Shown: positions 1-64,000 of the stretch, one piece after another
How the letters are laid out: each line of letters starts with the position of its first letter
Position numbering within the stretch: the stretch's first letter is position 1
Assembly (NCBI GenBank): GCA_039680605.1
Contig: JBDKTA010000022.1
Location: 62,001 to 126,000 of the forward strand
Origin: Planctomycetaceae bacterium
Lineage (GTDB): Bacteria > Planctomycetota > Phycisphaerae > SM23-33
DNA: 64,000 nucleotides
Direction of reading: 5' to 3'
Notes under the pieces: generated by a model
Told to the model about the DNA's origin: nothing
The model's input: the letters and a program-made list of their open reading frames with translations, nothing else
Database searches by the model: none
Position numbers and translations under genes: made by a program

Positions 1-235
1 TACACTGGCTGGGATCTTTGCTGCCGAAGCATTCTTCGCAGTGCCGCCCCCAGGCCACGCACGCCGCCGACGCCAGCGCCGCAATGACGATCAGCGTGCC
101 GTTGACGCAGACGCCCCGCCCGCCGCTGCCCCAGGCCACGGCCAGAAAAACGACGCACACTGCTGCCGAGCCCCACGTGCCCGGCGCGATCGGCAGATAA
201 CCCGTCCCCAGCCCGCTGAGGATGAACTTGCGCAT
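1..235 (-). CDS. pgpA: Phosphatidylglycerophosphatase A, N-terminal part (cut by window edge)
   Basis: The ATG at 235 opens 78 codons without a stop up to the window edge. The peptide starts MRKFILSGLGTGYLPIAPGT and carries the PgpA hallmark glycine-rich N-terminus (LGTGYLPIAPGTWGS). It ends in DPSQC, which in this family comes just before the metal-binding (V/I)DE. PgpA dephosphorylates phosphatidylglycerophosphate to phosphatidylglycerol at the inner membrane. The gene begins one base after the stop of pgsA, the enzyme that makes its substrate, so the two steps are translated together. The C-terminal half lies outside the window. The family call rests on the motifs and the neighbour. Confidence 0.85.
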   Translation of the reverse strand, partial: MRKFILSGLGTGYLPIAPGTWGSAAVCVVFLAVAWGSGGRGVCVNGTLIVIAALASAACVAWGRHCEECFGSKDPSQC

Positions 236-236
236 C

Positions 237-968
237 TCAGGCCCCGTCCATCAGCAGTTTGCGAGCCTTGCCCACGTAAGCAAAGCCGCTGATCACCGTG
301 ACGACGACCGCCAGCCAGATGCAGGCGGTCTTGAGCCAGAACGCCCACGCGATGTCGCGGAAGTCGGCCAGTTGGATCAGCACCACGCAGATCGCCACCG
401 ACTGCACGAGCATCTTGATCTTGCCGGCGTAGGTGGCGGGGAACTTGACGCCGCACGATTCGCTGTAGCCCCGTACCGCCGAGACGATGAACTCGCGGGC
501 CAGGATCACCACCACCATCCAGGCCTGGACGCCGCTGGCCATGCCTCCGTGAAGCCAGCGCGGCATGTCGGCTTCGCGAAACGCCGTGGCCCCGTAGCTG
601 GAGAACTGCACCTTCATCACGCCGGCGATGTCCAGCGCGGCGCTGCTGGGAATTGCCGCGTACAGGTCAGGGCGCATCGCGTAGTTCGAGCCCGCCAGCA
701 TCGCGAAGGCCCCCACCACCAGCACCTTGTCCACGAACGGGTCGGCGATGCGACCGAACGCGCTGGTCAGGTTCATCCGGCGGGCGAGGTACCCATCCAG
801 CACGTCGGTAATGCCCGCCACGATGTACAGCACGAACGCCGCCCGCAGCAACGCCGGGCCCGGGCTCCAACCCTGCTCGTATATCCCCAGCAGCACAAAG
901 AAAACGCCCGCCAGCACGATGCGGCCGAGCGTCAGTTGGTTGGGAAGCTTCCAGTTCATTCGGGCCAT
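237..968 (-). CDS. pgsA: CDP-diacylglycerol--glycerol-3-phosphate 3-phosphatidyltransferase
   Basis: A 243-residue membrane protein of the CDP-alcohol phosphatidyltransferase family, which makes phosphatidylglycerophosphate from CDP-diacylglycerol and glycerol-3-phosphate. The active-site pattern D-G-x2-A-R-x8-G-x3-D-x3-D is visible as DVLDGYLARR followed by FGRIADPFVDK. Several hydrophobic helices follow. The PgsA-typical N-terminus MNWKLPNQLTLGRI is present. An in-frame GTG at 977 overlaps the rimO stop, and a further ATG lies at 959. The ATG at 968 was chosen because GGTGA lies five bases before it. The central part is longer than in many PgsA proteins, with an insert around residues 85-130 before the helix AWMVVVILAREF. 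It is followed at once by pgpA. Confidence 0.9.
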   Translation of the reverse strand: MARMNWKLPNQLTLGRIVLAGVFFVLLGIYEQGWSPGPALLRAAFVLYIVAGITDVLDGYLARRMNLTSAFGRIADPFVDKVLVVGAFAMLAGSNYAMRPDLYAAIPSSAALDIAGVMKVQFSSYGATAFREADMPRWLHGGMASGVQAWMVVVILAREFIVSAVRGYSESCGVKFPATYAGKIKMLVQSVAICVVLIQLADFRDIAWAFWLKTACIWLAVVVTVISGFAYVGKARKLLMDGA

Positions 969-973
969 GCATT

Positions 974-2353
974 TCACCGCGGTTCAACAACCAGATCGTA
1001 TCCGTCGCACCCTGTGACCGTGCCGGTAACAAAACTGCCGGCCTCGCGAGGCTGCGCCAGGTAGCACACGCTGTCGATGTCGGGCGCCTGGCCGCGATGG
1101 CGGGCGACGCAGCGCCCCCTCCCGTCCCGGCCGTCAACGAGGCATTCTAAACTCGCGCCCACCGCTTTGCCATTGGCGGCGAAGGCGATTTTCTGCTGGG
1201 CGGCCATGACTGCCCGCGCCCGGCGACGTTTGACCGCCGCGGGAACCTGACCGCTCATGTCAGCCGCCGCCGTGCCCGGCTCGCGCGAGTACTCGAACAC
1301 GCCCAGGGCGTCGAAGCGGAAATCCTTCACGAAACTCAGCAACTCCTCGAACTGCTCGTCCGTCTCGCCGGGAAAGCCGACAATGAACGTCGTGCGGATC
1401 GTGATGCCCTTCACGTGCCGCCGCAGCTTTTCCAGCAACCGCTCGATGGCCGACCGCGTCACGCCCCGACGCATCGCCTTGAGGATCGCATCATTAACAT
1501 GCTGCAGCGGAATGTCCACGTACGGCACGATGTGGTCCGCCGCGGCCATGCAGTCGATCATCGCGTCGTCGAACCGGTTGGGATACGCGTACAACAGCCG
1601 AAGCCACCGCACGCCCCTGAGCCGATCCAACTTCCACATCAGCTCTGCCAGGTGCCCTTTGGAGTGCGGCGGCATCGACGCCGCTATAGATGTTGTTTTT
1701 CCGGCCGTCCGCTCGCGCCAATCCCACCCATAGCTCGTCGTGTCCTGTCCAATAATGTTCAGTTCGACCGCTCCGCTGGCGATCAACTCGCGCGCCTCGC
1801 GCAGCACCGCCGCCACCGGCTTGGACCTGAACGGCCCGCGGATCGCCGGGATCGTGCAGAAACTGCACCGTCGGCTGCACCCCTCGCTGATGCGCAAGTA
1901 AGCCGTGTGCGGGGCCGTCAGGCGGAACCGCCCCGCGTCGCTGACCGCCGCCGTGGCGTCGCGCGTCAACAGCGACTGTCGCTCGTTGCCGCCCATGACG
2001 GCCGCGAGTATTTTGTCGCGGTCGTTGACGCCGACAACGGCGTCGATGCCCGGAGCCAGTTCGAAAAGTTTCTCCGCGTCGCGGTTGACCAGGCACCCGG
2101 CCACCACCACCCGCCGCGCGCGCCCGCGTCGTTTCTGGGCCACCGCCTCGGCGATGACATCCAGCGACTCCTGCCTGGCCGCCGAGAGGAACCCGCAGGT
2201 GTTGACGACGATCACGTCGGCATCGTCCATTGGCGCGCCAACGACGCACCCGCCCTCGGCCAGCGAAGCCATCATCTTCTCGCTGTCGACCAGGTTCTTG
2301 GGGCACCCCAGCGAGACCAGCGCGACCAGCGTCTTTTTCGTTCTCGAAGCCAT
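974..2353 (-). CDS. rimO: Ribosomal protein S12 methylthiotransferase RimO
   Basis: A 459-residue radical-SAM methylthiotransferase that modifies an aspartate of ribosomal protein S12. The N-terminal UPF0004 domain starts with VSLGCPKNLVDSE, the RimO form of this motif, and carries its conserved cysteines (NTCGF). The radical-SAM CX3CX2C motif is CSRRCSFC. A C-terminal TRAM-like region with the sequence CLVDGRDGRG follows. The open frame extends upstream to 2764, but that extension crosses the divergent DUF2442 gene, so the ATG at 2353 (MASRTKKTL) is preferred. No clear Shine-Dalgarno sequence precedes it. Its stop lies six bases upstream of the chosen pgsA start and inside the alternative GTG start at 977. 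Confidence 0.95.
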   Translation of the reverse strand: MASRTKKTLVALVSLGCPKNLVDSEKMMASLAEGGCVVGAPMDDADVIVVNTCGFLSAARQESLDVIAEAVAQKRRGRARRVVVAGCLVNRDAEKLFELAPGIDAVVGVNDRDKILAAVMGGNERQSLLTRDATAAVSDAGRFRLTAPHTAYLRISEGCSRRCSFCTIPAIRGPFRSKPVAAVLREARELIASGAVELNIIGQDTTSYGWDWRERTAGKTTSIAASMPPHSKGHLAELMWKLDRLRGVRWLRLLYAYPNRFDDAMIDCMAAADHIVPYVDIPLQHVNDAILKAMRRGVTRSAIERLLEKLRRHVKGITIRTTFIVGFPGETDEQFEELLSFVKDFRFDALGVFEYSREPGTAAADMSGQVPAAVKRRRARAVMAAQQKIAFAANGKAVGASLECLVDGRDGRGRCVARHRGQAPDIDSVCYLAQPREAGSFVTGTVTGCDGYDLVVEPR

Positions 2354-2485
2354 ACGCAGATAATACGCCCCCGTCGCCGTCATGGCGATGCGAATTGAAA
2401 AGCCCGCCGGAGCCTGCCGCAGTCTTCCGACGGGTGCGTTTCCGCGGTATAATGCCTTGGTGAGTGGAATAGAGGGATCCTGGCC

Positions 2486-2770
2486 ATGAACGCGATTACG
2501 GAAGTCACTGTGCTGGAGAACTATCGGTTGCGTCTGCGATTTGCAGACGGCACAACCGGGACAGTCGACCTGCCGGATCTGGTAGGCAAAGGAGTTTTCC
2601 AGCGATGGGAGGATTACGACTTCTTTGGCAGCGTCGCCATCGGGGTCTGTGGTGAATTGCGATGGGGCGAAGACATCGACCTTTGCGCAGATGCCCTCTA
2701 TCTGCGGGCCACCGGTAAGGAGCCCCAGGATATCTTCCCCTCGCTCAGGAAAGATCGCGCCCATGCCTGA
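2486..2770 (+). CDS. DUF2442 domain protein
   Basis: A 94-residue small protein matching the DUF2442 pattern: an N-terminal strand pair with YRLRLRFADG, then GTVDLPDLVGKGVF, and a C-terminal GELRWGEDIDLCADALYL segment. Members are often found beside toxin-antitoxin or mobile genes, and their biochemical role is not known. A GAGG-containing sequence lies about nine bases before the ATG. The gene is transcribed away from rimO, so the 130-bp gap between them should hold divergent promoters. No toxin partner is visible next to it. Confidence 0.75.
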   Translation: MNAITEVTVLENYRLRLRFADGTTGTVDLPDLVGKGVFQRWEDYDFFGSVAIGVCGELRWGEDIDLCADALYLRATGKEPQDIFPSLRKDRAHA

Positions 2771-2933
2771 ACTCTGTCGGTTCTACGGGATCGTCATTCC
2801 TCCGCACTGTTCTTTTTGATAGGACATGGCGGCTGCGAAAACGACTGCCAAACGCCCAAGGCGTTCGTTGTGTTTGGCGGCCGAAGCGCATACACTCTTG
2901 TGTCCGAAAATCTGACACCGGAAGGAACACACC

Positions 2934-3269
2934 ATGAGCGCTGCGATTGTTGAACTGGCCAAACGCCTGGGCAAGGCCATTGGCGAATCCAAAGTACTGG
3001 CCGACCTGAAGGCCGCCGAACAGGCCCTGCACAACGAGCCGGGAACGGAGGACATGCTGCGGCAGTTCCAGACGCACTCCACCAAGCTCGCCGAACTGGA
3101 AGAGCAGAACAAGCCCGTCGAGGTCGAAGACAAGCACAAGCTCCAGGAACTTCACGGCAAGCTGGTGGCCTCGGCGGCATTCAAGAAACTCACGTCCGCC
3201 CAGGTCGAGTACACCGACCTGATGCGCCAGGTCAACGAGGCCATCCACGAAGGGATGGGGGAAGAGTAA
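2934..3269 (+). CDS. YlbF/YmcA family protein
   Basis: A 111-residue, almost wholly helical protein resembling the YlbF/YmcA (Com_YlbF) family. The first helix carries AKRLGKAIGESKVLADLKAAEQ. A long charged coiled-coil middle follows, and then the typical closing segment SAQVEYTDLMRQVNEAI. In Bacillus, YlbF and YmcA form a Fe-S-containing complex that tunes RNase Y. Whether this distant relative does so is unknown. GGAAGGA sits eight bases before the ATG. An ATTCC-rich inverted repeat follows the gene and probably separates it from the convergent GH57 gene. Confidence 0.7.
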   Translation: MSAAIVELAKRLGKAIGESKVLADLKAAEQALHNEPGTEDMLRQFQTHSTKLAELEEQNKPVEVEDKHKLQELHGKLVASAAFKKLTSAQVEYTDLMRQVNEAIHEGMGEE

Positions 3270-3272
3270 AGC

Positions 3273-3382
3273 GGGAAAATGGAATAGTGGAATAATGGAA
3301 TATTGGGGGCGGCTGCCGGAACGTTTCCCATTATTCCATTATTCCATTATTCCATTATTCCATCACTCGATCATTCCATTCT
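3273..3382. repeat. ATTCC-rich self-complementary repeat between convergent genes
   Basis: The left part has GGAATA/GGAATAATGGAAT units and the right part has at least five tandem copies of ATTCCATT, so the two sides can pair into a long stem around a GC-rich loop. It lies between two convergent genes and could help end transcription on both strands. A related ATTCC-rich stretch lies near 7985-8025. Confidence 0.7.
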
Positions 3383-3390
3383 TCCAGTTC

Positions 3391-4848
3391 TCAGAAGTCG
3401 TGCTGCAGTATGTCCTGCGTGCGGCGGCAGAGTTCCTGGGCGTAGTCGGTCCATCGCCCCTGGCCCCAGTAGCGGTAGCAACTGATCTGCGTCATCAACA
3501 AGTGGTACAGGGCGTTGCGATATCGCGGATCGGTTGTCGGCACGCCTTTTTCCAGCACCTTCTGAGCGAATAGCGCGCTGGTTTTCTCGATGGGGCCGAT
3601 GACGCTGTCGTAGCCGCGCACCCACGAAATGTTGTTGGTCCAGCTTCCGCCTTCCATATGGAAATCGTGGCGCTGGTGGCGAAGTTTTTCGATGGTCTTT
3701 TCCATCTCTTCCGGGCCGGCGCCGTCCTTGAAGTTGTCCCAGATCATCTTCTGCTTGATGGGCTGGACGGGCGTGAAGTCCTCCGGGCGAATCCCGATGC
3801 TTTCGAGATACTCCAGATACTCGGTGACGTTCACCGGAGCTGTCGCGCTGCCTGAGGCCTGTGACATCACCTCCTGATACTTTGATGGAAACTCGTTCAT
3901 CATGACGCCGCCGTTTTCGCCGTCGGCGATCTGCGTCACCAGCGGCGGGATGGACTTGCCCGCCAGTTCAACGCGCGACAGGCCGCAGGCTTCGTAATAC
4001 GGCTGCATCTGGGCCACGAGCTTGGTGTCGCTGCCCTGGGTCTTGACGATGGCGGTGATGCTGAGCGTCTGTCCTTTGGAGTTTCGCGCGACGAGGCGAT
4101 GCGGCTGATGCGGGCGCTCGATGCCCCCGCCGTCGGCGGGGCGCTCGATGGTGTGCTCCTGCACGAGCAGCCACGTGAAGCCGCAGTCTTTGAGCGTGCG
4201 GACGAACTCATAGCACACGTCGGGATGATTGGGCAGGGCCATCTCCGACGGCGAAAACCCGCGGATGCGCGACAGGGCCTCGAGCCCAAAGATCGAGGCG
4301 AAGAAATGCTGCCATGCCCGCACGTGCAGGCGATAGTCCTGCACCGGCGTCGACGGCGCCACCGCGTGCCCCCACGGCGCGCCAAGCCATTCCACGCAGC
4401 GCCGGTAACCGCGGTCCGCCGTGATCACCCGCAAGGCGTCGATGACGTCCATCGCCCCCATCTGCAGCAGCCCCTGCAGCAGACAGCCGGAGTACTCCAG
4501 CATCACGCGCGGATTCTTGCCGTCCTCGACGAGCCTGGGAATGAACTCCCCCATCCGCTTGTAGCACCAGCGGAAGACCGGCGCGTTGTGCCCGTCGCCG
4601 ATGTCCGGGTGCTCCATCATGAACTGCAGGTGCCCGATGACCTCTGCCGTGCGTACGTCGTCGCCGCCGGCGGGCACCAGCGGCTGATGCATGTGCAGGG
4701 CGATGGCGAAGGCGCTGTTGAGTCTGGCGAAATCAATGCCGCTTTCGGGAAGGTAGACTACCCCCTGACCGCTGGTGGCCTGGGCGATACGCTCATCGTG
4801 GCCGCAGACTTGGGGCATCGAATCCAGTTGGGCCGACTCGTCAGTCAT
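3391..4848 (-). CDS. Glycoside hydrolase family 57 protein
   Basis: A 485-residue GH57-type protein that probably acts on alpha-glucans in the cytoplasm. The family's opening motif, a strand ending in HMHQPL, is seen at about residues 52-57 (FAIALHMHQPLVP). The middle repeats the GH57 pattern of a barrel with long loops: GFSPSEMALPNHPDVCYEF, then FTWLLVQEHTIERP. It is shorter than many amylopullulanases and longer than the branching enzyme core; the exact specificity cannot be read. An upstream frame extension is only translated repeat DNA, and AGGAG eight bases before the ATG at 4848 fixes the start. It is the last gene of the glycogen cluster, after glgP. Confidence 0.8.
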   Translation of the reverse strand: MTDESAQLDSMPQVCGHDERIAQATSGQGVVYLPESGIDFARLNSAFAIALHMHQPLVPAGGDDVRTAEVIGHLQFMMEHPDIGDGHNAPVFRWCYKRMGEFIPRLVEDGKNPRVMLEYSGCLLQGLLQMGAMDVIDALRVITADRGYRRCVEWLGAPWGHAVAPSTPVQDYRLHVRAWQHFFASIFGLEALSRIRGFSPSEMALPNHPDVCYEFVRTLKDCGFTWLLVQEHTIERPADGGGIERPHQPHRLVARNSKGQTLSITAIVKTQGSDTKLVAQMQPYYEACGLSRVELAGKSIPPLVTQIADGENGGVMMNEFPSKYQEVMSQASGSATAPVNVTEYLEYLESIGIRPEDFTPVQPIKQKMIWDNFKDGAGPEEMEKTIEKLRHQRHDFHMEGGSWTNNISWVRGYDSVIGPIEKTSALFAQKVLEKGVPTTDPRYRNALYHLLMTQISCYRYWGQGRWTDYAQELCRRTQDILQHDF

Positions 4849-4872
4849 GGCGATTCTCCTGTTCTTGTAGGG

Positions 4873-4915
4873 CACGGGCGAGACGCCCGTGCGACTCATG
4901 GGCAAGATGCCCATG
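4873..4915. repeat. GGGCGAGACGCCC / GGGCAAGATGCCC double palindrome
   Basis: Two 19-bp perfect-arm palindromes lie in tandem: CACGGGCGAGACGCCCGTG at 4873-4891 and CATGGGCAAGATGCCCATG at 4897-4915. The inner cores GGGC-GAGAC-GCCC and GGGC-AAGAT-GCCC recur at 45182-45287 and 56644-56695 with different but matched outer bases. Confidence 0.9.
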
Positions 4916-4923
4916 CTACGTCA

Positions 4924-7065
4924 TCATCGTGCCTGCACGACGGCGGGGCACGAGCACGGCAACCCGCCGGCGGCGGGAAGGTAGCAGTGGACGGTGTAGT
5001 CGCGGATCATTCGCGCGGCGCTGAACCGCCAGGCCAGCGTGCGGATGGCGTTCTTCTGCCGAGCGACCCACTGGCGAGGAATCCCGCTCTCGTCCAAATT
5101 ATAGAACAGCGGCACCACCTCGCGTTCGAGCACCTCGTACAGCGAACCCACGTCGGCGCGATCCTGCTGCTGCCAGTCGCTGTGCTCGTCGCCGCGACCG
5201 ATCGCGAAGCCGTTGCTGCCGTCATACGCCTCCGCCCACCAGCCGTCCAGCACCGAAAGGTTCAGCCCGCCATTGAGCACGGTCTTCATGCCGCTGGTGC
5301 CGCAGGCCTCGAACGGGCGGTATGGGTTGTTGAGCCACAGGTCCACGCCCTGCACGAGATGGCGGGCCACGTTGATGTCGTGATCTTCAAGAAACACCAC
5401 CCGCCCCGTCAGCCTCGGGTCGCGCGCGGCATTGAAGACCGATTGGATCAGCCGCTTGCCTCCGTCGTCGGCAGGATGCGCCTTGCCGGCATAGATGATC
5501 TGCACCGGCCGCGCTGGATCGTTCACCAGCCGCGCCAGGCGGTCCATGTCGCGCAGGAGCAGGTCGCCCCGCTTGTACGCGGCGAAGCGCCGGGCGAAAC
5601 CGATCGTCAGCACCGACGGTTCCAGGCACGCTCGCGGGCCGGCGACAGGGTCCGCCTCGCCGCGCGCCTCGGCGGCCTTGCGCAGGCAGCGGCGCACGTA
5701 CTCGACCAGGTGGGCCTTGAGCAACTGGTGCTGCTCCCAGAACTCCATGTCGTCGATGCGGTCGACCGCCGACCACATCCCATGGTCGTCCATGCGCTGC
5801 TGCCAGTCGTCGCCCAGGACGCGGCGATACATCTGACTGACGGTCACCGCCAGCCACGTCGCCGAATGCACGCCGTTGGTGATGTGGCCGATGGGCACTT
5901 CGCTCTCGGGGCGCTGCGGCCAGAGGCACCGCCACATGCGCCGGCTGACGCGCCCGTGCAGGGCTGAGACGCCATTGCGATGGTTGGACATTCGCAGCCC
6001 CAGCACGGTCATGCAGAACTCTTCGTTGCGGCTATCGGCGTCGACGCGCCCCAGCGCCATCAGGTCGCGATGCGAGACGCCCAGTTGCCGCCGCAGGGGC
6101 CCCAGCGTCTCCTCGATCAGCGAATTGTCGAACCGATCATGGGCGGCGTCGACGGGAGTGTGCGTGGTAAAGACCGTCAGCGCCGAGACGCGGTCTTTGA
6201 CATCTGCAAACGTGCGGCCCTCGCGCTGCATGAGCATGCGGCACATGTCCAGCGCGGCGAAGGCGCTGTGGCCTTCATTGAGATGGATCACGCCCGGCGA
6301 AAGGTTCAGCGCCTCCAGCGCCCTCAGGCCTCCGACGCCCAGGATGAGCTCCTGCCGCGCCCGCACGCGCACGTTGCCGCCGTAGAGCTGGCTCGTCAGG
6401 GCGCGGTCGTCGGGATTGTTGCCCTCGACATTGCTGTCAAGCAGGACCAGGCGGCAGCGCCCCACGCGGGCCGTCCAGACCGCCACGCGGATCTCCGACG
6501 AGCCCGTCGCCAGCGGAATGATCAGCCGCTCGCCGCGCTGGTCGCTCGCCTGCTCCAGCGGCAGCATCGTCACGTCGGACGCGAAGTAGTGCTCCCTCTG
6601 CCAGCCGCCGGCGTCGATGGTCTGGTTGAAATAGCCCTTGGCATAGAAGAGCCCCACCGCCACCAGCGGCAGTCCCAGGTCGCTGGCGGCCTTGAGGTGG
6701 TCGCCGGCCAGCACGCCCAGCCCGCCGGCATAGGTCGGCAGCGACTCGTGCAGACCGAACTCGGCGGAGAAATAGGCCACCGGTCGCGCTCGCAGCACGC
6801 CGGCGTGACGGGCGGCCCAGGTGTGGGAATCGTTCATGTACGCCTGCAGGGCGTGGAAGGCATAGGCGGTGCGGGCCTCGAGGGCCAGGTCGGCCGCTCG
6901 AACCCGCATGAGGTTCTGGGGCAGCATCGACAGAAACAGAGCGGGGTTGTGGTTGGACTCGCGCCAGATCGGGGGGTCCAGGTCGCGGAAGATCTCGACG
7001 ATCTCCGGATGCCACGTCCAGTAGAGATTACGCCCCAGCTCTCGCAAACGGTCGATCAGGTCCAT
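4924..7065 (-). CDS. glgP: Alpha-glucan (glycogen) phosphorylase
   Basis: A 713-residue GT35 phosphorylase of the short bacterial/archaeal type. It releases glucose-1-phosphate from alpha-1,4-glucan ends. The pyridoxal-phosphate lysine lies in EACGTSGMKTVLNGGLN near residue 600. The N-terminal pattern AYFSAEFGLHESLPTYAGGLG is diagnostic for the subfamily, as is FTTHTPVDAAHDRF. AGGAG precedes the ATG. The next gene of the cluster, the GH57 hydrolase, lies downstream across a 75-bp repeat-bearing gap. Together with the branching enzyme and GT4 genes upstream it forms a glycogen synthesis and breakdown set. The call is firm. Confidence 0.95.
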   Translation of the reverse strand: MDLIDRLRELGRNLYWTWHPEIVEIFRDLDPPIWRESNHNPALFLSMLPQNLMRVRAADLALEARTAYAFHALQAYMNDSHTWAARHAGVLRARPVAYFSAEFGLHESLPTYAGGLGVLAGDHLKAASDLGLPLVAVGLFYAKGYFNQTIDAGGWQREHYFASDVTMLPLEQASDQRGERLIIPLATGSSEIRVAVWTARVGRCRLVLLDSNVEGNNPDDRALTSQLYGGNVRVRARQELILGVGGLRALEALNLSPGVIHLNEGHSAFAALDMCRMLMQREGRTFADVKDRVSALTVFTTHTPVDAAHDRFDNSLIEETLGPLRRQLGVSHRDLMALGRVDADSRNEEFCMTVLGLRMSNHRNGVSALHGRVSRRMWRCLWPQRPESEVPIGHITNGVHSATWLAVTVSQMYRRVLGDDWQQRMDDHGMWSAVDRIDDMEFWEQHQLLKAHLVEYVRRCLRKAAEARGEADPVAGPRACLEPSVLTIGFARRFAAYKRGDLLLRDMDRLARLVNDPARPVQIIYAGKAHPADDGGKRLIQSVFNAARDPRLTGRVVFLEDHDINVARHLVQGVDLWLNNPYRPFEACGTSGMKTVLNGGLNLSVLDGWWAEAYDGSNGFAIGRGDEHSDWQQQDRADVGSLYEVLEREVVPLFYNLDESGIPRQWVARQKNAIRTLAWRFSAARMIRDYTVHCYLPAAGGLPCSCPAVVQAR

Positions 7066-7075
7066 GGCGGACTCC

Positions 7076-7184
7076 TATGGAGTGCGGCAGCCTTAGCTGC
7101 CGCTTTGGCTGTTGTTGGGATGCATAACGACCTTCGCCTGCCGAAAAACATCCAAAGCGGCAGCTGCTGCTGCCGCACTCCATA
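7076..7184. repeat. Inverted-repeat element, family A, copy 1
   Basis: Two 33-bp arms (7076-7108 and 7152-7184) pair with four mismatches, each built around TATGGAGTGCGGCAG and GCTGCCGCTTTGG. The 43-bp spacer ends in GAAAAACAT. A second copy lies in opposite orientation at 43385-43477. The size, terminal inverted repeats and lack of coding resemble a MITE or a mobile palindromic element. Confidence 0.85.
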
Positions 7185-7192
7185 ATGCTCCA

Positions 7193-7882
7193 TCACACCA
7201 GCTCGCGATAGATGCCTTCTGTCTGCCCGGCGATCAGGTCCCAGTTGAAACCAAAGGCCGCCTTGACCCGTCCGCGTTCGCCCATCCACCGAGCGTGGGC
7301 AAAGTTGCCGAAGGCTTCCTTGACGCCCCAGCAGATCGCCCCCGGTTCGGCATGGACGAGAAACCCGTTCTCGCCATGCTGCACGACCTCGCGCGGACCG
7401 CCGTTGTGTGTGGCCACCACCGGTTTGCCCGCCGACCAGGCCTCGAGCACCACCAGTCCGAACGGTTCGTTGCGGCTTGGGACGCAGACGACGTCGGTGC
7501 TCTTGTAGAGGTTGATCAAGTCGCTGTCGGGTCCCATGGCGCCCAGGAAGCGCACGGCGTGGGCGACGCCCAGTTCATGCGCACGGTGCTGGAGGCGCTG
7601 GCGCAGGTGGCCGTCGCCGACGAAGACGATCTTGGCGTCGCCGAAGCTGTTGCACATGTTGTTCATCTCGGTGACGAAATCGTCACACAGGTCGATCGGG
7701 CAGCGGTGGTAATGCACGCCGTGAATCTGCTGATACGTCGTCTGCCCCTGACCCAGACGCGCGAAGACATGCACCTCATTGCCGCGGCGGCGCAGGGCGG
7801 CCGCCAGTTCAGTCACGTGAACGGCCACGCCCCCGACCACGATCGAATGAAGACTTTCCCACGAAAAGATGGCTATCCGCAT
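7193..7882 (-). CDS. GT4 glycosyltransferase with a large in-frame internal deletion
   Basis: A 229-residue protein whose first 80 residues and last 147 residues match the full-length GT4 protein at 9778-11499. About 160 residues (positions 81-240 of the long copy) are missing at the join NNMCNSF|GDAKIV. The lost part holds the HAHDW segment, the rest of the N-terminal Rossmann domain, and the G-R-L-x2-Q-K-G phosphate-binding segment. The C-terminal E-x7-E nucleotide-sugar site (RNEPFGLVVLEAW) is intact. The frame is unbroken. It is likely an inactive or re-purposed duplicate of the neighbour gene; a collapsed assembly is the alternative. It sits between glgP and the branching enzyme. Confidence 0.75.
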   Translation of the reverse strand: MRIAIFSWESLHSIVVGGVAVHVTELAAALRRRGNEVHVFARLGQGQTTYQQIHGVHYHRCPIDLCDDFVTEMNNMCNSFGDAKIVFVGDGHLRQRLQHRAHELGVAHAVRFLGAMGPDSDLINLYKSTDVVCVPSRNEPFGLVVLEAWSAGKPVVATHNGGPREVVQHGENGFLVHAEPGAICWGVKEAFGNFAHARWMGERGRVKAAFGFNWDLIAGQTEGIYRELV

Positions 7883-7914
7883 ATCCCGCCCCTTCAGTAT
7901 CCGCTTCTAATTAG

Positions 7915-8069
7915 CCGCAGAGGTCGCTGAGGACGCTGAGGGAGAAGGAGCAGGTGCAAGGAAGAATGAGTGGATGCCGGATGGAGGATGGTTGGATCAT
8001 CATTCCACCATTCCATTCCTCCGTTTTGGCATCTTCCATCTTCCTCTGCGTCCTCTGCGACCTCAGCGG
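7915..8069. repeat. CGCAGAG-family inverted repeat (family D)
   Basis: CCGCAGAGGTCGCTGAGGAC-type sequence at 7915-7942 is matched in reverse complement at 8043-8069, around a spacer with ATTCCACC/ATTCCATT units. Related sequence occurs at 32781, 48025, 55444, 55587, 60307 and 60366. Confidence 0.8.
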
Positions 8070-8080
8070 CTCATTGCGAA

Positions 8081-9781
8081 CTAGGCGTTCCACCAGTTCA
8101 GGTCGACTTTGGGGAAGACCACGTCATGCACGTCGGCATCCTGGATTTCGAACTTCTCCACGTCGCTGAGCTTGTTGAGATACCGCGAGTCTTCGTTGAG
8201 CTTCTCGGCGATATCCGTCAGGCACTCGAAGCGCGACACGTGCTGCATGAACCGCTTGATGCCGTAGTCGACGGCCTGCCCGCGCGAAATCACGAACGGC
8301 CAGTCGCTGGCCTGGAGCAGCAGCAGCTCACGGGCGGCTTTTTCCAGCACCTCGCGCAGTCGAGGCCGATTGCGCCACGGCAAATTGTATGTCAGCTTGC
8401 CGAAGTTCGTCTCGCAGCGGTACTCAATTTCCCACATCCAGTTGACCCGGTCGTTGGACCAGACGCGGTGGTCGCCGCCCTCGCCCCACGAGCCTTCGGG
8501 CAGGGCGGCCGACTTGTCCGGCGGCTGGCGCTTGAGTATCTCGGCGGCGGTGCAGAGTTCGACGTCCGGGTCCGAATTGAGCGTGAGCATGACGTCGCGC
8601 AGGAACCGCGGGCCCTCAAACCACCAGTGCCCGAACAGCTCGGCGTCGAAGCACGCCACCACCACGCCCGAGCGGCCGGTGCGGTTGCGGTAGTCGTGCA
8701 GGCGCGACTTGACCTGCTGGCAGAAGTGCTGGGCGTTCTGATAAGTTTTGCCCGGCACGTCGTCAGGATAGTACATCTCCTTGCCGCCCAGGTCCGTCTT
8801 GTGGTTGGTGATCTTCCAATACCGCAGTCCGCGCCGCTGACCGTAGCGCTTGTGAAACTCCAGGTACACCCCGTCGGCAGGGTACCCGATGCTGCCCGAC
8901 CAGACCTGCTCGCAAATCTTCGGATCGCGCGCGAAGGCGGCGATCGTCCCGGTGCCCTGCCCGTCGGAGTTCACCAGCACCGGCTCGTGGACGTTCTGCC
9001 ACCCGCGACCGGGATATCTGGCGCTCTCGTCCCAGCCGACCTTTCGCCACTGGTCGTTGCGGACCCACTCGCTGCGGCTGCGCTCGATGAGGTGGTTCTC
9101 GACAAAAAAATGCGTGATGCCCTCGCGGGCCAGGAGGCTTTCCATGCCCGGGCGATTGCGCCCCTGCCCCCAGGAGACGGTCGGGTTCCAGAACCCGCTG
9201 GGGCGGTAGGCGCACTCGGGCAGCCACATTCCCTCGGGCGCAAAGCCCAGGATGCGTTTCGAGCTGGCGCGCCCCGCCCGCACCTGGGCGAGGATGGAGG
9301 AGTCTTCCAGCAGCAGCGGCATGTACGCGTGCGTGGCGTTGGAGGTGAGGATCTCGATGAGCCCCTTCTCCGCCTGGCGGGCGTAGGCTCTTGGGATGTC
9401 CGAGTCGATCTGTTTGAACTGCGCGGCGCGCTCCTGGAAGAATTTCTCCCAGAGCGTCGCGAGGTGGGCCAGATGCTTCTGCCCCTGCTGCTCGAACTCG
9501 GCGCGGTCGGAGATCGCCCGCTCGGTGCGGTCCTGAAGGTACTCGCGGAACCCCGCCTTGAAATCGTCATGGGCGAGCTGCTCGAGCAGGATCGGCGTCA
9601 GCCCGATCGTCAAGCGCGGGTTGCCCTTGAGGAACTCGCACTCCTCGATCATCGCCAGCAGGGGCAGATACGTTTCGGCGGCTGCTTCATACAGCCAATC
9701 TTCCCCATGGGGCCACAACCCGTGACGCAGGACATAAGGCAGGTGACCATGCAGTACGAGGCAGAAACTTCCGGCAGTCAT
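8081..9781 (-). CDS. GH57 1,4-alpha-glucan branching enzyme
   Basis: A 566-residue GH57 enzyme with a C-terminal DUF1957-type helical domain, the structure of bacterial and archaeal GH57 branching enzymes. It begins FCLVLHGHLPYVLRHG, the family's first motif. The segment LPECAYRP holds the probable catalytic glutamate, and VVACFDAELFGHWWFEG holds the catalytic aspartate. It forms alpha-1,6 branches in glycogen. The start overlaps the stop of the upstream GT4 gene by four bases (ATGA), so chain elongation and branching genes are translationally coupled. Confidence 0.9.
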   Translation of the reverse strand: MTAGSFCLVLHGHLPYVLRHGLWPHGEDWLYEAAAETYLPLLAMIEECEFLKGNPRLTIGLTPILLEQLAHDDFKAGFREYLQDRTERAISDRAEFEQQGQKHLAHLATLWEKFFQERAAQFKQIDSDIPRAYARQAEKGLIEILTSNATHAYMPLLLEDSSILAQVRAGRASSKRILGFAPEGMWLPECAYRPSGFWNPTVSWGQGRNRPGMESLLAREGITHFFVENHLIERSRSEWVRNDQWRKVGWDESARYPGRGWQNVHEPVLVNSDGQGTGTIAAFARDPKICEQVWSGSIGYPADGVYLEFHKRYGQRRGLRYWKITNHKTDLGGKEMYYPDDVPGKTYQNAQHFCQQVKSRLHDYRNRTGRSGVVVACFDAELFGHWWFEGPRFLRDVMLTLNSDPDVELCTAAEILKRQPPDKSAALPEGSWGEGGDHRVWSNDRVNWMWEIEYRCETNFGKLTYNLPWRNRPRLREVLEKAARELLLLQASDWPFVISRGQAVDYGIKRFMQHVSRFECLTDIAEKLNEDSRYLNKLSDVEKFEIQDADVHDVVFPKVDLNWWNA

Positions 9782-11499
9782 TCGCTCTCCAATTGGGAGC
9801 AGGCGGACAAGACGTCGCTGGCGACGGATGCTCCCATGACAGCCGGAACCCGAGCGGGTTTGCGGCTGCCTGAAAGCAACTGGGCGACCGCCTCCAGGGC
9901 GGCGCCTCCCATCCCGGGGCCGACCTGGCAGGCCGCCGGACGCGCCGCTATCACGGCGCGCTTGGGTCTAAAGCGAACATCGCGTTTGGCGCTCTCGGCC
10001 GCGGCGGTCTTACTGACCCGCACCGTGACGGTCATCGTCGTCCCGTCGGCGCCGCTGACAATATCATAGCAGCGACCCAGGGCCGCCGTCACGTGATTCC
10101 AGTCGCCTTCGATCGTCGCGCGGCGACCGTTAAACTGCGCAGGCAGCCCGGACCCCTGGAGCGTGTCGCGGCACAGTCGCAACGCCTGGGCGGCCGCGGT
10201 GGCCACCCCACCGGCCTTGAACGACAGGTCGGCCCGGACGCGGCACGCGGCGATCGGCGGCGCGGCGGCGGGCGCGGGGGCTTGCGTGACCTCGACCGGA
10301 GCGATGCGCAGCGCCGGCGCGGGCGCTGCTGCCGCCGGCGCCGGGTCGAATACCGCTAAGGTCTGGGCGGCGATCTGCTGCCAGGTGAACTGTTCTTCGA
10401 CGAGTCGACGGCCGTTGTCGCCCATCCATCTCGCGCGGTCGAAGTTGGCGAACATGGTGCCCAGGCCCCAGGCTACCGAGTCGACTCGCGGGAAGATTTT
10501 CAGCCCGGTCTGCTCGTGCTGGACGTACTCGTTGGGTCCGCCGCTTTGCGTGACGACGACCGGCTTGTGCGCCGACCACGCCTCGAGCACCACGATGCCA
10601 AAGGGCTCGTTGCGGCTGGGGACGCAGATCACGTCGGAGAGCTTGAAGAGGCTCCGCAGGTCCTGCCCGCTGCGATAGCCCAGGAAACGCACGGCGTGGG
10701 CGACGCCGCACTGGCGGGCGCGGTTTTCCAAGCCGGCGCGCATCTCACCTTCACCGGCCAGAACCAGCTTGGCGTTGGAGTAGTGGCGAAGGACCGGCGC
10801 GAAGGCCTCCATCAGCAGGTCCGGACCCTTCTGCCAGACGAGCCGGCCGCAATAGAGGATCGTCGGGTCCATGGGCCCGATGTCGAGCGTTCGGCGCTGG
10901 GTCGCCACGTCGATGTCGAAATCGAACTGGTGGGCCATGACGCCGTTGTAGACCTTGGACACCTTGGCCGGCGGCACCTCGTACATCCACTGGATCTCGT
11001 TGGCGGTGGCCTGCGAGACGGCGATCACGTGGTCGGCCCAGTACGTTCCGGCGCGTTCCTGGTCGCGCACGCGATGAGAGCGCCCGTTGTGGAACACATT
11101 GCCGCAGCGGGCGTACTCGGTGGCGTGGACCGTCATGATGCAGCGATGGTCCGGGCGCCCCTGCTTGATCCAGATCATCGCGTTGGCGGTCAGCCAATCG
11201 TGGGCGTGTACGATGTCGAAGTGCCCTACCAGGTCCTCGAGTTCGAAGACGCGGTCCACGAAGGCGCGGCACATGTTGTTTACGTCGTCGACAAAGTCCC
11301 GGTGCCCGCTATATCGGCAACGATGATAATGCACGCCGTCGATCACATCGTGGTACGGCTGGTCCGGCCCCATCCGCGTGAAGACATGCACCTCGTGCCC
11401 GCCGCGGGCGATCGCCTGGGCCAGTTCACTGACGTGAACCGCCACCCCCCCCACGGCTATGGAATGCAGGGACTCCCACGAAAGCATTGCGATTCGCAT
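9778..11499 (-). CDS. GT4 glycosyltransferase (glycogen-synthase-like) with C-terminal MTH1187/YkoF-like domain
   Basis: A 573-residue protein. Residues 1-385 are a GT4 glycosyltransferase with the N-terminal VGGVAVHVSELA loop, the GRLVWQKGPD phosphate-binding segment and the E-x7-E site in RNEPFGIVVLEAW. A Pro/Ala-rich linker covers about 386-416. Residues 418-500 then look like the MTH1187/YkoF (DUF77) thiamine-binding fold: an alternating strand, SGLPAQF, ATIEGDWNHV, a helix and TMTVTVRV. The last 70 residues are unassigned. AGGAG seven bases before the ATG at 11499 selects it over a GTG at 11505. Such GT4 proteins next to GH57 branching enzymes usually elongate glycogen. The C-terminal domain may sense a ligand, which is inference. 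Confidence 0.8.
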   Translation of the reverse strand: MRIAMLSWESLHSIAVGGVAVHVSELAQAIARGGHEVHVFTRMGPDQPYHDVIDGVHYHRCRYSGHRDFVDDVNNMCRAFVDRVFELEDLVGHFDIVHAHDWLTANAMIWIKQGRPDHRCIMTVHATEYARCGNVFHNGRSHRVRDQERAGTYWADHVIAVSQATANEIQWMYEVPPAKVSKVYNGVMAHQFDFDIDVATQRRTLDIGPMDPTILYCGRLVWQKGPDLLMEAFAPVLRHYSNAKLVLAGEGEMRAGLENRARQCGVAHAVRFLGYRSGQDLRSLFKLSDVICVPSRNEPFGIVVLEAWSAHKPVVVTQSGGPNEYVQHEQTGLKIFPRVDSVAWGLGTMFANFDRARWMGDNGRRLVEEQFTWQQIAAQTLAVFDPAPAAAAPAPALRIAPVEVTQAPAPAAAPPIAACRVRADLSFKAGGVATAAAQALRLCRDTLQGSGLPAQFNGRRATIEGDWNHVTAALGRCYDIVSGADGTTMTVTVRVSKTAAAESAKRDVRFRPKRAVIAARPAACQVGPGMGGAALEAVAQLLSGSRKPARVPAVMGASVASDVLSACSQLESE

Positions 11500-11593
11500 C
11501 CTCACTCTCCTGTCCGGACGTTAAGTAAATCAAAGGCAGGTCCAATGCGGACTGGCGTGGCGAATTAGGTTCCCCTGCCGTTTCTGAAGGTGA

Positions 11594-12889
11594 TCAATTA
11601 TAGACATCAGCGGCCGATCGATAGACTTCCAGACATTTTTTTGCCGCCAGGTCCCAGGTCAGCGGAGAAATCTCCCGGCGGGCCTGGTGGCACAGCTCTT
11701 GCCCCAACTGGGGATATTTCAGCAGCGAGACGACGGCCTCGGCCATGCGGTCGACGTCCCAGTAATCGAGTTTCATCGCCCCGCGGGGCAGCACTTCGGC
11801 GGCCCCGGAATTATTCGACAGCACCACCGGCACGCCGTGCTGCACCGCCTCCAGGGCGGTCAGACCAAACGGTTCGCTCACCGAAGGCATGACGTACACG
11901 TCCGACATCCGGTACGCCTGCTGGACCTCGCGCCCGCGCAGGAATCCGGTGAACCGCACGTGGCCGCCCATGCCGCGCTGGGCCACCTGCTGGATCATCG
12001 CCGGTCCCATGTCGCCCCAGCCGGCGACGACGAACCGCACGTCGCTCATCCTCTCCAGCACGCGCTGAGCGGCGTTGACGAAATACTCCGGGCCCTTCTG
12101 CATCGTCAGGCGCCCCAGGAACAGCACCGTGCGCTGACGGCGGGGCTGCGGGTCCGGCGGGTCGGCCTCGGCCGCCGGTTCGATGCCGTTATGCACCACC
12201 TGCACCTTCTCCGGCGCCACGCCATATCGCTCGACGCAGATTCGCTTGGTCAGGTGCGAGACGGCGATGATCGCCTTGGCCGCGTGCATGCCCTGGCGCT
12301 CGATCTCGTAGACCGGCTGGTTGACGTCCGGGCCAGAACGGTCAAACTCGGTCGAGTGAACGTGAATGACCAGCGGTTTGCCCGTCGCCGCCGACAGCGC
12401 CTGGGCGGCGGGATACGTCACCCAGTCGTGCGCATGCACCAGGTCGAACGACTCGCCGCGGGTCATCTCGACGCAGCGCCGGGCGTATTCGCCGATGCGG
12501 CCGACCAGGTCGCCCTCGTACCCGCCCGAGGCGCCCGTGCCGACGATTCGCAACGAGTAACCCTCCAGCAGCGTGGTGGCACAGGCTTTCGAGCCTGTGG
12601 CCACAGCCTGGAAAGGCTGTGCCACCTGCCCCTGCGACAGCGGTGCAGACTGGTATGGATTGGTGATCGATGAGGGCACGGTGGTGAACGTCACGCGCCG
12701 CGGGGCGGCAATGTGCGGCGCACGTGCCCCTTCACCGCCGTCGGGGGCATCGGCGTCGACGGCCTTGGGCAGCACGAACAGAACCTGGAGGTCCAATCGA
12801 GACATGGCCCGGGTCAGACCGTAGCAGGCCGTCCCCAGGCCGCCGCTGATAAACGGGGGAAACTCCCAACCCAACATCACTACTCGCAC
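11594..12889 (-). CDS. GT4 glycosyltransferase (glycogen-synthase-like) carrying an inserted palindrome
   Basis: A 431-residue GT4 protein starting MRVVMLGWEFPPFISGGLGT, the typical glycogen/starch synthase-like glycine loop. It has LVHAHDWVTYPAAQALS, FLGRLTMQKGPEYFV and SVSEPFGLTALEAV (the E-x7-E site). Residues about 88-105 are coded by a 50-bp palindrome and read VAQPFQAVATGSKACAT, a foreign-looking loop between the first domain's strands. The frame stays open. The start is GTG with AGGTG five bases upstream. It is the first gene of the glycogen operon and probably works with the GT4 and GH57 genes downstream. Confidence 0.85.
   Translation of the reverse strand: MRVVMLGWEFPPFISGGLGTACYGLTRAMSRLDLQVLFVLPKAVDADAPDGGEGARAPHIAAPRRVTFTTVPSSITNPYQSAPLSQGQVAQPFQAVATGSKACATTLLEGYSLRIVGTGASGGYEGDLVGRIGEYARRCVEMTRGESFDLVHAHDWVTYPAAQALSAATGKPLVIHVHSTEFDRSGPDVNQPVYEIERQGMHAAKAIIAVSHLTKRICVERYGVAPEKVQVVHNGIEPAAEADPPDPQPRRQRTVLFLGRLTMQKGPEYFVNAAQRVLERMSDVRFVVAGWGDMGPAMIQQVAQRGMGGHVRFTGFLRGREVQQAYRMSDVYVMPSVSEPFGLTALEAVQHGVPVVLSNNSGAAEVLPRGAMKLDYWDVDRMAEAVVSLLKYPQLGQELCHQARREISPLTWDLAAKKCLEVYRSAADVYN
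12576..12625. repeat. 50-bp palindrome inside a coding sequence
   Basis: Two 25-bp arms meet at 12600/12601. The left starts GTGGCACAGGCTTTC and the right ends GAAAGGCTGTGCCAC, with few mismatches. It adds in-frame residues to the GT4 gene. No other copy is in the window. Confidence 0.85.
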
Positions 12890-13045
12890 CGTCGCACCTG
12901 CCCGCCGGCAAGCCCACAGCCGGTGCTGCCACGAAGATCATGGCGCACCGATAGCCGTCGGCCGCATCCCTACCGGCTTTGGGATAAGCGGGCGTGCCCC
13001 TGGCCCCCCGGGCATCACCGCTGAAAGGAACCTGAGCCCACGTCG
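12890..13045 (-). other. Hairpin-rich leader upstream of the GT4 gene (unassigned)
   Basis: This 156-bp stretch has no gene. On the minus strand it can fold: GGCACGCC near 12996 pairs with GGTGCGCC near 12946 with one mismatch, enclosing ATCCC/GGGAT and AGCCG/CGGCT stems. It precedes a GTG start, so a structured 5' leader is possible. It contains AAAGCC, as c-di-GMP-I riboswitches do, but other required segments were not found. No class is assigned. Confidence 0.25.
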
Positions 13046-13058
13046 AATGTCCGTCTGT

Positions 13059-13337
13059 TCAACAGGACGCGTTCATCTCGGATTTCAGTTGCGTCTCGGC
13101 CTCAAACCAGTTTTCCAGATCCTGGCCGACCTGGCATCCTTTGGCTTGCCAGATGGCCTTGGCCCGCTGGGCGATCTGTTCCTGGGTGAGGCGGTTTCGT
13201 GCCGAGGCGCTTTGCCTCCGCGCCGGCTGCCGGCTGGGACTGCTCTGGGTGGTGGAAGCACTGCGCATGCTCGCGCTGCTGTCGCTGATCATGGTCGAAA
13301 CGTCGCTGTTGTTCTTTCGGGTCGTTCTGGCCATCAT
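13059..13337 (-). CDS. DUF2934 family small protein
   Basis: A 92-residue protein whose C-terminal 40 residues fit DUF2934: LTQEQIAQRAKAIWQAKG, then GQDLENWFEAE. The family is common in Planctomycetes and other environmental bacteria and has no known function. The N-terminal half is Ser/Arg/Thr-rich, low in complexity and probably disordered. Two ATG codons lie in tandem at 13337 and 13334. AGGAG is four bases from the first and seven from the second, so either may be used. A TATAAT box lies about 50 bp upstream. Confidence 0.65.
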   Translation of the reverse strand: MMARTTRKNNSDVSTMISDSSASMRSASTTQSSPSRQPARRQSASARNRLTQEQIAQRAKAIWQAKGCQVGQDLENWFEAETQLKSEMNASC

Positions 13338-13381
13338 AAAACTCCTTTTGGGTCCCGGTTCAAGACAGGTCAACTTTCCCG

Positions 13382-13402
13382 TCACGAATTATATTCCCGT
13401 GA
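13382..13402 (-). promoter_or_regulatory. Candidate -10 box in a palindrome upstream of the DUF2934 gene
   Basis: A TATAAT on the minus strand (13388-13393) sits inside the inverted repeat TCACG-N11-CGTGA (13382-13402). A regulator bound there would cover the -10 region. No good -35 hexamer was found at the right distance, so this is tentative. Confidence 0.35.
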
Positions 13403-13495
13403 ACGAGCTTTCCCTGAGCCTTGGGGAAAAATCACAGCGAAGGCGGAATGGCGCCTCGACGGCCGGAGGTGGGATGATGAATCCAGAAGGTGGAT

Positions 13496-14665
13496 CTACG
13501 ACTTGTCGGTCAAAGCCATGCAGTCCAGCTCGAAGAGCAGTTCATCGCGGCAGACGTCGGCAACGACGGTCACGCCCGGAATAGCCAGCTCCCGTCGGGC
13601 CAGCGCCTCGCCCAGCAGCGGAATATCGGCGGCGTGCTTGAAGAAGAACGTCGCGTCGGCGATGTCAGCCAGCGACGCACCGGCCTGGCCGAGCAGACCG
13701 TCCACCACATCCAGCGTGGTCTCCACCTGCCTGCGCGTGTCGCCGCGATGGAGGCTGATCCCGTTTTCGTCGATGGCGGCCGTGCCTGAAATATAGATCT
13801 CGCTGGCGCCCTTGCCGCCGATGACGGTCCCGCGCGAAAAGGCCGAACCATACTTGAAGGCCTCCTTCTGCCGCGAGTTGGTCATGCGCAGAATCTCAAT
13901 TGCCCCAGGTTGATCGGGGATAATTGCCAGCACGTCCATCAGGCAGGCTGCGCCGAAGGGATTCGCGCCTCCGATACCGGTGCTGGCCGGCAGCAGCAGC
14001 GGATCCGACGAACCGTCGGGCATGATCCCGATCCGTCCGTATTCCGCATTGCGGGCGGTATTGAAGGGCCCGTACCAGTCCAGAATGTCGTCGATGTAAA
14101 TCCACGTGCGAACCACGTGGCGGTACGACCCGCCGCGACCGCAAAGGAGCTTCTGGACTCGCTGGATCATCCGCTGCACCTGGGCCTGGCGTGAGTTGTC
14201 GGCCCCGGCGTTGGCGTCCAGACCATGCATGTTCTGGAGCATCACCCAGACGGCACCGTCCTGGCGCCAGGTCCGCCCGGTGACGGCGCCGTCCAATTCG
14301 ACCGGTTCGATTCGACACGAGGCCGGGCCGACACGCAGTTGAATTCCGCCAGGGGCAGCTTCGTGCGACTGGCCATGGATACAGGTCAGCGGACCTTCGT
14401 CAGAGATTCCGCGGGAGGCCATGGCCTTTTGCCGCTGGATCTTGAGCCCCGCCAGCAGATCGGCCGGGGCAAAAACCCGCTCGTGCATGATCTGCAGACC
14501 AAGGCGGGATACTTCGCCGGCCGCCTGGAGGTACATCTGGCCAAACGCCGAAAGCGGGTCCTTGCACGGCGTCGTGGCCCTGCAGGAGATGATGGCCGAA
14601 CCGTCCGCCACCGCAGCGACGTTCGACACGGCAACAGCAGAGTGAAGCGCGGTGTATTGAACCAT
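13496..14665 (-). CDS. RidA/YjgF-superfamily protein related to chorismatases
   Basis: A 389-residue protein with a C-terminal RidA-like domain (EIYISGTAAIDENG, RRQVETTLDVVDGLL, VVADVCRDELLFELDCMAL). The preceding domain contains GGSYRHVVRTWIYIDDILDWYGPFN and a PASTGIGG turn. Two tandem YjgF-like folds and this motif order are features of the FkbO/Hyg5 chorismatase group, which splits chorismate into hydroxybenzoate or cyclohexadiene products. No polyketide or menaquinone genes lie nearby to show a product pathway, so the activity is open. AGGAGAG nine bases before the ATG at 14665 selects this start over an upstream ATG at 14695. Confidence 0.65.
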   Translation of the reverse strand: MVQYTALHSAVAVSNVAAVADGSAIISCRATTPCKDPLSAFGQMYLQAAGEVSRLGLQIMHERVFAPADLLAGLKIQRQKAMASRGISDEGPLTCIHGQSHEAAPGGIQLRVGPASCRIEPVELDGAVTGRTWRQDGAVWVMLQNMHGLDANAGADNSRQAQVQRMIQRVQKLLCGRGGSYRHVVRTWIYIDDILDWYGPFNTARNAEYGRIGIMPDGSSDPLLLPASTGIGGANPFGAACLMDVLAIIPDQPGAIEILRMTNSRQKEAFKYGSAFSRGTVIGGKGASEIYISGTAAIDENGISLHRGDTRRQVETTLDVVDGLLGQAGASLADIADATFFFKHAADIPLLGEALARRELAIPGVTVVADVCRDELLFELDCMALTDKS

Positions 14666-15057
14666 GGACACAGTCTCTCCTGAGCTTATCATCATACGTC
14701 GGCGTCTCTTGACATGTAGTTTAACACGTGAAACAGAAGTGGATTGCGAAGGTTTGCTACTTTTCCTTCAGACGTTAAAAATAAAAGTGGACGTGCGAGC
14801 CAAGCGTATGTCATCACAGGTCGGGGTTTGTGTGACTTTCGTTCACTCAACCCGCACGTCCATTTTCTCAACACGCATCTGCAGTGCCACTCAAATCCAA
14901 CTTCGGTCCAGCATTGCATTTGCCCTCCCGGGCAAGAACTGTCAAGGTGTTCTACTGAAGATAATATCGGGTGTTGTCCTTAGCTACTTTACAATATTTC
15001 CCACTTTTCTGTTTTTTACGGGCGAAAGCCATCCGTCTTAAAGATTCTTCACGCAAT
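14666..15057. other. 392-bp intergenic region, AT-richer than its surroundings
   Basis: No gene is supported here. It is clearly lower in GC than the flanks. A 10-bp perfect stem, TGGACGTGCG at 14788-14797 with CGCACGTCCA at 14853-14862, encloses 55 bases. On the minus strand it is followed by a T-rich run, so it may end the hydrogenase operon after hydF. Promoters for the RidA-like gene should also lie here; none was recognised with confidence. Confidence 0.5.
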
Positions 15058-16296
15058 TCAGAAACCCGAGGTCTTGAGATGGTGATATGCATCCAGAGCC
15101 GCGGGGAACGGTTGGAGCGCCCGCTCGAAAATGCCCAAAGAGTACGCAATCGCCAAGCCGTAGTTGGTGATGGGGACGCCGGCCTGGCGGCATCGCAGAA
15201 TCCGCGAGAGCATTTCGCGTCGGTTCCACATGCATCCCCCACAATGCACGATCAGCCGGTAACCTGTCACGTCATCAGGAAAGTCATGCCCCTGCACTGC
15301 AGTGACATCGAGCTTGCCGCCGGCGTATTGCGAGAGCCAACGCGGAATTTTGACGCGACCGATGTCCTCGCCGATGGGATGGTGTGAGCATGCCTCGGCC
15401 ACCAGGACGCGGTCGCCGGGTCGCAGATCTTCGATGGCCATCGCCCCTCGAACGAACTCGCTCAGATCGCCCTTGTAGCGGGCGAAGAGCACCGAGAAGG
15501 ATGTCATCGGCACGGCAGGGGGCGTGTCGCCGGCGACCTTGAGGAAGCCTTGCGAATCGGTTACCACCAGGGCGGGCGGGCGTTTGAGGCGGTCCAGGGC
15601 GTCGCGCAGTTCGCGTTCCTTGACGACCATGCTGTAAGCGTCGACATCGAGGATGTCGCGCAGCGTCTGCACCTGCGGCAGGATCAGCCGGCCTTTGGGA
15701 GCTTCGAGATCGATTGGCACCACAAGCACGACCAGTTCGCCCGCGGGCACCAGGTCGCCCACGATGGACGGGGCATTGATGAACTCCTCAGGGGCCTTGG
15801 CGATCAGCGCCTCGCGCAGGTCCAGGATGCCATCGCCCGCCTTGGCGATCGTGTAGACGCAGATGACCTTGAGGGCCTTGAGGGCAGCGGTGAGTGCGTC
15901 GCCGGGGCGGCCAAGATCGCTCTTGTTGAACACGGCGATCACCGGAATCTGCCGCCGCGTGAGCTCGTCCAGGATGCCCTGCTCGAACGCGCCCCAGTCT
16001 CCGGCCGCGGCGACGATGACGCCGACGTCCGTGCGATCAAAGATCTGCCGCGTGCGCGCCACGCGCATCTCGCCCAGGGCGCCCACGTCATCGATCCCGG
16101 CCGTGTCGATGAACAGCACCGGACCGATGGGCAGCAGTTCCATCGGCTTCTCGACGGGGTCGGTCGTCGTGCCGGCCACGTCCGACACGATCGAGACGCT
16201 CTGGCGCGTCATGGCGTTGAGCAGCGAGCTCTTGCCGACGTTGCGCCGCCCGAAGATGCCGATATGCAGGCGAAATCCCTTGGGGGCCTGGTTCAT
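15058..16296 (-). CDS. hydF: [FeFe]-hydrogenase maturation GTPase HydF
   Basis: A 412-residue scaffold GTPase on which the H-cluster 2Fe subcluster is completed and passed to HydA. The N-terminal GTPase domain has the P-loop GRRNVGKSSLL, the switch residues TTTDPV, DTAGIDD and the specificity motif NKSD. The C-terminal Fe-S site is present as EACSHH and VHCGGCMWN, the CxH...HCxxC pattern of HydF. The start overlaps the aspA stop by four bases. It is the last gene of the hyd operon, 392 bp before the next gene. The assignment is firm because hydE and hydG are in the same operon. Confidence 0.95.
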   Translation of the reverse strand: MNQAPKGFRLHIGIFGRRNVGKSSLLNAMTRQSVSIVSDVAGTTTDPVEKPMELLPIGPVLFIDTAGIDDVGALGEMRVARTRQIFDRTDVGVIVAAAGDWGAFEQGILDELTRRQIPVIAVFNKSDLGRPGDALTAALKALKVICVYTIAKAGDGILDLREALIAKAPEEFINAPSIVGDLVPAGELVVLVVPIDLEAPKGRLILPQVQTLRDILDVDAYSMVVKERELRDALDRLKRPPALVVTDSQGFLKVAGDTPPAVPMTSFSVLFARYKGDLSEFVRGAMAIEDLRPGDRVLVAEACSHHPIGEDIGRVKIPRWLSQYAGGKLDVTAVQGHDFPDDVTGYRLIVHCGGCMWNRREMLSRILRCRQAGVPITNYGLAIAYSLGIFERALQPFPAALDAYHHLKTSGF

Positions 16297-17702
16297 GACT
16301 GCCTCCGCGGGCGCGAGCCGAGTTGATTGACGCGATCGGCTGCCGTCAGGTCGTCAAACTCCTTCTCGCTCATGAGCTGGAGGTCAAGCACGACCTGGCG
16401 TACGCTCTTGGCCCCGTCGGCGGCGAGGCGCGCGACTTCGACGGCCTTGTCGTAGCCGAGCGTCTCGACCAGCGCCGTCAGCGAAGCCGTCGCGCCGTTG
16501 ACAAACTTGCGGCAGCGCTCGGCGTCGGCCTCGATGCCCGCCACGCAGTGCCGCCGCAGGATGTTGCACCCCCTGGCCAGCAGGTCCAGGTTGGTCAGCA
16601 GGCAGTCGGCCACCAGGGGCAGGAAAGCATTGAGTTCAAGACTGCCCATCGAGCAGGCCGAGGTAATCGCCTGGTCGTTGGCGCAGACTGCCAGCGCCGC
16701 CTGCGTGACGGCCTCGGGGATCACCGGGTTGACCTTGCCGGGCATGATGGACGACCCGGCCTGGCGCGGCGGCAGGCGGATCTCTCCCAGCCCCGCCTCG
16801 GGACCCGACGAGAGCAGTCGCAGGTCGCTGCTGATCTTGATGAGGTTCGACGCGCAGGCCTTGAGGATGCCGCTGACCTCGACGAACACGTCGGCGTTCT
16901 GCGTGGCCTCCACCAGGTTCTCCGCCCGCGCCAATCCAAGCCCCGTCACGTCGCGCAGGTGCTCGACGGCCTTGAAGATGAACTGCCGCGGCGCGTCGAG
17001 CCCGGTCCCCACGGCCGTGCCGCCTAGGTTCACCACGCGCAGGCGTTCTTCGCACTTGTAGATGCGCCACCGGTCGCGTCCCAGCGCCTCGGCGTAGGCG
17101 GCCATCTCGCGCCCCAGCGTCAGCAGAACCGCGTCCTGGAACTGCGTGCGGCCGACTTTTACCACATCGGCCATCGCCTTTTCCTGGCGCTGGAACTCTT
17201 CGAGCAGTGCGACCACTTCTCGTTCGAGCGAGCGCAGCATGCGGATCGCCGCGATGCGCAACGCCGTGGGATAGGTGTCGTTGGTGGACTGGTGCAGGTT
17301 TACATGGTCGGCAGGGCTGAGGGTGTCATACTCGCCCAGCGGACGGCCGAGGATCTGCAGCGCCCGGTTGGCCAGCACCTCGTTGACGTTCATGTTGGTG
17401 CTGGTGCCGGCCCCGCCCTGGAGGGCGTCGACGATCACGTGCGAGTCGAGCATGCCTTCCATCATTTCGGCGCAGGCCTGTTCGATGGGCACAGCGACGC
17501 GCTCGCTCAGACTGCCCAACTCGCGGTTGGTCCTGGCACAGGCGAGTTTGACCGCCCCGTAGGCATGGACCAGTTCCGGATGCACCGGCCGGCGGGCCAG
17601 CGGAAAGTTCTCCACCGCCCGCAGTGTGTGGATGCCATACAGCGCCGCGGCGGGTACGTCGCGCTCGCCCAGGAAGTCGTGTTCTTTTCGGTAGTCGCTC
17701 AT
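16293..17702 (-). CDS. aspA: Aspartate ammonia-lyase
   Basis: A 469-residue aspartase/fumarase-superfamily enzyme that turns L-aspartate into fumarate and ammonia. The signature loop is GSSIMPGKVNPVIPE. The N-terminal LYGIHTLRAVENF and middle TSTNMNVNEVLANRA are typical of aspartase rather than fumarase. It lies between hydG and hydF with a four-base overlap into hydF, so it is part of the maturation operon. Aspartase genes are known to neighbour hydrogenase maturases in several bacteria. A likely reason is supply of ammonia for the azadithiolate bridge nitrogen, which is inference. The ATG at 17702 is preceded by a GCGGATT repeat, not by a clear ribosome site. Confidence 0.93.
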   Translation of the reverse strand: MSDYRKEHDFLGERDVPAAALYGIHTLRAVENFPLARRPVHPELVHAYGAVKLACARTNRELGSLSERVAVPIEQACAEMMEGMLDSHVIVDALQGGAGTSTNMNVNEVLANRALQILGRPLGEYDTLSPADHVNLHQSTNDTYPTALRIAAIRMLRSLEREVVALLEEFQRQEKAMADVVKVGRTQFQDAVLLTLGREMAAYAEALGRDRWRIYKCEERLRVVNLGGTAVGTGLDAPRQFIFKAVEHLRDVTGLGLARAENLVEATQNADVFVEVSGILKACASNLIKISSDLRLLSSGPEAGLGEIRLPPRQAGSSIMPGKVNPVIPEAVTQAALAVCANDQAITSACSMGSLELNAFLPLVADCLLTNLDLLARGCNILRRHCVAGIEADAERCRKFVNGATASLTALVETLGYDKAVEVARLAADGAKSVRQVVLDLQLMSEKEFDDLTAADRVNQLGSRPRRQS

Positions 17703-17716
17703 TGTTAAAAGAGATC

Positions 17717-17807
17717 GCGGATTTGGGATTTCGGATTGCGGATTCGCCACGAGGCCACAGCGAAGCATCAAAGATTAATCCGCAACCCGCAATCGCCAAT
17801 CCGCAAT
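17717..17807. repeat. GCGGATT inverted repeat pair (family C), copy 1
   Basis: GCGGATTTGGGATTTCGGAT-type sequence at 17717-17744 is matched in inverted form at 17776-17807. It fills the gap between hydG and aspA inside the operon. Confidence 0.8.
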
Positions 17808-17809
17808 GC

Positions 17810-19231
17810 TCAAAAATACAGGTCCCGCTGTCCGCCTTCGCGAATGCGATGGAGCTTGTCCAGCAGTTGCTTCTTTGCTGCGTCGTCGGGCAGCTTGGCC
17901 AGTTCCTGTTCGATCAGCGCCAGACCCGCCTGGCGCGTCTGGGGGGAGGCATAGTCGACCAGGTATTCCATCAGCGTCGTCAGGGCGTTGGGCGTGCAGA
18001 ACCGCTTGATGAACCCGGGGATGGCGAACTCCATGAAGTGCTCGCCCGTGCGGCCCAGGCGGTAGCACGCCGTGCAGAAGCTCGGCACGTAACCGTCGGT
18101 CATCAGCTCGCGCATGACGTCATCGAGGCTGCGGATGTCGCCCAGGGCGAACTGCTCGCGCTCCATCACCTGCGAGTCGCCCGCTTCAGTGTAGCCGCCG
18201 ATCTCGATGCGGCTGCCGGCGTCGATCTGCGAGACGCCGAACTCCATCAGCTCGCGGCGCAGGGCCGCTGATTCGCGGGCGGTCAGGATCAGCCCGGTGT
18301 AGGGAACCGCCAGGCGCAGCGTGGCGATGACGCGCTTGAAGTCGGCGTCGCCCACCAGCGGCGAGCTTTCCAGCTCGACCCCGCAGGCCGGCTGGAGGCG
18401 CGGGAAGCTGATCGTGTGCGGACCCACGCCGTACGTCTCCTGCAGGAACAGCGCGTGGGCGACCAGGCCCAGCACCTCGAACCGCCAGTCGTAAAGGCCG
18501 AACAAGGCGCCGATGCCCACGTCGTCGCACCCCGCTTCGAGCGCCCGGCTGACACCGTCGAGACGGTAGAGATAATCGCCCTTGAGACTCGATGGATGCA
18601 CCTTGGCGAAGGTCTCGTGATGGTACGTTTCCTGGAAGATCTGGTACGTGCCGATGTTGGCGGCCTTGACGACGCGGTAGTCGTCGACGCTCAGGGGCGC
18701 GGCGTTGATGTTGACGCGGCGGATTTCGCCATGCCCGCTGCGGACGGCGTAGACCTCGCGCACACACCGGGCGATGAATTCGGCGTCGTAACGCGGGTGC
18801 TCGCCGAAGACCAGGATCATGCGTTTGTGACCGCGGTCTTCCATCGCCCGCACCTGCGAGGCCAGTTCGTCGCTGGTCAGCGTGCGGCGGACGGCCTGGT
18901 GGTTGGAGCGTTTGAAGGCGCAGTACTGGCAGTCGTTGACGCATTCATTGCCCACGTACAACGGGGCGAAGAGCACGATGCGGTTGCCGTATACGGTGCG
19001 TTTGAGCGTTCGCGCGGCGGCGAAGATCTCCTCGACCAGTTCCTCGTCGCGGGCGGCCAACAGCACGGCGGTTTCCTGGATGCTCAGGGCCTGTTTGTCC
19101 AGGCTCTTGGCGACAATCTCGCGGACGCGGGCCGGTTCGGGCGGCGCCGCGGCCAGCAGCGTTTGAAACTGCGCCTCGTCGATGAAGTCTCGCGCATTGG
19201 AACCGGGTTGTCTCTTCTGCGTCTGCGCCAC
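17810..19231 (-). CDS. hydG: [FeFe]-hydrogenase maturase HydG (tyrosine lyase)
   Basis: A 473-residue radical-SAM enzyme that cleaves tyrosine to give CO and cyanide on an iron-cysteine synthon. The SAM cluster motif is CVNDCQYC near residue 90. The second, C-terminal cluster binding site is CTACYRLGRTGEHFM with a third cysteine in FIKRFC, matching CX2CX22C. The start is a GTG at 19231 that overlaps the hydE stop (TAGTG), with AGGAGG about ten bases upstream; the upstream extension lies within hydE. It is the canonical partner of hydE and hydF in this operon. Confidence 0.96.
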   Translation of the reverse strand: MAQTQKRQPGSNARDFIDEAQFQTLLAAAPPEPARVREIVAKSLDKQALSIQETAVLLAARDEELVEEIFAAARTLKRTVYGNRIVLFAPLYVGNECVNDCQYCAFKRSNHQAVRRTLTSDELASQVRAMEDRGHKRMILVFGEHPRYDAEFIARCVREVYAVRSGHGEIRRVNINAAPLSVDDYRVVKAANIGTYQIFQETYHHETFAKVHPSSLKGDYLYRLDGVSRALEAGCDDVGIGALFGLYDWRFEVLGLVAHALFLQETYGVGPHTISFPRLQPACGVELESSPLVGDADFKRVIATLRLAVPYTGLILTARESAALRRELMEFGVSQIDAGSRIEIGGYTEAGDSQVMEREQFALGDIRSLDDVMRELMTDGYVPSFCTACYRLGRTGEHFMEFAIPGFIKRFCTPNALTTLMEYLVDYASPQTRQAGLALIEQELAKLPDDAAKKQLLDKLHRIREGGQRDLYF

Positions 19232-20301
19232 TACGATACATCCTCCTGCCTCATGCTCATGTCCCTCCCATAGCGCGGCGAATCGCCGCGTCCCTGGCCG
19301 ATCGTGCGCCCGATGGACTCGACGCGGCGCGACAGGCACTGCTGGCACGCCTCGGCGGTCTCATTGATGCAGGCTTTGCCCGGATAGATCGCATACAGGC
19401 TGCGATACTTCACCGGCGTGAGGTTGGGCATCACGATATTGGCCCCGCGCTGCAGTCCCAGTTCGCGCCCTTGGGCGGTATTGATGGTCGCCAGGGCCGT
19501 CGTGCTGGGGATGTTGGCCATCGGGCACATCAGGCGCGACAGGGCCAACACTTTATACGTCATCAACTCCGTGGCAGGGACCTGATAAATGGACGCGGGC
19601 GGGGGCTCGCCGGGCGCCCCCAGCGGCGTTCCCGGATGGGCGATCCACGGCCCCACGCCGATCATGTCCAGGTCCAGCCGCCCGAACAGCTCGATGTCGT
19701 TGGCCAGCGAGCCGTAGGTCTGGCCGGTGATGCCGACCATCACGCCCGAGCCGATCTCGTACCCGAGTTTGCGCAGCGTGGCCAGCATCGCCAGACGGTC
19801 CGTCCGCTTGGAGCCCAGCGGGGGATGGATCCGCTCGTACAGCGCCGGGTCGGAGGTCTCGAATCGCAGCAGGTAGCGGTCGGCCCCGGCTTCGCGCCAG
19901 GCGGCCAATTCCGTCGTCTCCCGTTCGCCGACGCTGAGGGTCACAGCCAGGGGCGTTCGAGACTTGATCTTTCGGATGATGTCGTAGAGCCACTGGCAGG
20001 TGACGCCGGGATCCTCGCCCGACTGCAGCACCACCGTGCCGTAGCCGAGGGTGACGGCCTTGTCCGCACAATCGAGCACCTCCTGCTCAGTCATGCGATA
20101 GCGCGTGACGTCGGCGTTTTCGGCCCGCAGGCCGCAGTACCCGCAGTGGCGGCGGCAGATGTTGGAGAACTCGATGAGGCCCCGCAGGTAGACCTGCGGA
20201 CCGACGAAGCGGCGCCGCTGCTCGTCGGCGGCCCTCCAGAGATTTTCCAGCCGCTGCGGGTCTTCCTCCTGCAGCCAGCGAATGATGTCCTGCCTGTCCA
20301 T
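19231..20301 (-). CDS. hydE: [FeFe]-hydrogenase maturase HydE
   Basis: A 356-residue radical-SAM protein that acts on the HydG product during H-cluster assembly. The motif CRRHCGYC (CX3CX2C) lies near residue 65, followed by the HydE-like GLRAENADVTRYRM segment. The sequence GVMVGITGQTYGSLANDIEL is typical of the HydE/BioB barrel. The stop codon of the receiver-kinase gene upstream overlaps the ATG at 20301 (TAATG), so its translation is coupled to the signalling genes. The longer open frame upstream lies in the kinase gene and is rejected. Confidence 0.95.
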   Translation of the reverse strand: MDRQDIIRWLQEEDPQRLENLWRAADEQRRRFVGPQVYLRGLIEFSNICRRHCGYCGLRAENADVTRYRMTEQEVLDCADKAVTLGYGTVVLQSGEDPGVTCQWLYDIIRKIKSRTPLAVTLSVGERETTELAAWREAGADRYLLRFETSDPALYERIHPPLGSKRTDRLAMLATLRKLGYEIGSGVMVGITGQTYGSLANDIELFGRLDLDMIGVGPWIAHPGTPLGAPGEPPPASIYQVPATELMTYKVLALSRLMCPMANIPSTTALATINTAQGRELGLQRGANIVMPNLTPVKYRSLYAIYPGKACINETAEACQQCLSRRVESIGRTIGQGRGDSPRYGRDMSMRQEDVS

Positions 20302-21443
20302 TATGCGTCGGAGGCTTTCTGGTGCTGCTTGAGCGTCACCGTAAATATCGAACCCTCGTTGAGGCGGCTGGCGACCGTGGCGTCGCCGCCGTTGAGCTGG
20401 GCGAGTTTCTTGACGATCGACAGCCCCAGGCCGCTGCCGGTGATGTTGCGTGTCTTCTCGTTCTTGATGCGCGTGAACTCGCCGAACAGGCGAGGCACGT
20501 CCTCCTGGGCCATCCCGATGCCCGTGTCGGACACCGTCGCGGTGACGACCCCGCCCTCGCACGCCAGCGTCACGTCCACCCGCCCGCCGTCGCGGTTGTA
20601 CTTGACGGCGTTGGAGACCAGGTTGTTGAAGATGATATCCAGCTCGCCGCGGTCGGCCGTCATCTCCAGCGCCGGCGGGGCGTGAAGCTCCAGCACGATC
20701 TTCCGCGGCGCCGCCGCGGCGGCCTGGGCCTCGATCGCGTCGCGTGCAGCCGCCACGGCATCGACGGCTGTCATCTCGCGGGCCTTTTGCCCCGATTCGA
20801 TGCGCGTCAGATCCAGCAGGTCGAAGATCAGCTTCTGCATGCCGTCCAGACGCACCATGCTGCGGTCGACCATGTGGTCGTAGGCGGCCAACTCGTTGCC
20901 AGCCGTTCGGTCCTTCATGATCTGCAGGTAGCCCTTGATGGCGCCGATGGGCGCCTTGAGCTCATGCACGACCACCGAGATGAACTGGAACCGGACCTGG
21001 CGTTTTTCCTGCGCCAGGCGGCGGGCCTCGCGCTGGAGCATCAGGTGCTTGGCGGCCTTGCGGACAGCCGCCCGCAATTCCTCGGGAGTGAAGGGTTTGG
21101 CCAGAAAATCGTAGGCCCCTCGCTTGGTGGCGGTGATGGCCGTCTCGAGCGAGGCGTAGGCGGTGATCATCAGCGTGAGCATGCCTTCGCTGTGCCCGTT
21201 GACGCGCTCGAGCACGTCCAGGCCGCTGATGCCCGGCAGCTTGTGGTCCAGCAGGAGGATGTCCGGGTGCGCAGCGGCGATGGCTTCGAGGGCGGCTTCG
21301 CCGCTGTCGGCTTCCTGCACCTCGATGGCGACGTCGCCGTCGATCTCGGGCAATTGCAGCACGAGCCCCTTCAACGCCCGCTGCACGCCCATGCGCATGC
21401 CCGGTTCGTCGTCAACCACCAGAACTTTTAACGTTTGCGTCAT
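20301..21443 (-). CDS. Response-regulator receiver / histidine-kinase hybrid
   Basis: A 380-residue cytoplasmic protein. Residues 1-125 are a receiver domain with the acidic pair VVDDE and phospho-aspartate in DILLLDHKLPG. A HisKA domain with the phospho-histidine in VVHELKAPIGAIKGY follows at about 165-230. An ATPase domain with FNNLVSNAVKYNRDGG, DTGIGMAQED and GSGLGLSIVKKL closes the protein. It lacks transmembrane or PAS domains, so its input should come through the receiver. It lies between the H-domain kinase and hydE and is translationally coupled to hydE. The likely partner is the kinase just upstream. Confidence 0.88.
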   Translation of the reverse strand: MTQTLKVLVVDDEPGMRMGVQRALKGLVLQLPEIDGDVAIEVQEADSGEAALEAIAAAHPDILLLDHKLPGISGLDVLERVNGHSEGMLTLMITAYASLETAITATKRGAYDFLAKPFTPEELRAAVRKAAKHLMLQREARRLAQEKRQVRFQFISVVVHELKAPIGAIKGYLQIMKDRTAGNELAAYDHMVDRSMVRLDGMQKLIFDLLDLTRIESGQKAREMTAVDAVAAARDAIEAQAAAAAPRKIVLELHAPPALEMTADRGELDIIFNNLVSNAVKYNRDGGRVDVTLACEGGVVTATVSDTGIGMAQEDVPRLFGEFTRIKNEKTRNITGSGLGLSIVKKLAQLNGGDATVASRLNEGSIFTVTLKQHQKASDA

Positions 21444-21454
21444 TTATTAGAACC

Positions 21455-21531
21455 GATTGCGGATTGTGGATTTCGGATTGCGGATTAACCTTTTAACCTA
21501 ATCTGCAATCCGAAATCCCAAATCCGCAATT
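21455..21531. repeat. GCGGATT inverted repeat pair (family C), copy 2
   Basis: GATTGCGGATTGTGGATTTC at 21455 onward is matched in reverse complement at 21500-21531 around a short AACCTTTTAACC spacer. It separates the H-domain kinase from the receiver-kinase gene and could form a stem in the operon mRNA. Confidence 0.8.
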
Positions 21532-21540
21532 CCTCACGAA

Positions 21541-23571
21541 TCATTCTCGAACTTCCCGCGGCAATGTCACTGTAAATACGGTGCCGGTAGGCCCGGCGCC
21601 CGCGTCTGCGTTCGATTTTACACCAATGTCGCCGCAATGCATCTTTACAATCCCGTACGTCACCGCCAAGCCCAGACCGGTTCCCTTGCCGATCTGCTTG
21701 GTGGTGAAGAACGGCGTGAAAATCTTCTTCATGTTATCCTGCGGAATTCCAACTCCCGTATCTTCCACCTCAATTGTGACATTTTTTTCGTCGCCGCGGA
21801 CGCGGACGGTCATCTGGCCGCCGTCGGCCATCGCCGCATAGGCGTTGCTGACCAGGTTCGTCAGCACCTGCGTGATCTGGTCGCCGTCAAGTTCGGCGAC
21901 GGGGTCTTCGGCCAACCGCTCAACGCTGACCTTCACGCCCTGGGGCGCGGGCAAGGCCTTGAGGGTGCGGTCGACGAGGTCATGCACGTTGACGCTCTGG
22001 CGCAGCACCTTGTTCTGGCGGGCGAAGTTGAGCAGCCCCGAGACGATGCGCTTGCAACGGTCGGCCTGTTCGGCGATCAGGCGCAGGTCGCTGCCGAGTT
22101 GGGGGTGCTTGTCGGCCTCGTCCAGCAGCAGGTGCGAGTACATCAGCACCACGCCCAGGGGGTTGTTGACCTCGTGGGCGATTCCGGCGGCGAGTTGGCC
22201 CATGCTGGCCAGCTTCTCCGACTGCATGAGGGCTTCCTGCGTGCTGGCAAGCTGTCCGTTGGAAACGGCCAGTTCCTTGACCGTCGATCGAAGCTGGTCG
22301 ATGGTGTGGGGCAGGCACATTTCGCTTTCGGCCAGGCCCTTGAAGATGGCCACGGCGTGCTCGCGGCAGGTGTCGTAACCGCAGGCGCCGCAGTTGAGCT
22401 CGTCCTGGGGCTTGATCTTGCCCATGCGGGTCATGATCAGGCCGATCTCTTCGTCGAAGGGCACGGCCATCCGCTCGTCGCGGTCGGTGTACCCGCGCGA
22501 GAGGTCCAGGTGTGCGAGGCGGTCCATGTACTGGCGCCACTGCCCGTCGTCCCGCAGGCGGGCCATCTCGCGGACATAATGGCTGATGCGACCGCGGCGG
22601 CGGAAGAGCGGTTGATCGCAGCTCATGCCCGGGCCCATGATGCATCCGGTGCAGGCCAGCAGCTCCAGCAGGCGCACCTTCAGGTCTCCGCTTTCGAACT
22701 CGCGCAGGGCCTCGATGAAGTTCGTGCGCCCGTCAGCGACCACCACGTCCTCGTGCATGAGATCTTCGTTGATGCCGGCCGCCTGGAGCAGCCCGCGGCT
22801 GATGGGGAACAGCGCCCCGGCCCGCCCATGCGGCGGGTCGAAATCACAGGGCGTGATTCGGGCGACGGCTTCGGGATCGAAAGCCGTCAAACGGCAGCTC
22901 GGGGGCGTCAGGGCGCCGGCGAGCATTTCGCGCAGTTCGACGAAGGTCAGCGCTGCATCGATCTCGTCGGGCGTGTTTTCGTTGATCGCCTCGCCCTTCT
23001 TGGCGATGCATGGGCCGATGAAGACGATCTTGAGATCCTTGCCATGGAGGTGGCGCAGGGCCCGGGCGGTGGCCACCATCGGCGAGACGACGGGAATCAG
23101 GAACGGGATGAGGTCCGGATGGTACCGCTCGACGAACGCCACCACGGCGGGGCAACTGGTGGCAATGAAACGGTCCTTGTTCGTCCGTGCCAGAAGGTCG
23201 CAATAGCGCTGGGCGACCAGGTCAGCGCCGAACGCCACCTCGTTGACCCTCGTGAAACCCAGCACGCGAAGCATGCCGACAAGCTGCCTGGCGTCGAGGT
23301 CTTCGAACTCGGCGGGAAAGCTCGGCGCCAAAATCGCGGCGACGGGGGCACCGCCCTTCAGCAGGCCCTGGACGGTCTCGATGGACCTCAAGACCTGCTT
23401 GGCGCTCTGGCTGCAGACGCGCACGCAGTTGCCGCACCCGATACAGCGCTTCGGGATGACCTCGGCCTGTCCTTCGACAATCCGGATCGCCTTTGCCGGG
23501 CATTCCCGCACGCACGTGTAGCAGACGCGGCAATGCTCGCGGATCGTTTTGACGAGGGACACGGGCTCCAT
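21541..23571 (-). CDS. Histidine kinase with an [FeFe]-hydrogenase-like sensor domain
   Basis: A 676-residue cytoplasmic protein. Residues 1-65 form two [4Fe-4S] ferredoxin motifs (CRVCYTCVREC, CIGCGNCVRVC). Residues about 75-345 match the [FeFe]-hydrogenase large domain: L1 ATSCPAVV, L2 GPCIAKKGE and L3 LLACTGCIMGPG. Only one cysteine is present in L1, and the L3 cysteines are spaced CX2C rather than the usual CX3C. An FeS domain (CGACGYDTC, then C) follows near 395-425. HisKA (GIAHEVNNPLG) and ATPase (NLVSNAYAAMADGG, DTGVGIPQD) domains end the protein. It fits a histidine-kinase-linked group C type hydrogenase sensor, but without a PAS domain. H2 or redox sensing is inference. Confidence 0.88.
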   Translation of the reverse strand: MEPVSLVKTIREHCRVCYTCVRECPAKAIRIVEGQAEVIPKRCIGCGNCVRVCSQSAKQVLRSIETVQGLLKGGAPVAAILAPSFPAEFEDLDARQLVGMLRVLGFTRVNEVAFGADLVAQRYCDLLARTNKDRFIATSCPAVVAFVERYHPDLIPFLIPVVSPMVATARALRHLHGKDLKIVFIGPCIAKKGEAINENTPDEIDAALTFVELREMLAGALTPPSCRLTAFDPEAVARITPCDFDPPHGRAGALFPISRGLLQAAGINEDLMHEDVVVADGRTNFIEALREFESGDLKVRLLELLACTGCIMGPGMSCDQPLFRRRGRISHYVREMARLRDDGQWRQYMDRLAHLDLSRGYTDRDERMAVPFDEEIGLIMTRMGKIKPQDELNCGACGYDTCREHAVAIFKGLAESEMCLPHTIDQLRSTVKELAVSNGQLASTQEALMQSEKLASMGQLAAGIAHEVNNPLGVVLMYSHLLLDEADKHPQLGSDLRLIAEQADRCKRIVSGLLNFARQNKVLRQSVNVHDLVDRTLKALPAPQGVKVSVERLAEDPVAELDGDQITQVLTNLVSNAYAAMADGGQMTVRVRGDEKNVTIEVEDTGVGIPQDNMKKIFTPFFTTKQIGKGTGLGLAVTYGIVKMHCGDIGVKSNADAGAGPTGTVFTVTLPREVRE

Positions 23572-23595
23572 AGGGCGCCAGTCCCCGCCGGCGCA

Positions 23596-24009
23596 TCAGG
23601 CATGCTGGGCCGGTTGGGGGTCCTTCAACAGTTTGTGGATCTGGGCCTTGAGCTGCTCAGGCCGTATCGGTTTGTCCATCACGGCGTCGGTCTTGACCCA
23701 GGCCCTGGCTTCGGAGGTCGCAGCGGCGAAGGAGATGCCTGTCACCGACGCCACAGCCGTCAGCAGAATCACCGGCGTGTCAGGATAAAGGCGCTTGGAG
23801 TAATGGGCCAGAACGAATCCGGAATCCTTGTGGTCCATCATCAGATCCATAATGACCAGGTCGGGCCTGCTCGACAGCAGGGCCTCTTTGCCCTCTTCCT
23901 CGCCGCCGGCCGTCTGGACAGCATATCCGTCGTTGCGCAGGATCAGGCTCAACTGTTCGAGAACGTCGCAGTCGTCATCGACGACCAAAATCGTCTTGCT
24001 TTGGCTCAT
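23596..24009 (-). CDS. Single-domain response regulator
   Basis: A 137-residue receiver domain with VVDDDCDV at the start, the phospho-aspartate in DLVIMDLMMDHKDSG, a threonine/serine position near ILLTAV and the switch lysine in MDKPI. There is no DNA-binding or enzymatic output domain. It lies between hydA and the H-domain kinase and should take phosphate from that kinase. With the receiver-kinase hybrid downstream it could form a phosphorelay. How the signal reaches gene expression is not visible here. Confidence 0.88.
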   Translation of the reverse strand: MSQSKTILVVDDDCDVLEQLSLILRNDGYAVQTAGGEEEGKEALLSSRPDLVIMDLMMDHKDSGFVLAHYSKRLYPDTPVILLTAVASVTGISFAAATSEARAWVKTDAVMDKPIRPEQLKAQIHKLLKDPQPAQHA

Positions 24010-24027
24010 AAGAATCTCGCTTGTGCT

Positions 24028-25776
24028 CTAGTGGTTGGAATCCGATCGCGCCGGCGCCGTCTGGTTGCGATCGTGATAATGCGTGTGCAGCAGCTCATGG
24101 CTGAGTTTGCCCAGCGGCTGGCCCAGAAACTCCTGGTAAATCCGGTTGACCCACTGGTTCTTGTGGCTGACGCGCAGCGACTCGGTGCGGTCGATCTTGT
24201 ACAGGGCTTCCATCCGCAGCTTGGTGGCCTCGATGTCGGCCCCCAGCGGTTGACCGCCGCCGCAGACGCACCCGCCGGGGCAGGTCATCACTTCGATAAA
24301 CTGGATGTCCTTGCGTGCTCCGGAGCGGATCTCGTCGAGCAGTTTGCGGGCGTTGCCCAGCCCGCTGACGACCACGGCGCCCACTTCCAGACCGTTGACG
24401 TTCACGTGCAGTTCCTTGGACCCTTTGAACCCGCGCAGGGGCTGAATCTTCAGCTCCGCCAGTTCCGTGCCCGTCAGCAGGAAGTGCGCGCTGCGGATCG
24501 CCGCCTCCATGACGCCGCCGGAGGCGCCGAAGAGCTTGCCGGCGGAGGACCGCTCGCCAAAGGGGGTGTCGGGCGACTCGGGCGTCATCGCATCGAGGTC
24601 CACCCCGAACATCCGCAGCAGCAGGCCCAACTCCCGCGTAGTCAGCACGTAGTCCACGTCGGCGACGTTGCTGCGCCCCATCTCGGGGCGGTTGCACTCG
24701 AACTTCTTGGCCGTGCAGGGCATGATCGAGACGCTGACGATCTTCGACGGTTCGATCTTCTCGCGCTGGGCGAAGAAGCTCTTGATCAGGGCGCCCATCA
24801 TCTGCTGGGGGCTCTTGCACGTCGAAACGTTGGGGAGGAAGTCGGGGTAAAACGTCTCGACGAACTTGATCCAGCCCGGCGAGCAGCTCGTCAACATCGG
24901 CAGCGTGCCGCCGCTCTTGACTCGCTCGACCAGCTCGGAACCTTCTTCCATGATCGTCAGGTCGGCGGTGAACGACGTGTCGAACACCCGCTTGAAGCCG
25001 ATGTGCCGCAGCGCCGCGACCATCTTGCCGTCCACGTCGGTGCCGGCCTTGACGCCCGCCTCTTCGGCCAGCGAGACCGAGACGGCCGGGGCGTGCTGCA
25101 CCACGACGTACTTGTCAGGGTCCGCCAACGCCGCGACCACTTCATTGAGGTGGGAATGTTCCGACAGCGCGCCGGTGGGGCAGACGAGGATGCACTGCCC
25201 GCAGTTGATGCACGTCGAAACGTTAAGGCCTTCGTTGAAGGCCGTTCCCACGAACGCCTTGCTGCCGCGTCCGACGAAGTCGATGGCGGCCACGCCCTGC
25301 ACCTCTTCGCAGACGCGAACGCACCGTCCGCAGAGGATGCACTTGTCGGGGTCGCGCACGATCGAGGGGCTGGAGACGTCCATATCCTGCGGGGCGCGTT
25401 TGGCCACGTGCTGGCGCTGGCGGACGCCCAGGTCCTGGGCCAGTGCCTGCAGGTCGCACTTGCCGCTGCGCGTGCAGTAAAGGCAGTCGTCGGGGTGGCT
25501 GCTCAGCAGCAGCTCGACGATCATCTTGCGCGCCTCGATGACCTTGGGGCTCTTGGTGCGGACCTTCATGCCCGCGGCCACCGGGAACGAGCAGGACGAG
25601 ACCAGGTTGCCCGCCGGCGACATCTCGACCACGCACAGCCGGCAGGCGCCGCTGGGGGGAAGGCCTTCCATGTGACAGAGGGTCGGCACGTGAATTCCCT
25701 CGCGCCGCAGCGCCGTCAGAAGCGTTTCGCCTTCATTGGCTTCAATCGTTCGGCCGTCTACTTCCAGGTTTATCAT
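24028..25776 (-). CDS. hydA: [FeFe]-hydrogenase catalytic subunit HydA of a multimeric NAD(P)-linked enzyme
   Basis: A 582-residue hydrogenase catalytic subunit. It has an N-terminal [2Fe-2S] domain (CHMEGLPPSGACRLC), the His-ligated cluster motif HPDDCLYCTRSGKC, and two [4Fe-4S] motifs (CILCGRCVRVC, CINCGQCILVC). The H-cluster domain has L1 LTSCSPGW, L2 MPCTAKKFE and L3 VMTCPGGCVCGGGQP. L1 keeps one of the two adjacent cysteines seen in the classical TSCCP form. The length is like HndD rather than the longer Thermotoga HydA, which has an extra C-terminal cluster. It pairs with HydB and HydC just upstream to oxidise or make H2 with NAD(P)(H) and ferredoxin. It lies 22 bp after hydB. Confidence 0.96.
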   Translation of the reverse strand: MINLEVDGRTIEANEGETLLTALRREGIHVPTLCHMEGLPPSGACRLCVVEMSPAGNLVSSCSFPVAAGMKVRTKSPKVIEARKMIVELLLSSHPDDCLYCTRSGKCDLQALAQDLGVRQRQHVAKRAPQDMDVSSPSIVRDPDKCILCGRCVRVCEEVQGVAAIDFVGRGSKAFVGTAFNEGLNVSTCINCGQCILVCPTGALSEHSHLNEVVAALADPDKYVVVQHAPAVSVSLAEEAGVKAGTDVDGKMVAALRHIGFKRVFDTSFTADLTIMEEGSELVERVKSGGTLPMLTSCSPGWIKFVETFYPDFLPNVSTCKSPQQMMGALIKSFFAQREKIEPSKIVSVSIMPCTAKKFECNRPEMGRSNVADVDYVLTTRELGLLLRMFGVDLDAMTPESPDTPFGERSSAGKLFGASGGVMEAAIRSAHFLLTGTELAELKIQPLRGFKGSKELHVNVNGLEVGAVVVSGLGNARKLLDEIRSGARKDIQFIEVMTCPGGCVCGGGQPLGADIEATKLRMEALYKIDRTESLRVSHKNQWVNRIYQEFLGQPLGKLSHELLHTHYHDRNQTAPARSDSNH

Positions 25777-25798
25777 GTCAATTCCTCAAGACTGCGCG

Positions 25799-28700
25799 TT
25801 AGTCGCGAGAGTTCAGGGGTTGGGTGAAATCCAGGTCGCATCGCAGGCAGCGTCGCGCCTCGCAGACGGCCTCGTGCTCGCTGATGGACATTTCCACCTC
25901 GGCGAAGCTACGGACCCGCTCGGCCACCGGACGCTCGGGCGCCGTGCAGCGACAGGGCGTCAGTTCGTTGTCGTCGACGCCCTCTGCCGGCGGGACGTAC
26001 ACGCAGGGCAGCACGGCCTTGGGCAGCACGCGCGGCGCCTTGCCGTGGACATAGCGGTCGATCATCATCGCGGCGTTCCTGCCCGCGCCGACGGCGCCGA
26101 TCACCGTCGCCGGACCGCTCACCACGTCGCCGCCGGCGAAGACGCCGGGGCGGCCGGTCGTGAATGATTCCGGGTTGGTCTTCAGCGTGCCCCAGGCAGT
26201 CTTGTCGAGCCCTTCCAGGCCCTCAGGCTCGGGCTCTTCGCTGATAGCCACGATCAGCGTGTCCACATCCAGGTCGAACTCCTCGCCCGGGATGGGCACC
26301 GGCTTCTGCCGGCCCGTGGCATCGCGAGGCCCAAGCTTATTGCGCTGGAACCTGGCGCCGGTCAGCCTGCCGTCCTTGACGTGCAGTTCCAGCGGCGCAA
26401 CAAGCTCTTCCAGTTCCACGCCCTCGACCAGGCCGGCCTCGACCTCGTCGGGGTATGCGGGCATCTCGCCGCGGGTGCGGCGGTAGAGCACCGTCACGCG
26501 CGTCACGCCCTGCTGCCGCAGCGCCACCCGCGCGGCGTCCATGGCGGAGTTGCCCCCGCCCACCACGGCCACGCGGCCCTTGGCCATTTCGTGCCGGTGC
26601 AGGTTATGGGCCTTGAGGAACTCCATCGACGGGATGATCCCCTCGGCATCCTCGCCGGGCAGGTCGAGCAACTTGCTCTTGTGGGCGCCAGTGGCAATGT
26701 AGACCGCCTTGTAGCCCTTGGCCAGCAGCTCGTCGATAGTGACGTCTTTGCCCAGCGTGGTGTTATAACGCATCTCGATGTTCAGGTTCAGCAGCGAGTC
26801 CATCTCGCGCCTCACCAGTCCGCGGGGCAGCCGGTACGCCGGGATCGCCGACTCCAGCATGCCGCCGGGCTTGGCTTCCTTCTCGATGACCGTCACGCGG
26901 TGACCCATCAGCGACAGGAAGTGGGCCGCCGTCAAACCGGACGGGCCCGCGCCGATAACCGCGATCCGGGCGCCGTCGGCCGTTGAAGGCTGAGCCGGCG
27001 GCGTTCCGACATGCGGATTCACGTGATCCACCACGAACCGCTTGAGCAGTCGCACCGCCACCGATTCGCCGCCGGTCGCGCCGGCCCTGCAGGCCTGCTC
27101 GCACGGGTGATGGCACACGCGAGCGCACGCGGACGGGAACGGGTTGGTCTGGCGGATAACCTTGTAGGCGTCCTCGAACTCGCCGCGACCGATGTGCGCC
27201 ACGTATCGCCACACTTCGGTGCCCGCCGGGCAGGCATTCTGGCAGGGAGTTCCGACCAGGTCCTTGCACGCCCCCGCCGGGCAGCGGCGCTCGTACACGT
27301 GCGCCTCGTACTCGTCGCGGAACCACTTGAGCGTGCTGAGCACCGGGTTGGGCGCTGTCTGGCCCAGCCCGCAGAGGCTGGTCGACTTGATCATCTCGCC
27401 CAGAGCCTGCAGGCGCATGATGCCCTGGAAGCGGATCAGGGCGTCGGCTTCATCCTCCGCCCGGCGCGGGCGGGTGATGGCCTTGAGGATCTCCAGCATG
27501 TTGCGAGTGCCTTCGCGGCAGGGGATGCACTTGCCGCAGCTCTCGGTCTGGATGAACTCCATGAAGAACTTGGCGAAGTCGACCATGCACGTCGACTCGT
27601 CCACCACCACCAGACCGCCGGAACCCATGATCGTGCCGAAATTCTTCAGCGCCTCATAGTCGGTGGCGATGTCCAGGTGCGCCTCGGGAACGCAGCCGCC
27701 GGACGGGCCGCCGATCTGCACGGCTTTGCATTTCTTGCCGTTGGGGATGCCCCCGCCGACATCGTAGACCACCTCCCGCAGCGTGGTGCCCATCGGCACC
27801 TCGACCAGTCCGGTGCGACGCACCATGCCCGACAGGGCGAAAACCTTCGTGCCCTTGCTGCCGGGCGTGCCCATTCCGGCGTACCAGTCGGCGCCGCGAT
27901 CGAAGATCATCGGCAGGTTGGTCAGCGTCTCGACGTTGTTGATCACCGTCGGCTTGCCGAACAGACCCGACACCGCCGGGAACGGCGGGCGAGGCCGCGG
28001 CATGCCGCGCTTGCCCTCGATGCTGTGGATCAGGGCCGTCTCTTCACCGCAGACGAACGCGCCGGCGCCCTTCTTGAGCTTGATCTCAAGACTGTTGCCG
28101 CTGTCATGAATGTTCTCGCCGATGAGCCCGTAGGCCTTGGCCTGCTCGATGGCGGCCGTCAGCCGCTCCACCGCCAGCGGGTACTCGGCACGGATGTAGA
28201 TGTACGCCTTGGTCGCGCCGATGGCGTACGCGGCGATCACCATTCCCTCGATCAACCGGTGCGGGTCGCTCTCGCCGACGGCGCGGTCCATGAACGCGCC
28301 CGGGTCGCCCTCGTCGGCGTTGCAGATGAGGTACTTCTGGTCGGCCGCGGCCTTCTGGGCGAACTTCCACTTTTTGCCGGTGGGGAAACCGCCGCCGCCA
28401 CGCCCTCGCAGCCCGCTGAGCTCGACGAGGTCCGCCACCTGCTCGGGCGTCTGGCTGCGCAGCACGCGCGCCATCGCCGAGTAGCCGCCCCAGGCGATGT
28501 ATTCGTCGATCTTGGTTGGGTCCAGCAGACCGCTGGTCGCCAGCACCACGCGGCGCTGCTTGGCCAGGAACGGATGCTCGTCCAGCCAGGCAACGTCCTT
28601 CCACGCCTCCTGCTGCACGCCTTCGCTGCCGCGGAACTGCGCCAACGGGGCCTTGCGCAGCGGCAGCGAACCGCCAAGCACCGCCGTCAGGATTCCGGCG

Positions 28701-29092
28701 ACGTCCTTGGCCATGACGCTGCTGAAGCACAGCCTGGTTCGGCCGGGCAACTGCACGTCGAGCAGCGGCTCCTCCGAGCACAGTCCGATGCAGCCGACTT
28801 CGACCACTTCGGCGTCGACCTTTTCGCGTTTCAGGAACGCGCGGATCGCCTCGAGCGTCTTGCCCGCCCCGGCGCCGAGCCCGCACGTGCCGGTGCCCAG
28901 GAAGATGACCGGCTTATCGACGCTCTGTCTTCGCAGCCGCGCCAGCAGCGATTCCAGGGCAGCCTTGTCGCCTTTAACAGACGCCCACGGCCCGACCTTC
29001 AGCGACTCAAGAAGCTCCGGCGCCACCGAGCCGGCGCCTTGCCAGCATCGGACAGTGCCCGCTTCGCTTACGTTTGTTTCGTTCTTAAGCAT
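25799..29092 (-). CDS. hydB: HydB flavoprotein subunit fused to a GltD-like NAD(P)H oxidoreductase
   Basis: A 1097-residue fusion. Residues about 60-135 are a thioredoxin-like [2Fe-2S] domain (TGTCG, VGCIGLC). Residues about 180-595 are a NuoF-like FMN/NADH domain with LRGRGGGGFPTGKKW and the cluster motif ESCGKCIPCREGT. Instead of the usual C-terminal two-cluster ferredoxin domain, residues about 600-1097 are a GltD/NfnB-like module: Fe-S cysteines CPAGACK, CQNACPAG, CARVCHHPCEQAC, an FAD site AVIGAGPSGLTAAHF, and an NAD(P) site VVGGGNSAMDAARVA. HydB is the bifurcation hub of trimeric hydrogenases; the added module suggests direct NADPH exchange, which is inference. It overlaps hydC by eight bases. 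Confidence 0.92.
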   Translation of the reverse strand: MLKNETNVSEAGTVRCWQGAGSVAPELLESLKVGPWASVKGDKAALESLLARLRRQSVDKPVIFLGTGTCGLGAGAGKTLEAIRAFLKREKVDAEVVEVGCIGLCSEEPLLDVQLPGRTRLCFSSVMAKDVAGILTAVLGGSLPLRKAPLAQFRGSEGVQQEAWKDVAWLDEHPFLAKQRRVVLATSGLLDPTKIDEYIAWGGYSAMARVLRSQTPEQVADLVELSGLRGRGGGGFPTGKKWKFAQKAAADQKYLICNADEGDPGAFMDRAVGESDPHRLIEGMVIAAYAIGATKAYIYIRAEYPLAVERLTAAIEQAKAYGLIGENIHDSGNSLEIKLKKGAGAFVCGEETALIHSIEGKRGMPRPRPPFPAVSGLFGKPTVINNVETLTNLPMIFDRGADWYAGMGTPGSKGTKVFALSGMVRRTGLVEVPMGTTLREVVYDVGGGIPNGKKCKAVQIGGPSGGCVPEAHLDIATDYEALKNFGTIMGSGGLVVVDESTCMVDFAKFFMEFIQTESCGKCIPCREGTRNMLEILKAITRPRRAEDEADALIRFQGIMRLQALGEMIKSTSLCGLGQTAPNPVLSTLKWFRDEYEAHVYERRCPAGACKDLVGTPCQNACPAGTEVWRYVAHIGRGEFEDAYKVIRQTNPFPSACARVCHHPCEQACRAGATGGESVAVRLLKRFVVDHVNPHVGTPPAQPSTADGARIAVIGAGPSGLTAAHFLSLMGHRVTVIEKEAKPGGMLESAIPAYRLPRGLVRREMDSLLNLNIEMRYNTTLGKDVTIDELLAKGYKAVYIATGAHKSKLLDLPGEDAEGIIPSMEFLKAHNLHRHEMAKGRVAVVGGGNSAMDAARVALRQQGVTRVTVLYRRTRGEMPAYPDEVEAGLVEGVELEELVAPLELHVKDGRLTGARFQRNKLGPRDATGRQKPVPIPGEEFDLDVDTLIVAISEEPEPEGLEGLDKTAWGTLKTNPESFTTGRPGVFAGGDVVSGPATVIGAVGAGRNAAMMIDRYVHGKAPRVLPKAVLPCVYVPPAEGVDDNELTPCRCTAPERPVAERVRSFAEVEMSISEHEAVCEARRCLRCDLDFTQPLNSRD

Positions 29093-29561
29093 TTACAGCC
29101 TCCTTCTGGCGGCATTCCTGAATAATCTCTGCAAGCTTCCGCGGCGTGACCTTGGCGTAGAACTCACCGTTGACGCTCACCACGGGCGCCAGACCGCATG
29201 CGCCCATGCACGCCACCACTTCGAGGCTGAACATCCGGTCGCGGGACGTCTGGCCGGCCTTGAGCTTCAACTGCTTCATCGTCTCGTCGAGCACCTTCTG
29301 GGACCCTTTGACGTGGCAGGCCGTTCCGCGGCAGACCATGAAGTGGTACGTGCCCTTGGGCTGAAAGCGGAACTGGTTGTAGAAGGTCGCCACCCCGTAG
29401 ATCTTGCTGGCCGGCAGCCCCAGGGCCTTGCCCACCAGCGTCACCGCCTGCTTGGACAGGAAGCCCTGAGCCTCCTGGATCTCCTGCAGGACCGGAATCA
29501 GCGCGTCCCGTCCTGCCATTGGATGCTTGGCAATAATGGCTTCGATCTCTGTGTCTTTCAT
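29085..29561 (-). CDS. hydC: NuoE-like [2Fe-2S] subunit HydC of the hydrogenase
   Basis: A 158-residue thioredoxin-fold [2Fe-2S] subunit. It has the helical N-terminus of NuoE proteins, ASKIYGVATFYNQF, then the four cluster cysteines in CRGTACHVKG and ACMGACGLAP. It carries electrons between NADH/FMN of HydB and the rest of the complex. The ATG at 29561 overlaps the rex stop by four bases, and the longer upstream frame runs through rex, so it is rejected. The overlap with rex on one side and hydB on the other ties regulator and enzyme into one transcript. Confidence 0.94.
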   Translation of the reverse strand: MKDTEIEAIIAKHPMAGRDALIPVLQEIQEAQGFLSKQAVTLVGKALGLPASKIYGVATFYNQFRFQPKGTYHFMVCRGTACHVKGSQKVLDETMKQLKLKAGQTSRDRMFSLEVVACMGACGLAPVVSVNGEFYAKVTPRKLAEIIQECRQKEAVNA

Positions 29562-30202
29562 CTCTGTTGTTCCTGTAATGATGCCTGCCTGCGGGCAAAA
29601 AACGCCACCTTCTCCAGTGACGTCGTCAGGTCCATGTCCTCTACAAACACCGACGGCGGCACACGGAGCCGCACCGGTGCAAAATTCAGCAAACCGCACA
29701 CCCCCGCCCCCACCAGCAAGTCAACCGCGTGCTGTGCCTGGTCGGCGGGAACCGCCACGATCGCCGTATCTATCTGACGCTCAGCCACCATCGTCTGCAA
29801 CTGCTCGATCGGATAGCAGCGGCAACCGTGAATCACCCGATCAACTTTGGCAGGGTCTTTGTCGAACGAGACCGCGATGCGGAGGTTCGGCCGTCGGCCT
29901 GCAAAATACGCCAGAATCGCACGACCGAGATTACCCACGCCCACCAGCGCCACTTCCTGGATGTCGGCAGCGTCAAGCAGACGGCCGATGGCCTTGATCA
30001 GCTCGCGGATTTCGTATCCTTTGGTGGGGCTTCCGGTGAACCCGACGATCATTACGTCGCGGCGCACCTGGGCGGCAGAAGCGCCGGCGGCCTTGGCCAA
30101 CTCGTGAGAATACACGTAGTCGACATTTTCCGCAGCCAGGGCAGACAAGAGCCTTCTGTAGAGGCTCAGGCGGGCAACAACCTTGTCGGGAACGCGGAAC
30201 AT
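29558..30202 (-). CDS. rex: Redox-sensing transcriptional repressor Rex
   Basis: A 214-residue repressor that reads the NADH/NAD+ ratio. Residues 1-75 are a winged helix (LAKAAGASAAQVRRDVMIVG, the Rex recognition helix region). A Rossmann fold follows with VALVGVGNLGRAI, and a C-terminal helix is swapped between monomers in the family. It is the first gene of the hyd operon. Two sites close to the known Rex operator TGTGAA-N4-TTCACA lie upstream, one on its own promoter and one towards nfnAB. NADH build-up should release Rex and switch on H2 production and transhydrogenation. A GAGGAAG sequence lies about 11 bases before the ATG. Confidence 0.95.
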   Translation of the reverse strand: MFRVPDKVVARLSLYRRLLSALAAENVDYVYSHELAKAAGASAAQVRRDVMIVGFTGSPTKGYEIRELIKAIGRLLDAADIQEVALVGVGNLGRAILAYFAGRRPNLRIAVSFDKDPAKVDRVIHGCRCYPIEQLQTMVAERQIDTAIVAVPADQAQHAVDLLVGAGVCGLLNFAPVRLRVPPSVFVEDMDLTTSLEKVAFFARRQASLQEQQR

Positions 30203-30249
30203 CAGGCGGGGCTTCCTCGCTCGCTTTGCTGCTGTTACATCAGTAACGC

Positions 30250-30265
30250 TGTGAAAACAATCACA
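30250..30265 (-). promoter_or_regulatory. Rex operator on the rex-hyd promoter
   Basis: The plus strand reads TGTGAAAACAATCACA, one mismatch from the symmetric Rex site TGTGAA-N4-TTCACA. It begins directly after the -10 box of the rex-hyd promoter, so bound Rex would cover the start of transcription. This predicts autoregulation and NADH control of the whole hydrogenase operon. Confidence 0.8.
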
Positions 30266-30293
30266 ATTATATGTTACGTCCGCATAGTGTCAA
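30266..30293 (-). promoter_or_regulatory. Consensus sigma-70-type promoter of the rex-hyd operon
   Basis: On the minus strand TTGACA (30293-30288) and TATAAT (30271-30266) are spaced by 16 bases, both exact consensus. Transcription would begin near 30259, about 57 bases before the rex ATG. The region is AT-rich in an otherwise GC-rich window. Confidence 0.85.
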
Positions 30294-30356
30294 GTGATCA
30301 TCTGAAAATTTTACAACTGGTGATAAATCTATGACGTAAAAGCTGTTGTTGTGGGG

Positions 30357-30390
30357 TTGTGAAAGATTTATCGCCGTGAAATTATTCACA
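30357..30390 (+). promoter_or_regulatory. Candidate nfnAB promoter with a second Rex operator
   Basis: CGTGAAATTATTCACA at 30375-30390 differs from the Rex consensus at one base. A weak promoter may overlap it: TTGTGA at 30357-30362, 17 bases, then AATTAT at 30380-30385. Binding would block the divergent nfnAB operon. A further half-site TTGTGAAA lies at 30357. The promoter hexamers are tentative and the operator is stronger. Confidence 0.65.
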
Positions 30391-30519
30391 CGCGATTGAT
30401 TTTTTAGTTGATTTGGACCCCATTTGGCGGTTGATTATGGGGTGCCTGCCGAAGGGTGTGCAGCCTCTTCATCCAGAGTCAGGATTATGCACCCGCTATG
30501 CATGCCGAAGGAGTGAGTA

Positions 30520-31356
30520 ATGTTTGAGGTCGTTTCCAACGATAAGCTGGCGCCGGAAGTTCATCGCATCGTCATCAAGGCCCCCCGCGTCGCCAAGGCC
30601 CGCCAGGCCGGGCAGTTCGTCATCGTCCGATGCGCCGAAGGCGCCGAGCGAATCCCGCTGACGATCGCCGACGCCGACGCGGCCGCCGGAACCGTCACGC
30701 TGATCATCCAGACCATCGGCGAGGGCACGCGCGAAATCACCGCCCTGCCGCCCGGTCAGGCCATTCGAGACGTCGCAGGACCGCTGGGCCAGGCGACCGA
30801 AATCCACAAGTGGGGCCGCGTCGCCTGCATCGGCGGCGGTGTCGGAACGGCTGTGCTCTACCCGCTGGCCAAAGCCCTGGCCGACGTCGGAAATGAAGTC
30901 ACCACCATCATCGGCGGACGCAGCGAACCGTATGTCATTCTCCGCAACGAACTGGCCGCTTTCTGCAAAGACGTGCTGGTGACCACCGAAGACGGCTCGC
31001 TGGGCGTCAAGGGCCTCGTCACCAACGTGCTGAAGGAAATGATGGCCGACCCGCTCCGCCGCCCCCACGCCGTCTACGCCGTCGGACCGGTGCCGATGAT
31101 GGGCGCGGTGGCCGAACTGACCCGCAGCGAAAAAATCCCCACCATCGTCAGCCTCAACCCGATCATGGTCGACGGCACGGGAATGTGCGGCGGATGCCGC
31201 GTCACCGTCGGCGGCCAGATCAAATTCGCCTGCGTCGACGGCCCCGAATTCGACGGCCACCAGGTCGACTTCCGTGAACTGTCCACCCGCCAGAAAGCCT
31301 ACCTGCCCCACCCCTGCCGCGCCATTGCCGCCGCAGCCGCAAAGGATTCAAAATGA
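30520..31356 (+). CDS. nfnA: NADH-dependent ferredoxin:NADP+ oxidoreductase, small subunit NfnA
   Basis: A 278-residue ferredoxin-NADP reductase-like subunit. An N-terminal FAD domain begins APEVHRIVIKAPRVAK and carries RIPLTIADAD. The NAD-binding domain has ACIGGGVGTAVLYPLAKAL. The C-terminal [2Fe-2S] cysteines are in GTGMCGGCRVTV and KFACVDGPEFDGH. With NfnB it makes NADPH from NADH and reduced ferredoxin by electron bifurcation, or runs in reverse. AGGAG eight bases before the ATG fits the start. It reads away from rex and overlaps nfnB by four bases. A Rex box lies about 130 bases upstream. Confidence 0.9.
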   Translation: MFEVVSNDKLAPEVHRIVIKAPRVAKARQAGQFVIVRCAEGAERIPLTIADADAAAGTVTLIIQTIGEGTREITALPPGQAIRDVAGPLGQATEIHKWGRVACIGGGVGTAVLYPLAKALADVGNEVTTIIGGRSEPYVILRNELAAFCKDVLVTTEDGSLGVKGLVTNVLKEMMADPLRRPHAVYAVGPVPMMGAVAELTRSEKIPTIVSLNPIMVDGTGMCGGCRVTVGGQIKFACVDGPEFDGHQVDFRELSTRQKAYLPHPCRAIAAAAAKDSK

Positions 31357-32768
31357 GTACTGCCCCTGCCAACAACCTCACGCCCAAGCAGCGCATGGCC
31401 ATCACGCGAACCTCGATGCCCATGCAGGACGCCCTCGCCCGCGCGGGCAATTTCGCCGAGGTCAACCAGGGCCTCGAAGAAGCCGCCGTCGCCCAGGAAG
31501 CCGCCCGCTGCCTGCTGTGCAAGAACCGCCCCTGCGTCGAGGGCTGCCCCGTACACGTGCGCGTGCCGGAGTTCCTCGAGAAAGTCGCCGCCGGCGATCT
31601 GTCCGGCGCCGCCGACATCCTGCACGAAGACAACGCCCTGCCCGCCATCGCCGGGCGCGTCTGCCCGCAGGAACGCCAGTGCGAGGAGCGGTGCGTCCGC
31701 GGCAAGAACGGACACCCCGTCGCCATCGGCTGGCTCGAGCGCTACGTCTCGGACTGGGCGGCCAAAAACAAAGAGCACTCGACGCAGCGCCTGCCCGCCA
31801 CGGGCAAGAAGGTGTGCGTCGTGGGCAGCGGTCCGGGCGGCCTGACCGCGGCCAAGGAACTGGCCCGCATGGGTCATGATGTGACGGTGCTCGAGGCCCT
31901 GCATGCCCCCGGCGGGGTGCTGCGGTACGGCATTCCGGAGTTTCGCCTGCCCAAGAAGATCATCGACCGCGAGGTCGCCGGATTGACGGCGATGGGCGTG
32001 ACCATCGAGTGCAACGTCGTGGTGGGCAAGACCGTCACCATCGACGAGATCCTCAAGCAGTACGACGCGTGCTTCGTCGCCAACGGCGCGGGGCTGCCGG
32101 TCTTCCTCAACGTGCCCGGCGAGAATCTCATCGGCGTGTACTCGGCCAACGAGTACCTCACGCGCGTCAACCTGATGGGCGCGTACCGCCCCGACAGCCG
32201 CACGCCCGTGCTCCGCGGCGCCACGGCCGTCGTCTTCGGCGGCGGCAACACCGCCATGGACGCCGTGCGCACCGCCCGGCGCCTGGGCAGCAATCCTGCC
32301 GTGCTGGCGTATCGCCGCAGCCGCGCCGAAATGCCCGCCCGCGTCGAAGAGATCATCCACGCCGAAGAGGAAGGCATCGAATTCCTCTTCCTGGTGGCCC
32401 CGCTGGAACTGCTCGGCGACGAGCACGGCCGAGTCCGCGCCGTCCGCCTGCAGCGCATGGAACTGGGCGAACCGGACAAGTCCGGCCGCCGCCGCCCCGT
32501 GCCGGTCGCCGGCAGCGAGTTCGAGCTGCCCGCCGAGGTGGTCGTGGTTGCCGTGGGCACCAAGGCCAACCCGCTGCTGACGCAGACCTGCCCGGACCTG
32601 AAGCTCAATCAGTGGGGCAACATCGAGGTGGACGAGAACCAGATGACCAGCATCCCGGGCCTCTTCGCCGGCGGCGACATCGTCCGCGGCGGCGCGACGG
32701 TGATCCTGGCCATGGGCGACGGCAAAACCGCCGCCGCGTCCATCGACAAATATCTCTGCGGGAAGTGA
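31353..32768 (+). CDS. nfnB: NADH-dependent ferredoxin:NADP+ oxidoreductase, large subunit NfnB
   Basis: A 471-residue GltD-like subunit. The N-terminal cluster region has CLLCKNRPCVEGCPVH and RVCPQERQCEERC. The FAD site is VCVVGSGPGGLTAAKELA and the NADP site is AVVFGGGNTAMDAVRTARR. A C-terminal FAD contact follows in IPGLFAGGDIVRGGATV. This subunit holds the bifurcating FAD and binds NADPH and ferredoxin in known Nfn complexes. Its architecture is the same as the C-terminal half of the HydB fusion in the neighbouring operon. The ATG overlaps the nfnA stop (ATGA). Confidence 0.92.
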   Translation: MSTAPANNLTPKQRMAITRTSMPMQDALARAGNFAEVNQGLEEAAVAQEAARCLLCKNRPCVEGCPVHVRVPEFLEKVAAGDLSGAADILHEDNALPAIAGRVCPQERQCEERCVRGKNGHPVAIGWLERYVSDWAAKNKEHSTQRLPATGKKVCVVGSGPGGLTAAKELARMGHDVTVLEALHAPGGVLRYGIPEFRLPKKIIDREVAGLTAMGVTIECNVVVGKTVTIDEILKQYDACFVANGAGLPVFLNVPGENLIGVYSANEYLTRVNLMGAYRPDSRTPVLRGATAVVFGGGNTAMDAVRTARRLGSNPAVLAYRRSRAEMPARVEEIIHAEEEGIEFLFLVAPLELLGDEHGRVRAVRLQRMELGEPDKSGRRRPVPVAGSEFELPAEVVVVAVGTKANPLLTQTCPDLKLNQWGNIEVDENQMTSIPGLFAGGDIVRGGATVILAMGDGKTAAASIDKYLCGK

Positions 32769-32780
32769 TCCAGAAACTTT

Positions 32781-32800
32781 ACCACAGAGGCACAGAGGGG
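32781..32800. repeat. CGCAGAG-family half element
   Basis: ACCACAGAGGCACAGAGGGG follows the nfnB stop. It is a single arm of family D with no inverted partner nearby. The rest of 32769-33045 shows no other recognisable feature. Confidence 0.6.
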
Positions 32801-33045
32801 GACGAGGCAGGGAAGAAGCAGGATGGGCGGGCGGTGTGCGTAGCGTCTGACAACGCGCCGCGGTTTTGCCCTCGCCGCTTGCGGCTTAGCAGCTTCTAAC
32901 CTTCAAAGTCTCAGTAGTTGAACATTGAGGCAGTGGGGACTACAGTGGGTCCATGTTGCCACGAGTCATCTCTATCTCAGATTCCCGTCGCGACCAGGAA
33001 GACACGTCAGTCGTTGAGGCATCGGTGACGGGCACATATCACAAC

Positions 33046-33567
33046 ATGGAATTGTTGCCAAAGCGCAGCCTTATGCTGGCAAGCATGCTGGTGCTGCTGA
33101 GCAGCGCCCCCTGCTACGCCCACAGCGTTTCTCCCAGCGGCTTTGCCGTGGGGCCTCTTTCCTTTGTCCTGTTGTCTCGATGGTGGTGGGCACTGCCCGT
33201 CGCCGGGGCCATCATGCTGGAAATACTCCTGCTCTGGTTCCTTGTGAAGCAGGGTTCTCTGGGCGCGACCGCGTGGCGGGCGATCATCCTGTATCTGCTG
33301 ACGCTCGCAGTGGAGTCGGCGGTGTATTTCTCGTTTCCTTCGTGGTTCTTTGACGCCGGCTTCAGCCAGGACTTTGCCTGGACCACCTTCCTGCTCGTGG
33401 CGCTGGGTCTGCTGTCGCGGATCCCTTTCACGAAGATCCTCTACACGCGAAGAAACGTCTCCTGGTCAAAGGCGATTGCCGCAGGCATTGTGCCGGGGCT
33501 TGTCAGTTATCTCTTTCTTACCGCCGTGGCATTTGCGTTAAGCCACTGGCCCACACTACTTGTTTGA
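33046..33567 (+). CDS. Membrane protein of unknown function
   Basis: A 173-residue protein. From this ATG it opens with a clear secretion signal (SLMLASMLVLLSSAPCYA, cleavage likely after CYA). Four hydrophobic segments follow, centred near residues 45, 80, 110 and 155. An in-frame ATG at 32953 would add 31 polar residues ahead of the signal, which is unlikely. No family was recognised. GC content is lower than in the hydrogenase genes. It may be transcribed with the following small gene, 24 bp downstream. Confidence 0.6.
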   Translation: MELLPKRSLMLASMLVLLSSAPCYAHSVSPSGFAVGPLSFVLLSRWWWALPVAGAIMLEILLLWFLVKQGSLGATAWRAIILYLLTLAVESAVYFSFPSWFFDAGFSQDFAWTTFLLVALGLLSRIPFTKILYTRRNVSWSKAIAAGIVPGLVSYLFLTAVAFALSHWPTLLV

Positions 33568-33591
33568 CAGACTTCTCCAACTAGCTTCGCA

Positions 33592-34020
33592 ATGAGCAAG
33601 AAAGAACTAAACTGGTTGAGACGATTGATATCGTGGCTATCCGCAAAGCCGCCTCTGCCGACACCTCTTGAACTCATCGAGGACGGATTCGCGATCATCG
33701 CCGAAAAAGGTAGGATCCCTGTGCGTTGGGCGGACGTGAAGGAAGTCTTCGCCTTCAAGCGCGACATCTTCAGCGTGGATCTCATTTGCATCGGCTTTCG
33801 CACCAGCGACGAAGGCCACTACTTCGAGATCGACGAGCAGATGCCCGGTTATGACTCTGTCGTAGCGGCCTTGCCCCAGGCCTTTCCGGGATTCGACGAC
33901 AACTGGTGGTGCAAGGTTGCATATCCGCCCTTCAAGACCTGTTTCTGTTCCATGTGGGGCTCCCAGAAGATGGCTGGCATATGGGAACTGGGCCCGAAGG
34001 ACCTCTGCAAGGAAAGATGA
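33592..34020 (+). CDS. Small soluble protein of unknown function
   Basis: A 142-residue protein with no signal peptide. After a basic N-terminus it has alternating strands (FAIIAEKGRIPVRWADVKEVFAF, DLICIGFR) and a C-terminal segment with a Cys-rich KTCFCSMWG. The layout (strand pair, 'W-x-D-V-x-x-V-x-A-F-K', acidic loop) resembles small bacterial immunity-type proteins, but no family can be named with confidence. No ribosome binding site was seen before the ATG. It lies in a lower-GC block of small genes. Confidence 0.5.
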   Translation: MSKKELNWLRRLISWLSAKPPLPTPLELIEDGFAIIAEKGRIPVRWADVKEVFAFKRDIFSVDLICIGFRTSDEGHYFEIDEQMPGYDSVVAALPQAFPGFDDNWWCKVAYPPFKTCFCSMWGSQKMAGIWELGPKDLCKER

Positions 34021-34027
34021 CCTCGCA

Positions 34028-34501
34028 TCACTTTGACATTCCATCCCCGTCGCAACCCTGCAGGGTATGAATGGGACCGGCCTCATCGAGCACGACCTGG
34101 GCCCGCCGGCACACGTGGTCGATGCGCCGGATCAGTTCCGCGGCCGTTGCCGCTGAGAAGCTGCCATCATTGGCGATGACGGCGCTGGCCTCTTGGAGAT
34201 CGGCGATGGCCCTCTCCAATTGCGGGACCTGCGAGACCACGATATCGTGCTGTTGGTTCTGCTGGAAGACTTCCAGGCGTGAAATCAAGTCGGCTGCCTT
34301 GCCAACGATCCGAAGGATCTTGCTGCCCGGCTGCAGTTCCGGCCAGACCGTCTTCAACGGCCGCCTGCGCTTATAGGGCCCATATTTAACGAGGATGAAG
34401 GAAAGCAGAACTATGGCCGCCACGATGCTGAGAATACGCAGAAATATCGCTTCGAGCATTGCCCCTTCGCCCCCGTGGGCCATCATCGCTCCGCATTCCA
34501 T
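34028..34501 (-). CDS. Membrane-anchored helical protein of unknown function
   Basis: A 157-residue protein, or 143 if the ATG at 34459 is used. One transmembrane segment (FLRILSIVAAIVLLSFILV) lies near the N-terminus, followed by a basic YKRRRP stretch and a long, probably coiled-coil cytoplasmic part. The later ATG would place the helix directly at the N-terminus and may be the real start. No known family was recognised. It is convergent with the gene at 33592-34020, with seven bases between. Confidence 0.5.
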   Translation of the reverse strand: MECGAMMAHGGEGAMLEAIFLRILSIVAAIVLLSFILVKYGPYKRRRPLKTVWPELQPGSKILRIVGKAADLISRLEVFQQNQQHDIVVSQVPQLERAIADLQEASAVIANDGSFSAATAAELIRRIDHVCRRAQVVLDEAGPIHTLQGCDGDGMSK

Positions 34502-34581
34502 CGCTCGCTCCTATCTCTGAGGAGGCTTCGCGTTTCGCCTACACAACATCCAAACCACTATGCGCGACCATCAGGTCCATG

Positions 34582-34773
34582 TCAGTCGCGCCTCATCCGG
34601 TTGAGATTGCCTTGCCAGGCGATCTTGCCTTTCAGGGCGCGGAGCTTCTTCTGGCTATGGAACTGCACCAACAGGCGCAGCCCCGATTCGATCGCAGCAC
34701 GCTTCGTCGGGCATCCACTGGACCGCAGCGCCCGCTCCATGAGCTGGTCGTCAATCATCACGTTGGTTCTCAT
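34582..34773 (-). CDS. vapB: VapB-type antitoxin without a toxin partner
   Basis: A 63-residue protein of the VapB/DUF2191 type: MRTNVMIDDQLMERALR, a ribbon-helix-helix DNA-binding start, then TKRAAIESGLRLLVQ and a basic tail. These antitoxins normally sit directly before a PIN-domain VapC ribonuclease. Here the next 80 bases downstream on the same strand read MDLMVAHSGLDVV and a stop, and no PIN domain follows. GGAGA lies about seven bases before the ATG. It is an orphan antitoxin or the remains of a module. Confidence 0.7.
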   Translation of the reverse strand: MRTNVMIDDQLMERALRSSGCPTKRAAIESGLRLLVQFHSQKKLRALKGKIAWQGNLNRMRRD

Positions 34774-34885
34774 CGGAAGTCTCCATCGATGCGTATTCCT
34801 TATACCATTGGAGCAGCGCGAAGGGGATTCTCAAAGCCCTGGTCACTGAAGTGGCCTGGCCGAAACGTTCGGAGGGGAGGGGCGA

Positions 34886-36082
34886 TTAATCGCTCCCGCG
34901 AGAAGAGGGTGTCACGCGCATTTCGTCGAAGAAGGGCGTGCTGTTGCGGCGGACGCATTGGGCGGCGTAGTAGTACATCGCCGCGGTCCAGGTTTGCCAG
35001 TCCTGGCCATGCACCTTGCCGTCCTGCGCGCGGAGCCATTCGTTGAAACCGTACTCCAGGTTCGGATTGGCCGCGGGCCGCACCAGGCGGGTCAGTTCCA
35101 TCAGTTTCTTGGTCGCCAGGCGCCGCCGCCCCGCGGCGACCAGGGCGGCGACGTAGAACCCGCAGATGAACGGCCAGATGCCGCCGTTGTGGTACGTTCC
35201 GGGCAGGTTGAACGACGCGTAGCGCGCCCGCCAGTCGGGGTCTTCCGGACGGATGTACGGAAACAGATTGGGCGGCAGATTCGGTCCCAGCTCGCCCCTG
35301 CGACGCAGCAGGCGGCAGTGTTGCTCGATCCAGGCGACCATATCGCGGGCGCGGCTGGGCGAGGCCAGGCCCGACAGGATCGCCAGCGAGTTGCCCAGCA
35401 GGTCGAAGCGGTCGCTGCCGTAGAGCTTGTACGACCAGAGGGCGTAGTACGGGCGGTGCCTGACCGTCAGTCCGGTGTGGGGCCGGCTCCGGCGGGTCAG
35501 GTCGTCATCGACGATGAACTTCGACATCAGGTCCCGCAGCAGGTCGGCCTTGTCGTGGCGGCCCATCAGTCGCAGATAGCTGTAGAGCACGGTGTTGACG
35601 AATAGGCCGTACCCCAGAACCCACTGCTCGTCGCGCCAGTCGCTGGTGGGCTGTTGGGTGACGATAACGCGGTCGCAGGGGCTCTGGCAGTCCATCCAGT
35701 CCATGGCCCGCCCGGCGGCCCGGGCGAGAAACTCCTGCTCCCCGGTGGCGCGGCGGAAGCACCCGACAGCCAGCAGAAACAGCGGGGTGGTGTCACTGGC
35801 ACCGCGATTGTCGGGGTCATGCACCATCGAGGGAATGGACCCGTGCTCGGACTGGTTGGCGGCTGCGGACTCCATCGCCCGGCGCAGCGCTGCGATAAGC
35901 TTGCGATCGCCGCTGAGCAGGATGCCCGGAGCGGCGATCATCAGGTCGCGCGTGTAGGGTTCGGGGTACCCCCACCCTGCGGTGCGGAACAGGCCGTGGT
36001 ACGGCCCGTGCGCATTGTGGCGCAGCACCTCCAGCGCCGCCTCTTCGGCGCGGGCGACCAGTACGGATTGCTCGGTGTTCAT
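34886..36082 (-). CDS. Six-hairpin glycosidase-like protein
   Basis: A 398-residue alpha/alpha-toroid glycosidase-like protein related to amylo-alpha-1,6-glucosidase/GH63/GH100 proteins. Repeating helical pairs are seen, with YPEPYTRDLMIAAPG, DPDNRGASDTTPLFL, SDWRDEQWVLGYGLFVNT, GTYHNGGIWPFICGFYVA and YGFNEWLRAQDG. Conserved acidic residues in these segments are candidate catalytic residues. No signal peptide is present. It follows a GT4 gene by 17 bp and is likely the last gene of a three-gene operon with that GT4 and an LmbE-type deacetylase. The substrate is not determined. Confidence 0.75.
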   Translation of the reverse strand: MNTEQSVLVARAEEAALEVLRHNAHGPYHGLFRTAGWGYPEPYTRDLMIAAPGILLSGDRKLIAALRRAMESAAANQSEHGSIPSMVHDPDNRGASDTTPLFLLAVGCFRRATGEQEFLARAAGRAMDWMDCQSPCDRVIVTQQPTSDWRDEQWVLGYGLFVNTVLYSYLRLMGRHDKADLLRDLMSKFIVDDDLTRRSRPHTGLTVRHRPYYALWSYKLYGSDRFDLLGNSLAILSGLASPSRARDMVAWIEQHCRLLRRRGELGPNLPPNLFPYIRPEDPDWRARYASFNLPGTYHNGGIWPFICGFYVAALVAAGRRRLATKKLMELTRLVRPAANPNLEYGFNEWLRAQDGKVHGQDWQTWTAAMYYYAAQCVRRNSTPFFDEMRVTPSSRGSD

Positions 36083-36099
36083 CGTTCAGGAACCCTTGC

Positions 36100-37332
36100 T
36101 CACGCTGTATGCGGCGGCGCGGACGCCGCCTGCGGCGTAGCGTTCTGTGGGCGGGCGGTCTGGGAACTAGCGACAGGACGCTCGCCCTCCCCCGCGACCC
36201 CCAGGCGCCGCGACACGATCTCCAGGAACCGCCGCGCCACCACCCGGTAGTCGTACCGTTCGACGACGCGCTTACGCCCGGCCTCGCCCATCGACGCGCG
36301 AAGCTCCGGTTTCTTCATCAGCGCCAGCAGGTACTCGGCGATGTCGTACACGCTGGCGCGGTAGTCCACCAGGCGGGGGCGCTTGAAGACGATCCGGTGG
36401 CCGTTCTTGTAGCCCTGGTCCTCGCCCACGATCGTCTCGCGCAGCAGCACTTCCTGCGCGACCCCCGCCAGCAGCGCCGTCTCGTTATGCACCAGCGTGT
36501 CGAGCATGCCCATGGCCTTGATGCCGATCACCGGCCGACCGCATGCCCCGGCCTCGATCTGCGGCATGCCGAACCCTTCCAGCCGCGACGGCGCCGCGTA
36601 GATGTCGCAGGCGGCGATCAGGTAGGGCATGTAGTTCCGCGAGACGCGGCTGGAGGCATAGATCATGTTCTTCTCGATGCCCAAGTCCGTCGCCAGTTGC
36701 ATGTCGGCCAGGTTCTGCTGTTCGGTGCGCGGCTGCGGCCAGACCTTGCAGACGTACTTCCAGTCCGGCGCCTTGGCGTCGATGAGCGCCAGGGCCTGCA
36801 TGACTTCCTGGGCGCCCTTGCTGGCCGCGTCGCCGCCGACGGTGAGGATCATGAGCTGGTCGTCCGCCACGCCCAGGGCCTCGCGAACGGCCCGGACCTT
36901 CGGGTCGTTGCGGTCTCGGGGGATGAACGTGTCGCAGTCACAGCCGACGGGCAGCACTTCCATGATGTCGCCGCGCAGACCGTCGCGCTGGAAGACCTGC
37001 TTGACCCATTCGCTGGTCACCAGCACCAGCGGCAGCTTCTCCAGCACCTGGCGGTAGTTGGCCATATACCCGTCGGCGACCAGCCACGGGACGGGCCTCA
37101 CGCCGTAGCGCATCGGGTGCATCGCCAGGTGGGCGGTGTGCCCCCAGTACCCGATGCCCGCCACCACGTCGGGAACGAACCAGCGGTAGTACCATTCTTT
37201 CTCCTGGGCCGACTCGAAATGCACCGCGTGGGCGTCGACTCCCAGTTCGAGCAACCCCTTGTAGAGCAGATCGCCTTGCGTTGCCAGCCCGCCCGGCGAG
37301 GGCGGGTAGTCATACAGCACAAGTACTTTCAT
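36100..37332 (-). CDS. GT4 glycosyltransferase
   Basis: A 410-residue GT4 protein. It opens MKVLVLYDYPPSPGGLATQG, the nucleotide/acceptor loop, and has ILTVGGDAASKGAQEVM and the E-x7-E site in PSRLEGFGMPQIEAG. The C-terminal 25 residues are Pro/Ala/Thr-rich and low in complexity. Its ATG at 37332 overlaps the stop of the PIG-L deacetylase gene by four bases. A GT4 next to an LmbE-type deacetylase is the arrangement used for low-molecular-weight thiols such as mycothiol or bacillithiol, but also in many glycan pathways. The six-hairpin glycosidase downstream makes a glycan role as likely. Confidence 0.85.
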   Translation of the reverse strand: MKVLVLYDYPPSPGGLATQGDLLYKGLLELGVDAHAVHFESAQEKEWYYRWFVPDVVAGIGYWGHTAHLAMHPMRYGVRPVPWLVADGYMANYRQVLEKLPLVLVTSEWVKQVFQRDGLRGDIMEVLPVGCDCDTFIPRDRNDPKVRAVREALGVADDQLMILTVGGDAASKGAQEVMQALALIDAKAPDWKYVCKVWPQPRTEQQNLADMQLATDLGIEKNMIYASSRVSRNYMPYLIAACDIYAAPSRLEGFGMPQIEAGACGRPVIGIKAMGMLDTLVHNETALLAGVAQEVLLRETIVGEDQGYKNGHRIVFKRPRLVDYRASVYDIAEYLLALMKKPELRASMGEAGRKRVVERYDYRVVARRFLEIVSRRLGVAGEGERPVASSQTARPQNATPQAASAPPHTA

Positions 37333-37940
37333 GAGCGCTGCACCTCCCGAACGTGCGGCCACACGCGGAACGCCTCGCGCGCCAGGCACGCCTGGACTTC
37401 GAAGGAATTTTCCCCGTAGCCGTAGATGTCGCGAACAAGACTCCTCTTGCGGGCCCATTCCTCCGCGCTGAGGTTGAGGGTCACATCCGCTCCAGGCCGG
37501 ATCCGGCAGCGTTCTCGCGCGGGGCCGGCACAGTAGCAAAAGGTCCACAATCGCCCGCATCGCAGAACGCCTTCTCGCACCAGGCGCCGCACCTGGCGAT
37601 GCACCTGCCTGTGGCGCGGATGGCCGTACTCGCCATTGGCCCCGTGCGTCAGGCACAGGTCCCACCGGCGGGCGCCCAGTTCGCGGACGATGACCTCGCC
37701 GATGTCGCGGCGCGGGTTGATCCGCCCCAGCGGATTGGCGTCGTCGACGTCGTGCATTATTCCTGCCAGGCCCAGTTGGCGGCAAACCGCGCGGAACTTC
37801 GGTGCTCGGTCGGCATCGCCGGCGCGGCAGAGGCAAAGCACGCTCCAGTCCCAGTTGAGATTCCCCAGGATAAGTCCTCCGCACCAGATGATTTCGTCAT
37901 CGGGATGCGCCACGATGACCGCCGCCCTCCGGCTACCCAT
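37329..37940 (-). CDS. PIG-L/LmbE family deacetylase
   Basis: A 203-residue zinc deacetylase-like protein. The family's metal motif is VAHPDDEIIWCGG (H-P-D-D-E), and the downstream histidine motif is seen as LTHGANGEYGHPRHRQVH. Members remove acetyl groups from GlcNAc-type sugars. It begins the operon with the GT4 gene. The amino-terminal MGSRRAAVIV leads directly into the Rossmann-like fold, so the ATG at 37940 fits. The family is firm and the exact substrate is not known. Confidence 0.88.
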   Translation of the reverse strand: MGSRRAAVIVAHPDDEIIWCGGLILGNLNWDWSVLCLCRAGDADRAPKFRAVCRQLGLAGIMHDVDDANPLGRINPRRDIGEVIVRELGARRWDLCLTHGANGEYGHPRHRQVHRQVRRLVREGVLRCGRLWTFCYCAGPARERCRIRPGADVTLNLSAEEWARKRSLVRDIYGYGENSFEVQACLAREAFRVWPHVREVQRS

Positions 37941-38004
37941 GCAGGAATTATATCCCCCGCCGGCGGTTCCTCTTTACCGCGAGGCCGTGAACTGGTTAAC
38001 TGTT

Positions 38005-38101
38005 GAATTGCGGATTTTGGATTTCGGATTGCGGATTACTGCCTGGGCCACGCGAATGCTTCGCAGCTAATCCGCAATCCGCAATCTCAAATCCGCAATT
38101 C
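38005..38101. repeat. GCGGATT inverted repeat pair (family C), copy 3
   Basis: GAATTGCGGATT begins the left arm (38005-38037), and the right arm (38069-38101) ends AATCCGCAATTC. GTTAAC lies on both outer sides, which looks like a target duplication or an extension of the repeat. It lies between the LmbE gene and the MFS gene. Confidence 0.8.
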
Positions 38102-38141
38102 GTTAACTGGCGATGGCCAGATAGCGAGGTAGATCGCCTAC

Positions 38142-39296
38142 ATGACCAGAATTCTTATCGTCACAATGCTGGAGAGCTTCGCCGGGATCCTCGTCCAGCG
38201 GGGCATCTTCTTTTACAGCAAAGAGCATCTGGCTTTCACCAAGGTCGACAATCTCTGGCTCGCCTTGGCCACCGGCGCCCCATACGTGCTGGGGGCGCTG
38301 GCCAGTCACCCGCTTTCGCGCCGCCTGGGTGAGCGGCGGCTGTTGTTGCTGCTGCTGGTCGGGCAGATCCTCTCCCTCGTGCCGATTATCGCCGCACCGC
38401 ACGCGACAACGCTTTTCATCTGTGGCGCCGTCTTCAGCATTCTCGTCGGCGTCAAGTGGCCGCTGGTGGAAAGCTACGTCAGTGCCGGCCTCGAGCCCTC
38501 CCGGCAGTTCCAGGCCGTCGGCGTCTTCAACATCACGTGGTCCGGCGCGGTCCCGCTGGCACTGGCGGCCGCAGGGTTGCTGATCTGGGCTGCCCCGTGG
38601 GCGCTGTTCGTGGCGGCGCTGGCGGTCTTCGCCCTCAACCTGCTGCCGACGCTGGGTCTGCCCGCCGTGCCCGTGCATCTGCCCGACGACCACCCGCAGC
38701 GCCCCGACGGCGCGACGCTGGGGCGATACCGCTCGCTGCTGACGGCCAGCCGCGCCCTGCTGGTCAGCAGCTACTGCCTGATGTGGATCCTCGCGGCGGT
38801 GCTTCCGGATATCCTCATCGAGTCGCTGGGCATCAGCCTGCTGCTGGCCCCGGCGCTGGCGGCGTTGCCGGACCTGATGCGCCTGGGCATGTTCATTCTT
38901 CTGACGGTCCGGTCACAATGGCACGGGCGCGTGTGGCCGCTCGTGGTCGCCGCGGCCGCGATGCCCATCGGGTTCCTGGCCATCATGAGCAGCCGGGGGC
39001 TGGGCATGGTGCTCGGCGGCGAGATCGTGTTCGGCCTGGCGATCGGGATGGTCTACTACGCGGCGCTCTACTACGCCCTGGCGAGCAAGAACGCCTCGGT
39101 AGAAGCCGGCGGGGCGCACGAGGCGCTGATCGGCGCGGGATTCATCTTCGGGCCCACGGCTTGCCTGATCGGAATCTACCTCTCCTCCGGCGGCGCGATG
39201 AGCGTGCTGACGGGCACCGTCACCGGCGTGGGACCGCTGATCCTGGCGACAACCGTCATGGCTGCCTGGCCGCTGCTGAAACTTCGCGGCCGCTGA
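38142..39296 (+). CDS. Major facilitator superfamily transporter
   Basis: A 384-residue membrane protein with about twelve hydrophobic helices in two halves. The first half has LASHPLSRRLGERRLLLLLLVG, close to the MFS loop motif between helices 2 and 3. Charged linker RPDGATLGRYRSLL separates the halves. The substrate cannot be read from sequence. It is divergent from LmbE and convergent with cobQ, whose stop is 13 bp away. No signal of co-regulation with either is visible. Confidence 0.8.
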   Translation: MTRILIVTMLESFAGILVQRGIFFYSKEHLAFTKVDNLWLALATGAPYVLGALASHPLSRRLGERRLLLLLLVGQILSLVPIIAAPHATTLFICGAVFSILVGVKWPLVESYVSAGLEPSRQFQAVGVFNITWSGAVPLALAAAGLLIWAAPWALFVAALAVFALNLLPTLGLPAVPVHLPDDHPQRPDGATLGRYRSLLTASRALLVSSYCLMWILAAVLPDILIESLGISLLLAPALAALPDLMRLGMFILLTVRSQWHGRVWPLVVAAAAMPIGFLAIMSSRGLGMVLGGEIVFGLAIGMVYYAALYYALASKNASVEAGGAHEALIGAGFIFGPTACLIGIYLSSGGAMSVLTGTVTGVGPLILATTVMAAWPLLKLRGR

Positions 39297-39309
39297 TTCG
39301 CCGCGCGGC

Positions 39310-40824
39310 TCAAAGCCCCACGATCGCCGACAGGCGGTCCATGTCCAGGTGCTTGCGGAAATGCTCGGCCAGCAGATCGTACTGGCTTTCGCGGAACGCG
39401 GCGATCGACTGCGACGACTCCGCTGCGAACTGATCGCCCAGGTGCGGGCACAGTTCCCTCAGAAACGCGCGGCGGAACTCGACCACGTCGAACAGCCCGT
39501 GCAGATAGGTGCCCCAGATCTTCCCATCGGCGCTGATGCAGCCGTCGAGGCCGGGCGAGGCCTTGCCATTGCGGGTGTCGATCTCCACAGCCCCCTCCAT
39601 CGCGGCGGGAGGCTGCGTGACGCCCATGTGGATCTCGTACCCGTCCACGCGCTGGCCCAGGCGTCGCCACACCCCCGCCGTGCGCGTGAGCGTCTTGTCG
39701 GCGGCCAAAGTTGTCTGAAGGTCCAGCACGCCCAGGCCCGCGGTCTGTCCGGGCGGGCCTTCCACGCCGCCGGGGTCAGCGATGGTCGCCCCGAGCATCT
39801 GGTAGCCGCCGCACACGCCGCCGAGGCGCCCGCCCGCTTGCAAATAGCTTTTGATCGCCGCGTCCCAACCGACCTGGCGCATCCATTCCAGATCGCTGCG
39901 CACATTCTTGGCCCCGGGCAGAATCACCAAGTCGTACCCGATCAGCCGCCGCGGCCGGGCCAGGTAGTGCAGGTTCACCACGCCCTCGCGCTGTAGCGGG
40001 CCAAAGTCGGTAAAGTTCGAGATGTGCGGCAGGCGGATCACGGCGATATTGATCCGCCCGCTGACCGGTCCTGCCGGCGGGTCGATCAGCGTGTCCAGCG
40101 GCATGCCGTCTTCGGAATCGATCTGCACGTGGTAGAAGAACGGCACCAGGCCCAGCATCGGCACGCCCGTGCGCTCGCTCAGCCAGGCCATGCCGTCGTC
40201 GAACAGCCGCGCGTCGCCGCGGAAGCGGTTGATGATCACGCCCGCCACGGCAGAGCGGTCCTGCGGCGGGATCACGTCCAGCGTTCCGACGATCTGCGCG
40301 AAGACGCCGCCGCGGTCGATGTCGGCCACCAGCAGCACCGGCGCCTCGCCCGCCGCGGCCATCCGGAAGTTTACGAAGTCGCGCGGGCGCAGGTTCACTT
40401 CGGCACACGAGCCGGCGCCTTCCATCACCACCAGGTCGTACCGGTCGCGCAGGCGGTCGAGGCTTTGCCGCGAGGCCGCAAAGAGCGCATCGGTGTCGGC
40501 GAAGTAGTCTGCCGCGCTGCTGACGCCGACGGCTTTGCCATGCACGATGACCTGGGCGTGGATGTCAGCCGAGGGCTTGAGCAGCACCGGGTTCATGTCG
40601 ACGGTGGGCTCGAGCCCGGCGGCCTGGGCCTGGACGACCTGGGCGCGGCCCATTTCGCCGCCGTCGAGGGTGACGTAAGAATTGTTCGACATGTTCTGGG
40701 CCTTGAACGGCGCCACGCGCAGCCCCATGTTTCGGAAGATCCGGCACAGGGCCGTCACGACGATGCTCTTGCCGACATCCGACCCGGTCCCCAGAACCGC
40801 CAGGCATTTTCCGCGCGGGGGCAT
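39310..40824 (-). CDS. cobQ: Adenosylcobyric acid synthase (glutamine-hydrolysing)
   Basis: A 504-residue CobQ/CbiP. It adds four amides to adenosylcobyrinic acid a,c-diamide on the way to cobalamin. The N-terminal dethiobiotin-synthetase-like P-loop domain reads AVLGTGSDVGKSIVVTALCR and AQNMSNNSYVT, both typical of CobQ. The GATase domain has the nucleophile in GVCGGYQMLG and the histidine motif in GYEIHMGVT. The ATG at 40824 (MPPRGK) is chosen; the upstream frame lies in the ABC ATPase gene, five bases away. It follows a corrinoid-type importer, so uptake and salvage are linked. Confidence 0.95.
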   Translation of the reverse strand: MPPRGKCLAVLGTGSDVGKSIVVTALCRIFRNMGLRVAPFKAQNMSNNSYVTLDGGEMGRAQVVQAQAAGLEPTVDMNPVLLKPSADIHAQVIVHGKAVGVSSAADYFADTDALFAASRQSLDRLRDRYDLVVMEGAGSCAEVNLRPRDFVNFRMAAAGEAPVLLVADIDRGGVFAQIVGTLDVIPPQDRSAVAGVIINRFRGDARLFDDGMAWLSERTGVPMLGLVPFFYHVQIDSEDGMPLDTLIDPPAGPVSGRINIAVIRLPHISNFTDFGPLQREGVVNLHYLARPRRLIGYDLVILPGAKNVRSDLEWMRQVGWDAAIKSYLQAGGRLGGVCGGYQMLGATIADPGGVEGPPGQTAGLGVLDLQTTLAADKTLTRTAGVWRRLGQRVDGYEIHMGVTQPPAAMEGAVEIDTRNGKASPGLDGCISADGKIWGTYLHGLFDVVEFRRAFLRELCPHLGDQFAAESSQSIAAFRESQYDLLAEHFRKHLDMDRLSAIVGL

Positions 40825-40829
40825 GGTGT

Positions 40830-41621
40830 TCACTCCGCCGTCACGATGGGCACGGCCCGGCCGGGAACGTCGATCAGGCGGATATCCACGCCGTAGGTCT
40901 GGGCGAGCACGTCGCTGCGGACGACGTCGCCGGCCTTGCCGTCGGCGACGACGCGCCCGCCGCGCATGAGGACCAGTTCGTCGGCGAACTGAGCGGCGAG
41001 GTTCACGTCGTGGCTGACGCAGACGACGGCCATCTCCCAGTCGTGGGCGAGGCGCTGCATCATCTGGTGGATTTTTAGCTGGTGCTTGATGTCGAGGTTG
41101 CTGGTGGGCTCGTCGAGCAGCAGGACCTGGGGCTGCTGGGCCAGCGCCCGGGCGATCATGACGCGCTGCGCCTCGCCGCCGGACAGCTCGCCCAGCGTGC
41201 GATCGGCGAAGGCCAGCGTGTCGGTCATCTCCATGGCCGCGCGGGCGACGTTGCGGTCCTGTTTGGCAGCCAGGCCCAGCACGCCGACGTGGGCGAAGCG
41301 CCCCATGAGCACCAGTTCGCTGACGGTGAAGGCGAACGCCGAGGTCGGGAACTGCGGCACGTACGCCATGACGCGGGCCAGGGCCTTGCGCGAATACTTC
41401 GTGAGCTCCTTGCCGTCCAGGCGGATCGACCCGCCCTGGGGGCGCAGCCACCCCAGCAGGCACCGCAGCAGCGTGGTCTTGCCCGAGCCGTTAGGCCCCA
41501 GCAGCGCCAGCAGCCGCCCGGCGGCGGCGTTGATGCTGATGTCCTCCAGCACCGGCGGCTGGTCCGGGCGGTACTGAAAGCTCAGCCCGCGCGCCTCGAG
41601 CACGTGCGATTGGCCGCTCAT
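40830..41621 (-). CDS. ABC transporter ATPase (BtuD/FecE type)
   Basis: A 263-residue ATPase with Walker A LLGPNGSGKTTLL, signature LSGGEAQRVMIARAL and Walker B VLLLDEPTSNLD, followed by the switch histidine in CVSHDVN. The sequence is of the iron-siderophore/cobalamin importer group. It overlaps the fused binding-protein/permease gene by four bases and ends five bases before cobQ. The gene context points to corrinoid uptake, although siderophore uptake remains possible. The permease lies upstream. Confidence 0.9.
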   Translation of the reverse strand: MSGQSHVLEARGLSFQYRPDQPPVLEDISINAAAGRLLALLGPNGSGKTTLLRCLLGWLRPQGGSIRLDGKELTKYSRKALARVMAYVPQFPTSAFAFTVSELVLMGRFAHVGVLGLAAKQDRNVARAAMEMTDTLAFADRTLGELSGGEAQRVMIARALAQQPQVLLLDEPTSNLDIKHQLKIHQMMQRLAHDWEMAVVCVSHDVNLAAQFADELVLMRGGRVVADGKAGDVVRSDVLAQTYGVDIRLIDVPGRAVPIVTAE

Positions 41622-43378
41622 GGCTCACCTCGGCGATTGCCGCGCCGCAGCAGGAAGATGAAGAACGGCCCGCCGGCCATCGCCGTAACCACCCCCACCG
41701 GCAGTTCGCCGTGGCGCGACACGGTGTCGGCCCAGCGGCACAGCGTGTCGGCGCCGACGAGAAACGCCGCACCCGCCACGGCCGTCACGATCATCAGCTT
41801 GCGATGGTCGGGACCCAGCACCATGCGGCACAGGTGCGGCACGATGAGTCCGACGAATCCGATCGGTCCGGCCAGGGCGACGGCGGCGGCGGTCATCAGC
41901 GCGACGATCGTGAATATCTCGATCCGCAGGCGATGCACGTTGACGCCGCTGGAGGCGGCGACCTCGTCGCCCAGGCCCAGGGCGTTCAGGGCGGCGCTGC
42001 GGAGCATCAGGCAGACCCAGCCGCCCAGCACCATCGCCCAGCACACCGCCAGCAGCCCCGGTCGGAACCAGAGATACTCGGGAATCTTGCCCATGCCCCA
42101 GCCGATGAACGCGATCATCTCCTCCTGCTTGACGAACTGCAGGATCACCAGGATCAGCGCCCCGTTAAAGACGTTGACGATCACGCCCGACAGCAGCAGC
42201 ACGTACGGGTCCAGCCGCCCGCGACGCTGGGCGATCCCGTACACCACCGCCGCCGTCACCAGCGCCGCGGCCATCGCCAGCACCGGCGTGGTCAGCCACG
42301 TCGGAAGCACCGTCGCCACCGCCAGCGATCCGCCCAGCAGCACGCCGACGCCGGCGCCGCTGGAGATGCCCAGCAGGTACGGTTCGGCCAGCGGGTTTCG
42401 CATCAGACCCTGCAGCGCCAGACCGGCGCTGGCCAAAGCCATGCCCACAGCCGCCGCGGCCAGGATGCGATACAGGATGACGCGGTCCATGACGTCCAAC
42501 CACGACGCATCGGCCGCGGCGGTGGTTGCGGACATCGCCTCGCCGTGAAACACCTTGGCCAGGCGCTCGGTGTATTGGGCCAAGTGTCCTGCCGGCATGG
42601 ACCAGTCGGCGTCTTCAACCACCTCGACGCGACGCGGCCAACCCTGCCCGCGCCCCAGGTTCGTCCAGTAGCGGCGGGCGTCGTCGCTGCGGCCGGGCAT
42701 GCACTGGCAAAAGACGATCTCCGGGCGCGCGCCGATGATCGATTTCGACGTCGGCTGAACCCATCCGACGTGGCTGTCGTGGAGGATGTTCGTGCCCCCG
42801 GCGGCGGTGACCATGTCGTCGATAAACGTGCCGCGCCCCGCGCTGGAGAGGTCCTCAAAGCCCAGCGCGAAGAGCACGGTCGGCTTTGGCAGATTCGCGG
42901 TCTGGCGCGTCACGTCGGACAGCTTGCTGCGGAACTCAGCGGCCGCCCGTACGCCGACAGCCGGTTTGCCCGCCAGGGCGCCCAGGCGTTCCATCGCGGC
43001 AGCGATGTCGTCGAGCCGCTCGATGCTGAACCTTTCGATCCGCAGGTCGGGGCGGATCTGCTTGATTGGCTCGAAATGTTTGAGCTCCAACTGCGCGATG
43101 ACGATGTCGGGCTCGGTCTGGAGTATCGGTTGGGCCCGAATGTTGAGCGCGTCGCCGACGACGGGACGGGTCTGCCCGGCCGGCAGGCGGCAGTAGCTCG
43201 AAACGCCGACGATATGATCGCCCAGCCCCATCTGGAACAGCAGGGCGGTCACGGCCGGGGCGATCGAGACAATGCGAGGGCGAGGCGCCTCGGGGCTGGT
43301 GGCCGCGCGGCGGCAACCGGGAACGAACACGAGGCTCGCCGCCAGCAGGAGCGCCGGGATTTTGATAGCCTTGGTCAT
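41618..43378 (-). CDS. Fused periplasmic-binding protein and permease of a corrinoid-type ABC importer
   Basis: A 586-residue fusion. It starts with a lipoprotein-like signal (ALLLAASLVFVPGC) and a BtuF-like binding domain, residues about 35-285 (RIVSIAPAVTALLFQMGLGD, EPDIVIAQL). A BtuC/FecCD permease follows, with GMALASAGLALQGLMRNPLAEPYLLGISSGAGVG and GPIGFVGLIVPHLCRM. The usual first helix of FecCD is missing, leaving about nine. That puts the N-terminus of the permease part in the periplasm, where the binding domain belongs. It is coupled to the ATPase gene by a four-base overlap. The longer frame upstream reads through the family A repeat and is rejected. Confidence 0.88.
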   Translation of the reverse strand: MTKAIKIPALLLAASLVFVPGCRRAATSPEAPRPRIVSIAPAVTALLFQMGLGDHIVGVSSYCRLPAGQTRPVVGDALNIRAQPILQTEPDIVIAQLELKHFEPIKQIRPDLRIERFSIERLDDIAAAMERLGALAGKPAVGVRAAAEFRSKLSDVTRQTANLPKPTVLFALGFEDLSSAGRGTFIDDMVTAAGGTNILHDSHVGWVQPTSKSIIGARPEIVFCQCMPGRSDDARRYWTNLGRGQGWPRRVEVVEDADWSMPAGHLAQYTERLAKVFHGEAMSATTAAADASWLDVMDRVILYRILAAAAVGMALASAGLALQGLMRNPLAEPYLLGISSGAGVGVLLGGSLAVATVLPTWLTTPVLAMAAALVTAAVVYGIAQRRGRLDPYVLLLSGVIVNVFNGALILVILQFVKQEEMIAFIGWGMGKIPEYLWFRPGLLAVCWAMVLGGWVCLMLRSAALNALGLGDEVAASSGVNVHRLRIEIFTIVALMTAAAVALAGPIGFVGLIVPHLCRMVLGPDHRKLMIVTAVAGAAFLVGADTLCRWADTVSRHGELPVGVVTAMAGGPFFIFLLRRGNRRGEP

Positions 43379-43384
43379 GCGAAC

Positions 43385-43477
43385 TATGGAGTGCGGCAGC
43401 AGCAGCTGCCGCTTTTCCCTGGCGCTGTGGCGATTGAAAAACATCCAAAGCGGCAGCTAAGGCTGCCGCACTCCATA
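43385..43477. repeat. Inverted-repeat element, family A, copy 2
   Basis: Arms at 43385-43416 and 43445-43477 match the copy at 7076-7184, in the opposite orientation. Both copies share GAAAAACATCCAAAGCGGCA next to one arm. It lies between nnrD and the BtuFC-like gene. Confidence 0.85.
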
Positions 43478-43505
43478 AGGGCTTTGGCGCCGCCGCGATG
43501 CATGG

Positions 43506-44396
43506 CTACGACACCTGCTTCAGGGCGTTGGGCAGGTAGTCCAGCAGGTCGCTGGCGATCAGCGAGACCTGTCCGAGCTGGTTGGCCGCTAGGTCGCCGG
43601 CGACGCCGTGGACGTTGGCGCCCAGGCAGGCGGCGTCAAAGAGCGGCACGCCCTGGCCGATCAGCGCCGCGATCAGTCCGGTCAGCACGTCGCCGGTGCC
43701 TCCGGTGGCCATGCCCGGATTGCCGCTGGGGTTGACGTACACCCGTCGCCCATCGGTGACGACCGTGCCGGCGCCCTTGAGCACCAGCGCCAGCGGCGGG
43801 GCCTGCAGGGCTCGCACGTCCATCCAGAACCGCGCCGCGTCGATGGCGCTGGCCATGCGGTCGGCCTGCACTTTGGCCACGCTCTTGTCGGTCAGGCGGG
43901 CGAACTCGCCGGGGTGGGGCGTCAGGACGAGCGGGCAGCGGCGGGCAGCGGCCCAGTCGTCGATCTTGTCGAGGTTGTTGAGTCCGTCGGCGTCGAGGAC
44001 GACGGGCTTGTCCTGCTCGAGGATCGCCCGCACGAGGTTCTGCTGGTGGAGGCCCTGCCCCATTCCGGGCCCGACGGCCAGCACGTCGCAGACCGCGGCG
44101 GCGTTGAGGGCCTCGCGAACGGCCCGGGCGTCAATTCGCCCGCTCTCGTCGCAGCTCAGCGGCACGGAGGTGGCGCAGGGCACCAGCGCGGCGACGGTCT
44201 GCTGGATGGTGCGCGGGGCGGCAAAGGTCACCAGCCCCGCCCCGCCGCGCAGGGCCGCCCGCGTCGCCAGGGCTACCGCCCCGATCATGCCCTGGCTTCC
44301 GCCGACGATCAGCACGTGCCCGAACGTGCCCTTGTGCCCGTCGGGGCGCCGCGCCGGAATCATCGGCACGTCATTGATCCGCTCGATTTCGCTCAT
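43506..44396 (-). CDS. nnrD: ADP-dependent NAD(P)H-hydrate dehydratase
   Basis: A 296-residue ribokinase-like repair enzyme, which dehydrates the damaged S-forms of NADHX and NADPHX. The glycine-rich motifs KGTFGHVLIVGGSQGM and GNPGMATGGTGDVLTG are diagnostic, with the catalytic aspartate in the second. It lacks the N-terminal epimerase domain (NnrE) found in fused forms. The ATG at 44396 was chosen because an upstream frame lies in larB. It overlaps larB by 26 bases, so these genes are in one operon. Confidence 0.92.
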   Translation of the reverse strand: MSEIERINDVPMIPARRPDGHKGTFGHVLIVGGSQGMIGAVALATRAALRGGAGLVTFAAPRTIQQTVAALVPCATSVPLSCDESGRIDARAVREALNAAAVCDVLAVGPGMGQGLHQQNLVRAILEQDKPVVLDADGLNNLDKIDDWAAARRCPLVLTPHPGEFARLTDKSVAKVQADRMASAIDAARFWMDVRALQAPPLALVLKGAGTVVTDGRRVYVNPSGNPGMATGGTGDVLTGLIAALIGQGVPLFDAACLGANVHGVAGDLAANQLGQVSLIASDLLDYLPNALKQVS

Positions 44397-45165
44397 GGTT
44401 GTGCCCCCGCGCCGCGGCCACGTTGCGGGCGATGGTGGCGGCAATGTACCCGCCGCCGAAGCCGTTGTCGATGTTCACCGTGCTGACGCCCGAGGCGCAG
44501 CTCGTCAGCATGCTCAGCAACGCCGTCAGTCCGCCAAAGCTCGCCCCGTAGCCGATCGACGTCGGAACGCCGATCACCGGCGCCGACACCAGCCCCCCCA
44601 CCACACTGGGCAAAGCGCCTTCCATGCCTGCCACCACCACGATGGCGTCGGCCTCGGCCAGGCTCCGCCGATGCGCCAGCAGGCGGTGCAGCCCCGCCAC
44701 GCCGACATCATAGTGCGTGCTGACGGACTGGTTCATGATCTCTGCCGTCACGCGCGCTTCCTCGGCCACCGGGATATCGCCCGTGCCCGCCGACACGACC
44801 GCCACGCGACCGCCGGCTGGAGGCGTTTCTTCCTGGCGCAGCGTGATCGCCCGCGCCGCCTGGTGGAACTGAGCGGCGGGGTGATTGGCCGCCACGGCGG
44901 CGTACTGCTCCGGCGTGGCGCGCGTGGCCAGCACGTTGGTGCCCATGGCCGCAAGCCTGGCAAAAATCGTCTGCACGTGATCGACGGTCTTGCCCGGGCA
45001 GAAGATCACCTCGGGAAATCCGCAGCGGATCGCGCGGTGGTGGTCGATGGTGTGCTCGCCGCCGGCCTCGAAGGGCAGGTGGCGCAGCGCCTCGATGGCC
45101 TGCTCGATATTCGTCTGGCCGGACTGGACAGCCTGGAGCAGTTCTTTGAGTGCGTTCTCGTTCAT
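44371..45165 (-). CDS. larB: LarB-type pyridinium-carboxylase (nickel pincer cofactor) or AIR-carboxylase-like protein
   Basis: A 264-residue PurE-related protein. It carries VSAGTGDIPVAEEA, GVAGLHRLLAH, VVAGMEGALPSVVGGLV and GVPTSIGYGASFGGLTALL. LarB converts nicotinic acid adenine dinucleotide for the nickel-pincer cofactor of lactate racemase and other enzymes. The partners larC and larE are not in the window, so they may lie elsewhere. An upstream frame extension is repeat translation (family B) and is rejected. The gene overlaps nnrD, another dinucleotide-handling gene. Confidence 0.87.
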   Translation of the reverse strand: MNENALKELLQAVQSGQTNIEQAIEALRHLPFEAGGEHTIDHHRAIRCGFPEVIFCPGKTVDHVQTIFARLAAMGTNVLATRATPEQYAAVAANHPAAQFHQAARAITLRQEETPPAGGRVAVVSAGTGDIPVAEEARVTAEIMNQSVSTHYDVGVAGLHRLLAHRRSLAEADAIVVVAGMEGALPSVVGGLVSAPVIGVPTSIGYGASFGGLTALLSMLTSCASGVSTVNIDNGFGGGYIAATIARNVAAARGHNHERNRADQ

Positions 45166-45181
45166 GGCAGTTTCAGCGTGT

Positions 45182-45287
45182 CGCGGGCGTCTCGCCCGCG
45201 CGTGGCGAGGGCATCTTGCCCTCGTACAACGACCGTCTCCCTTCCGCGGGCGAGACGCCCGCGGCACTCGCGGACAAGATGTCCGCG
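45182..45287. repeat. Palindrome cluster of family B between larB and a GT2 gene
   Basis: Four palindromes: cores GGGCGTCTCGCCC (45182-45200), GGGCATCTTGCCC (45206-45224), GGGCGAGACGCCC (45244-45264) and GGACAAGATGTCC (45269-45287). The first pair is the inverse of the second pair, giving an inverted two-hairpin unit. Confidence 0.9.
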
Positions 45288-45300
45288 ACACAAATCCCGA

Positions 45301-46356
45301 TCAGGCCTGTCCCGCCGGCGGCTGCGGGGCGCGCCGGACGATCCGCCGCACCGCGTAGGTATTGGCGCCGGTGGCTTCGAAGTAGATTCTCATCAGCAGC
45401 TCGCCGATGACGCCGACAGCCAGCATCATCATGCCCATCGCCAGCAGCATGAACCCCAGGGCCATCAGCGGCCCGTGGTTCTGGAAGAGGTGGAACTTCT
45501 GCCAGCCGCTGAGGACCTTGACGACAAAGCCCGCCAGCAGGATCAGCGACCCCAGGCCGCCCAGCGTGAGCCCCCACTTGCCGAAGAAATGCAGCGGTCG
45601 GGTAAGGTAGGTGGTGATGAACCGCACGGTGATGATGTCCATCGCGACGCGGAACGTGCGCCCGATGCCGTAGTTGCTCTTGCCGCTTTTGCGGCGGACG
45701 TTCTTGATGGGCACCTCGACGATCTTGGCGCCCAGGCGGGCGCAGATCGCCGGCACGAAGCGGTGCATGTCGCCGTAGAGGCGCACGTCCTCGAGCACCT
45801 CGCGACGGTACGCCTTGAACGTCGTGCCGAAGTCGTGCAGCGAGACCCCCGAGACCTTCGCCAGCAGCCAGTTGGCCGCCCGCGAGGGAATGCGCCGCAT
45901 CAACAGGTTGTCGCCGCGGCGGACGCGCCAACCGCTGGCGATGTCGTAGCCCTCGTCGATCTTGCGGATGAACAGCGGAATCTCGTACGGGTCGTGCTGC
46001 AGGTCCCCGTCCATCGCGATGATCACCTCGCCGCGGGCGTGGTCGAACCCCGCCTGCAGGGCAGTGGCCTGGCCGAAATTGCGCCGCAGCTCGATGGCGG
46101 TGATGTGCCCGTCCGCCTGCGCAAGGCTTTGCAGCGCCGCTCCGGTGGCGTCGCGGCTGCCGTCATTGACGAGAATGATCTCGTAGCTCTTCTTCAGGTG
46201 GCGCATGACGCGGGTGATTCGGTTCACGAGCTTGTCTGCGATGTCGGCTTCGTTGTAGAACGGCACGACGACGCTGTACGCCGGTCGCGGCAAGAACTCG
46301 CCCTCGCCGGCCGATGAGGCTTCCATGTCAACGCTGTCCTGACTATAGACATCCAT
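45301..46356 (-). CDS. GT2 glycosyltransferase with C-terminal membrane helices
   Basis: A 351-residue GT-A enzyme of the dolichol-phosphate-sugar synthase/ArnC/GtrB type. It has VVVPFYNEADI, LVNDGSRDAT and ALQAGFDHARGEVIIAMDGDLQHDP with the D-x-D metal site. A QxxRW-like region follows. Two hydrophobic helices lie near 240-320. Such enzymes load sugars on undecaprenyl-phosphate at the inner face, where GT39-like enzymes (as at 48173-50167) later use them. It overlaps the deacetylase gene by 14 bases. Confidence 0.88.
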   Translation of the reverse strand: MDVYSQDSVDMEASSAGEGEFLPRPAYSVVVPFYNEADIADKLVNRITRVMRHLKKSYEIILVNDGSRDATGAALQSLAQADGHITAIELRRNFGQATALQAGFDHARGEVIIAMDGDLQHDPYEIPLFIRKIDEGYDIASGWRVRRGDNLLMRRIPSRAANWLLAKVSGVSLHDFGTTFKAYRREVLEDVRLYGDMHRFVPAICARLGAKIVEVPIKNVRRKSGKSNYGIGRTFRVAMDIITVRFITTYLTRPLHFFGKWGLTLGGLGSLILLAGFVVKVLSGWQKFHLFQNHGPLMALGFMLLAMGMMMLAVGVIGELLMRIYFEATGANTYAVRRIVRRAPQPPAGQA

Positions 46357-47200
46357 AGTGCGTCAATTCCACCTGGTGGTGCTCGAAGGCTTCCCGCACG
46401 CGCGGATCGCACAGGGCGGCCAGTTCCGCCTCGCGGCAGGACCGCAGGCGGGTCTGTCCCAGATCCGCCTCGTCGATCAGTCCGGGATGCACCATGATCT
46501 CGACGGCACCGGGGCGGACTTCGGCGGCCGCCCGGACCAGCCAGTCGGCCTGGATAAACCCGGTATGGGCGATACCCAGCATGGCGGTAGTCGCCCGCAG
46601 GTCTTCATGCCCGCGCCAGGATCGCTTCTGCCAGTGTGCCAACAGCCGGCCGACCAGTCGCTGCTTGAGCGGCGGCGTCGGCCACGATGCCCATCCCCCG
46701 GCGGGCTGTTCGTCCACCGCGCGTATAAACCGCACATTATACCGCCGCGCCAACTCGACCACACGCCTGAAAACCGCCGGAAAGGCATGGATATGCCGAT
46801 GGCTGTCCAGGTGCGTCGGTTGCACGCCGCGGTCGATCGCCCAGCGGATCTGGGCCTCATACTCGGCGGCCACCGCTTCGACGAGGCGCGGCTGAATGAT
46901 CAACCGCCGCAGCATCGCGGCGGCGGACCAGGCCATCTGCCCGTCGCCGTTGGCCAGGCGCCGCCCCGGTTCGCTCAGCGGCGGGCCCTGGCAGGAATTC
47001 AGATGCACGCCCACGCCCAGCCCCGGCGCCGAGGCCAGCAGCGCCACCGCTCCTTCGGCGGCGGGCATGTTAGTCATCAGCGTGGTGCTGGTGACAATGC
47101 CGTCCACGTGCGCGCGAATGATGCCCGCCGAAATGCCCGGCGAAAAACCAAAGTCGTCGGCGTTGACGATGGCGCGCTTCAATTGACGCGGCGAATGCAT
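46343..47200 (-). CDS. ChbG/HpnK family deacetylase
   Basis: A 285-residue YdjC-like metal-dependent deacetylase. It has the N-terminal metal motif AIVNADDFGFSPGI, then VGVHLNSCQGPPLS, and the zinc histidine pair in THLDSHRHIHAFP. Family members remove acetyl groups from chitin oligosaccharides or hopanoid glycosides. The following GT2 overlaps it by 14 bases, and the pair may build or change a lipid-linked sugar; HpnK-type hopanoid function is possible but no other hopanoid gene is here. Confidence 0.87.
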   Translation of the reverse strand: MHSPRQLKRAIVNADDFGFSPGISAGIIRAHVDGIVTSTTLMTNMPAAEGAVALLASAPGLGVGVHLNSCQGPPLSEPGRRLANGDGQMAWSAAAMLRRLIIQPRLVEAVAAEYEAQIRWAIDRGVQPTHLDSHRHIHAFPAVFRRVVELARRYNVRFIRAVDEQPAGGWASWPTPPLKQRLVGRLLAHWQKRSWRGHEDLRATTAMLGIAHTGFIQADWLVRAAAEVRPGAVEIMVHPGLIDEADLGQTRLRSCREAELAALCDPRVREAFEHHQVELTHYGCL

Positions 47201-47272
47201 GAGGTAAGCATTATAATCGGTCCGGAGACCCCGCGATGCAAGAGCGGCAGGAAAGATGTAACGCCTCAGTTG

Positions 47273-47432
47273 CAGGGAAAAGTCGCGGCGGAGGCACTAA
47301 ATGAAAAAGTAATTCGTTTCATTGAATTACTTTTTCATTTCAGACGATCAGCGAGGCCCGCGCCAAGTATTCATCAACGCCGGCAAAACGGCATTGATGA
47401 ATACTTGGTGCCTCCGCCGCGACTTTTCCCTG
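47273..47432. repeat. Nested palindromic element (two hairpins inside a 25-bp inverted repeat)
   Basis: Perfect 25-bp outer arms lie at 47273-47297 and 47408-47432. Inside are two stems: 17-bp perfect arms at 47299-47315 and 47324-47340 (8-base loop), and 15-bp arms at 47363-47377 and 47394-47408. The whole folds as a three-way junction. No coding content is seen. It separates divergent genes. Confidence 0.92.
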
Positions 47433-47514
47433 GCCGCTCAATCGCCTATTGCACAAAGTGCTAAGGCCCCCGCACCGCCGGACCGATAGCGTGTATAGCC
47501 CCAAAGGCCCGATC

Positions 47515-47988
47515 ATGACCGAACACAAGAAACACAGCGGCCCCTCCAAACGCGGCAAGTGGATCTTCGCCCTGGCGGCGATAGCCATTGCTGTTTTCAT
47601 TGTCCTGCACCAGCGTCGCAGCCCGCCCATGCCCCCGGGCGACTGGATCGTCGAGACGAACCCCGCGGCCGTCCTTCCCAAGGCGAAAGAGCAGAACCGC
47701 AAGGTGCTGATGTTCTTCGCCTCCAAGCCATGGCTCCAGGGCAGCAACGAAGAGTTCATGATCAACGTCACGCTGACCAAGAACCGCCAGAACATCGCGA
47801 AAGCCAATGTGATCTGCGTGTACGTGCCTGTCGGGAATCTCCAGGACTCGCCCGTGGCCAAAGAGTTCAGGATCACGCAACTGCCCACATCGCTGCTGCT
47901 GAGCCCCAATGGGATCGAGATCCGCCGCGGCGAGGGCAGGATCGGCCAGAGCGACTTCAACAAGATCGTGCTCGACGGCCAAAAGTGA
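47515..47988 (+). CDS. Membrane-anchored thioredoxin-fold protein without CXXC
   Basis: A 157-residue protein with one N-terminal transmembrane helix (KWIFALAAIAIAVFIVL), so most of it should face the periplasm. A thioredoxin-like fold is suggested by KVLMFFASKPWLQG, the position of the active site, and LPTSLLLSPNG, which has the cis-proline. The active site reads SKPWLQ instead of CXXC, so it lacks redox cysteines. An earlier in-frame ATG at 47449 adds residues from repeat-flanking DNA and is less likely. Its role is unknown. Confidence 0.6.
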   Translation: MTEHKKHSGPSKRGKWIFALAAIAIAVFIVLHQRRSPPMPPGDWIVETNPAAVLPKAKEQNRKVLMFFASKPWLQGSNEEFMINVTLTKNRQNIAKANVICVYVPVGNLQDSPVAKEFRITQLPTSLLLSPNGIEIRRGEGRIGQSDFNKIVLDGQK

Positions 47989-48024
47989 AGCAGCAACATT
48001 GAATGTTCTTGTTTTAAGCCATCT

Positions 48025-48060
48025 GCTTCTCTGCGTGCTTTGCGATCTCTGCGGTTCATG
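48025..48060. repeat. CGCAGAG-family element (single arm)
   Basis: CTTCTCTGCGTGCTTTGCGA-type sequence here is the reverse complement of the arm at 55444-55475 with few changes. Nothing else was recognised between 47989 and 48172. Confidence 0.6.
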
Positions 48061-48172
48061 TAGTTTACGGCCTAAATCGGAATAAACCAAGTTTGGGTGC
48101 TTTAGAGGTGCTTTTTGGGTGTGGTTTTGAGGGGTTGCGGAGAACTTGGTAAAACTCGTGCGACTTATCCGG

Positions 48173-50167
48173 CTAGTCATCCTCTACCGCTTCCAGGTCG
48201 GCTTTCCGGACCTGTCCGCTGTTGAAGGGCTTGGCGTGGATCTGCGCGCCGTCTTTGAGTCGGATGAGGTAGAACCGTCCGAACCCGTCGGCATGCACGG
48301 GCCTGGACTCCAACACGATCTGCTCGGCCAGCAGGTCCGGAAGGACTGTGGCGGCATACTTGCCCGCGTCGGTCTTGTAGCGGTAGTATCGCTTCCCGGT
48401 GTCCGGGTTGGCGTCGGGGCCGACGGGTTCATATTGGCCCATCTCGACCAGTCCGCGATCGCACGTCACCAGCCAGCGAATGCCTTCCTTCTGCATCTGG
48501 TTCCAGCTCATCCCCAGGACGGCTTCTTTGGCCGGCGGGTCCGACAGCGACAGGATCGGGCAGAACCGCCCGTGGTAGAGGGCAAAGCCCGCTTTCTCGG
48601 CGCAGGAAGTCATCACCCGGTCGCCGCCGATGATCGCCGACGAGCGGCGGCTGAACTGACGCATCGCCTCGCCGTCGCCGTAGCGCGCCGCCTCGCTGAG
48701 AAAATGCTGGTACAGGAACATGACGCCAAGCATGCCCACGCACGCAGCCGCAGCCACCTGCCTCACGCGCCACCGCAGGCTGGCGGCGATCGCCCATGCC
48801 GCCGCCGCCAGGCCAATCGCTGCCGCCACCCACAGCAGCACATGGGCTGCCGGCGGCACGACGGCCGGCCATGGAAGCAGCGTCGCCAGTCGGCTGCCCA
48901 GGTGACCGTGCAGGCCCAGCAGCAATCCCAGCACCAGACCCGTCGCGCCGATGAGCACTGCCGCAAAGGCATAGACGTGTCGCAGGAATCGCGGCGTGCG
49001 ACCGCACCGGCCGGCCAATCGCGCCAACTCGTCGATCGACCAGGCGCCCATGATCGCCAGCCCGCCGTAGCAGGGCAGCAGGTAGTCCGGTCGGAAGCCA
49101 TGGGGCAGCGTGAACAGCACCACCGTCACGATGACCCAGATCAGCGGCACGTAAATGCCGCCCTCGCGCGTCAGCCACTGCCGCGCCGGCACCATCGCCA
49201 GAGCGCCCAGCGCGAAGACCGACGCCGGCAGGGCGTAATAGATCAGGCTCAAGACCACCGGCAAGGACGCCGCCGCCGGGGCGTGCTCCCCCTGCCCGGT
49301 GATGCGCTGGATAATCTCAAAATCCAGCACGCCCTTGAACTCGTCGCCCGCGCGGGCGCCCATCGCATACAGAACGGCATACACTGCGGCTGCCAGCAGT
49401 GGCAAGCCCCACCACAGGCGCAGGGTCTTGGCCGCCTGCCACCACCGCTGCCCCACCAGGCGACAGACGACGGCGAATGATTGTTTGAGCCCCACGCCAT
49501 GCCCGACGTCGCCGAAACCCGGACCCAGCGCCGCGCCCAAGGCCGCCACGCCGGCAACCAGCGGCACGTTGACGATGCCCCATCCCTTGGTCAGCGCCGC
49601 CAGGATCATCGCCGTCCACAGCCCTGCCGCCCAGGCCAGCGCCCGCGGGCGCGGCGACGGGTGAAACAGCAGGCGGTCCAGGCACAGCACCGCCAGCGTG
49701 ATCCACAGCGTCAGCATCATGTCGGTCGTGGCCACAAAGGCAAGCTTGCGCGCGTGCAGGGTGGTCAGCCACAGGCACGCCGCCAGCAGTCCCACGCGGC
49801 GGTTGAACCAGCGGCGCCCCAGAACATACACCAGCAGAGCGGTCACAATCGTGGCCAGACCGGTCGGCAGGCAGAACACCCAATCGTCGTGCTGACCGGT
49901 GGCCAGCACCGCCGCGGCAGCGAGGATGTTGAACACCTGCCCCTTGCGCATGAGCCCGCCGGCATGGGTGCGGGGCATGAGCACGTCGCCGGACTCGATC
50001 ATGCCCATCGCCGCGCCGGCCTGCCAGAGCTGGGCATAGCGGTAGAAATTGCTGGGCGCGGCGGCGCTGTTGAGTATCACCACCAGCGCCAGCGCCGCGA
50101 TGATGGCGGCGTCGAGCCCGGTTCGGGCGGGGCGGGAGGGGTTGAGACTGGCATCGCTGGCGGGCAT
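48173..50167 (-). CDS. GT39-like (ArnT/PMT-type) membrane glycosyltransferase
   Basis: A 664-residue integral membrane protein with about ten to twelve hydrophobic helices in the first 550 residues and a soluble C-terminal domain. Loop 1 holds SAAAPSNFYRYAQLWQAG and MIESGDVLMPRTHAG, where the family has its catalytic acidic residue. The sequence LLVYVLGRRWFNRRVGLLAACLW is typical of dolichyl-phosphate-mannose-protein mannosyltransferase/ArnT proteins. It should transfer a lipid-linked sugar to an extracytoplasmic acceptor, maybe the product of the GT2 gene. The ATG at 50167 is 19 bp after the FHA gene stop. Confidence 0.75.
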   Translation of the reverse strand: MPASDASLNPSRPARTGLDAAIIAALALVVILNSAAAPSNFYRYAQLWQAGAAMGMIESGDVLMPRTHAGGLMRKGQVFNILAAAAVLATGQHDDWVFCLPTGLATIVTALLVYVLGRRWFNRRVGLLAACLWLTTLHARKLAFVATTDMMLTLWITLAVLCLDRLLFHPSPRPRALAWAAGLWTAMILAALTKGWGIVNVPLVAGVAALGAALGPGFGDVGHGVGLKQSFAVVCRLVGQRWWQAAKTLRLWWGLPLLAAAVYAVLYAMGARAGDEFKGVLDFEIIQRITGQGEHAPAAASLPVVLSLIYYALPASVFALGALAMVPARQWLTREGGIYVPLIWVIVTVVLFTLPHGFRPDYLLPCYGGLAIMGAWSIDELARLAGRCGRTPRFLRHVYAFAAVLIGATGLVLGLLLGLHGHLGSRLATLLPWPAVVPPAAHVLLWVAAAIGLAAAAWAIAASLRWRVRQVAAAACVGMLGVMFLYQHFLSEAARYGDGEAMRQFSRRSSAIIGGDRVMTSCAEKAGFALYHGRFCPILSLSDPPAKEAVLGMSWNQMQKEGIRWLVTCDRGLVEMGQYEPVGPDANPDTGKRYYRYKTDAGKYAATVLPDLLAEQIVLESRPVHADGFGRFYLIRLKDGAQIHAKPFNSGQVRKADLEAVEDD

Positions 50168-50186
50168 GAGGATCTTTCTGCAGGCG

Positions 50187-51224
50187 CTATGGATTCTTTT
50201 TGCGGGCCTGTTCGCGAACATACTTCAACTGCTGGGCCACGCTGTCCCAGATGGGGCTTTGGCGATCGGGCACGATCCGCCAGAGCTGCTCGAACCCGCT
50301 CTGCGACTCGCGCCACTGCCTCTGGCGGGCCATCAGGCAAGCGTCGCTGTACTTCTTTCTGACCGTGGCGGTCAGTTCGTTCAGGGCCTCGCGGTAAAGC
50401 CGCTCGTCTTCGACCGTCTCGAACGTGCCCGTGGGCCTGCACGCCAGATACATCTGGAAGCTTGTCACGCAGGCATAGAGTTCGCCGTCACGGCTGGTGC
50501 GATCGTACCAGGCGCTGCGCGCCTTGTCCAGATACCCGCTGATGGTCACGGCGCTGGCGCTGCTGCGGGGCAGCTTGCGATCGAGGGCCACGCGGATCTG
50601 CTCGTCGGTCATGGGCCGCGGCGGCCCGTCGGCATTGGTGTCGCCCGGGCCGTCCGAATTCTTCTTCAGCAACCCGGCGATCATGATCAGCAGAAACAGC
50701 CCCAGGCTGATGCCCATGAAGATGGCGTACTTGCGGATCTTGCTGGTGCTCTTGGCCTCGACGGCGTCGTGTACCGCCGCGGCGCCCTGTGGCTCCAGGT
50801 CGTCGGTGACGTCGGCCTCCTCTTCCGCCACCGGCGCCGGGGGCGGGGGCGGTTCGGCGGCCGCCGGGGCGGGATGCGCCGCCTGCCAGGCGCGCACCGC
50901 GGCGATGACGTCGTCGCCCTTCTGGACGAACAGCAGGCGCGTTTCGGCGCCGAGCCCGATGGCGTCGCCGGTGTCAAGGATGACGCGCAGGCCCTTCTTG
51001 TACCGCTTGTCGTTGACGAACGTCGGCTGATCGGACGTGCCCTCGACGACCCAGCCCTCGGTGGTGAAGACGAACTGGGCGTGCTGCCGCGAGGCGTACT
51101 GCTCGTCGACGCGGATGGCGCAGTCGGGCGCGCGGCCGGCGGGCATGACGCTGTGGCGCAGCAGCAGGCGTCGCCCGCTTTGCGGTCCGGCCACGTATAC
51201 GATTTCGGCGTACTTTTCGCTCAT
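50187..51224 (-). CDS. FHA domain membrane protein
   Basis: A 345-residue protein. Residues 1-95 are a forkhead-associated domain (MPAGRAPDCAIRV, the loop YASRQHAQFVF) that binds phosphothreonine peptides. A Pro/Ala-rich linker with PPPPPAPVAEEE follows. One transmembrane helix (KYAIFMGISLGLFLLIMIAGLL) lies near residues 165-188, and a helical C-terminal domain on the other side has SYLACRPTGTFETVEDERL-like segments. It overlaps tadC by one base (TAATG). With the Ser/Thr kinase and the FHA-TadA nearby, it suggests phosphorylation control of the pilus. Confidence 0.85.
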   Translation of the reverse strand: MSEKYAEIVYVAGPQSGRRLLLRHSVMPAGRAPDCAIRVDEQYASRQHAQFVFTTEGWVVEGTSDQPTFVNDKRYKKGLRVILDTGDAIGLGAETRLLFVQKGDDVIAAVRAWQAAHPAPAAAEPPPPPAPVAEEEADVTDDLEPQGAAAVHDAVEAKSTSKIRKYAIFMGISLGLFLLIMIAGLLKKNSDGPGDTNADGPPRPMTDEQIRVALDRKLPRSSASAVTISGYLDKARSAWYDRTSRDGELYACVTSFQMYLACRPTGTFETVEDERLYREALNELTATVRKKYSDACLMARQRQWRESQSGFEQLWRIVPDRQSPIWDSVAQQLKYVREQARKKNP

Positions 51225-52153
51225 TACATGAATCCGTTCCTGACGATGCGGATGATCGCCGGGGCGAAGATGGCCAGCACCACGCTGATGAGGATCAAGA
51301 GGCTGGGCAGCAGGATTCGCACCGAGGCGACGGCGGCGGCGTTTTCCGCCCGGACCGACCGCTGCATGCGCAGCAGCGTCGCCTGCGAGTGCAGCACGGT
51401 CGACAGCGGCGTGCCGAGGTCTTCGGCCTGGATGACGCTGGCGACGATGGTCTGGAGCATTTCCAGCGGAACGCGGTCGGAGAGGTTCTTCAGCGCCACG
51501 CGGCGCGTGGTGCCCAGTTCGATCTCGGCCAGCATTGCCCGCAGCTCGACGTTAAAGGGCTCTTCCTCGTCGGCGCCGCCGCGGCGGACGACGGTGGAGA
51601 CCGCCTCGGTGAAGGTCGCCCCGGCGCCCATCGCCAGGGCGATCAGGTCCAGCGAGTACGGCACGCGCTTGGCGATCAACCGGATTCGCTTGCTGGCGCG
51701 GTTGGCCAGGGCGATGATCGACGCGCCGAAGCCCACCACGCCGGCCATCAGCGGCAGCGTCAGGCTGACCCCGCCCTGGGCGACCAGGAACAGCAGCCCC
51801 GAGGCCGTCGCCAGCACCAGTCCGACCAGCATCGAGTACGCCAGGTATTCCTCGGGGGTGTAAAGCTCGGGATTTCCGCTGGCGACAAGCTTGGCCCGCA
51901 GCCATTCCTTCGCGCGGGGCATCGCCAGGCGATGGGCGATCACCAGCAGCAGCCACATGATCGGGCTCAGCGCCGCGTTTTCAAACACCGTGCGCCGGTC
52001 GGTATGCCCCGTCGCCAGCGCTGCCTGACGCTGGGGCGATATCTCGATGCGACCGCTCTGGCTGAAAATCGCCACGATCAACATCGCCGCCGAGACCAGA
52101 AAGCCCAGCCCCAGGCCCGCGGTCCAGATCAGTTGCAACGTACTTTCATTCAT
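51224..52153 (-). CDS. tadC: Tad pilus inner-membrane protein TadC
   Basis: A 309-residue GspF/TadC-like platform protein. Hydrophobic helices lie near the N-terminus, in the middle (LTLPLMAGVVGFGASIIAL) and at the C-terminus (ILLPSLLILISVVLAIFAP). The T2SF domain has PYSLDLIALAMGAGATFTEAV and DLGTPLSTVLHSQA. It works with TadB and ATPase TadA in pilus assembly. An ATG at 52201 extends the frame, but the ATG at 52153 (MNESTLQ) fits TadC N-termini better. It is coupled to the FHA gene. Confidence 0.88.
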   Translation of the reverse strand: MNESTLQLIWTAGLGLGFLVSAAMLIVAIFSQSGRIEISPQRQAALATGHTDRRTVFENAALSPIMWLLLVIAHRLAMPRAKEWLRAKLVASGNPELYTPEEYLAYSMLVGLVLATASGLLFLVAQGGVSLTLPLMAGVVGFGASIIALANRASKRIRLIAKRVPYSLDLIALAMGAGATFTEAVSTVVRRGGADEEEPFNVELRAMLAEIELGTTRRVALKNLSDRVPLEMLQTIVASVIQAEDLGTPLSTVLHSQATLLRMQRSVRAENAAAVASVRILLPSLLILISVVLAIFAPAIIRIVRNGFM

Positions 52154-52224
52154 AGAAACAAATCCGAAATACGAATCTCGAAACGAAAACACAAACAACA
52201 AAACAACACAGCGACACTAAACCG

Positions 52225-52618
52225 TCACAAAGCCGGTACCGGGCTCCTGCCAGCGGTCTTTTGAAGGATTGCTCCAAAGATATTCATCAGTTCCGTCGCT
52301 TCCCCGACCAGAGCTCGCCGCTGCGTCTCCAGGGCGGCAGCCGGTTCAATATCCAAAAGCCCGCAGCCAATACCGTGACTCCTTGGCTTCTTTGCGGCTG
52401 ATCTTCACGTGCATTTGAAAGTCCTTCTTGCCAAGAGACTCATTGGCCTCAATGTAATTGGCTCCCACCGATCCAGAAGAGCGGATCAACTGCTTGCAGT
52501 CTTCGATATTGGCAATGGTCAAAGTTATTCGCTTCACCAAGAGTCGAACGTCTCTCGCAAATTCAAACGTTCTTTCTTCAAGATCATACGGTTTGGACTT
52601 CTTTGCGCCAGCAGTCAT
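52225..52618 (-). pseudogene. Four-helix-bundle (S23/IVS-type) protein broken by a frameshift
   Basis: The ATG at 52618 opens a frame that matches the four-helix-bundle (23S rRNA intervening-sequence) family: FARDVRLLVKRITLTIANIED, SSGSVGANYIEANES and ISRKEAKESRYWLR. It ends early as AFGY-stop at 52346. In the next frame the family's missing C-terminus is seen: LLDIEP, ALVGEATELMNIFGAIL, ending at 52225. One extra base near 52355-52365 (CGGGCTTTT) explains the break. The insertion splits tadC from tadB, and its GC content is lower than theirs. It may be a true pseudogene or a sequencing error. Confidence 0.8.
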
Positions 52619-52669
52619 CGATTTCTCGCTTCTTCCTATTTGTTTTCTTGTTGTTTTCGAATTTTCTTC

Positions 52670-53548
52670 TCAAATGTCGATGTCCATGATCTTGCGGATC
52701 AGCAGGAAACCCGCGACGTTGAGCACGATCATGATCAGCAGCAGCAGGTTGCCCAGCGGCGTCGTGAAAAGCTGCATCACGTACTCCGGGCTGATCCGCA
52801 GGAAGTAGATGATCGCCAGCACCACCATCGGCATGGCGCCCATGGCCCGGGCGGTGGCGCGGCCTTGGGCGGTCAGCGTCTTGACGCGGTTCTCCAGGCG
52901 CTGAATCTCGCGGATGCTCTCAGCGATGCGGTCGAGCGTTTCACCCAGGTCGCCGCCCCGCTGGCGGTGCGTCTGCAAGGCCGAAAACAGCAGGCGGAAG
53001 TCGCCCGAGCCGATCCGCTCGGCGGCGTTCTCCATCGCCTCCTCCAGCGGAACGCCGAACTCATACTCGCGCAGCAGGTGGGCAAACTCCTGCCGCAGCG
53101 GAACGGGACCTTCGCGGGCAACCAGCTCCATCGACTGCACCAGGTTCAGCCCCGCACGAACGCCTGACGTGATCGACTGGATACCGCCGACCAACTGCAG
53201 CTCGAGCTTGTCCAGGCGCCGACGGGCGAGGATCTTGATCATCGCCCACGGACCCAGCAGCCCCACGGCCCCCAGCACAATCGCCCCGAGAATACTCTCG
53301 GTGATCACCAGGCCCAGCAGCGCCAGCAGCAGCACCGCCCCCACGGACATCCAAGTGGCCGTTCGCGGCTCGACGTCGATCATCAACCGCCCCCGCAGCA
53401 CCCGGTCATACTGATCTTCCCGGCGCATCGCCATGGTCCGCAGCGGCGCCCAGCCGTACCAGACGGCTGCGCCGGTGCCCACCAGGATCAGCAAGCCCGT
53501 GGCGGTCACCCAGACCCAGTTGATGTCTGCCTGCGCCAGGACGTCCAT
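52670..53548 (-). CDS. tadB: Tad pilus inner-membrane protein TadB
   Basis: A 292-residue GspF-like TadB. It has three to four hydrophobic helices, the T2SF segments VGGIQSITSGVRAGLNLVQSMELV and RIGSGDFRLLFSALQTHRQRGGDLGETLD, and a final helix MIVLNVAGFLLIRKIM. It pairs with TadC as the assembly platform. The ATG at 53548 shares its first base with the tadA stop (TGATG). A much longer upstream frame exists but is only the other frame of tadA. The frameshifted four-helix-bundle gene separates it from tadC. Confidence 0.9.
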   Translation of the reverse strand: MDVLAQADINWVWVTATGLLILVGTGAAVWYGWAPLRTMAMRREDQYDRVLRGRLMIDVEPRTATWMSVGAVLLLALLGLVITESILGAIVLGAVGLLGPWAMIKILARRRLDKLELQLVGGIQSITSGVRAGLNLVQSMELVAREGPVPLRQEFAHLLREYEFGVPLEEAMENAAERIGSGDFRLLFSALQTHRQRGGDLGETLDRIAESIREIQRLENRVKTLTAQGRATARAMGAMPMVVLAIIYFLRISPEYVMQLFTTPLGNLLLLIMIVLNVAGFLLIRKIMDIDI

Positions 53549-55419
53549 CACGTGAATACCTCGATGCCGAGAATGCCCTTGGCGAGCAATTCTTCGGCAA
53601 AGGCTGGAATATACCCGGTATGCCGCAGGCGCGAGGGTTCGCCGGCAAGTCCGTCGCGCATCACGAAAATGTCCTCGACGATGATCTGCCCGCTGTCGGG
53701 GTCGATGCCCGTGATCTCGCTGACGTGCGTGATGCAGCGCCGCCCGTCCTGCAGACGCTGGATCTGCACCACGATGTCCAGCGCCGCGGCGATCTGCTCG
53801 CGGATCGCCCGGATGGGCATCTCGACGGCCATCAGCACCATCGTCTCGACGCGCATCATCGTGTCGACGGGGCTGTTGGCATGCACGGTCGTCAGCGAAC
53901 CGTCGTGGCCGGTGTTCATCGCCTGGAGCATGTCCAGCGCCTCGGGCCCGCGGCATTCGCCGACGATCAGGCGATCCGGCCGCATGCGCAGCGCGTTCTT
54001 CACCAGGTCGCGGATCAGGTAGGCGCCCTTGCCCTCGATGTTGGCCGGACGCGTCTCCAGGCTGACCAGGTGGTCCTGGGGCAGTTGCAGCTCGGCGGAG
54101 TCTTCGATAGTGACGATGCGCTCCTCGGTCGGGATGAAATGCCCCAGCACGTTGAGCGTGGTGGTTTTGCCGCTGCCGGTTCCGCCGGCGATGATCAGGT
54201 TCTTGCGCCCCTGCACGCAGGCCCGCAGGAAGGCGGCCACCGGTTCGGTCACCGTTCCGCGCTCGATGAGGTCGTCGACGGTGAAGGGGATGCGGGCGAA
54301 CTTGCGGATCGTCAGCACCGGACCGGACAGGCTCAGCGGGTTGATAATGGCATTGACGCGCGAGCCGTCGGGCAGGCGGGCGTCGACCAGCGGCGTCGAG
54401 CGGTCGATGCGCCGACCGATGGGCGTGATGATGCGCTCGATGATGCTCTGGACGATCTCGTCGGAAAAGAAGCTGCGCCCGGTGTTCTGGAGCGAGCCGT
54501 CCTTCTCGATGTAAATCTTGTCGCGCCCCACCACCATGATTTCGTTGACGTTGGGCATCTCGAGCAGGTCCTGCAGCGGGCCGTAGCCCAGCACGACGTC
54601 CTCGATGTCCTTGGAGATCATCCGCTGCACGAGGTAGTCGCGCAGCTCCGGGGTGACGCGCTTGCCCAGGCGCGAGACCTGCTCCTTCCACCCCGCCTCG
54701 ACCAGGGCGACGTCTTCCTTGATCGTCGTGGGGCGCAGGCGCAGCGGAAACGCGCTGAGCACGTCGCCGATCATCCGGTTCATCGCCTCTTCATGAGAGG
54801 TCTGCAGCACGTCGGAGTCTTCAAACCCGTAGCTGTAGAGCAGCTTGCCCGTGGCGCGGCGGGCCAGTTCCGTCACCGCCGACCGCCACAGATACTCCTG
54901 CACCAGGTGCGAGACCATCTCCTCGTCGAGCTGCGGGCGATACGCCACGATGATGTCCGCCAGGTGGCGCTTGATCAGGGCCACGTGCTGCTGGTCGGCC
55001 GAGACGGCCACGCCCGTGACGCGCAGGTTCAGGCGGTCGAGCAGTTCGGCGTGCATTTTCTGTTCGAGCTCGACGACGCGGCGGCGGGGCGTGACGACGC
55101 GCTGTCCGGCCTTGATGCGCTTGATGGAGGGCTCCATCATGTACAGGCTGAACTCGCCGATGCGGATTTCGTCGCCATAGTCGATGCGGCGTTTCTGCCC
55201 GCGCTCGATGGACTTGTTGGCCACCACCGTCTCGTTGAGCCCCAGCGACTCGATGAAGTAGCTGCCGTTCTCGAAGACGATGCGGCAGTGGCGTCGCGAG
55301 ACGAACTGGCTGTGCAGGGTGACGTCGTTGGCCGCGTCGCGCCCGATCGAGATCGAGGCGCCGTCGACCTTGACGACCTCCCGCTGGTCGGTGAACTGGT
55401 TGGCGACCCAGACTTCCAT
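53548..55419 (-). CDS. tadA: Tad pilus ATPase TadA/CpaF with an N-terminal FHA domain
   Basis: A 623-residue protein. Residues about 20-95 form an FHA domain (ISIGRDAANDVTL, SRRHCRIVF, NETVVANKS). A linker with RRRVVELEQKMHAELLDR follows, then the CpaF/TadA type II/IV secretion ATPase, residues about 130-600. Walker A is IAGGTGSGKTTTL, the Asp box VTIEDSAELQLPQ, the Walker B region RPDRLIVGECRGPEA, and the His box THVSEITG. It powers assembly of Flp pili. The FHA fusion is not part of the standard TadA, and with the kinase gene nearby it suggests phosphothreonine control. Confidence 0.93.
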   Translation of the reverse strand: MEVWVANQFTDQREVVKVDGASISIGRDAANDVTLHSQFVSRRHCRIVFENGSYFIESLGLNETVVANKSIERGQKRRIDYGDEIRIGEFSLYMMEPSIKRIKAGQRVVTPRRRVVELEQKMHAELLDRLNLRVTGVAVSADQQHVALIKRHLADIIVAYRPQLDEEMVSHLVQEYLWRSAVTELARRATGKLLYSYGFEDSDVLQTSHEEAMNRMIGDVLSAFPLRLRPTTIKEDVALVEAGWKEQVSRLGKRVTPELRDYLVQRMISKDIEDVVLGYGPLQDLLEMPNVNEIMVVGRDKIYIEKDGSLQNTGRSFFSDEIVQSIIERIITPIGRRIDRSTPLVDARLPDGSRVNAIINPLSLSGPVLTIRKFARIPFTVDDLIERGTVTEPVAAFLRACVQGRKNLIIAGGTGSGKTTTLNVLGHFIPTEERIVTIEDSAELQLPQDHLVSLETRPANIEGKGAYLIRDLVKNALRMRPDRLIVGECRGPEALDMLQAMNTGHDGSLTTVHANSPVDTMMRVETMVLMAVEMPIRAIREQIAAALDIVVQIQRLQDGRRCITHVSEITGIDPDSGQIIVEDIFVMRDGLAGEPSRLRHTGYIPAFAEELLAKGILGIEVFT

Positions 55420-55443
55420 AGTTTTTAGCCCAAAAACTTCATG

Positions 55444-55614
55444 AACCGCAGAGACCGCAGAGTACGCAGAGAAGCAAGTAGCTCAAAACAAGACCATCTA
55501 ACGCCGCGGTCGACGTTAATCCGAAAAACAGGCTTTCCAGGCGTTCCACTTCCGTAATTCTCTGTAAGTCTCTTCATTCAAAAATACCTCTGCGGTCTCT
55601 GCGATCCCCGCGGT
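55444..55614. repeat. CGCAGAG-family inverted pair between cpaB and tadA
   Basis: Arms at 55444-55475 (ACCGCAGAGACCGCAGAG) and 55587-55614 (inverted) enclose about 110 bases with no gene. It sits inside the Tad operon and may form a stem in the transcript. Confidence 0.75.
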
Positions 55615-55626
55615 GAAATATCCGGG

Positions 55627-56442
55627 TTAGCCCCCTATCGACCGATACTCGGCGTTGCCGGCCAGTTTCATCAGTTGGGGGTTGATCGAAGCGTCGTCCT
55701 GCGCCTTGGGGGCGTCGGCGTAGGGCATGGCCAGGCGGACGCTGCCGATAATGTGCGTCATCAGGTTGACCAGTTCGGGCAGTTCCTTGGCGGGCACCTC
55801 GATGGTGATAGTGCGGTAGCTCGAGGCGACCTGTCCGACGCGCTCGGTGCCGCTGCGCAGCTCGCGCACCTGCTCGCCCTTGCCGCCGACGGCGATGACC
55901 CGCACGCCGCCTTTGAACACCTGGTACGTCCGGGCGCGCCGGTCCTCGCCCATGATCACGGCCATCACCAGCACCCGGTCATACACCCGCAGCACGTCGC
56001 CGGGAACGAATCGCGGGTCCACCTCCAGCGGAAACGCCACCATGCCCTCGGAAAGCTTCGTGGCGGGGCGGTCCTTCGCCGAGGCGTTGAAGTGGCGATA
56101 CTGCACGTACTGCTTCTGCTTGATCTCTTCGGCGGCGGGTTGCCCGGAGAACTGGGGGAAGTCTCTGGCCAACACCAGATCGCCCATGCGCCCAATCTGC
56201 GAGCGCTCCACCTGCACGCGCTCGACGTCGCTTTCGCTGATGGTGGCGCCGGCCTTGATGTCGTGCGTGAACACCAGCAGCTCGACTTTGCCCTGCTGGT
56301 TTTCCTCGCGAATGTGGGAGATCTGCGCCAGGTACAGGATCACCACCGCCACGCCCAGCCCGCCGGCTACCAGCAACAGCCGCGTGTTTCGGATCCCCGA
56401 AGGCGCATCGGCCTTCGCCGTCGTCGTGCGTTCATTGACCAT
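55627..56442 (-). CDS. cpaB: Flp pilus assembly protein CpaB/RcpC-like
   Basis: A 271-residue protein. An N-terminal transmembrane helix (LLLVAGGLGVAVVILYLAQ) anchors it to the periplasm side. The SAF domain follows (VFTHDIKAGATISESDVERV), with the second half MVAFPLEVDPRFVPGDVLRVYDRV. CpaB/RcpC proteins stabilise the secretin of the Tad pilus. The secretin (CpaC) and pilin are not in this window. It lies two gaps upstream of tadA; repeats fill both gaps. Confidence 0.82.
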   Translation of the reverse strand: MVNERTTTAKADAPSGIRNTRLLLVAGGLGVAVVILYLAQISHIREENQQGKVELLVFTHDIKAGATISESDVERVQVERSQIGRMGDLVLARDFPQFSGQPAAEEIKQKQYVQYRHFNASAKDRPATKLSEGMVAFPLEVDPRFVPGDVLRVYDRVLVMAVIMGEDRRARTYQVFKGGVRVIAVGGKGEQVRELRSGTERVGQVASSYRTITIEVPAKELPELVNLMTHIIGSVRLAMPYADAPKAQDDASINPQLMKLAGNAEYRSIGG

Positions 56443-56709
56443 GGGCTCGCTACCTCAATGGGTTGGGCCGGCGAAACCAGCCCTGTCGGCGTCTATTCTC
56501 GTGTTCCGCAGCACGTTTGGCAAGGAGAGTCTCAGCAGCATGGGCGATCCTTCGGCAGGCTCAGGATGCCACGCCCATGCCACACCACGAGGGTGCCACG
56601 CACAACTCCGTTGTGCGTGTCCCTGACCGCAGCCTACCGGAAGCATGGGCGAGACGCCCATGCCACACAGCAAGAGCATGGGCGAGACGCCCATGCCACA
56701 CGGCAAGCA
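56443..56709. repeat. Repeat-filled gap with two GGGCGAGACGCCC palindromes
   Basis: CATGGGCGAGACGCCCATG occurs at 56644-56662 and again at 56677-56695, each followed by CCACAC. A further CACAACTCCGTTGTG palindrome lies near 56598-56612, and a GATCCTTCGGCAGGCTCAGG-type stretch at about 56545. No gene is supported. Confidence 0.75.
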
Positions 56710-57309
56710 TCAAGGCCGCGAGGGCGGGGGCGGCAGTTGTGTCGCCGCCACCGTTACGCTGACCCCGCGCGAGGGGGCCGGCGCGATCAGCACCACCACC
56801 CGCCACCCGCTGCGCGTCAGCGACAGCGTGCGCTGCGAAGGCCCATCGCGATCGCCCGCCACGCTGAACCCGGCCTTGGCGCCGACGGTTTTGTAGTGCT
56901 CCGCCACGGCCGCGGCGTCGGCTGACGCAACGCGATAGCGGGCGAACTCCTCGACGTACGCCCCGACGCGCCGCTGCCAGGCGCCGCCGAGGGTCGCGCC
57001 GGCCATGGGCGCCAGGCCTGCCGGCGGACCGGTCAGCGGGACCAGACCGGCCGCCGACTCCGGGCGGCGCGCCAGTTCGACCGGGTCGCCCGCGCCGTCG
57101 GCCGGAGCGGTAGAAGGCATCTGGGCGTTCATCCACCGTGCGAGTTTGTCTGCCGCCGGCCCCTCGGGACGCTGAAAGAAGAATCGGTGCATCTGCCAGG
57201 CCAGCAAAATGCCAGCCACCAGCAGCAGCACGTACAAGGTGGCGCGCAGGCGGGGGCTCTTGCCGGCGGCCGGGGCGTGGGCGGATTTGGGGGGCGGCGA
57301 GTCGCTCAT
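56710..57309 (-). CDS. Membrane-anchored protein of unknown function in the Tad locus
   Basis: A 199-residue protein. A Pro/Ala-rich N-terminus precedes one transmembrane helix (LYVLLLVAGILLAWQMHRFFF) near residues 25-45. The rest is a low-complexity Pro/Ala linker and a possible small domain (VGAYVEEFARYRVASADAAAVAEHY, then GWRVVVLIAPAPSRGVSVTV). No family was recognised. It begins seven bases after the TadE-like gene and so belongs to the pilus operon. The C-terminal end runs close to the repeat region. Confidence 0.6.
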   Translation of the reverse strand: MSDSPPPKSAHAPAAGKSPRLRATLYVLLLVAGILLAWQMHRFFFQRPEGPAADKLARWMNAQMPSTAPADGAGDPVELARRPESAAGLVPLTGPPAGLAPMAGATLGGAWQRRVGAYVEEFARYRVASADAAAVAEHYKTVGAKAGFSVAGDRDGPSQRTLSLTRSGWRVVVLIAPAPSRGVSVTVAATQLPPPPSRP

Positions 57310-57316
57310 GGGCGCC

Positions 57317-57946
57317 TCACCATCGCATCAAATAGAGTCGGCGAAAGGCCGTTCCGACCGTGTCGCCGGGAGCGGGGATGCTGCTGAGGGCCTGGTCCAA
57401 AGACGGGTAAAACGTGTTGCTGACAAAACTGCTGGAGCCTTCCTCGAAGTACATCTGCCCGCGCCGCCACTCGAGCCCCTCTCGAATGTGCGACCACGAG
57501 ATGTCGCCGTTCATGCTCGCCCAGAGCCCCACGCTGGTGGGGAACACCGTCGAGACATTGGCATAGTGGCTCTGCGGGCACTGCAGCACGTAGACGTCGC
57601 GCGCGAGCACGGCGGCCTCGGGGCCCACCGCGGTGATCTCGGTCGCCAGACGGTTCACCACGTCGCCCGTCCCGGCGGGATACTCCACCGTGACCGTCGA
57701 GGCCTGGCCGCTCAGCGAGACCGTGTTGATCTGCCCGCCCGTAGGCCAGTCGTTGGCCAGCACGCCGTGCCAGGCCGCAAACCGGTCCGCCACGATCGTC
57801 TGCTGCTGGTTCTTCATCGCCCAACCGAAGAAGAACGTCAGCACCAGCACCGTCGCCAGCAGCGGCACGACCAAAACAAACTCGAGCATCGCCTGGCCCG
57901 ATCGCCGCCGGCGCTCACACTTGGTTGTCCAGGCTCTGCTGCTCAT
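57317..57946 (-). CDS. TadE-like pseudopilin
   Basis: A 209-residue protein with the TadE N-terminus: a basic stretch, then RRSGQAMLEFVLVVPLLATVLVLTFFFGWAM, the prepilin-like hydrophobic segment that includes the conserved glutamate. The rest is a periplasmic domain with no recognisable motif. It should be processed by a prepilin peptidase and join the Tad machinery. The ATG at 57946 is chosen because the frame further upstream is translated GCGGATT repeat. It is followed by the gene of unknown function by seven bases. Confidence 0.82.
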   Translation of the reverse strand: MSSRAWTTKCERRRRSGQAMLEFVLVVPLLATVLVLTFFFGWAMKNQQQTIVADRFAAWHGVLANDWPTGGQINTVSLSGQASTVTVEYPAGTGDVVNRLATEITAVGPEAAVLARDVYVLQCPQSHYANVSTVFPTSVGLWASMNGDISWSHIREGLEWRRGQMYFEEGSSSFVSNTFYPSLDQALSSIPAPGDTVGTAFRRLYLMRW

Positions 57947-57994
57947 AATGCACCGTTCTCGCTGAAGCAATTTCGGCGTCGCGCCGGGGCAATT

Positions 57995-58026
57995 AATCCG
58001 CAATCCGCAATCCCAAATCCGCAATC
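57995..58026. repeat. GCGGATT family single arm
   Basis: TAATCCGCAATCCGCAATCC at 57995 onward is one arm of family C. No inverted partner lies nearby. It overlaps no coding frame and fills the gap between the TadE-like and TadG-like genes. Confidence 0.7.
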
Positions 58027-58030
58027 GTTT

Positions 58031-60115
58031 CTAATGGCTTCCGTACGTATCGGGCGCGCTGCCCAGGGCCCGGAAGTATTTTACCATGCTGCCCAACTGC
58101 TCGGGGGTGACCAGGTTCTGCGGGTCGCCATTCAGCGAGGCTTCGTCGAGGCGGCTGAGCCAGTCCAAGTCGTCGCTGCGCTGCGACCAGCCCGACAGCG
58201 CCGCCAGGCGCACCCGCCAGTCCTGCGTCCACAAATCGAAGCTGCTGTTGTTGAAAACCTTCGCCTGCGCGGCCGTCAGCGTGCCGCCCAGGGGGTTGGG
58301 GTTCTGGAACTGCCCGCTCCAGATGCGCGTGTCGTTGCCCCACTGCGCCACGCCCAGAAACTGGAAGTATCGCCGGCGGTACGCGCCTTCGCTGTCGGAG
58401 GCCTCGGGCGGGTCGGCGGGCACGTAGTCGCCGTCGGAGCGGTCCAGCAGCATCGGGGCCGGCAGGGAATCGAAGGCGTCCCAGTTGCACGGGTCGGAGA
58501 TCTCGATGTCGCCGCCGACGTCAATGCCGCCGAAGATGTACCACTGCACCACGTACACGTCCTGGTACGTCAACGGGCTGTTGGGGTCCGCCGGGTTTTC
58601 GCGCACCGGACGAATCCCGATCCCGGTGTCGTAGGTCGTCTGGTAGGTCCAGGTGTCTTTCCAGATGTGGTCGCAGATCTTCGGGGCCGTCCACTGCTCG
58701 GGGTCTACCCAACCGCCCGAGCGGATCGAGATGGGGTACTCGCCGTTGGTGCGGAAGGTGCCCGGCGTCATCCAGGCCGGGTCGTTGGGCGCTTTGGAGC
58801 TGACGACCTCGACCTTATAGAACAACGTCTGGCTGATGCGAACGTCCTGGCGGGCGGCTAGCGCGCGGCACTGCGCGTAGTCGACGATCCACTGGGGATA
58901 GTGGATCGTGCGAAGCTGCTTGGTCGCCGGGTCGCTGAACATGTACGTGAGCTTCTGACGGGCGATCGTGCTGTGATAGGCGGAAAAATAGCTGTCGGGC
59001 ACCTGCCCGGCGTGCAACTGCTGATGCCCGCCCTCGTCGTAGGAATAGCTGTCGTTGGCCCAGTTGCCCACGTGACGCATCGCCCAGTTGTACGGGCCAT
59101 ACGCCATGTACCCGATCAGGATGCTCCTGCCGCCCACCGTGTGCCCGCCGCTGCCGCCGCTGCGCTGAATGACCGACGAGCCGACCGAGCGCCCGCCGGG
59201 ATTGATGCTCCCGCTGCCCGAGCGAACCGAGGGCCCCGGCGTACCGGGCACAAACGTGCCCCCCTCGTGGCGGTACTGCGGGTCGCGCCATTTGTAAAGC
59301 CGCGCCCACGGACCCATGCGGTACTGGCTGGCGTCGGTCGAGCAGTCCGGGATCGCCCCGCCGTTGCCCCCGGTGGGCGAGTACACCACGCTCTGATTCA
59401 CCACGCCGGTTCGCCCTTCCATCACCGGGCGGAACGATGCCAACGTGCCCCGCACCGCCGGAAGGCGCGGCGCCACGGGCACCAGGGTGGAAACGTCGGC
59501 CTTGTTAGCCTTGCCGTACTCGACCGCGTTGGCCTGCGCCAGCGCCCCGGCCGAGGCGACGGTCGCCTGCGACATCTCGTCCAGCACGACGCTCGAACGC
59601 CAGAACCCCCCGTGAGGCAACGCGCCGGGCGTTCCGCGGATCGACCAGGTGGTCGCCGTGGCCATGTCGAATCCGCTGTTGTTCAGCGCGACGTCGGCGG
59701 CGCGCAGAATGTCCCGCTGGCGGATCATCCGGTTGTCGAGCGACTGGAGCCCCTGCGTGAGATACTGTCCACCCTGGGGCTCGTTGATGCCCCGCGCCAG
59801 TTGCCCCGCCAGGGACTGCTCCCACATGTCGATCTCGTCGGCCGACATCTTCGCCGCCAGCGGCAGGGCGTCCATCACCGGAACCATGGCGATGACCCGC
59901 GTCTGCTCGCAGTTGTTCATCGCCACGCAGTTCATGCTCCGCGCCATCCACCCCGCCCCGCTGACGGCCACGGCGTCGGCAGTGTTCTGAAGCGCCAGCC
60001 GCCGGTTGACCTGGTCGGCGACGTTGAAGACATAAAACACCAGCGCCGCCAGCAGCGTCATCGCCACCAGCGTCGCGACGAGGATCTGACCACCTTGTTT
60101 AGGGCGTGGTTTCAA
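58031..60115 (-). CDS. TadG-like Flp pilus assembly protein
   Basis: A 694-residue protein. It begins MKPRPKQGGQILVATLVAMT, the TadE/TadG-type GGQ start, with one hydrophobic segment (TLVAMTLLAALVFYVFNVAD). The next part, RRLALQNTADAVAVSGAGWMARSMN, is typical of TadG. A long periplasmic domain with many Gly, Ser and aromatic residues follows and has no recognised subdomain. TadG-like proteins are exported with the pilus machinery and may form part of the fibre base. The gene lies between the Ser/Thr kinase and a TadE-like gene in one operon. Confidence 0.85.
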   Translation of the reverse strand: MKPRPKQGGQILVATLVAMTLLAALVFYVFNVADQVNRRLALQNTADAVAVSGAGWMARSMNCVAMNNCEQTRVIAMVPVMDALPLAAKMSADEIDMWEQSLAGQLARGINEPQGGQYLTQGLQSLDNRMIRQRDILRAADVALNNSGFDMATATTWSIRGTPGALPHGGFWRSSVVLDEMSQATVASAGALAQANAVEYGKANKADVSTLVPVAPRLPAVRGTLASFRPVMEGRTGVVNQSVVYSPTGGNGGAIPDCSTDASQYRMGPWARLYKWRDPQYRHEGGTFVPGTPGPSVRSGSGSINPGGRSVGSSVIQRSGGSGGHTVGGRSILIGYMAYGPYNWAMRHVGNWANDSYSYDEGGHQQLHAGQVPDSYFSAYHSTIARQKLTYMFSDPATKQLRTIHYPQWIVDYAQCRALAARQDVRISQTLFYKVEVVSSKAPNDPAWMTPGTFRTNGEYPISIRSGGWVDPEQWTAPKICDHIWKDTWTYQTTYDTGIGIRPVRENPADPNSPLTYQDVYVVQWYIFGGIDVGGDIEISDPCNWDAFDSLPAPMLLDRSDGDYVPADPPEASDSEGAYRRRYFQFLGVAQWGNDTRIWSGQFQNPNPLGGTLTAAQAKVFNNSSFDLWTQDWRVRLAALSGWSQRSDDLDWLSRLDEASLNGDPQNLVTPEQLGSMVKYFRALGSAPDTYGSH

Positions 60116-60192
60116 AGCGGATTCTCACCTACAAAGTCTAACGCCGCCGGAAGGCGGAAATTCCAAAACACGCTTAAAAGATCAAATTGGCC

Positions 60193-60293
60193 GGGTGGCA
60201 TGGCGACACGCGTTGTTCAGCGGGTCGCCATTGCGGTGCGCTGAGCATCATGGCGACCCACAACAAACAGAACCGTGTGTCGCCATGCCACCC
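60193..60293. repeat. Nested inverted repeat GGGTGGCATGGCGACAC / GTGTCGCCATGCCACCC
   Basis: Outer 17-bp perfect arms lie at 60193-60209 and 60277-60293. Inner 10-bp perfect arms GGGTCGCCAT and ATGGCGACCC lie at 60222-60231 and 60250-60259. The structure is a smaller version of the nested palindrome at 47273. Confidence 0.88.
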
Positions 60294-60306
60294 CTCGCCA
60301 AAAACC

Positions 60307-60393
60307 TACCACGGAGACGCAGAGGGCTCTGAGGAGCGAACAAAGCCGGGAACAGTTTGTTTTAGCCTCAGTGGCCTCTGTGCCTCTGTGGTA
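60307..60393. repeat. CGCAGAG-family inverted pair
   Basis: Arms at 60307-60333 (ACCACGGAGACGCAGAGG type) and 60366-60393 (CCTCTGTGCCTCTGTGGT type) pair imperfectly. Together with the nested repeat at 60193 they fill the 301-bp gap between the kinase and the TadG-like gene. Confidence 0.75.
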
Positions 60394-60416
60394 TTCCTTC
60401 TGTTTAGTGCTTGTGA

Positions 60417-63128
60417 TCAAGGCGCCGGCTGTGGTTCCGACGCTTCCACCATCGCCTGGGCGTGGGCGATTTTTTCCTTCACGTCGGGCGTGTCCATCAC
60501 GTTCCTGGCCAGCTTGTAGTTGGCCAGGGCGGCTTTGAAGTCTCGCTTGTTCATCGCCTCTTCGCCCATGGCCATGAAACGGTCGTACTTGGTCTTGAGG
60601 ATCTGCTTGTTGACCTCGGCGCTGTTCTTGAGACGCTTGGCACGGTCGTAGGCCTCCAGCGCCCGGTTCCAGTCCTGGGCCGCCAGCGCCACCTCACCCT
60701 CGCGCATGGCGGCGCGGTAGTCCAGTTCGCGGCGCATGGCCTTCTGTCGCGTCTCGATGATCGTGTCGCGGTCGGACTTGATGGTCTTGGCCTTGTTGTA
60801 GGCCTCGATGGCCTGCTCGAGCTGGTCGGCCTTTTCCATCGCCTCGGCCTGGGCGTACTGGATGTTGAATCGGCAATCGGTGATGCGCGAGGTCAGGTAC
60901 GGATCGCGCTGGAGGGTGAGGGCTTCCTTGTACTTGTCCATGGCTGCGGACCAGTCGCGCTTGTCGAACAGCACGTCGGCCTCGCGGCGGGCGGTCTTGA
61001 ACTGGCGGTTCTTGACCCAGAGTTTCAGCAGGGCCGCCGCGTCGGGGTGCTCGGGGTACTTGGCCACCAGGTCCTGCAGTTGCTTGATGGCCTGATCGTG
61101 TTTGCCGTCGGCGTCGCTCTTCTTGGCTCGTTCGTAATCGAACGAGGCCTCCAGCACGCGAATACGCTGGACGTCGGCGGCGTCGTTGGTCAGGGCCACC
61201 GCCTGGCGAAGGAACTGGATCTCGCCGACGGGGTCGTTCTCTTTTCTGGCCTGGTCGATCTTGTCGCGCAGTTGAGCGATGTTGAGCGTGCTGGACAGGT
61301 CGGCGATCTTTTTTCGCAGGCTGTTGGCGGCCTCCTCACGCTCCGCCGCCGGCAGGACGTCCTGGGCGGTTTTGCCTTCGAGCATGGCCAGGGCCTGCTG
61401 ATAGGCGTCCTTGGCCTTGTCCCACCCATCCTTGTCCGTCGCCCGCGAGGCGATCTCCTTGCCCTTGGCGATGGCCTCCTGATATTCCTGGCGGAACTTG
61501 CCCACGGCGATGGCCGCATAGTGCCGGCTGAACTCGTCCTGCAGGCGCGCGTTCTCGGCGATCACCCGCCGATCCTGCTCGCCCAGGGCGTCCATCTGCT
61601 GGCGGGCCTCGACGAACTTGCCTTCGTCCAGCAGGGCCTTGGATTTGGCCAGTTGCTGGTGAAAGCTCTTGGCCGCCAGTCGCAGGTTGTCCAGGTCGGT
61701 TGTCTCCGTGCGCCCGCGCGTCCAGGCCAGCAGGGCGTCGTCCTCTTTGCCCGGTCCGGCCTGGATCGTTTCCAGGAGCTTCTTGGCCGCGTTCTGCGAG
61801 GCGGCGGCGGCGTCAAAATCCAGCTTCTCGATCGCCAGGTAGCCGCTGCACATGTGGACGTAGTAGCCGGATTTGGCCGCCTCGGAGCGCTCGCCGAAGT
61901 CGCGCTGGACTTTCTGGAACGCCGGAAGCGCCTCGGCGTACTTGCGGTCGCCATAGAAGTCCGCCGCCACCTTGTACGCGGCTTTGGCCTTTTGCCCGCG
62001 ATCGGAGTCTTTGTTCATGGTGACGATCGCCGTCATGATCGCCCCGATGACAACCATCCCGAATATCGCCCCGCCGACCATCAGCTTGGTCTTGAGCGGA
62101 AGGGGCTGGCGCGGCAGGGTCGCCGTCGCCGGACCGGCGGACGGTTCCGCCGCCGACGGGAGCGCAACCTCGACCGGCTCGGGCGATTCGGGCTCTTCGT
62201 CTTCATGCATGTCCGAGGCCACCGAGCCGACCGGCTCGACGCGCCCGCGGGTGGAGAACTTGCTCTTGATGGCGCGGCCGAGAACTTCCATCGACTCATA
62301 CCGCCCGGCGGGGTCTTTGGCCATCATGCCCGCGACGATCTGCGCCAGCACCGGGGGCACGGCGGGGTTGACCTCGTTGAGCGGCGGGGCCGAGACGCCC
62401 GCGCTGCCGTGCCACTTCATCCATCGCAGGCTCTCGGCGTGTTTGTCGCGGACAACGTCGGCGAAGACCTCGTCGAACCGCCGCCGCCCGGCCAGCATCT
62501 CGTACGCCACGAAGCCCAGCGAATACATGTCGACGCGCTCGTCGTTGATGCCTCCGCCCAGCAGCTCCGGGGCCATGTATTTCGTCGTGCCCAGCAGCAT
62601 CGAGGTGTTGCCGCTCTTGCGGGCGGCGACGCCGAAATCGGCCAGCTTCACCCGCAGCCCCTCGCCGATGAAGATGTTGGCCGGCTTGATGTCGCGGTGG
62701 ATGATGCCCGCAGCATGGACCGTGTGCAGCGCCGCGGCCAGCCGCCAGATGATCTGCAGCGCCGCCTTGACGGGCAGGCCTTCGCCCTGCTCGGCGAGCA
62801 CTTCCTCGAGCGTGCGCCCCGAGACGTACTCCATGACGATGAACAGCCCGCGCGGGTCCTCGATGAGTTCGTGAATGGTGACGATAGCCGGTTGTTCGGC
62901 GCCCAGGCGGGCGAGGGTTCGCGCCTCGTTGCGGAACCGCTCGAGGAAGGCGGGGTCTTCCGCCAGGTGGGAGGAGATCTGCTTGATCGCCACGTCGCGG
63001 TCCAGCAGCGGTTCGTGGGCTTTATAGAGGATGGCCTGGCCGCCGATGCGGATGCGGCTGACGATGGTGTACTTGCCGATCTGCGTTCCGGCGGGCAGGC
63101 CGACGCCCTCTTTGTTTTCCTGAACCAT
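60417..63128 (-). CDS. Membrane Ser/Thr protein kinase with a long helical C-terminal domain
   Basis: A 903-residue protein. Residues about 20-280 are a Hanks-type kinase: glycine-loop region RIRIGGQAILYKA, lysine in VAIKQI, catalytic loop IIHRDIKPANIF, DFGVAA and APELL. A linker with PEPVEVALPS follows. One transmembrane helix (LMVGGAIFGMVVIGAIMTAIV) lies near 350-372. The remaining 530 residues are charged, alpha-helical and repetitive, like TPR or coiled-coil arrays (AMDKYKEALTLQRDPY, AIEAYNKAKTIKS). It probably phosphorylates threonines that the nearby FHA domains read. AGGGA lies eight bases before the ATG. A terminator-like hairpin is just upstream. Confidence 0.9.
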   Translation of the reverse strand: MVQENKEGVGLPAGTQIGKYTIVSRIRIGGQAILYKAHEPLLDRDVAIKQISSHLAEDPAFLERFRNEARTLARLGAEQPAIVTIHELIEDPRGLFIVMEYVSGRTLEEVLAEQGEGLPVKAALQIIWRLAAALHTVHAAGIIHRDIKPANIFIGEGLRVKLADFGVAARKSGNTSMLLGTTKYMAPELLGGGINDERVDMYSLGFVAYEMLAGRRRFDEVFADVVRDKHAESLRWMKWHGSAGVSAPPLNEVNPAVPPVLAQIVAGMMAKDPAGRYESMEVLGRAIKSKFSTRGRVEPVGSVASDMHEDEEPESPEPVEVALPSAAEPSAGPATATLPRQPLPLKTKLMVGGAIFGMVVIGAIMTAIVTMNKDSDRGQKAKAAYKVAADFYGDRKYAEALPAFQKVQRDFGERSEAAKSGYYVHMCSGYLAIEKLDFDAAAASQNAAKKLLETIQAGPGKEDDALLAWTRGRTETTDLDNLRLAAKSFHQQLAKSKALLDEGKFVEARQQMDALGEQDRRVIAENARLQDEFSRHYAAIAVGKFRQEYQEAIAKGKEIASRATDKDGWDKAKDAYQQALAMLEGKTAQDVLPAAEREEAANSLRKKIADLSSTLNIAQLRDKIDQARKENDPVGEIQFLRQAVALTNDAADVQRIRVLEASFDYERAKKSDADGKHDQAIKQLQDLVAKYPEHPDAAALLKLWVKNRQFKTARREADVLFDKRDWSAAMDKYKEALTLQRDPYLTSRITDCRFNIQYAQAEAMEKADQLEQAIEAYNKAKTIKSDRDTIIETRQKAMRRELDYRAAMREGEVALAAQDWNRALEAYDRAKRLKNSAEVNKQILKTKYDRFMAMGEEAMNKRDFKAALANYKLARNVMDTPDVKEKIAHAQAMVEASEPQPAP

Positions 63129-63151
63129 GATCGCGATTCCCTGCTAACGGC

Positions 63152-63179
63152 AAAAAAGCCCCGGCGCATCCGGCGCCGG
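63152..63179 (-). terminator. Rho-independent terminator just upstream of the kinase gene
   Basis: On the minus strand CCGGCGC/GCGCCGG pairs around five bases (63179-63161) and is followed after GGC by six T (63157-63152). It lies only 24 bases before the kinase start, and about 230 bases after the preceding TadE-like gene. Confidence 0.7.
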
Positions 63180-63262
63180 TCAATTCCCTCTTAGTTTACA
63201 TCGGAGAACGATTCATCGCACGATACGTTTTCATCCCTCCGTCTGACTGAAGAATCAACAAC

Positions 63263-63357
63263 CGACGACGAGGACGAGGACGACGACGAGGACGAGGGAA
63301 CGTGATGGAGCGTTTCTTGTTTTCTCGTCGTCGTCCTCGTCCTCGTCGTCGTCCTCG
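63263..63357. repeat. GAC/GAG triplet inverted repeat
   Basis: A tract of GACGAC/GAGGAC triplets at 63263-63296 is matched by the complementary tract at 63323-63357, with a short AT-containing spacer. The stem would be about 33 bp. It lies in the 281-bp gap before the kinase gene. No coding is supported. Confidence 0.85.
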
Positions 63358-63409
63358 GTTTCTTCTGCTGCTTCAATCGAAACTTCAAACCTGCCTCTTC
63401 AGGCAAGCG

Positions 63410-63997
63410 TTACTCAAACGTATCCGGCGTGACGAAATCGGCCACCCCTTCGTTGGTGAGCACCTGTCTGGCGCGGATCACCAGGCCCAGTTCGCCGGCG
63501 CCGAAATCGAGGTTCTGGCGATTGTCCGAGTCCATCTTGGCGAACAACCACCCCGCGTACGGCACGGAGAGGTAGAACGTGTGCTGGACCGTCACGGCGA
63601 TATTTTCGTTGTCGGCGTAGAGGGTCTGCCGCCCGGCGGCGGGGTCGTCCAATTGGATCGAGGTATAGCGGTCGGCGTACTGGCGCTTGCGCGAGATGAT
63701 CTCGCCGATCCACGTCGGCGCCGCGGCGCCATATTCGTCAAACAGATTCGCCAGCGGCGCGTTGAGCTCGGCGTCGCGCGGGGGAAGGTCCGGGCTCGAA
63801 CACGAAACCGGCGTCACCGCCCACACCGCCGCGCGGCGAATGCGTTCGGTCTTGGCCGAGGGCGATAACCCAACAAAGTTGTGCGGTTCGTCGGCGCCGG
63901 CGTAGAGGGGCACGGTGACTACGGCCGTCCGCGCGGCGCAGTACGCCGCATAGTGTACGCAGACGTTGCCCACCATCAGCAGCGACGACTGGATCAT
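63410..63997 (-). CDS. TadE-family pseudopilin (5' end outside window)
   Basis: At least 195 residues remain up to the window edge. The visible part begins MIQSSLLMVGNVCVHYAAYC, which looks like the segment following a TadE N-terminal helix: AAYCAARTAVVTVP is the ARAAA-type part after the helix. The hydrophobic helix itself should lie beyond 64000. The rest is a soluble domain with ENIAVTVQHTFYLSVPYAGWLF. The gene lies before the kinase in the pilus operon. The exact start cannot be given. Confidence 0.7.
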   Translation of the reverse strand: MIQSSLLMVGNVCVHYAAYCAARTAVVTVPLYAGADEPHNFVGLSPSAKTERIRRAAVWAVTPVSCSSPDLPPRDAELNAPLANLFDEYGAAAPTWIGEIISRKRQYADRYTSIQLDDPAAGRQTLYADNENIAVTVQHTFYLSVPYAGWLFAKMDSDNRQNLDFGAGELGLVIRARQVLTNEGVADFVTPDTFE

Positions 63998-64000
63998 CAG

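Follow-up and report, generated by a model that had tools for sequence, protein, structure and literature searches.

The window analysed here is a stretch of 64,000 nt from a planctomycete, to whose positions all coordinates refer, and it carries on its reverse strand an open frame of 608 codons with zero internal stops (41618–43444). A fused BtuF-BtuC gene of 586 aa occupies this frame from a methionine at 43378 down to 41618; residue numbers below follow the 608-aa frame unless the 586-aa one is stated. The chain opens with a signal sequence (43313–43378) that, on direct reading, bears a lipobox (MTKAIKIPALLLAASLVFVPGC), the cysteine of which, residue 44, would be lipidated. There follow a BtuF-like substrate-binding domain (SBP; residues ~53–303, 42536–43288), a linker (residues ~304–319, 42488–42535) that sequence comparison places where the SBP stop, the permease start and the first transmembrane helix (TM1) would lie, and a BtuC/FecCD permease domain comprising TM2–TM10 (residues 320–608, 41618–42487; FecCD profile positions 23–311, BtuC 55–325). 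Pfam finds Peripla_BP_2 at residues 58–251 (E = 3.4e-18) and FecCD (PF01032) at residues 304–601 (E = 3.8e-75), with profile positions 1–22, those of TM1, unmatched; these are its only domains in the chain, and no type I (BPD_transp) permease domain is among them. With phmmer, E. coli BtuF aligns to residues 55–261 and BtuC 55–325 to residues 322–603, Foldseek likens the SBP part to BtuF and the permease part to BtuC and heme permeases, and the NCBIfam matches of the first half, a related SBP model and BtuF, both lie below their curated cut-offs. The first-pass annotation had described a BtuF domain running straight into a BtuC domain, and had suggested that this could fix one binding domain to each permease chain; the former is what both Pfam and phmmer find in one continuous frame, without a missed stop or frameshift between the domains, and the latter follows from the sequence.

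That annotation had also placed the start at 43378, which we consider likely because the 22 codons upstream sit inside a dispersed palindromic repeat. This REPIN/MITE-like element of 93 nt with 31-nt arms (43385–43477), directly upstream of the gene, recurs dozens of times across the genome (86 matches over both strands), and another pair of its 12-mers lies at 7079–7181. Downstream of the fused gene come BtuD and then cobQ. The BtuD-like ATPase gene (40830–41621, reverse strand) shares 4 nt with the end of the fused gene, overlapping its stop, and is found beside the permease in relatives too, as expected of a cognate ATPase; cobQ (39310–40830, reverse strand, start approximate) encodes cobyric acid synthase (E = 1e-186). 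Upstream, the gene for NAD(P)H-hydrate dehydratase (NnrD; 43506–44444, reverse strand) is the importer's neighbour in most of the family, where NnrD-SBP-permease-BtuD is the order in most split and fused loci alike.

The same fusion was sought in 120 related genomes, then across the order (38) and the class (397 sampled). Besides the window's, five genomes carry a full-length, single-frame, TM1-less fusion (G301, G302, G307, G313 and G325, the last ending at a contig end after 538 residues), and all belong to the same family; a seventh fusion, in G298, runs across a frameshift at a contig end. The intact single-frame fusions span five genera (G000, G301/G325, G302, G307 and G313) and share the same boundary. 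The other relatives that we read closely encode the SBP, which in most cases bears a lipobox, separately from a permease that retains TM1. In these split loci the SBP stop lies mostly ~145–215 nt before TM2, so that a small frame-joining deletion would suffice for fusion. G310 was considered as a further fusion and rejected, since both domains are matched there only through stop codons and the locus reads as a pair of genes, of which the permease one includes a TM1; matches across both domains in G430 and G542 likewise require stop codons to be read through. No full-length fusion was found among plasmid records (72,556; no match covered 80% of the query), nor among the matches listed for 294 genomes of the phylum, other phyla having been little sampled. 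In the sister genus of the window (G315, G323; L072–L075), and unlike elsewhere in the family, the SBP gene and the permease-BtuD pair are on separate contigs.

The permease half begins, as the first-pass annotation proposed, at the usual second helix. The last SBP helix ends at residue ~303 and TM2 starts at ~320, a distance of about 50 nt that leaves no room for a hidden TM1, and apart from the lipoprotein signal (VPGC lipobox) no helix precedes residue 290. Hydropathy gives eight permease peaks in the window's fusion, whereas BtuC and unfused relatives have nine, and the tenth helix is weak throughout; a strong extra N-terminal peak in the fusion is the signal sequence. The ten helices of a type II permease are thus not present. 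A predicted AlphaFold structure, computed from a shallow alignment, is of modest quality and has no bearing on docking (mean pLDDT 66.7, pTM 0.44), with the SBP N-lobe good and the permease moderate to poor. Only SBP N-lobe rows and permease rows from TM2 on were used for it, because in alignments of unfused rows for both proteins the SBP C-lobe was wrongly placed. In 586-aa numbering, the model has the last SBP helix at 263–281, a short linker, and a helix at 294–326 that covers TM2. The earlier suggestion that losing helix 1 makes topological sense holds up well: as the SBP is exported, the chain enters the membrane from the periplasm, where TM2 starts.

One might instead suppose that an uncleaved signal substitutes for TM1, giving a ten-segment permease with the SBP inserted in its first periplasmic loop. 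The N-terminal hydrophobic stretch is indeed oriented N-in/C-out, as TM1 is, and four fusions are without a lipobox, so that in such relatives the signal may stay uncleaved. Read by eye, however, the fusions of the window, G302 and G307 still have a lipobox, and that of G313 shows ARA-DD, a classical site for signal peptidase I, while gene order and sequence identify the segment as the SBP's own signal and not the permease's TM1; we therefore regard this arrangement as unlikely. Counted in the same manner, a lipobox is present in 3/7 fusions versus 20/23 split SBPs (p = 0.03); an automatic pattern search, in which the pattern miscounted, gave no separation of the fused and split groups.

As for cargo, the substrate is most likely a corrinoid, judging from sequence and gene context, an assignment supported by the cobalamin riboswitches near relatives' systems and by cobQ beside the window's. 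Among the fused systems, those of G298, G301 and G313 have such a riboswitch nearby, and that of G307 a weak match cut by a contig end; among the split ones, G303 and G304 have one near theirs. The window has none, and the single one in its genome is on a different contig. The alternative cargo would be heme or a ferric siderophore, a reading that draws some strength from the permease half, whose best solved matches are FhuB and hemin permeases ranking above BtuC, and from the adjacent ATPase, whose top-scoring model is heme-type, just below cut-off. Set against these are the best PDB sequence match of the SBP half, a vitamin B12-binding protein, and the best NCBIfam model of the permease half, which is BtuC, though below its curated cut-off; together with the riboswitches and the adjoining cobQ, they leave heme or a siderophore as cargo quite improbable. 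The genome's one other Peripla_BP_2 SBP sits ~0.9 kb upstream of its only other FecCD permease (contig C34), and so no spare SBP is seen for the fused system.

A separate observation concerns the riboswitches themselves. In several relatives a cobalamin riboswitch near the B12 importer precedes genes for secreted proteins of PEP-CTERM type (one or two) and for a prepilin-like protein, types assigned by eye (L066 1271–4512, L069 10690–13773, L070 10367–13962), and the window's own genome has such a cassette on contig C8 (L098 ~4225–6092). It is possible that these are riboswitch-controlled cell-surface corrinoid cassettes.

In BtuCD-F, each BtuC contributes its Arg56 as partner to a Glu, one on either lobe of the SBP (PMC3741162; PMC3097204), and the corresponding Glu-Arg contacts of FecB, FhuD2 and FeuA have been described as indispensable to docking (PMC3741162). 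The first of these Glu residues is numbered 74 in both papers and 72 by the chain count used here. By alignment, the window's fusion has replaced all three partners: Gln105 (43130–43132, reverse strand) stands in place of Glu72 of BtuF, Lys234 (42743–42745, reverse strand) in place of Glu202, and Ile323 (42476–42478, reverse strand) in place of Arg56 of BtuC, so that the docking bridge of type II systems is absent. In the family-level sample, Glu72 is present in 22/22 split versus 5/7 fused proteins, Glu202 in 21/22 versus 0/7 (the G298 position being read in its second frame), and Arg56 in 24/24 versus 2/7, G302 and G313 retaining it. With relatedness ignored, Fisher p values are 0.05, 5e-6 and 1.2e-4, respectively. 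A wider unfused sample has Arg56 in 32/32, Glu72 in 25/25 of those covering it and Glu202 in 22/28; across both samples Arg56 is invariant in 56/56 unfused permeases, as opposed to its loss in 5/7 fusions.

As a guard against picking of residues, all columns at least 90% conserved in split proteins were ranked by their retention in fusions. Of 19 SBP columns, Glu202 has the lowest retention and alone is absent from every fusion, with Glu72 tied for second; of 85 permease columns, Arg56 comes second in erosion. Both a Glu202 change and an Arg56 loss occur in each of the two fused lineages described below. Because Arg56 adjoins the junction, the breakpoint itself might account for its disappearance. 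Erosion is also incomplete in the second fused clade, where Glu202 (Lys in the window) has changed only to Asp, and Glu72 is kept in five fusions. The first-pass annotation had further proposed that fusion raises local affinity; this may be so, and it gains indirect support from the erosion, in the fusions, of docking residues and a lipid anchor that free SBPs use.

These losses bear as well on whether the chain, once made whole, might be cut after export to release a free SBP and a TM1-less permease. The linker region is fast-evolving, with a dN/dS of 0.48, as such a site of processing might be, but it contains no conserved cleavage motif, the docking residues that a freed SBP would need are lost, and the lipid anchor is missing from four fusions. 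Post-export cleavage accordingly strikes us as very unlikely.

How often the fusion arose was examined with trees for the permease (TM2 on), the SBP and their concatenation. In all three, the window's protein groups with the split proteins of G315 and G323, joined in the permease and concatenated trees by the genus of G303, G322 and G326; the other fusions form a separate cluster, which includes the split genes of G363. Forcing all fusions into a single clade fails the AU test (p = 2.5e-4 for the permease, 1.1e-7 for the SBP and 1e-5 for the concatenation), whereas holding the second fused cluster together without G363 does not. Since a single fused clade is rejected in the trees of both halves, and since all outgroups read are split, the simplest account of the sequences is that fusion arose at least twice in the family, each time with loss of TM1. 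G363 (L083) itself is assigned to another family, and its grouping with the second fused clade may reflect transfer, misbinning, or a split state just outside that clade.

Tree topology by itself cannot distinguish gain from loss, and the direction of change, from split to fused, is one that we infer. One ancient fusion followed by fissions in the split relatives would take advantage of this ambiguity, yet it would require TM1 to have been regained repeatedly, it sits poorly with the rejection of a single fused clade, and every relative read outside the family is split, with no full-length fusion among the matches listed for the class and phylum samples. We accordingly give it very little credence, marginally less than we give cleavage, and favor repeated fusion.

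The fused gene is under purifying selection in the one pair for which this was calculated, G301 versus G325, with dN/dS values of 0.17 for the SBP, 0.08 for the permease and 0.48 for the linker region; values of about 0.1–0.2 argue against decay in this pair. That the fusion is an assembly or sequencing artefact or a decaying gene is scarcely credible: the genomes are drafts of the metagenome-assembled type and the G298 copy is frameshifted, but intact single frames with the same boundary in five genera, dN/dS well below 1 in both halves and 96% retention of conserved permease columns speak against it, and the occurrence of the architecture in one frame in five other genomes rules out an assembly error or a missed stop.

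Taken together, we think it probable that the fused chain belongs to a corrinoid importer of the type II (BtuCD-F) class of ABC transporters, with a cis-tethered SBP that arose by repeated fusion. On this model, a small deletion, very roughly 100–150 nt, would, on at least two occasions in the family, have joined SBP and permease genes that were neighbours in the same operon. The lipoprotein-type N-terminal signal would export the BtuF domain, the last helix of which would lead through the short linker into TM2; TM1, which starts the free permease on the cytoplasmic side, would no longer be needed. The transporter would presumably consist of two fused chains and two BtuD chains, the two binding domains of the dimer taking turns on a single docking face in cis, as in OpuA and GlnPQ. 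Intramolecular docking may then have relaxed selection on the Glu-Arg salt bridges and on the lipid anchor.

With a free SBP it is hard to separate recruitment by the Glu-Arg contacts from a signal through them that opens the permease. The fusions, which have dropped these contacts with function apparently kept, and which have no TM1, offer natural constructs for both questions. It is tentatively suggested, and we lean slightly against rather than toward it, that tethering has, on two separate occasions, taken the place of the Glu-Arg docking bridges and in many cases of the lipid anchor, that the bridges serve mainly to recruit the SBP and not to signal, and that TM1 of this permease class is dispensable for transport. 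The fusions also suggest a one-chain design with which BtuCD-class transport could be studied at fixed stoichiometry.

Among known systems, OpuA, GlnPQ, OpuF and EgtU resemble the window's fusion in carrying the SBP in cis on the permease chain, with two or more binding domains per dimer; they have a type I-like permease fold and another binding-protein class. To our knowledge, none of them joins a BtuF-class SBP with a BtuC-class permease. SBP-permease fusions as such are established for these four and for ArtRQP (PMC9732360; PMC11466899), and EgtU is termed “type II” in PMC9732360. No report of a BtuF-BtuC fusion was found in the literature searched, coverage of which was partial and excluded subscription papers and architecture databases; a cis-tethered SBP in the BtuCD class is thus “not found” before, and we make no claim of a first. 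FhuB-type permeases also place a FecCD-family permease within a longer fused chain, but in FhuB the fused parts are two permease halves, and its SBP, FhuD, is free. Of the type II set, the window has the FecCD domain, the cognate ATPase and a fitting SBP class (Peripla_BP_2, BtuF), and departs from it in the ten helices, the separate SBP and the docking salt bridge. It is also close to E. coli BtuCD-F, with which it shares both domains, a BtuD-type ATPase and the permease from TM2 on; here, by contrast, SBP and permease form one chain, TM1 is absent, and Glu72, Glu202 and Arg56 are replaced.
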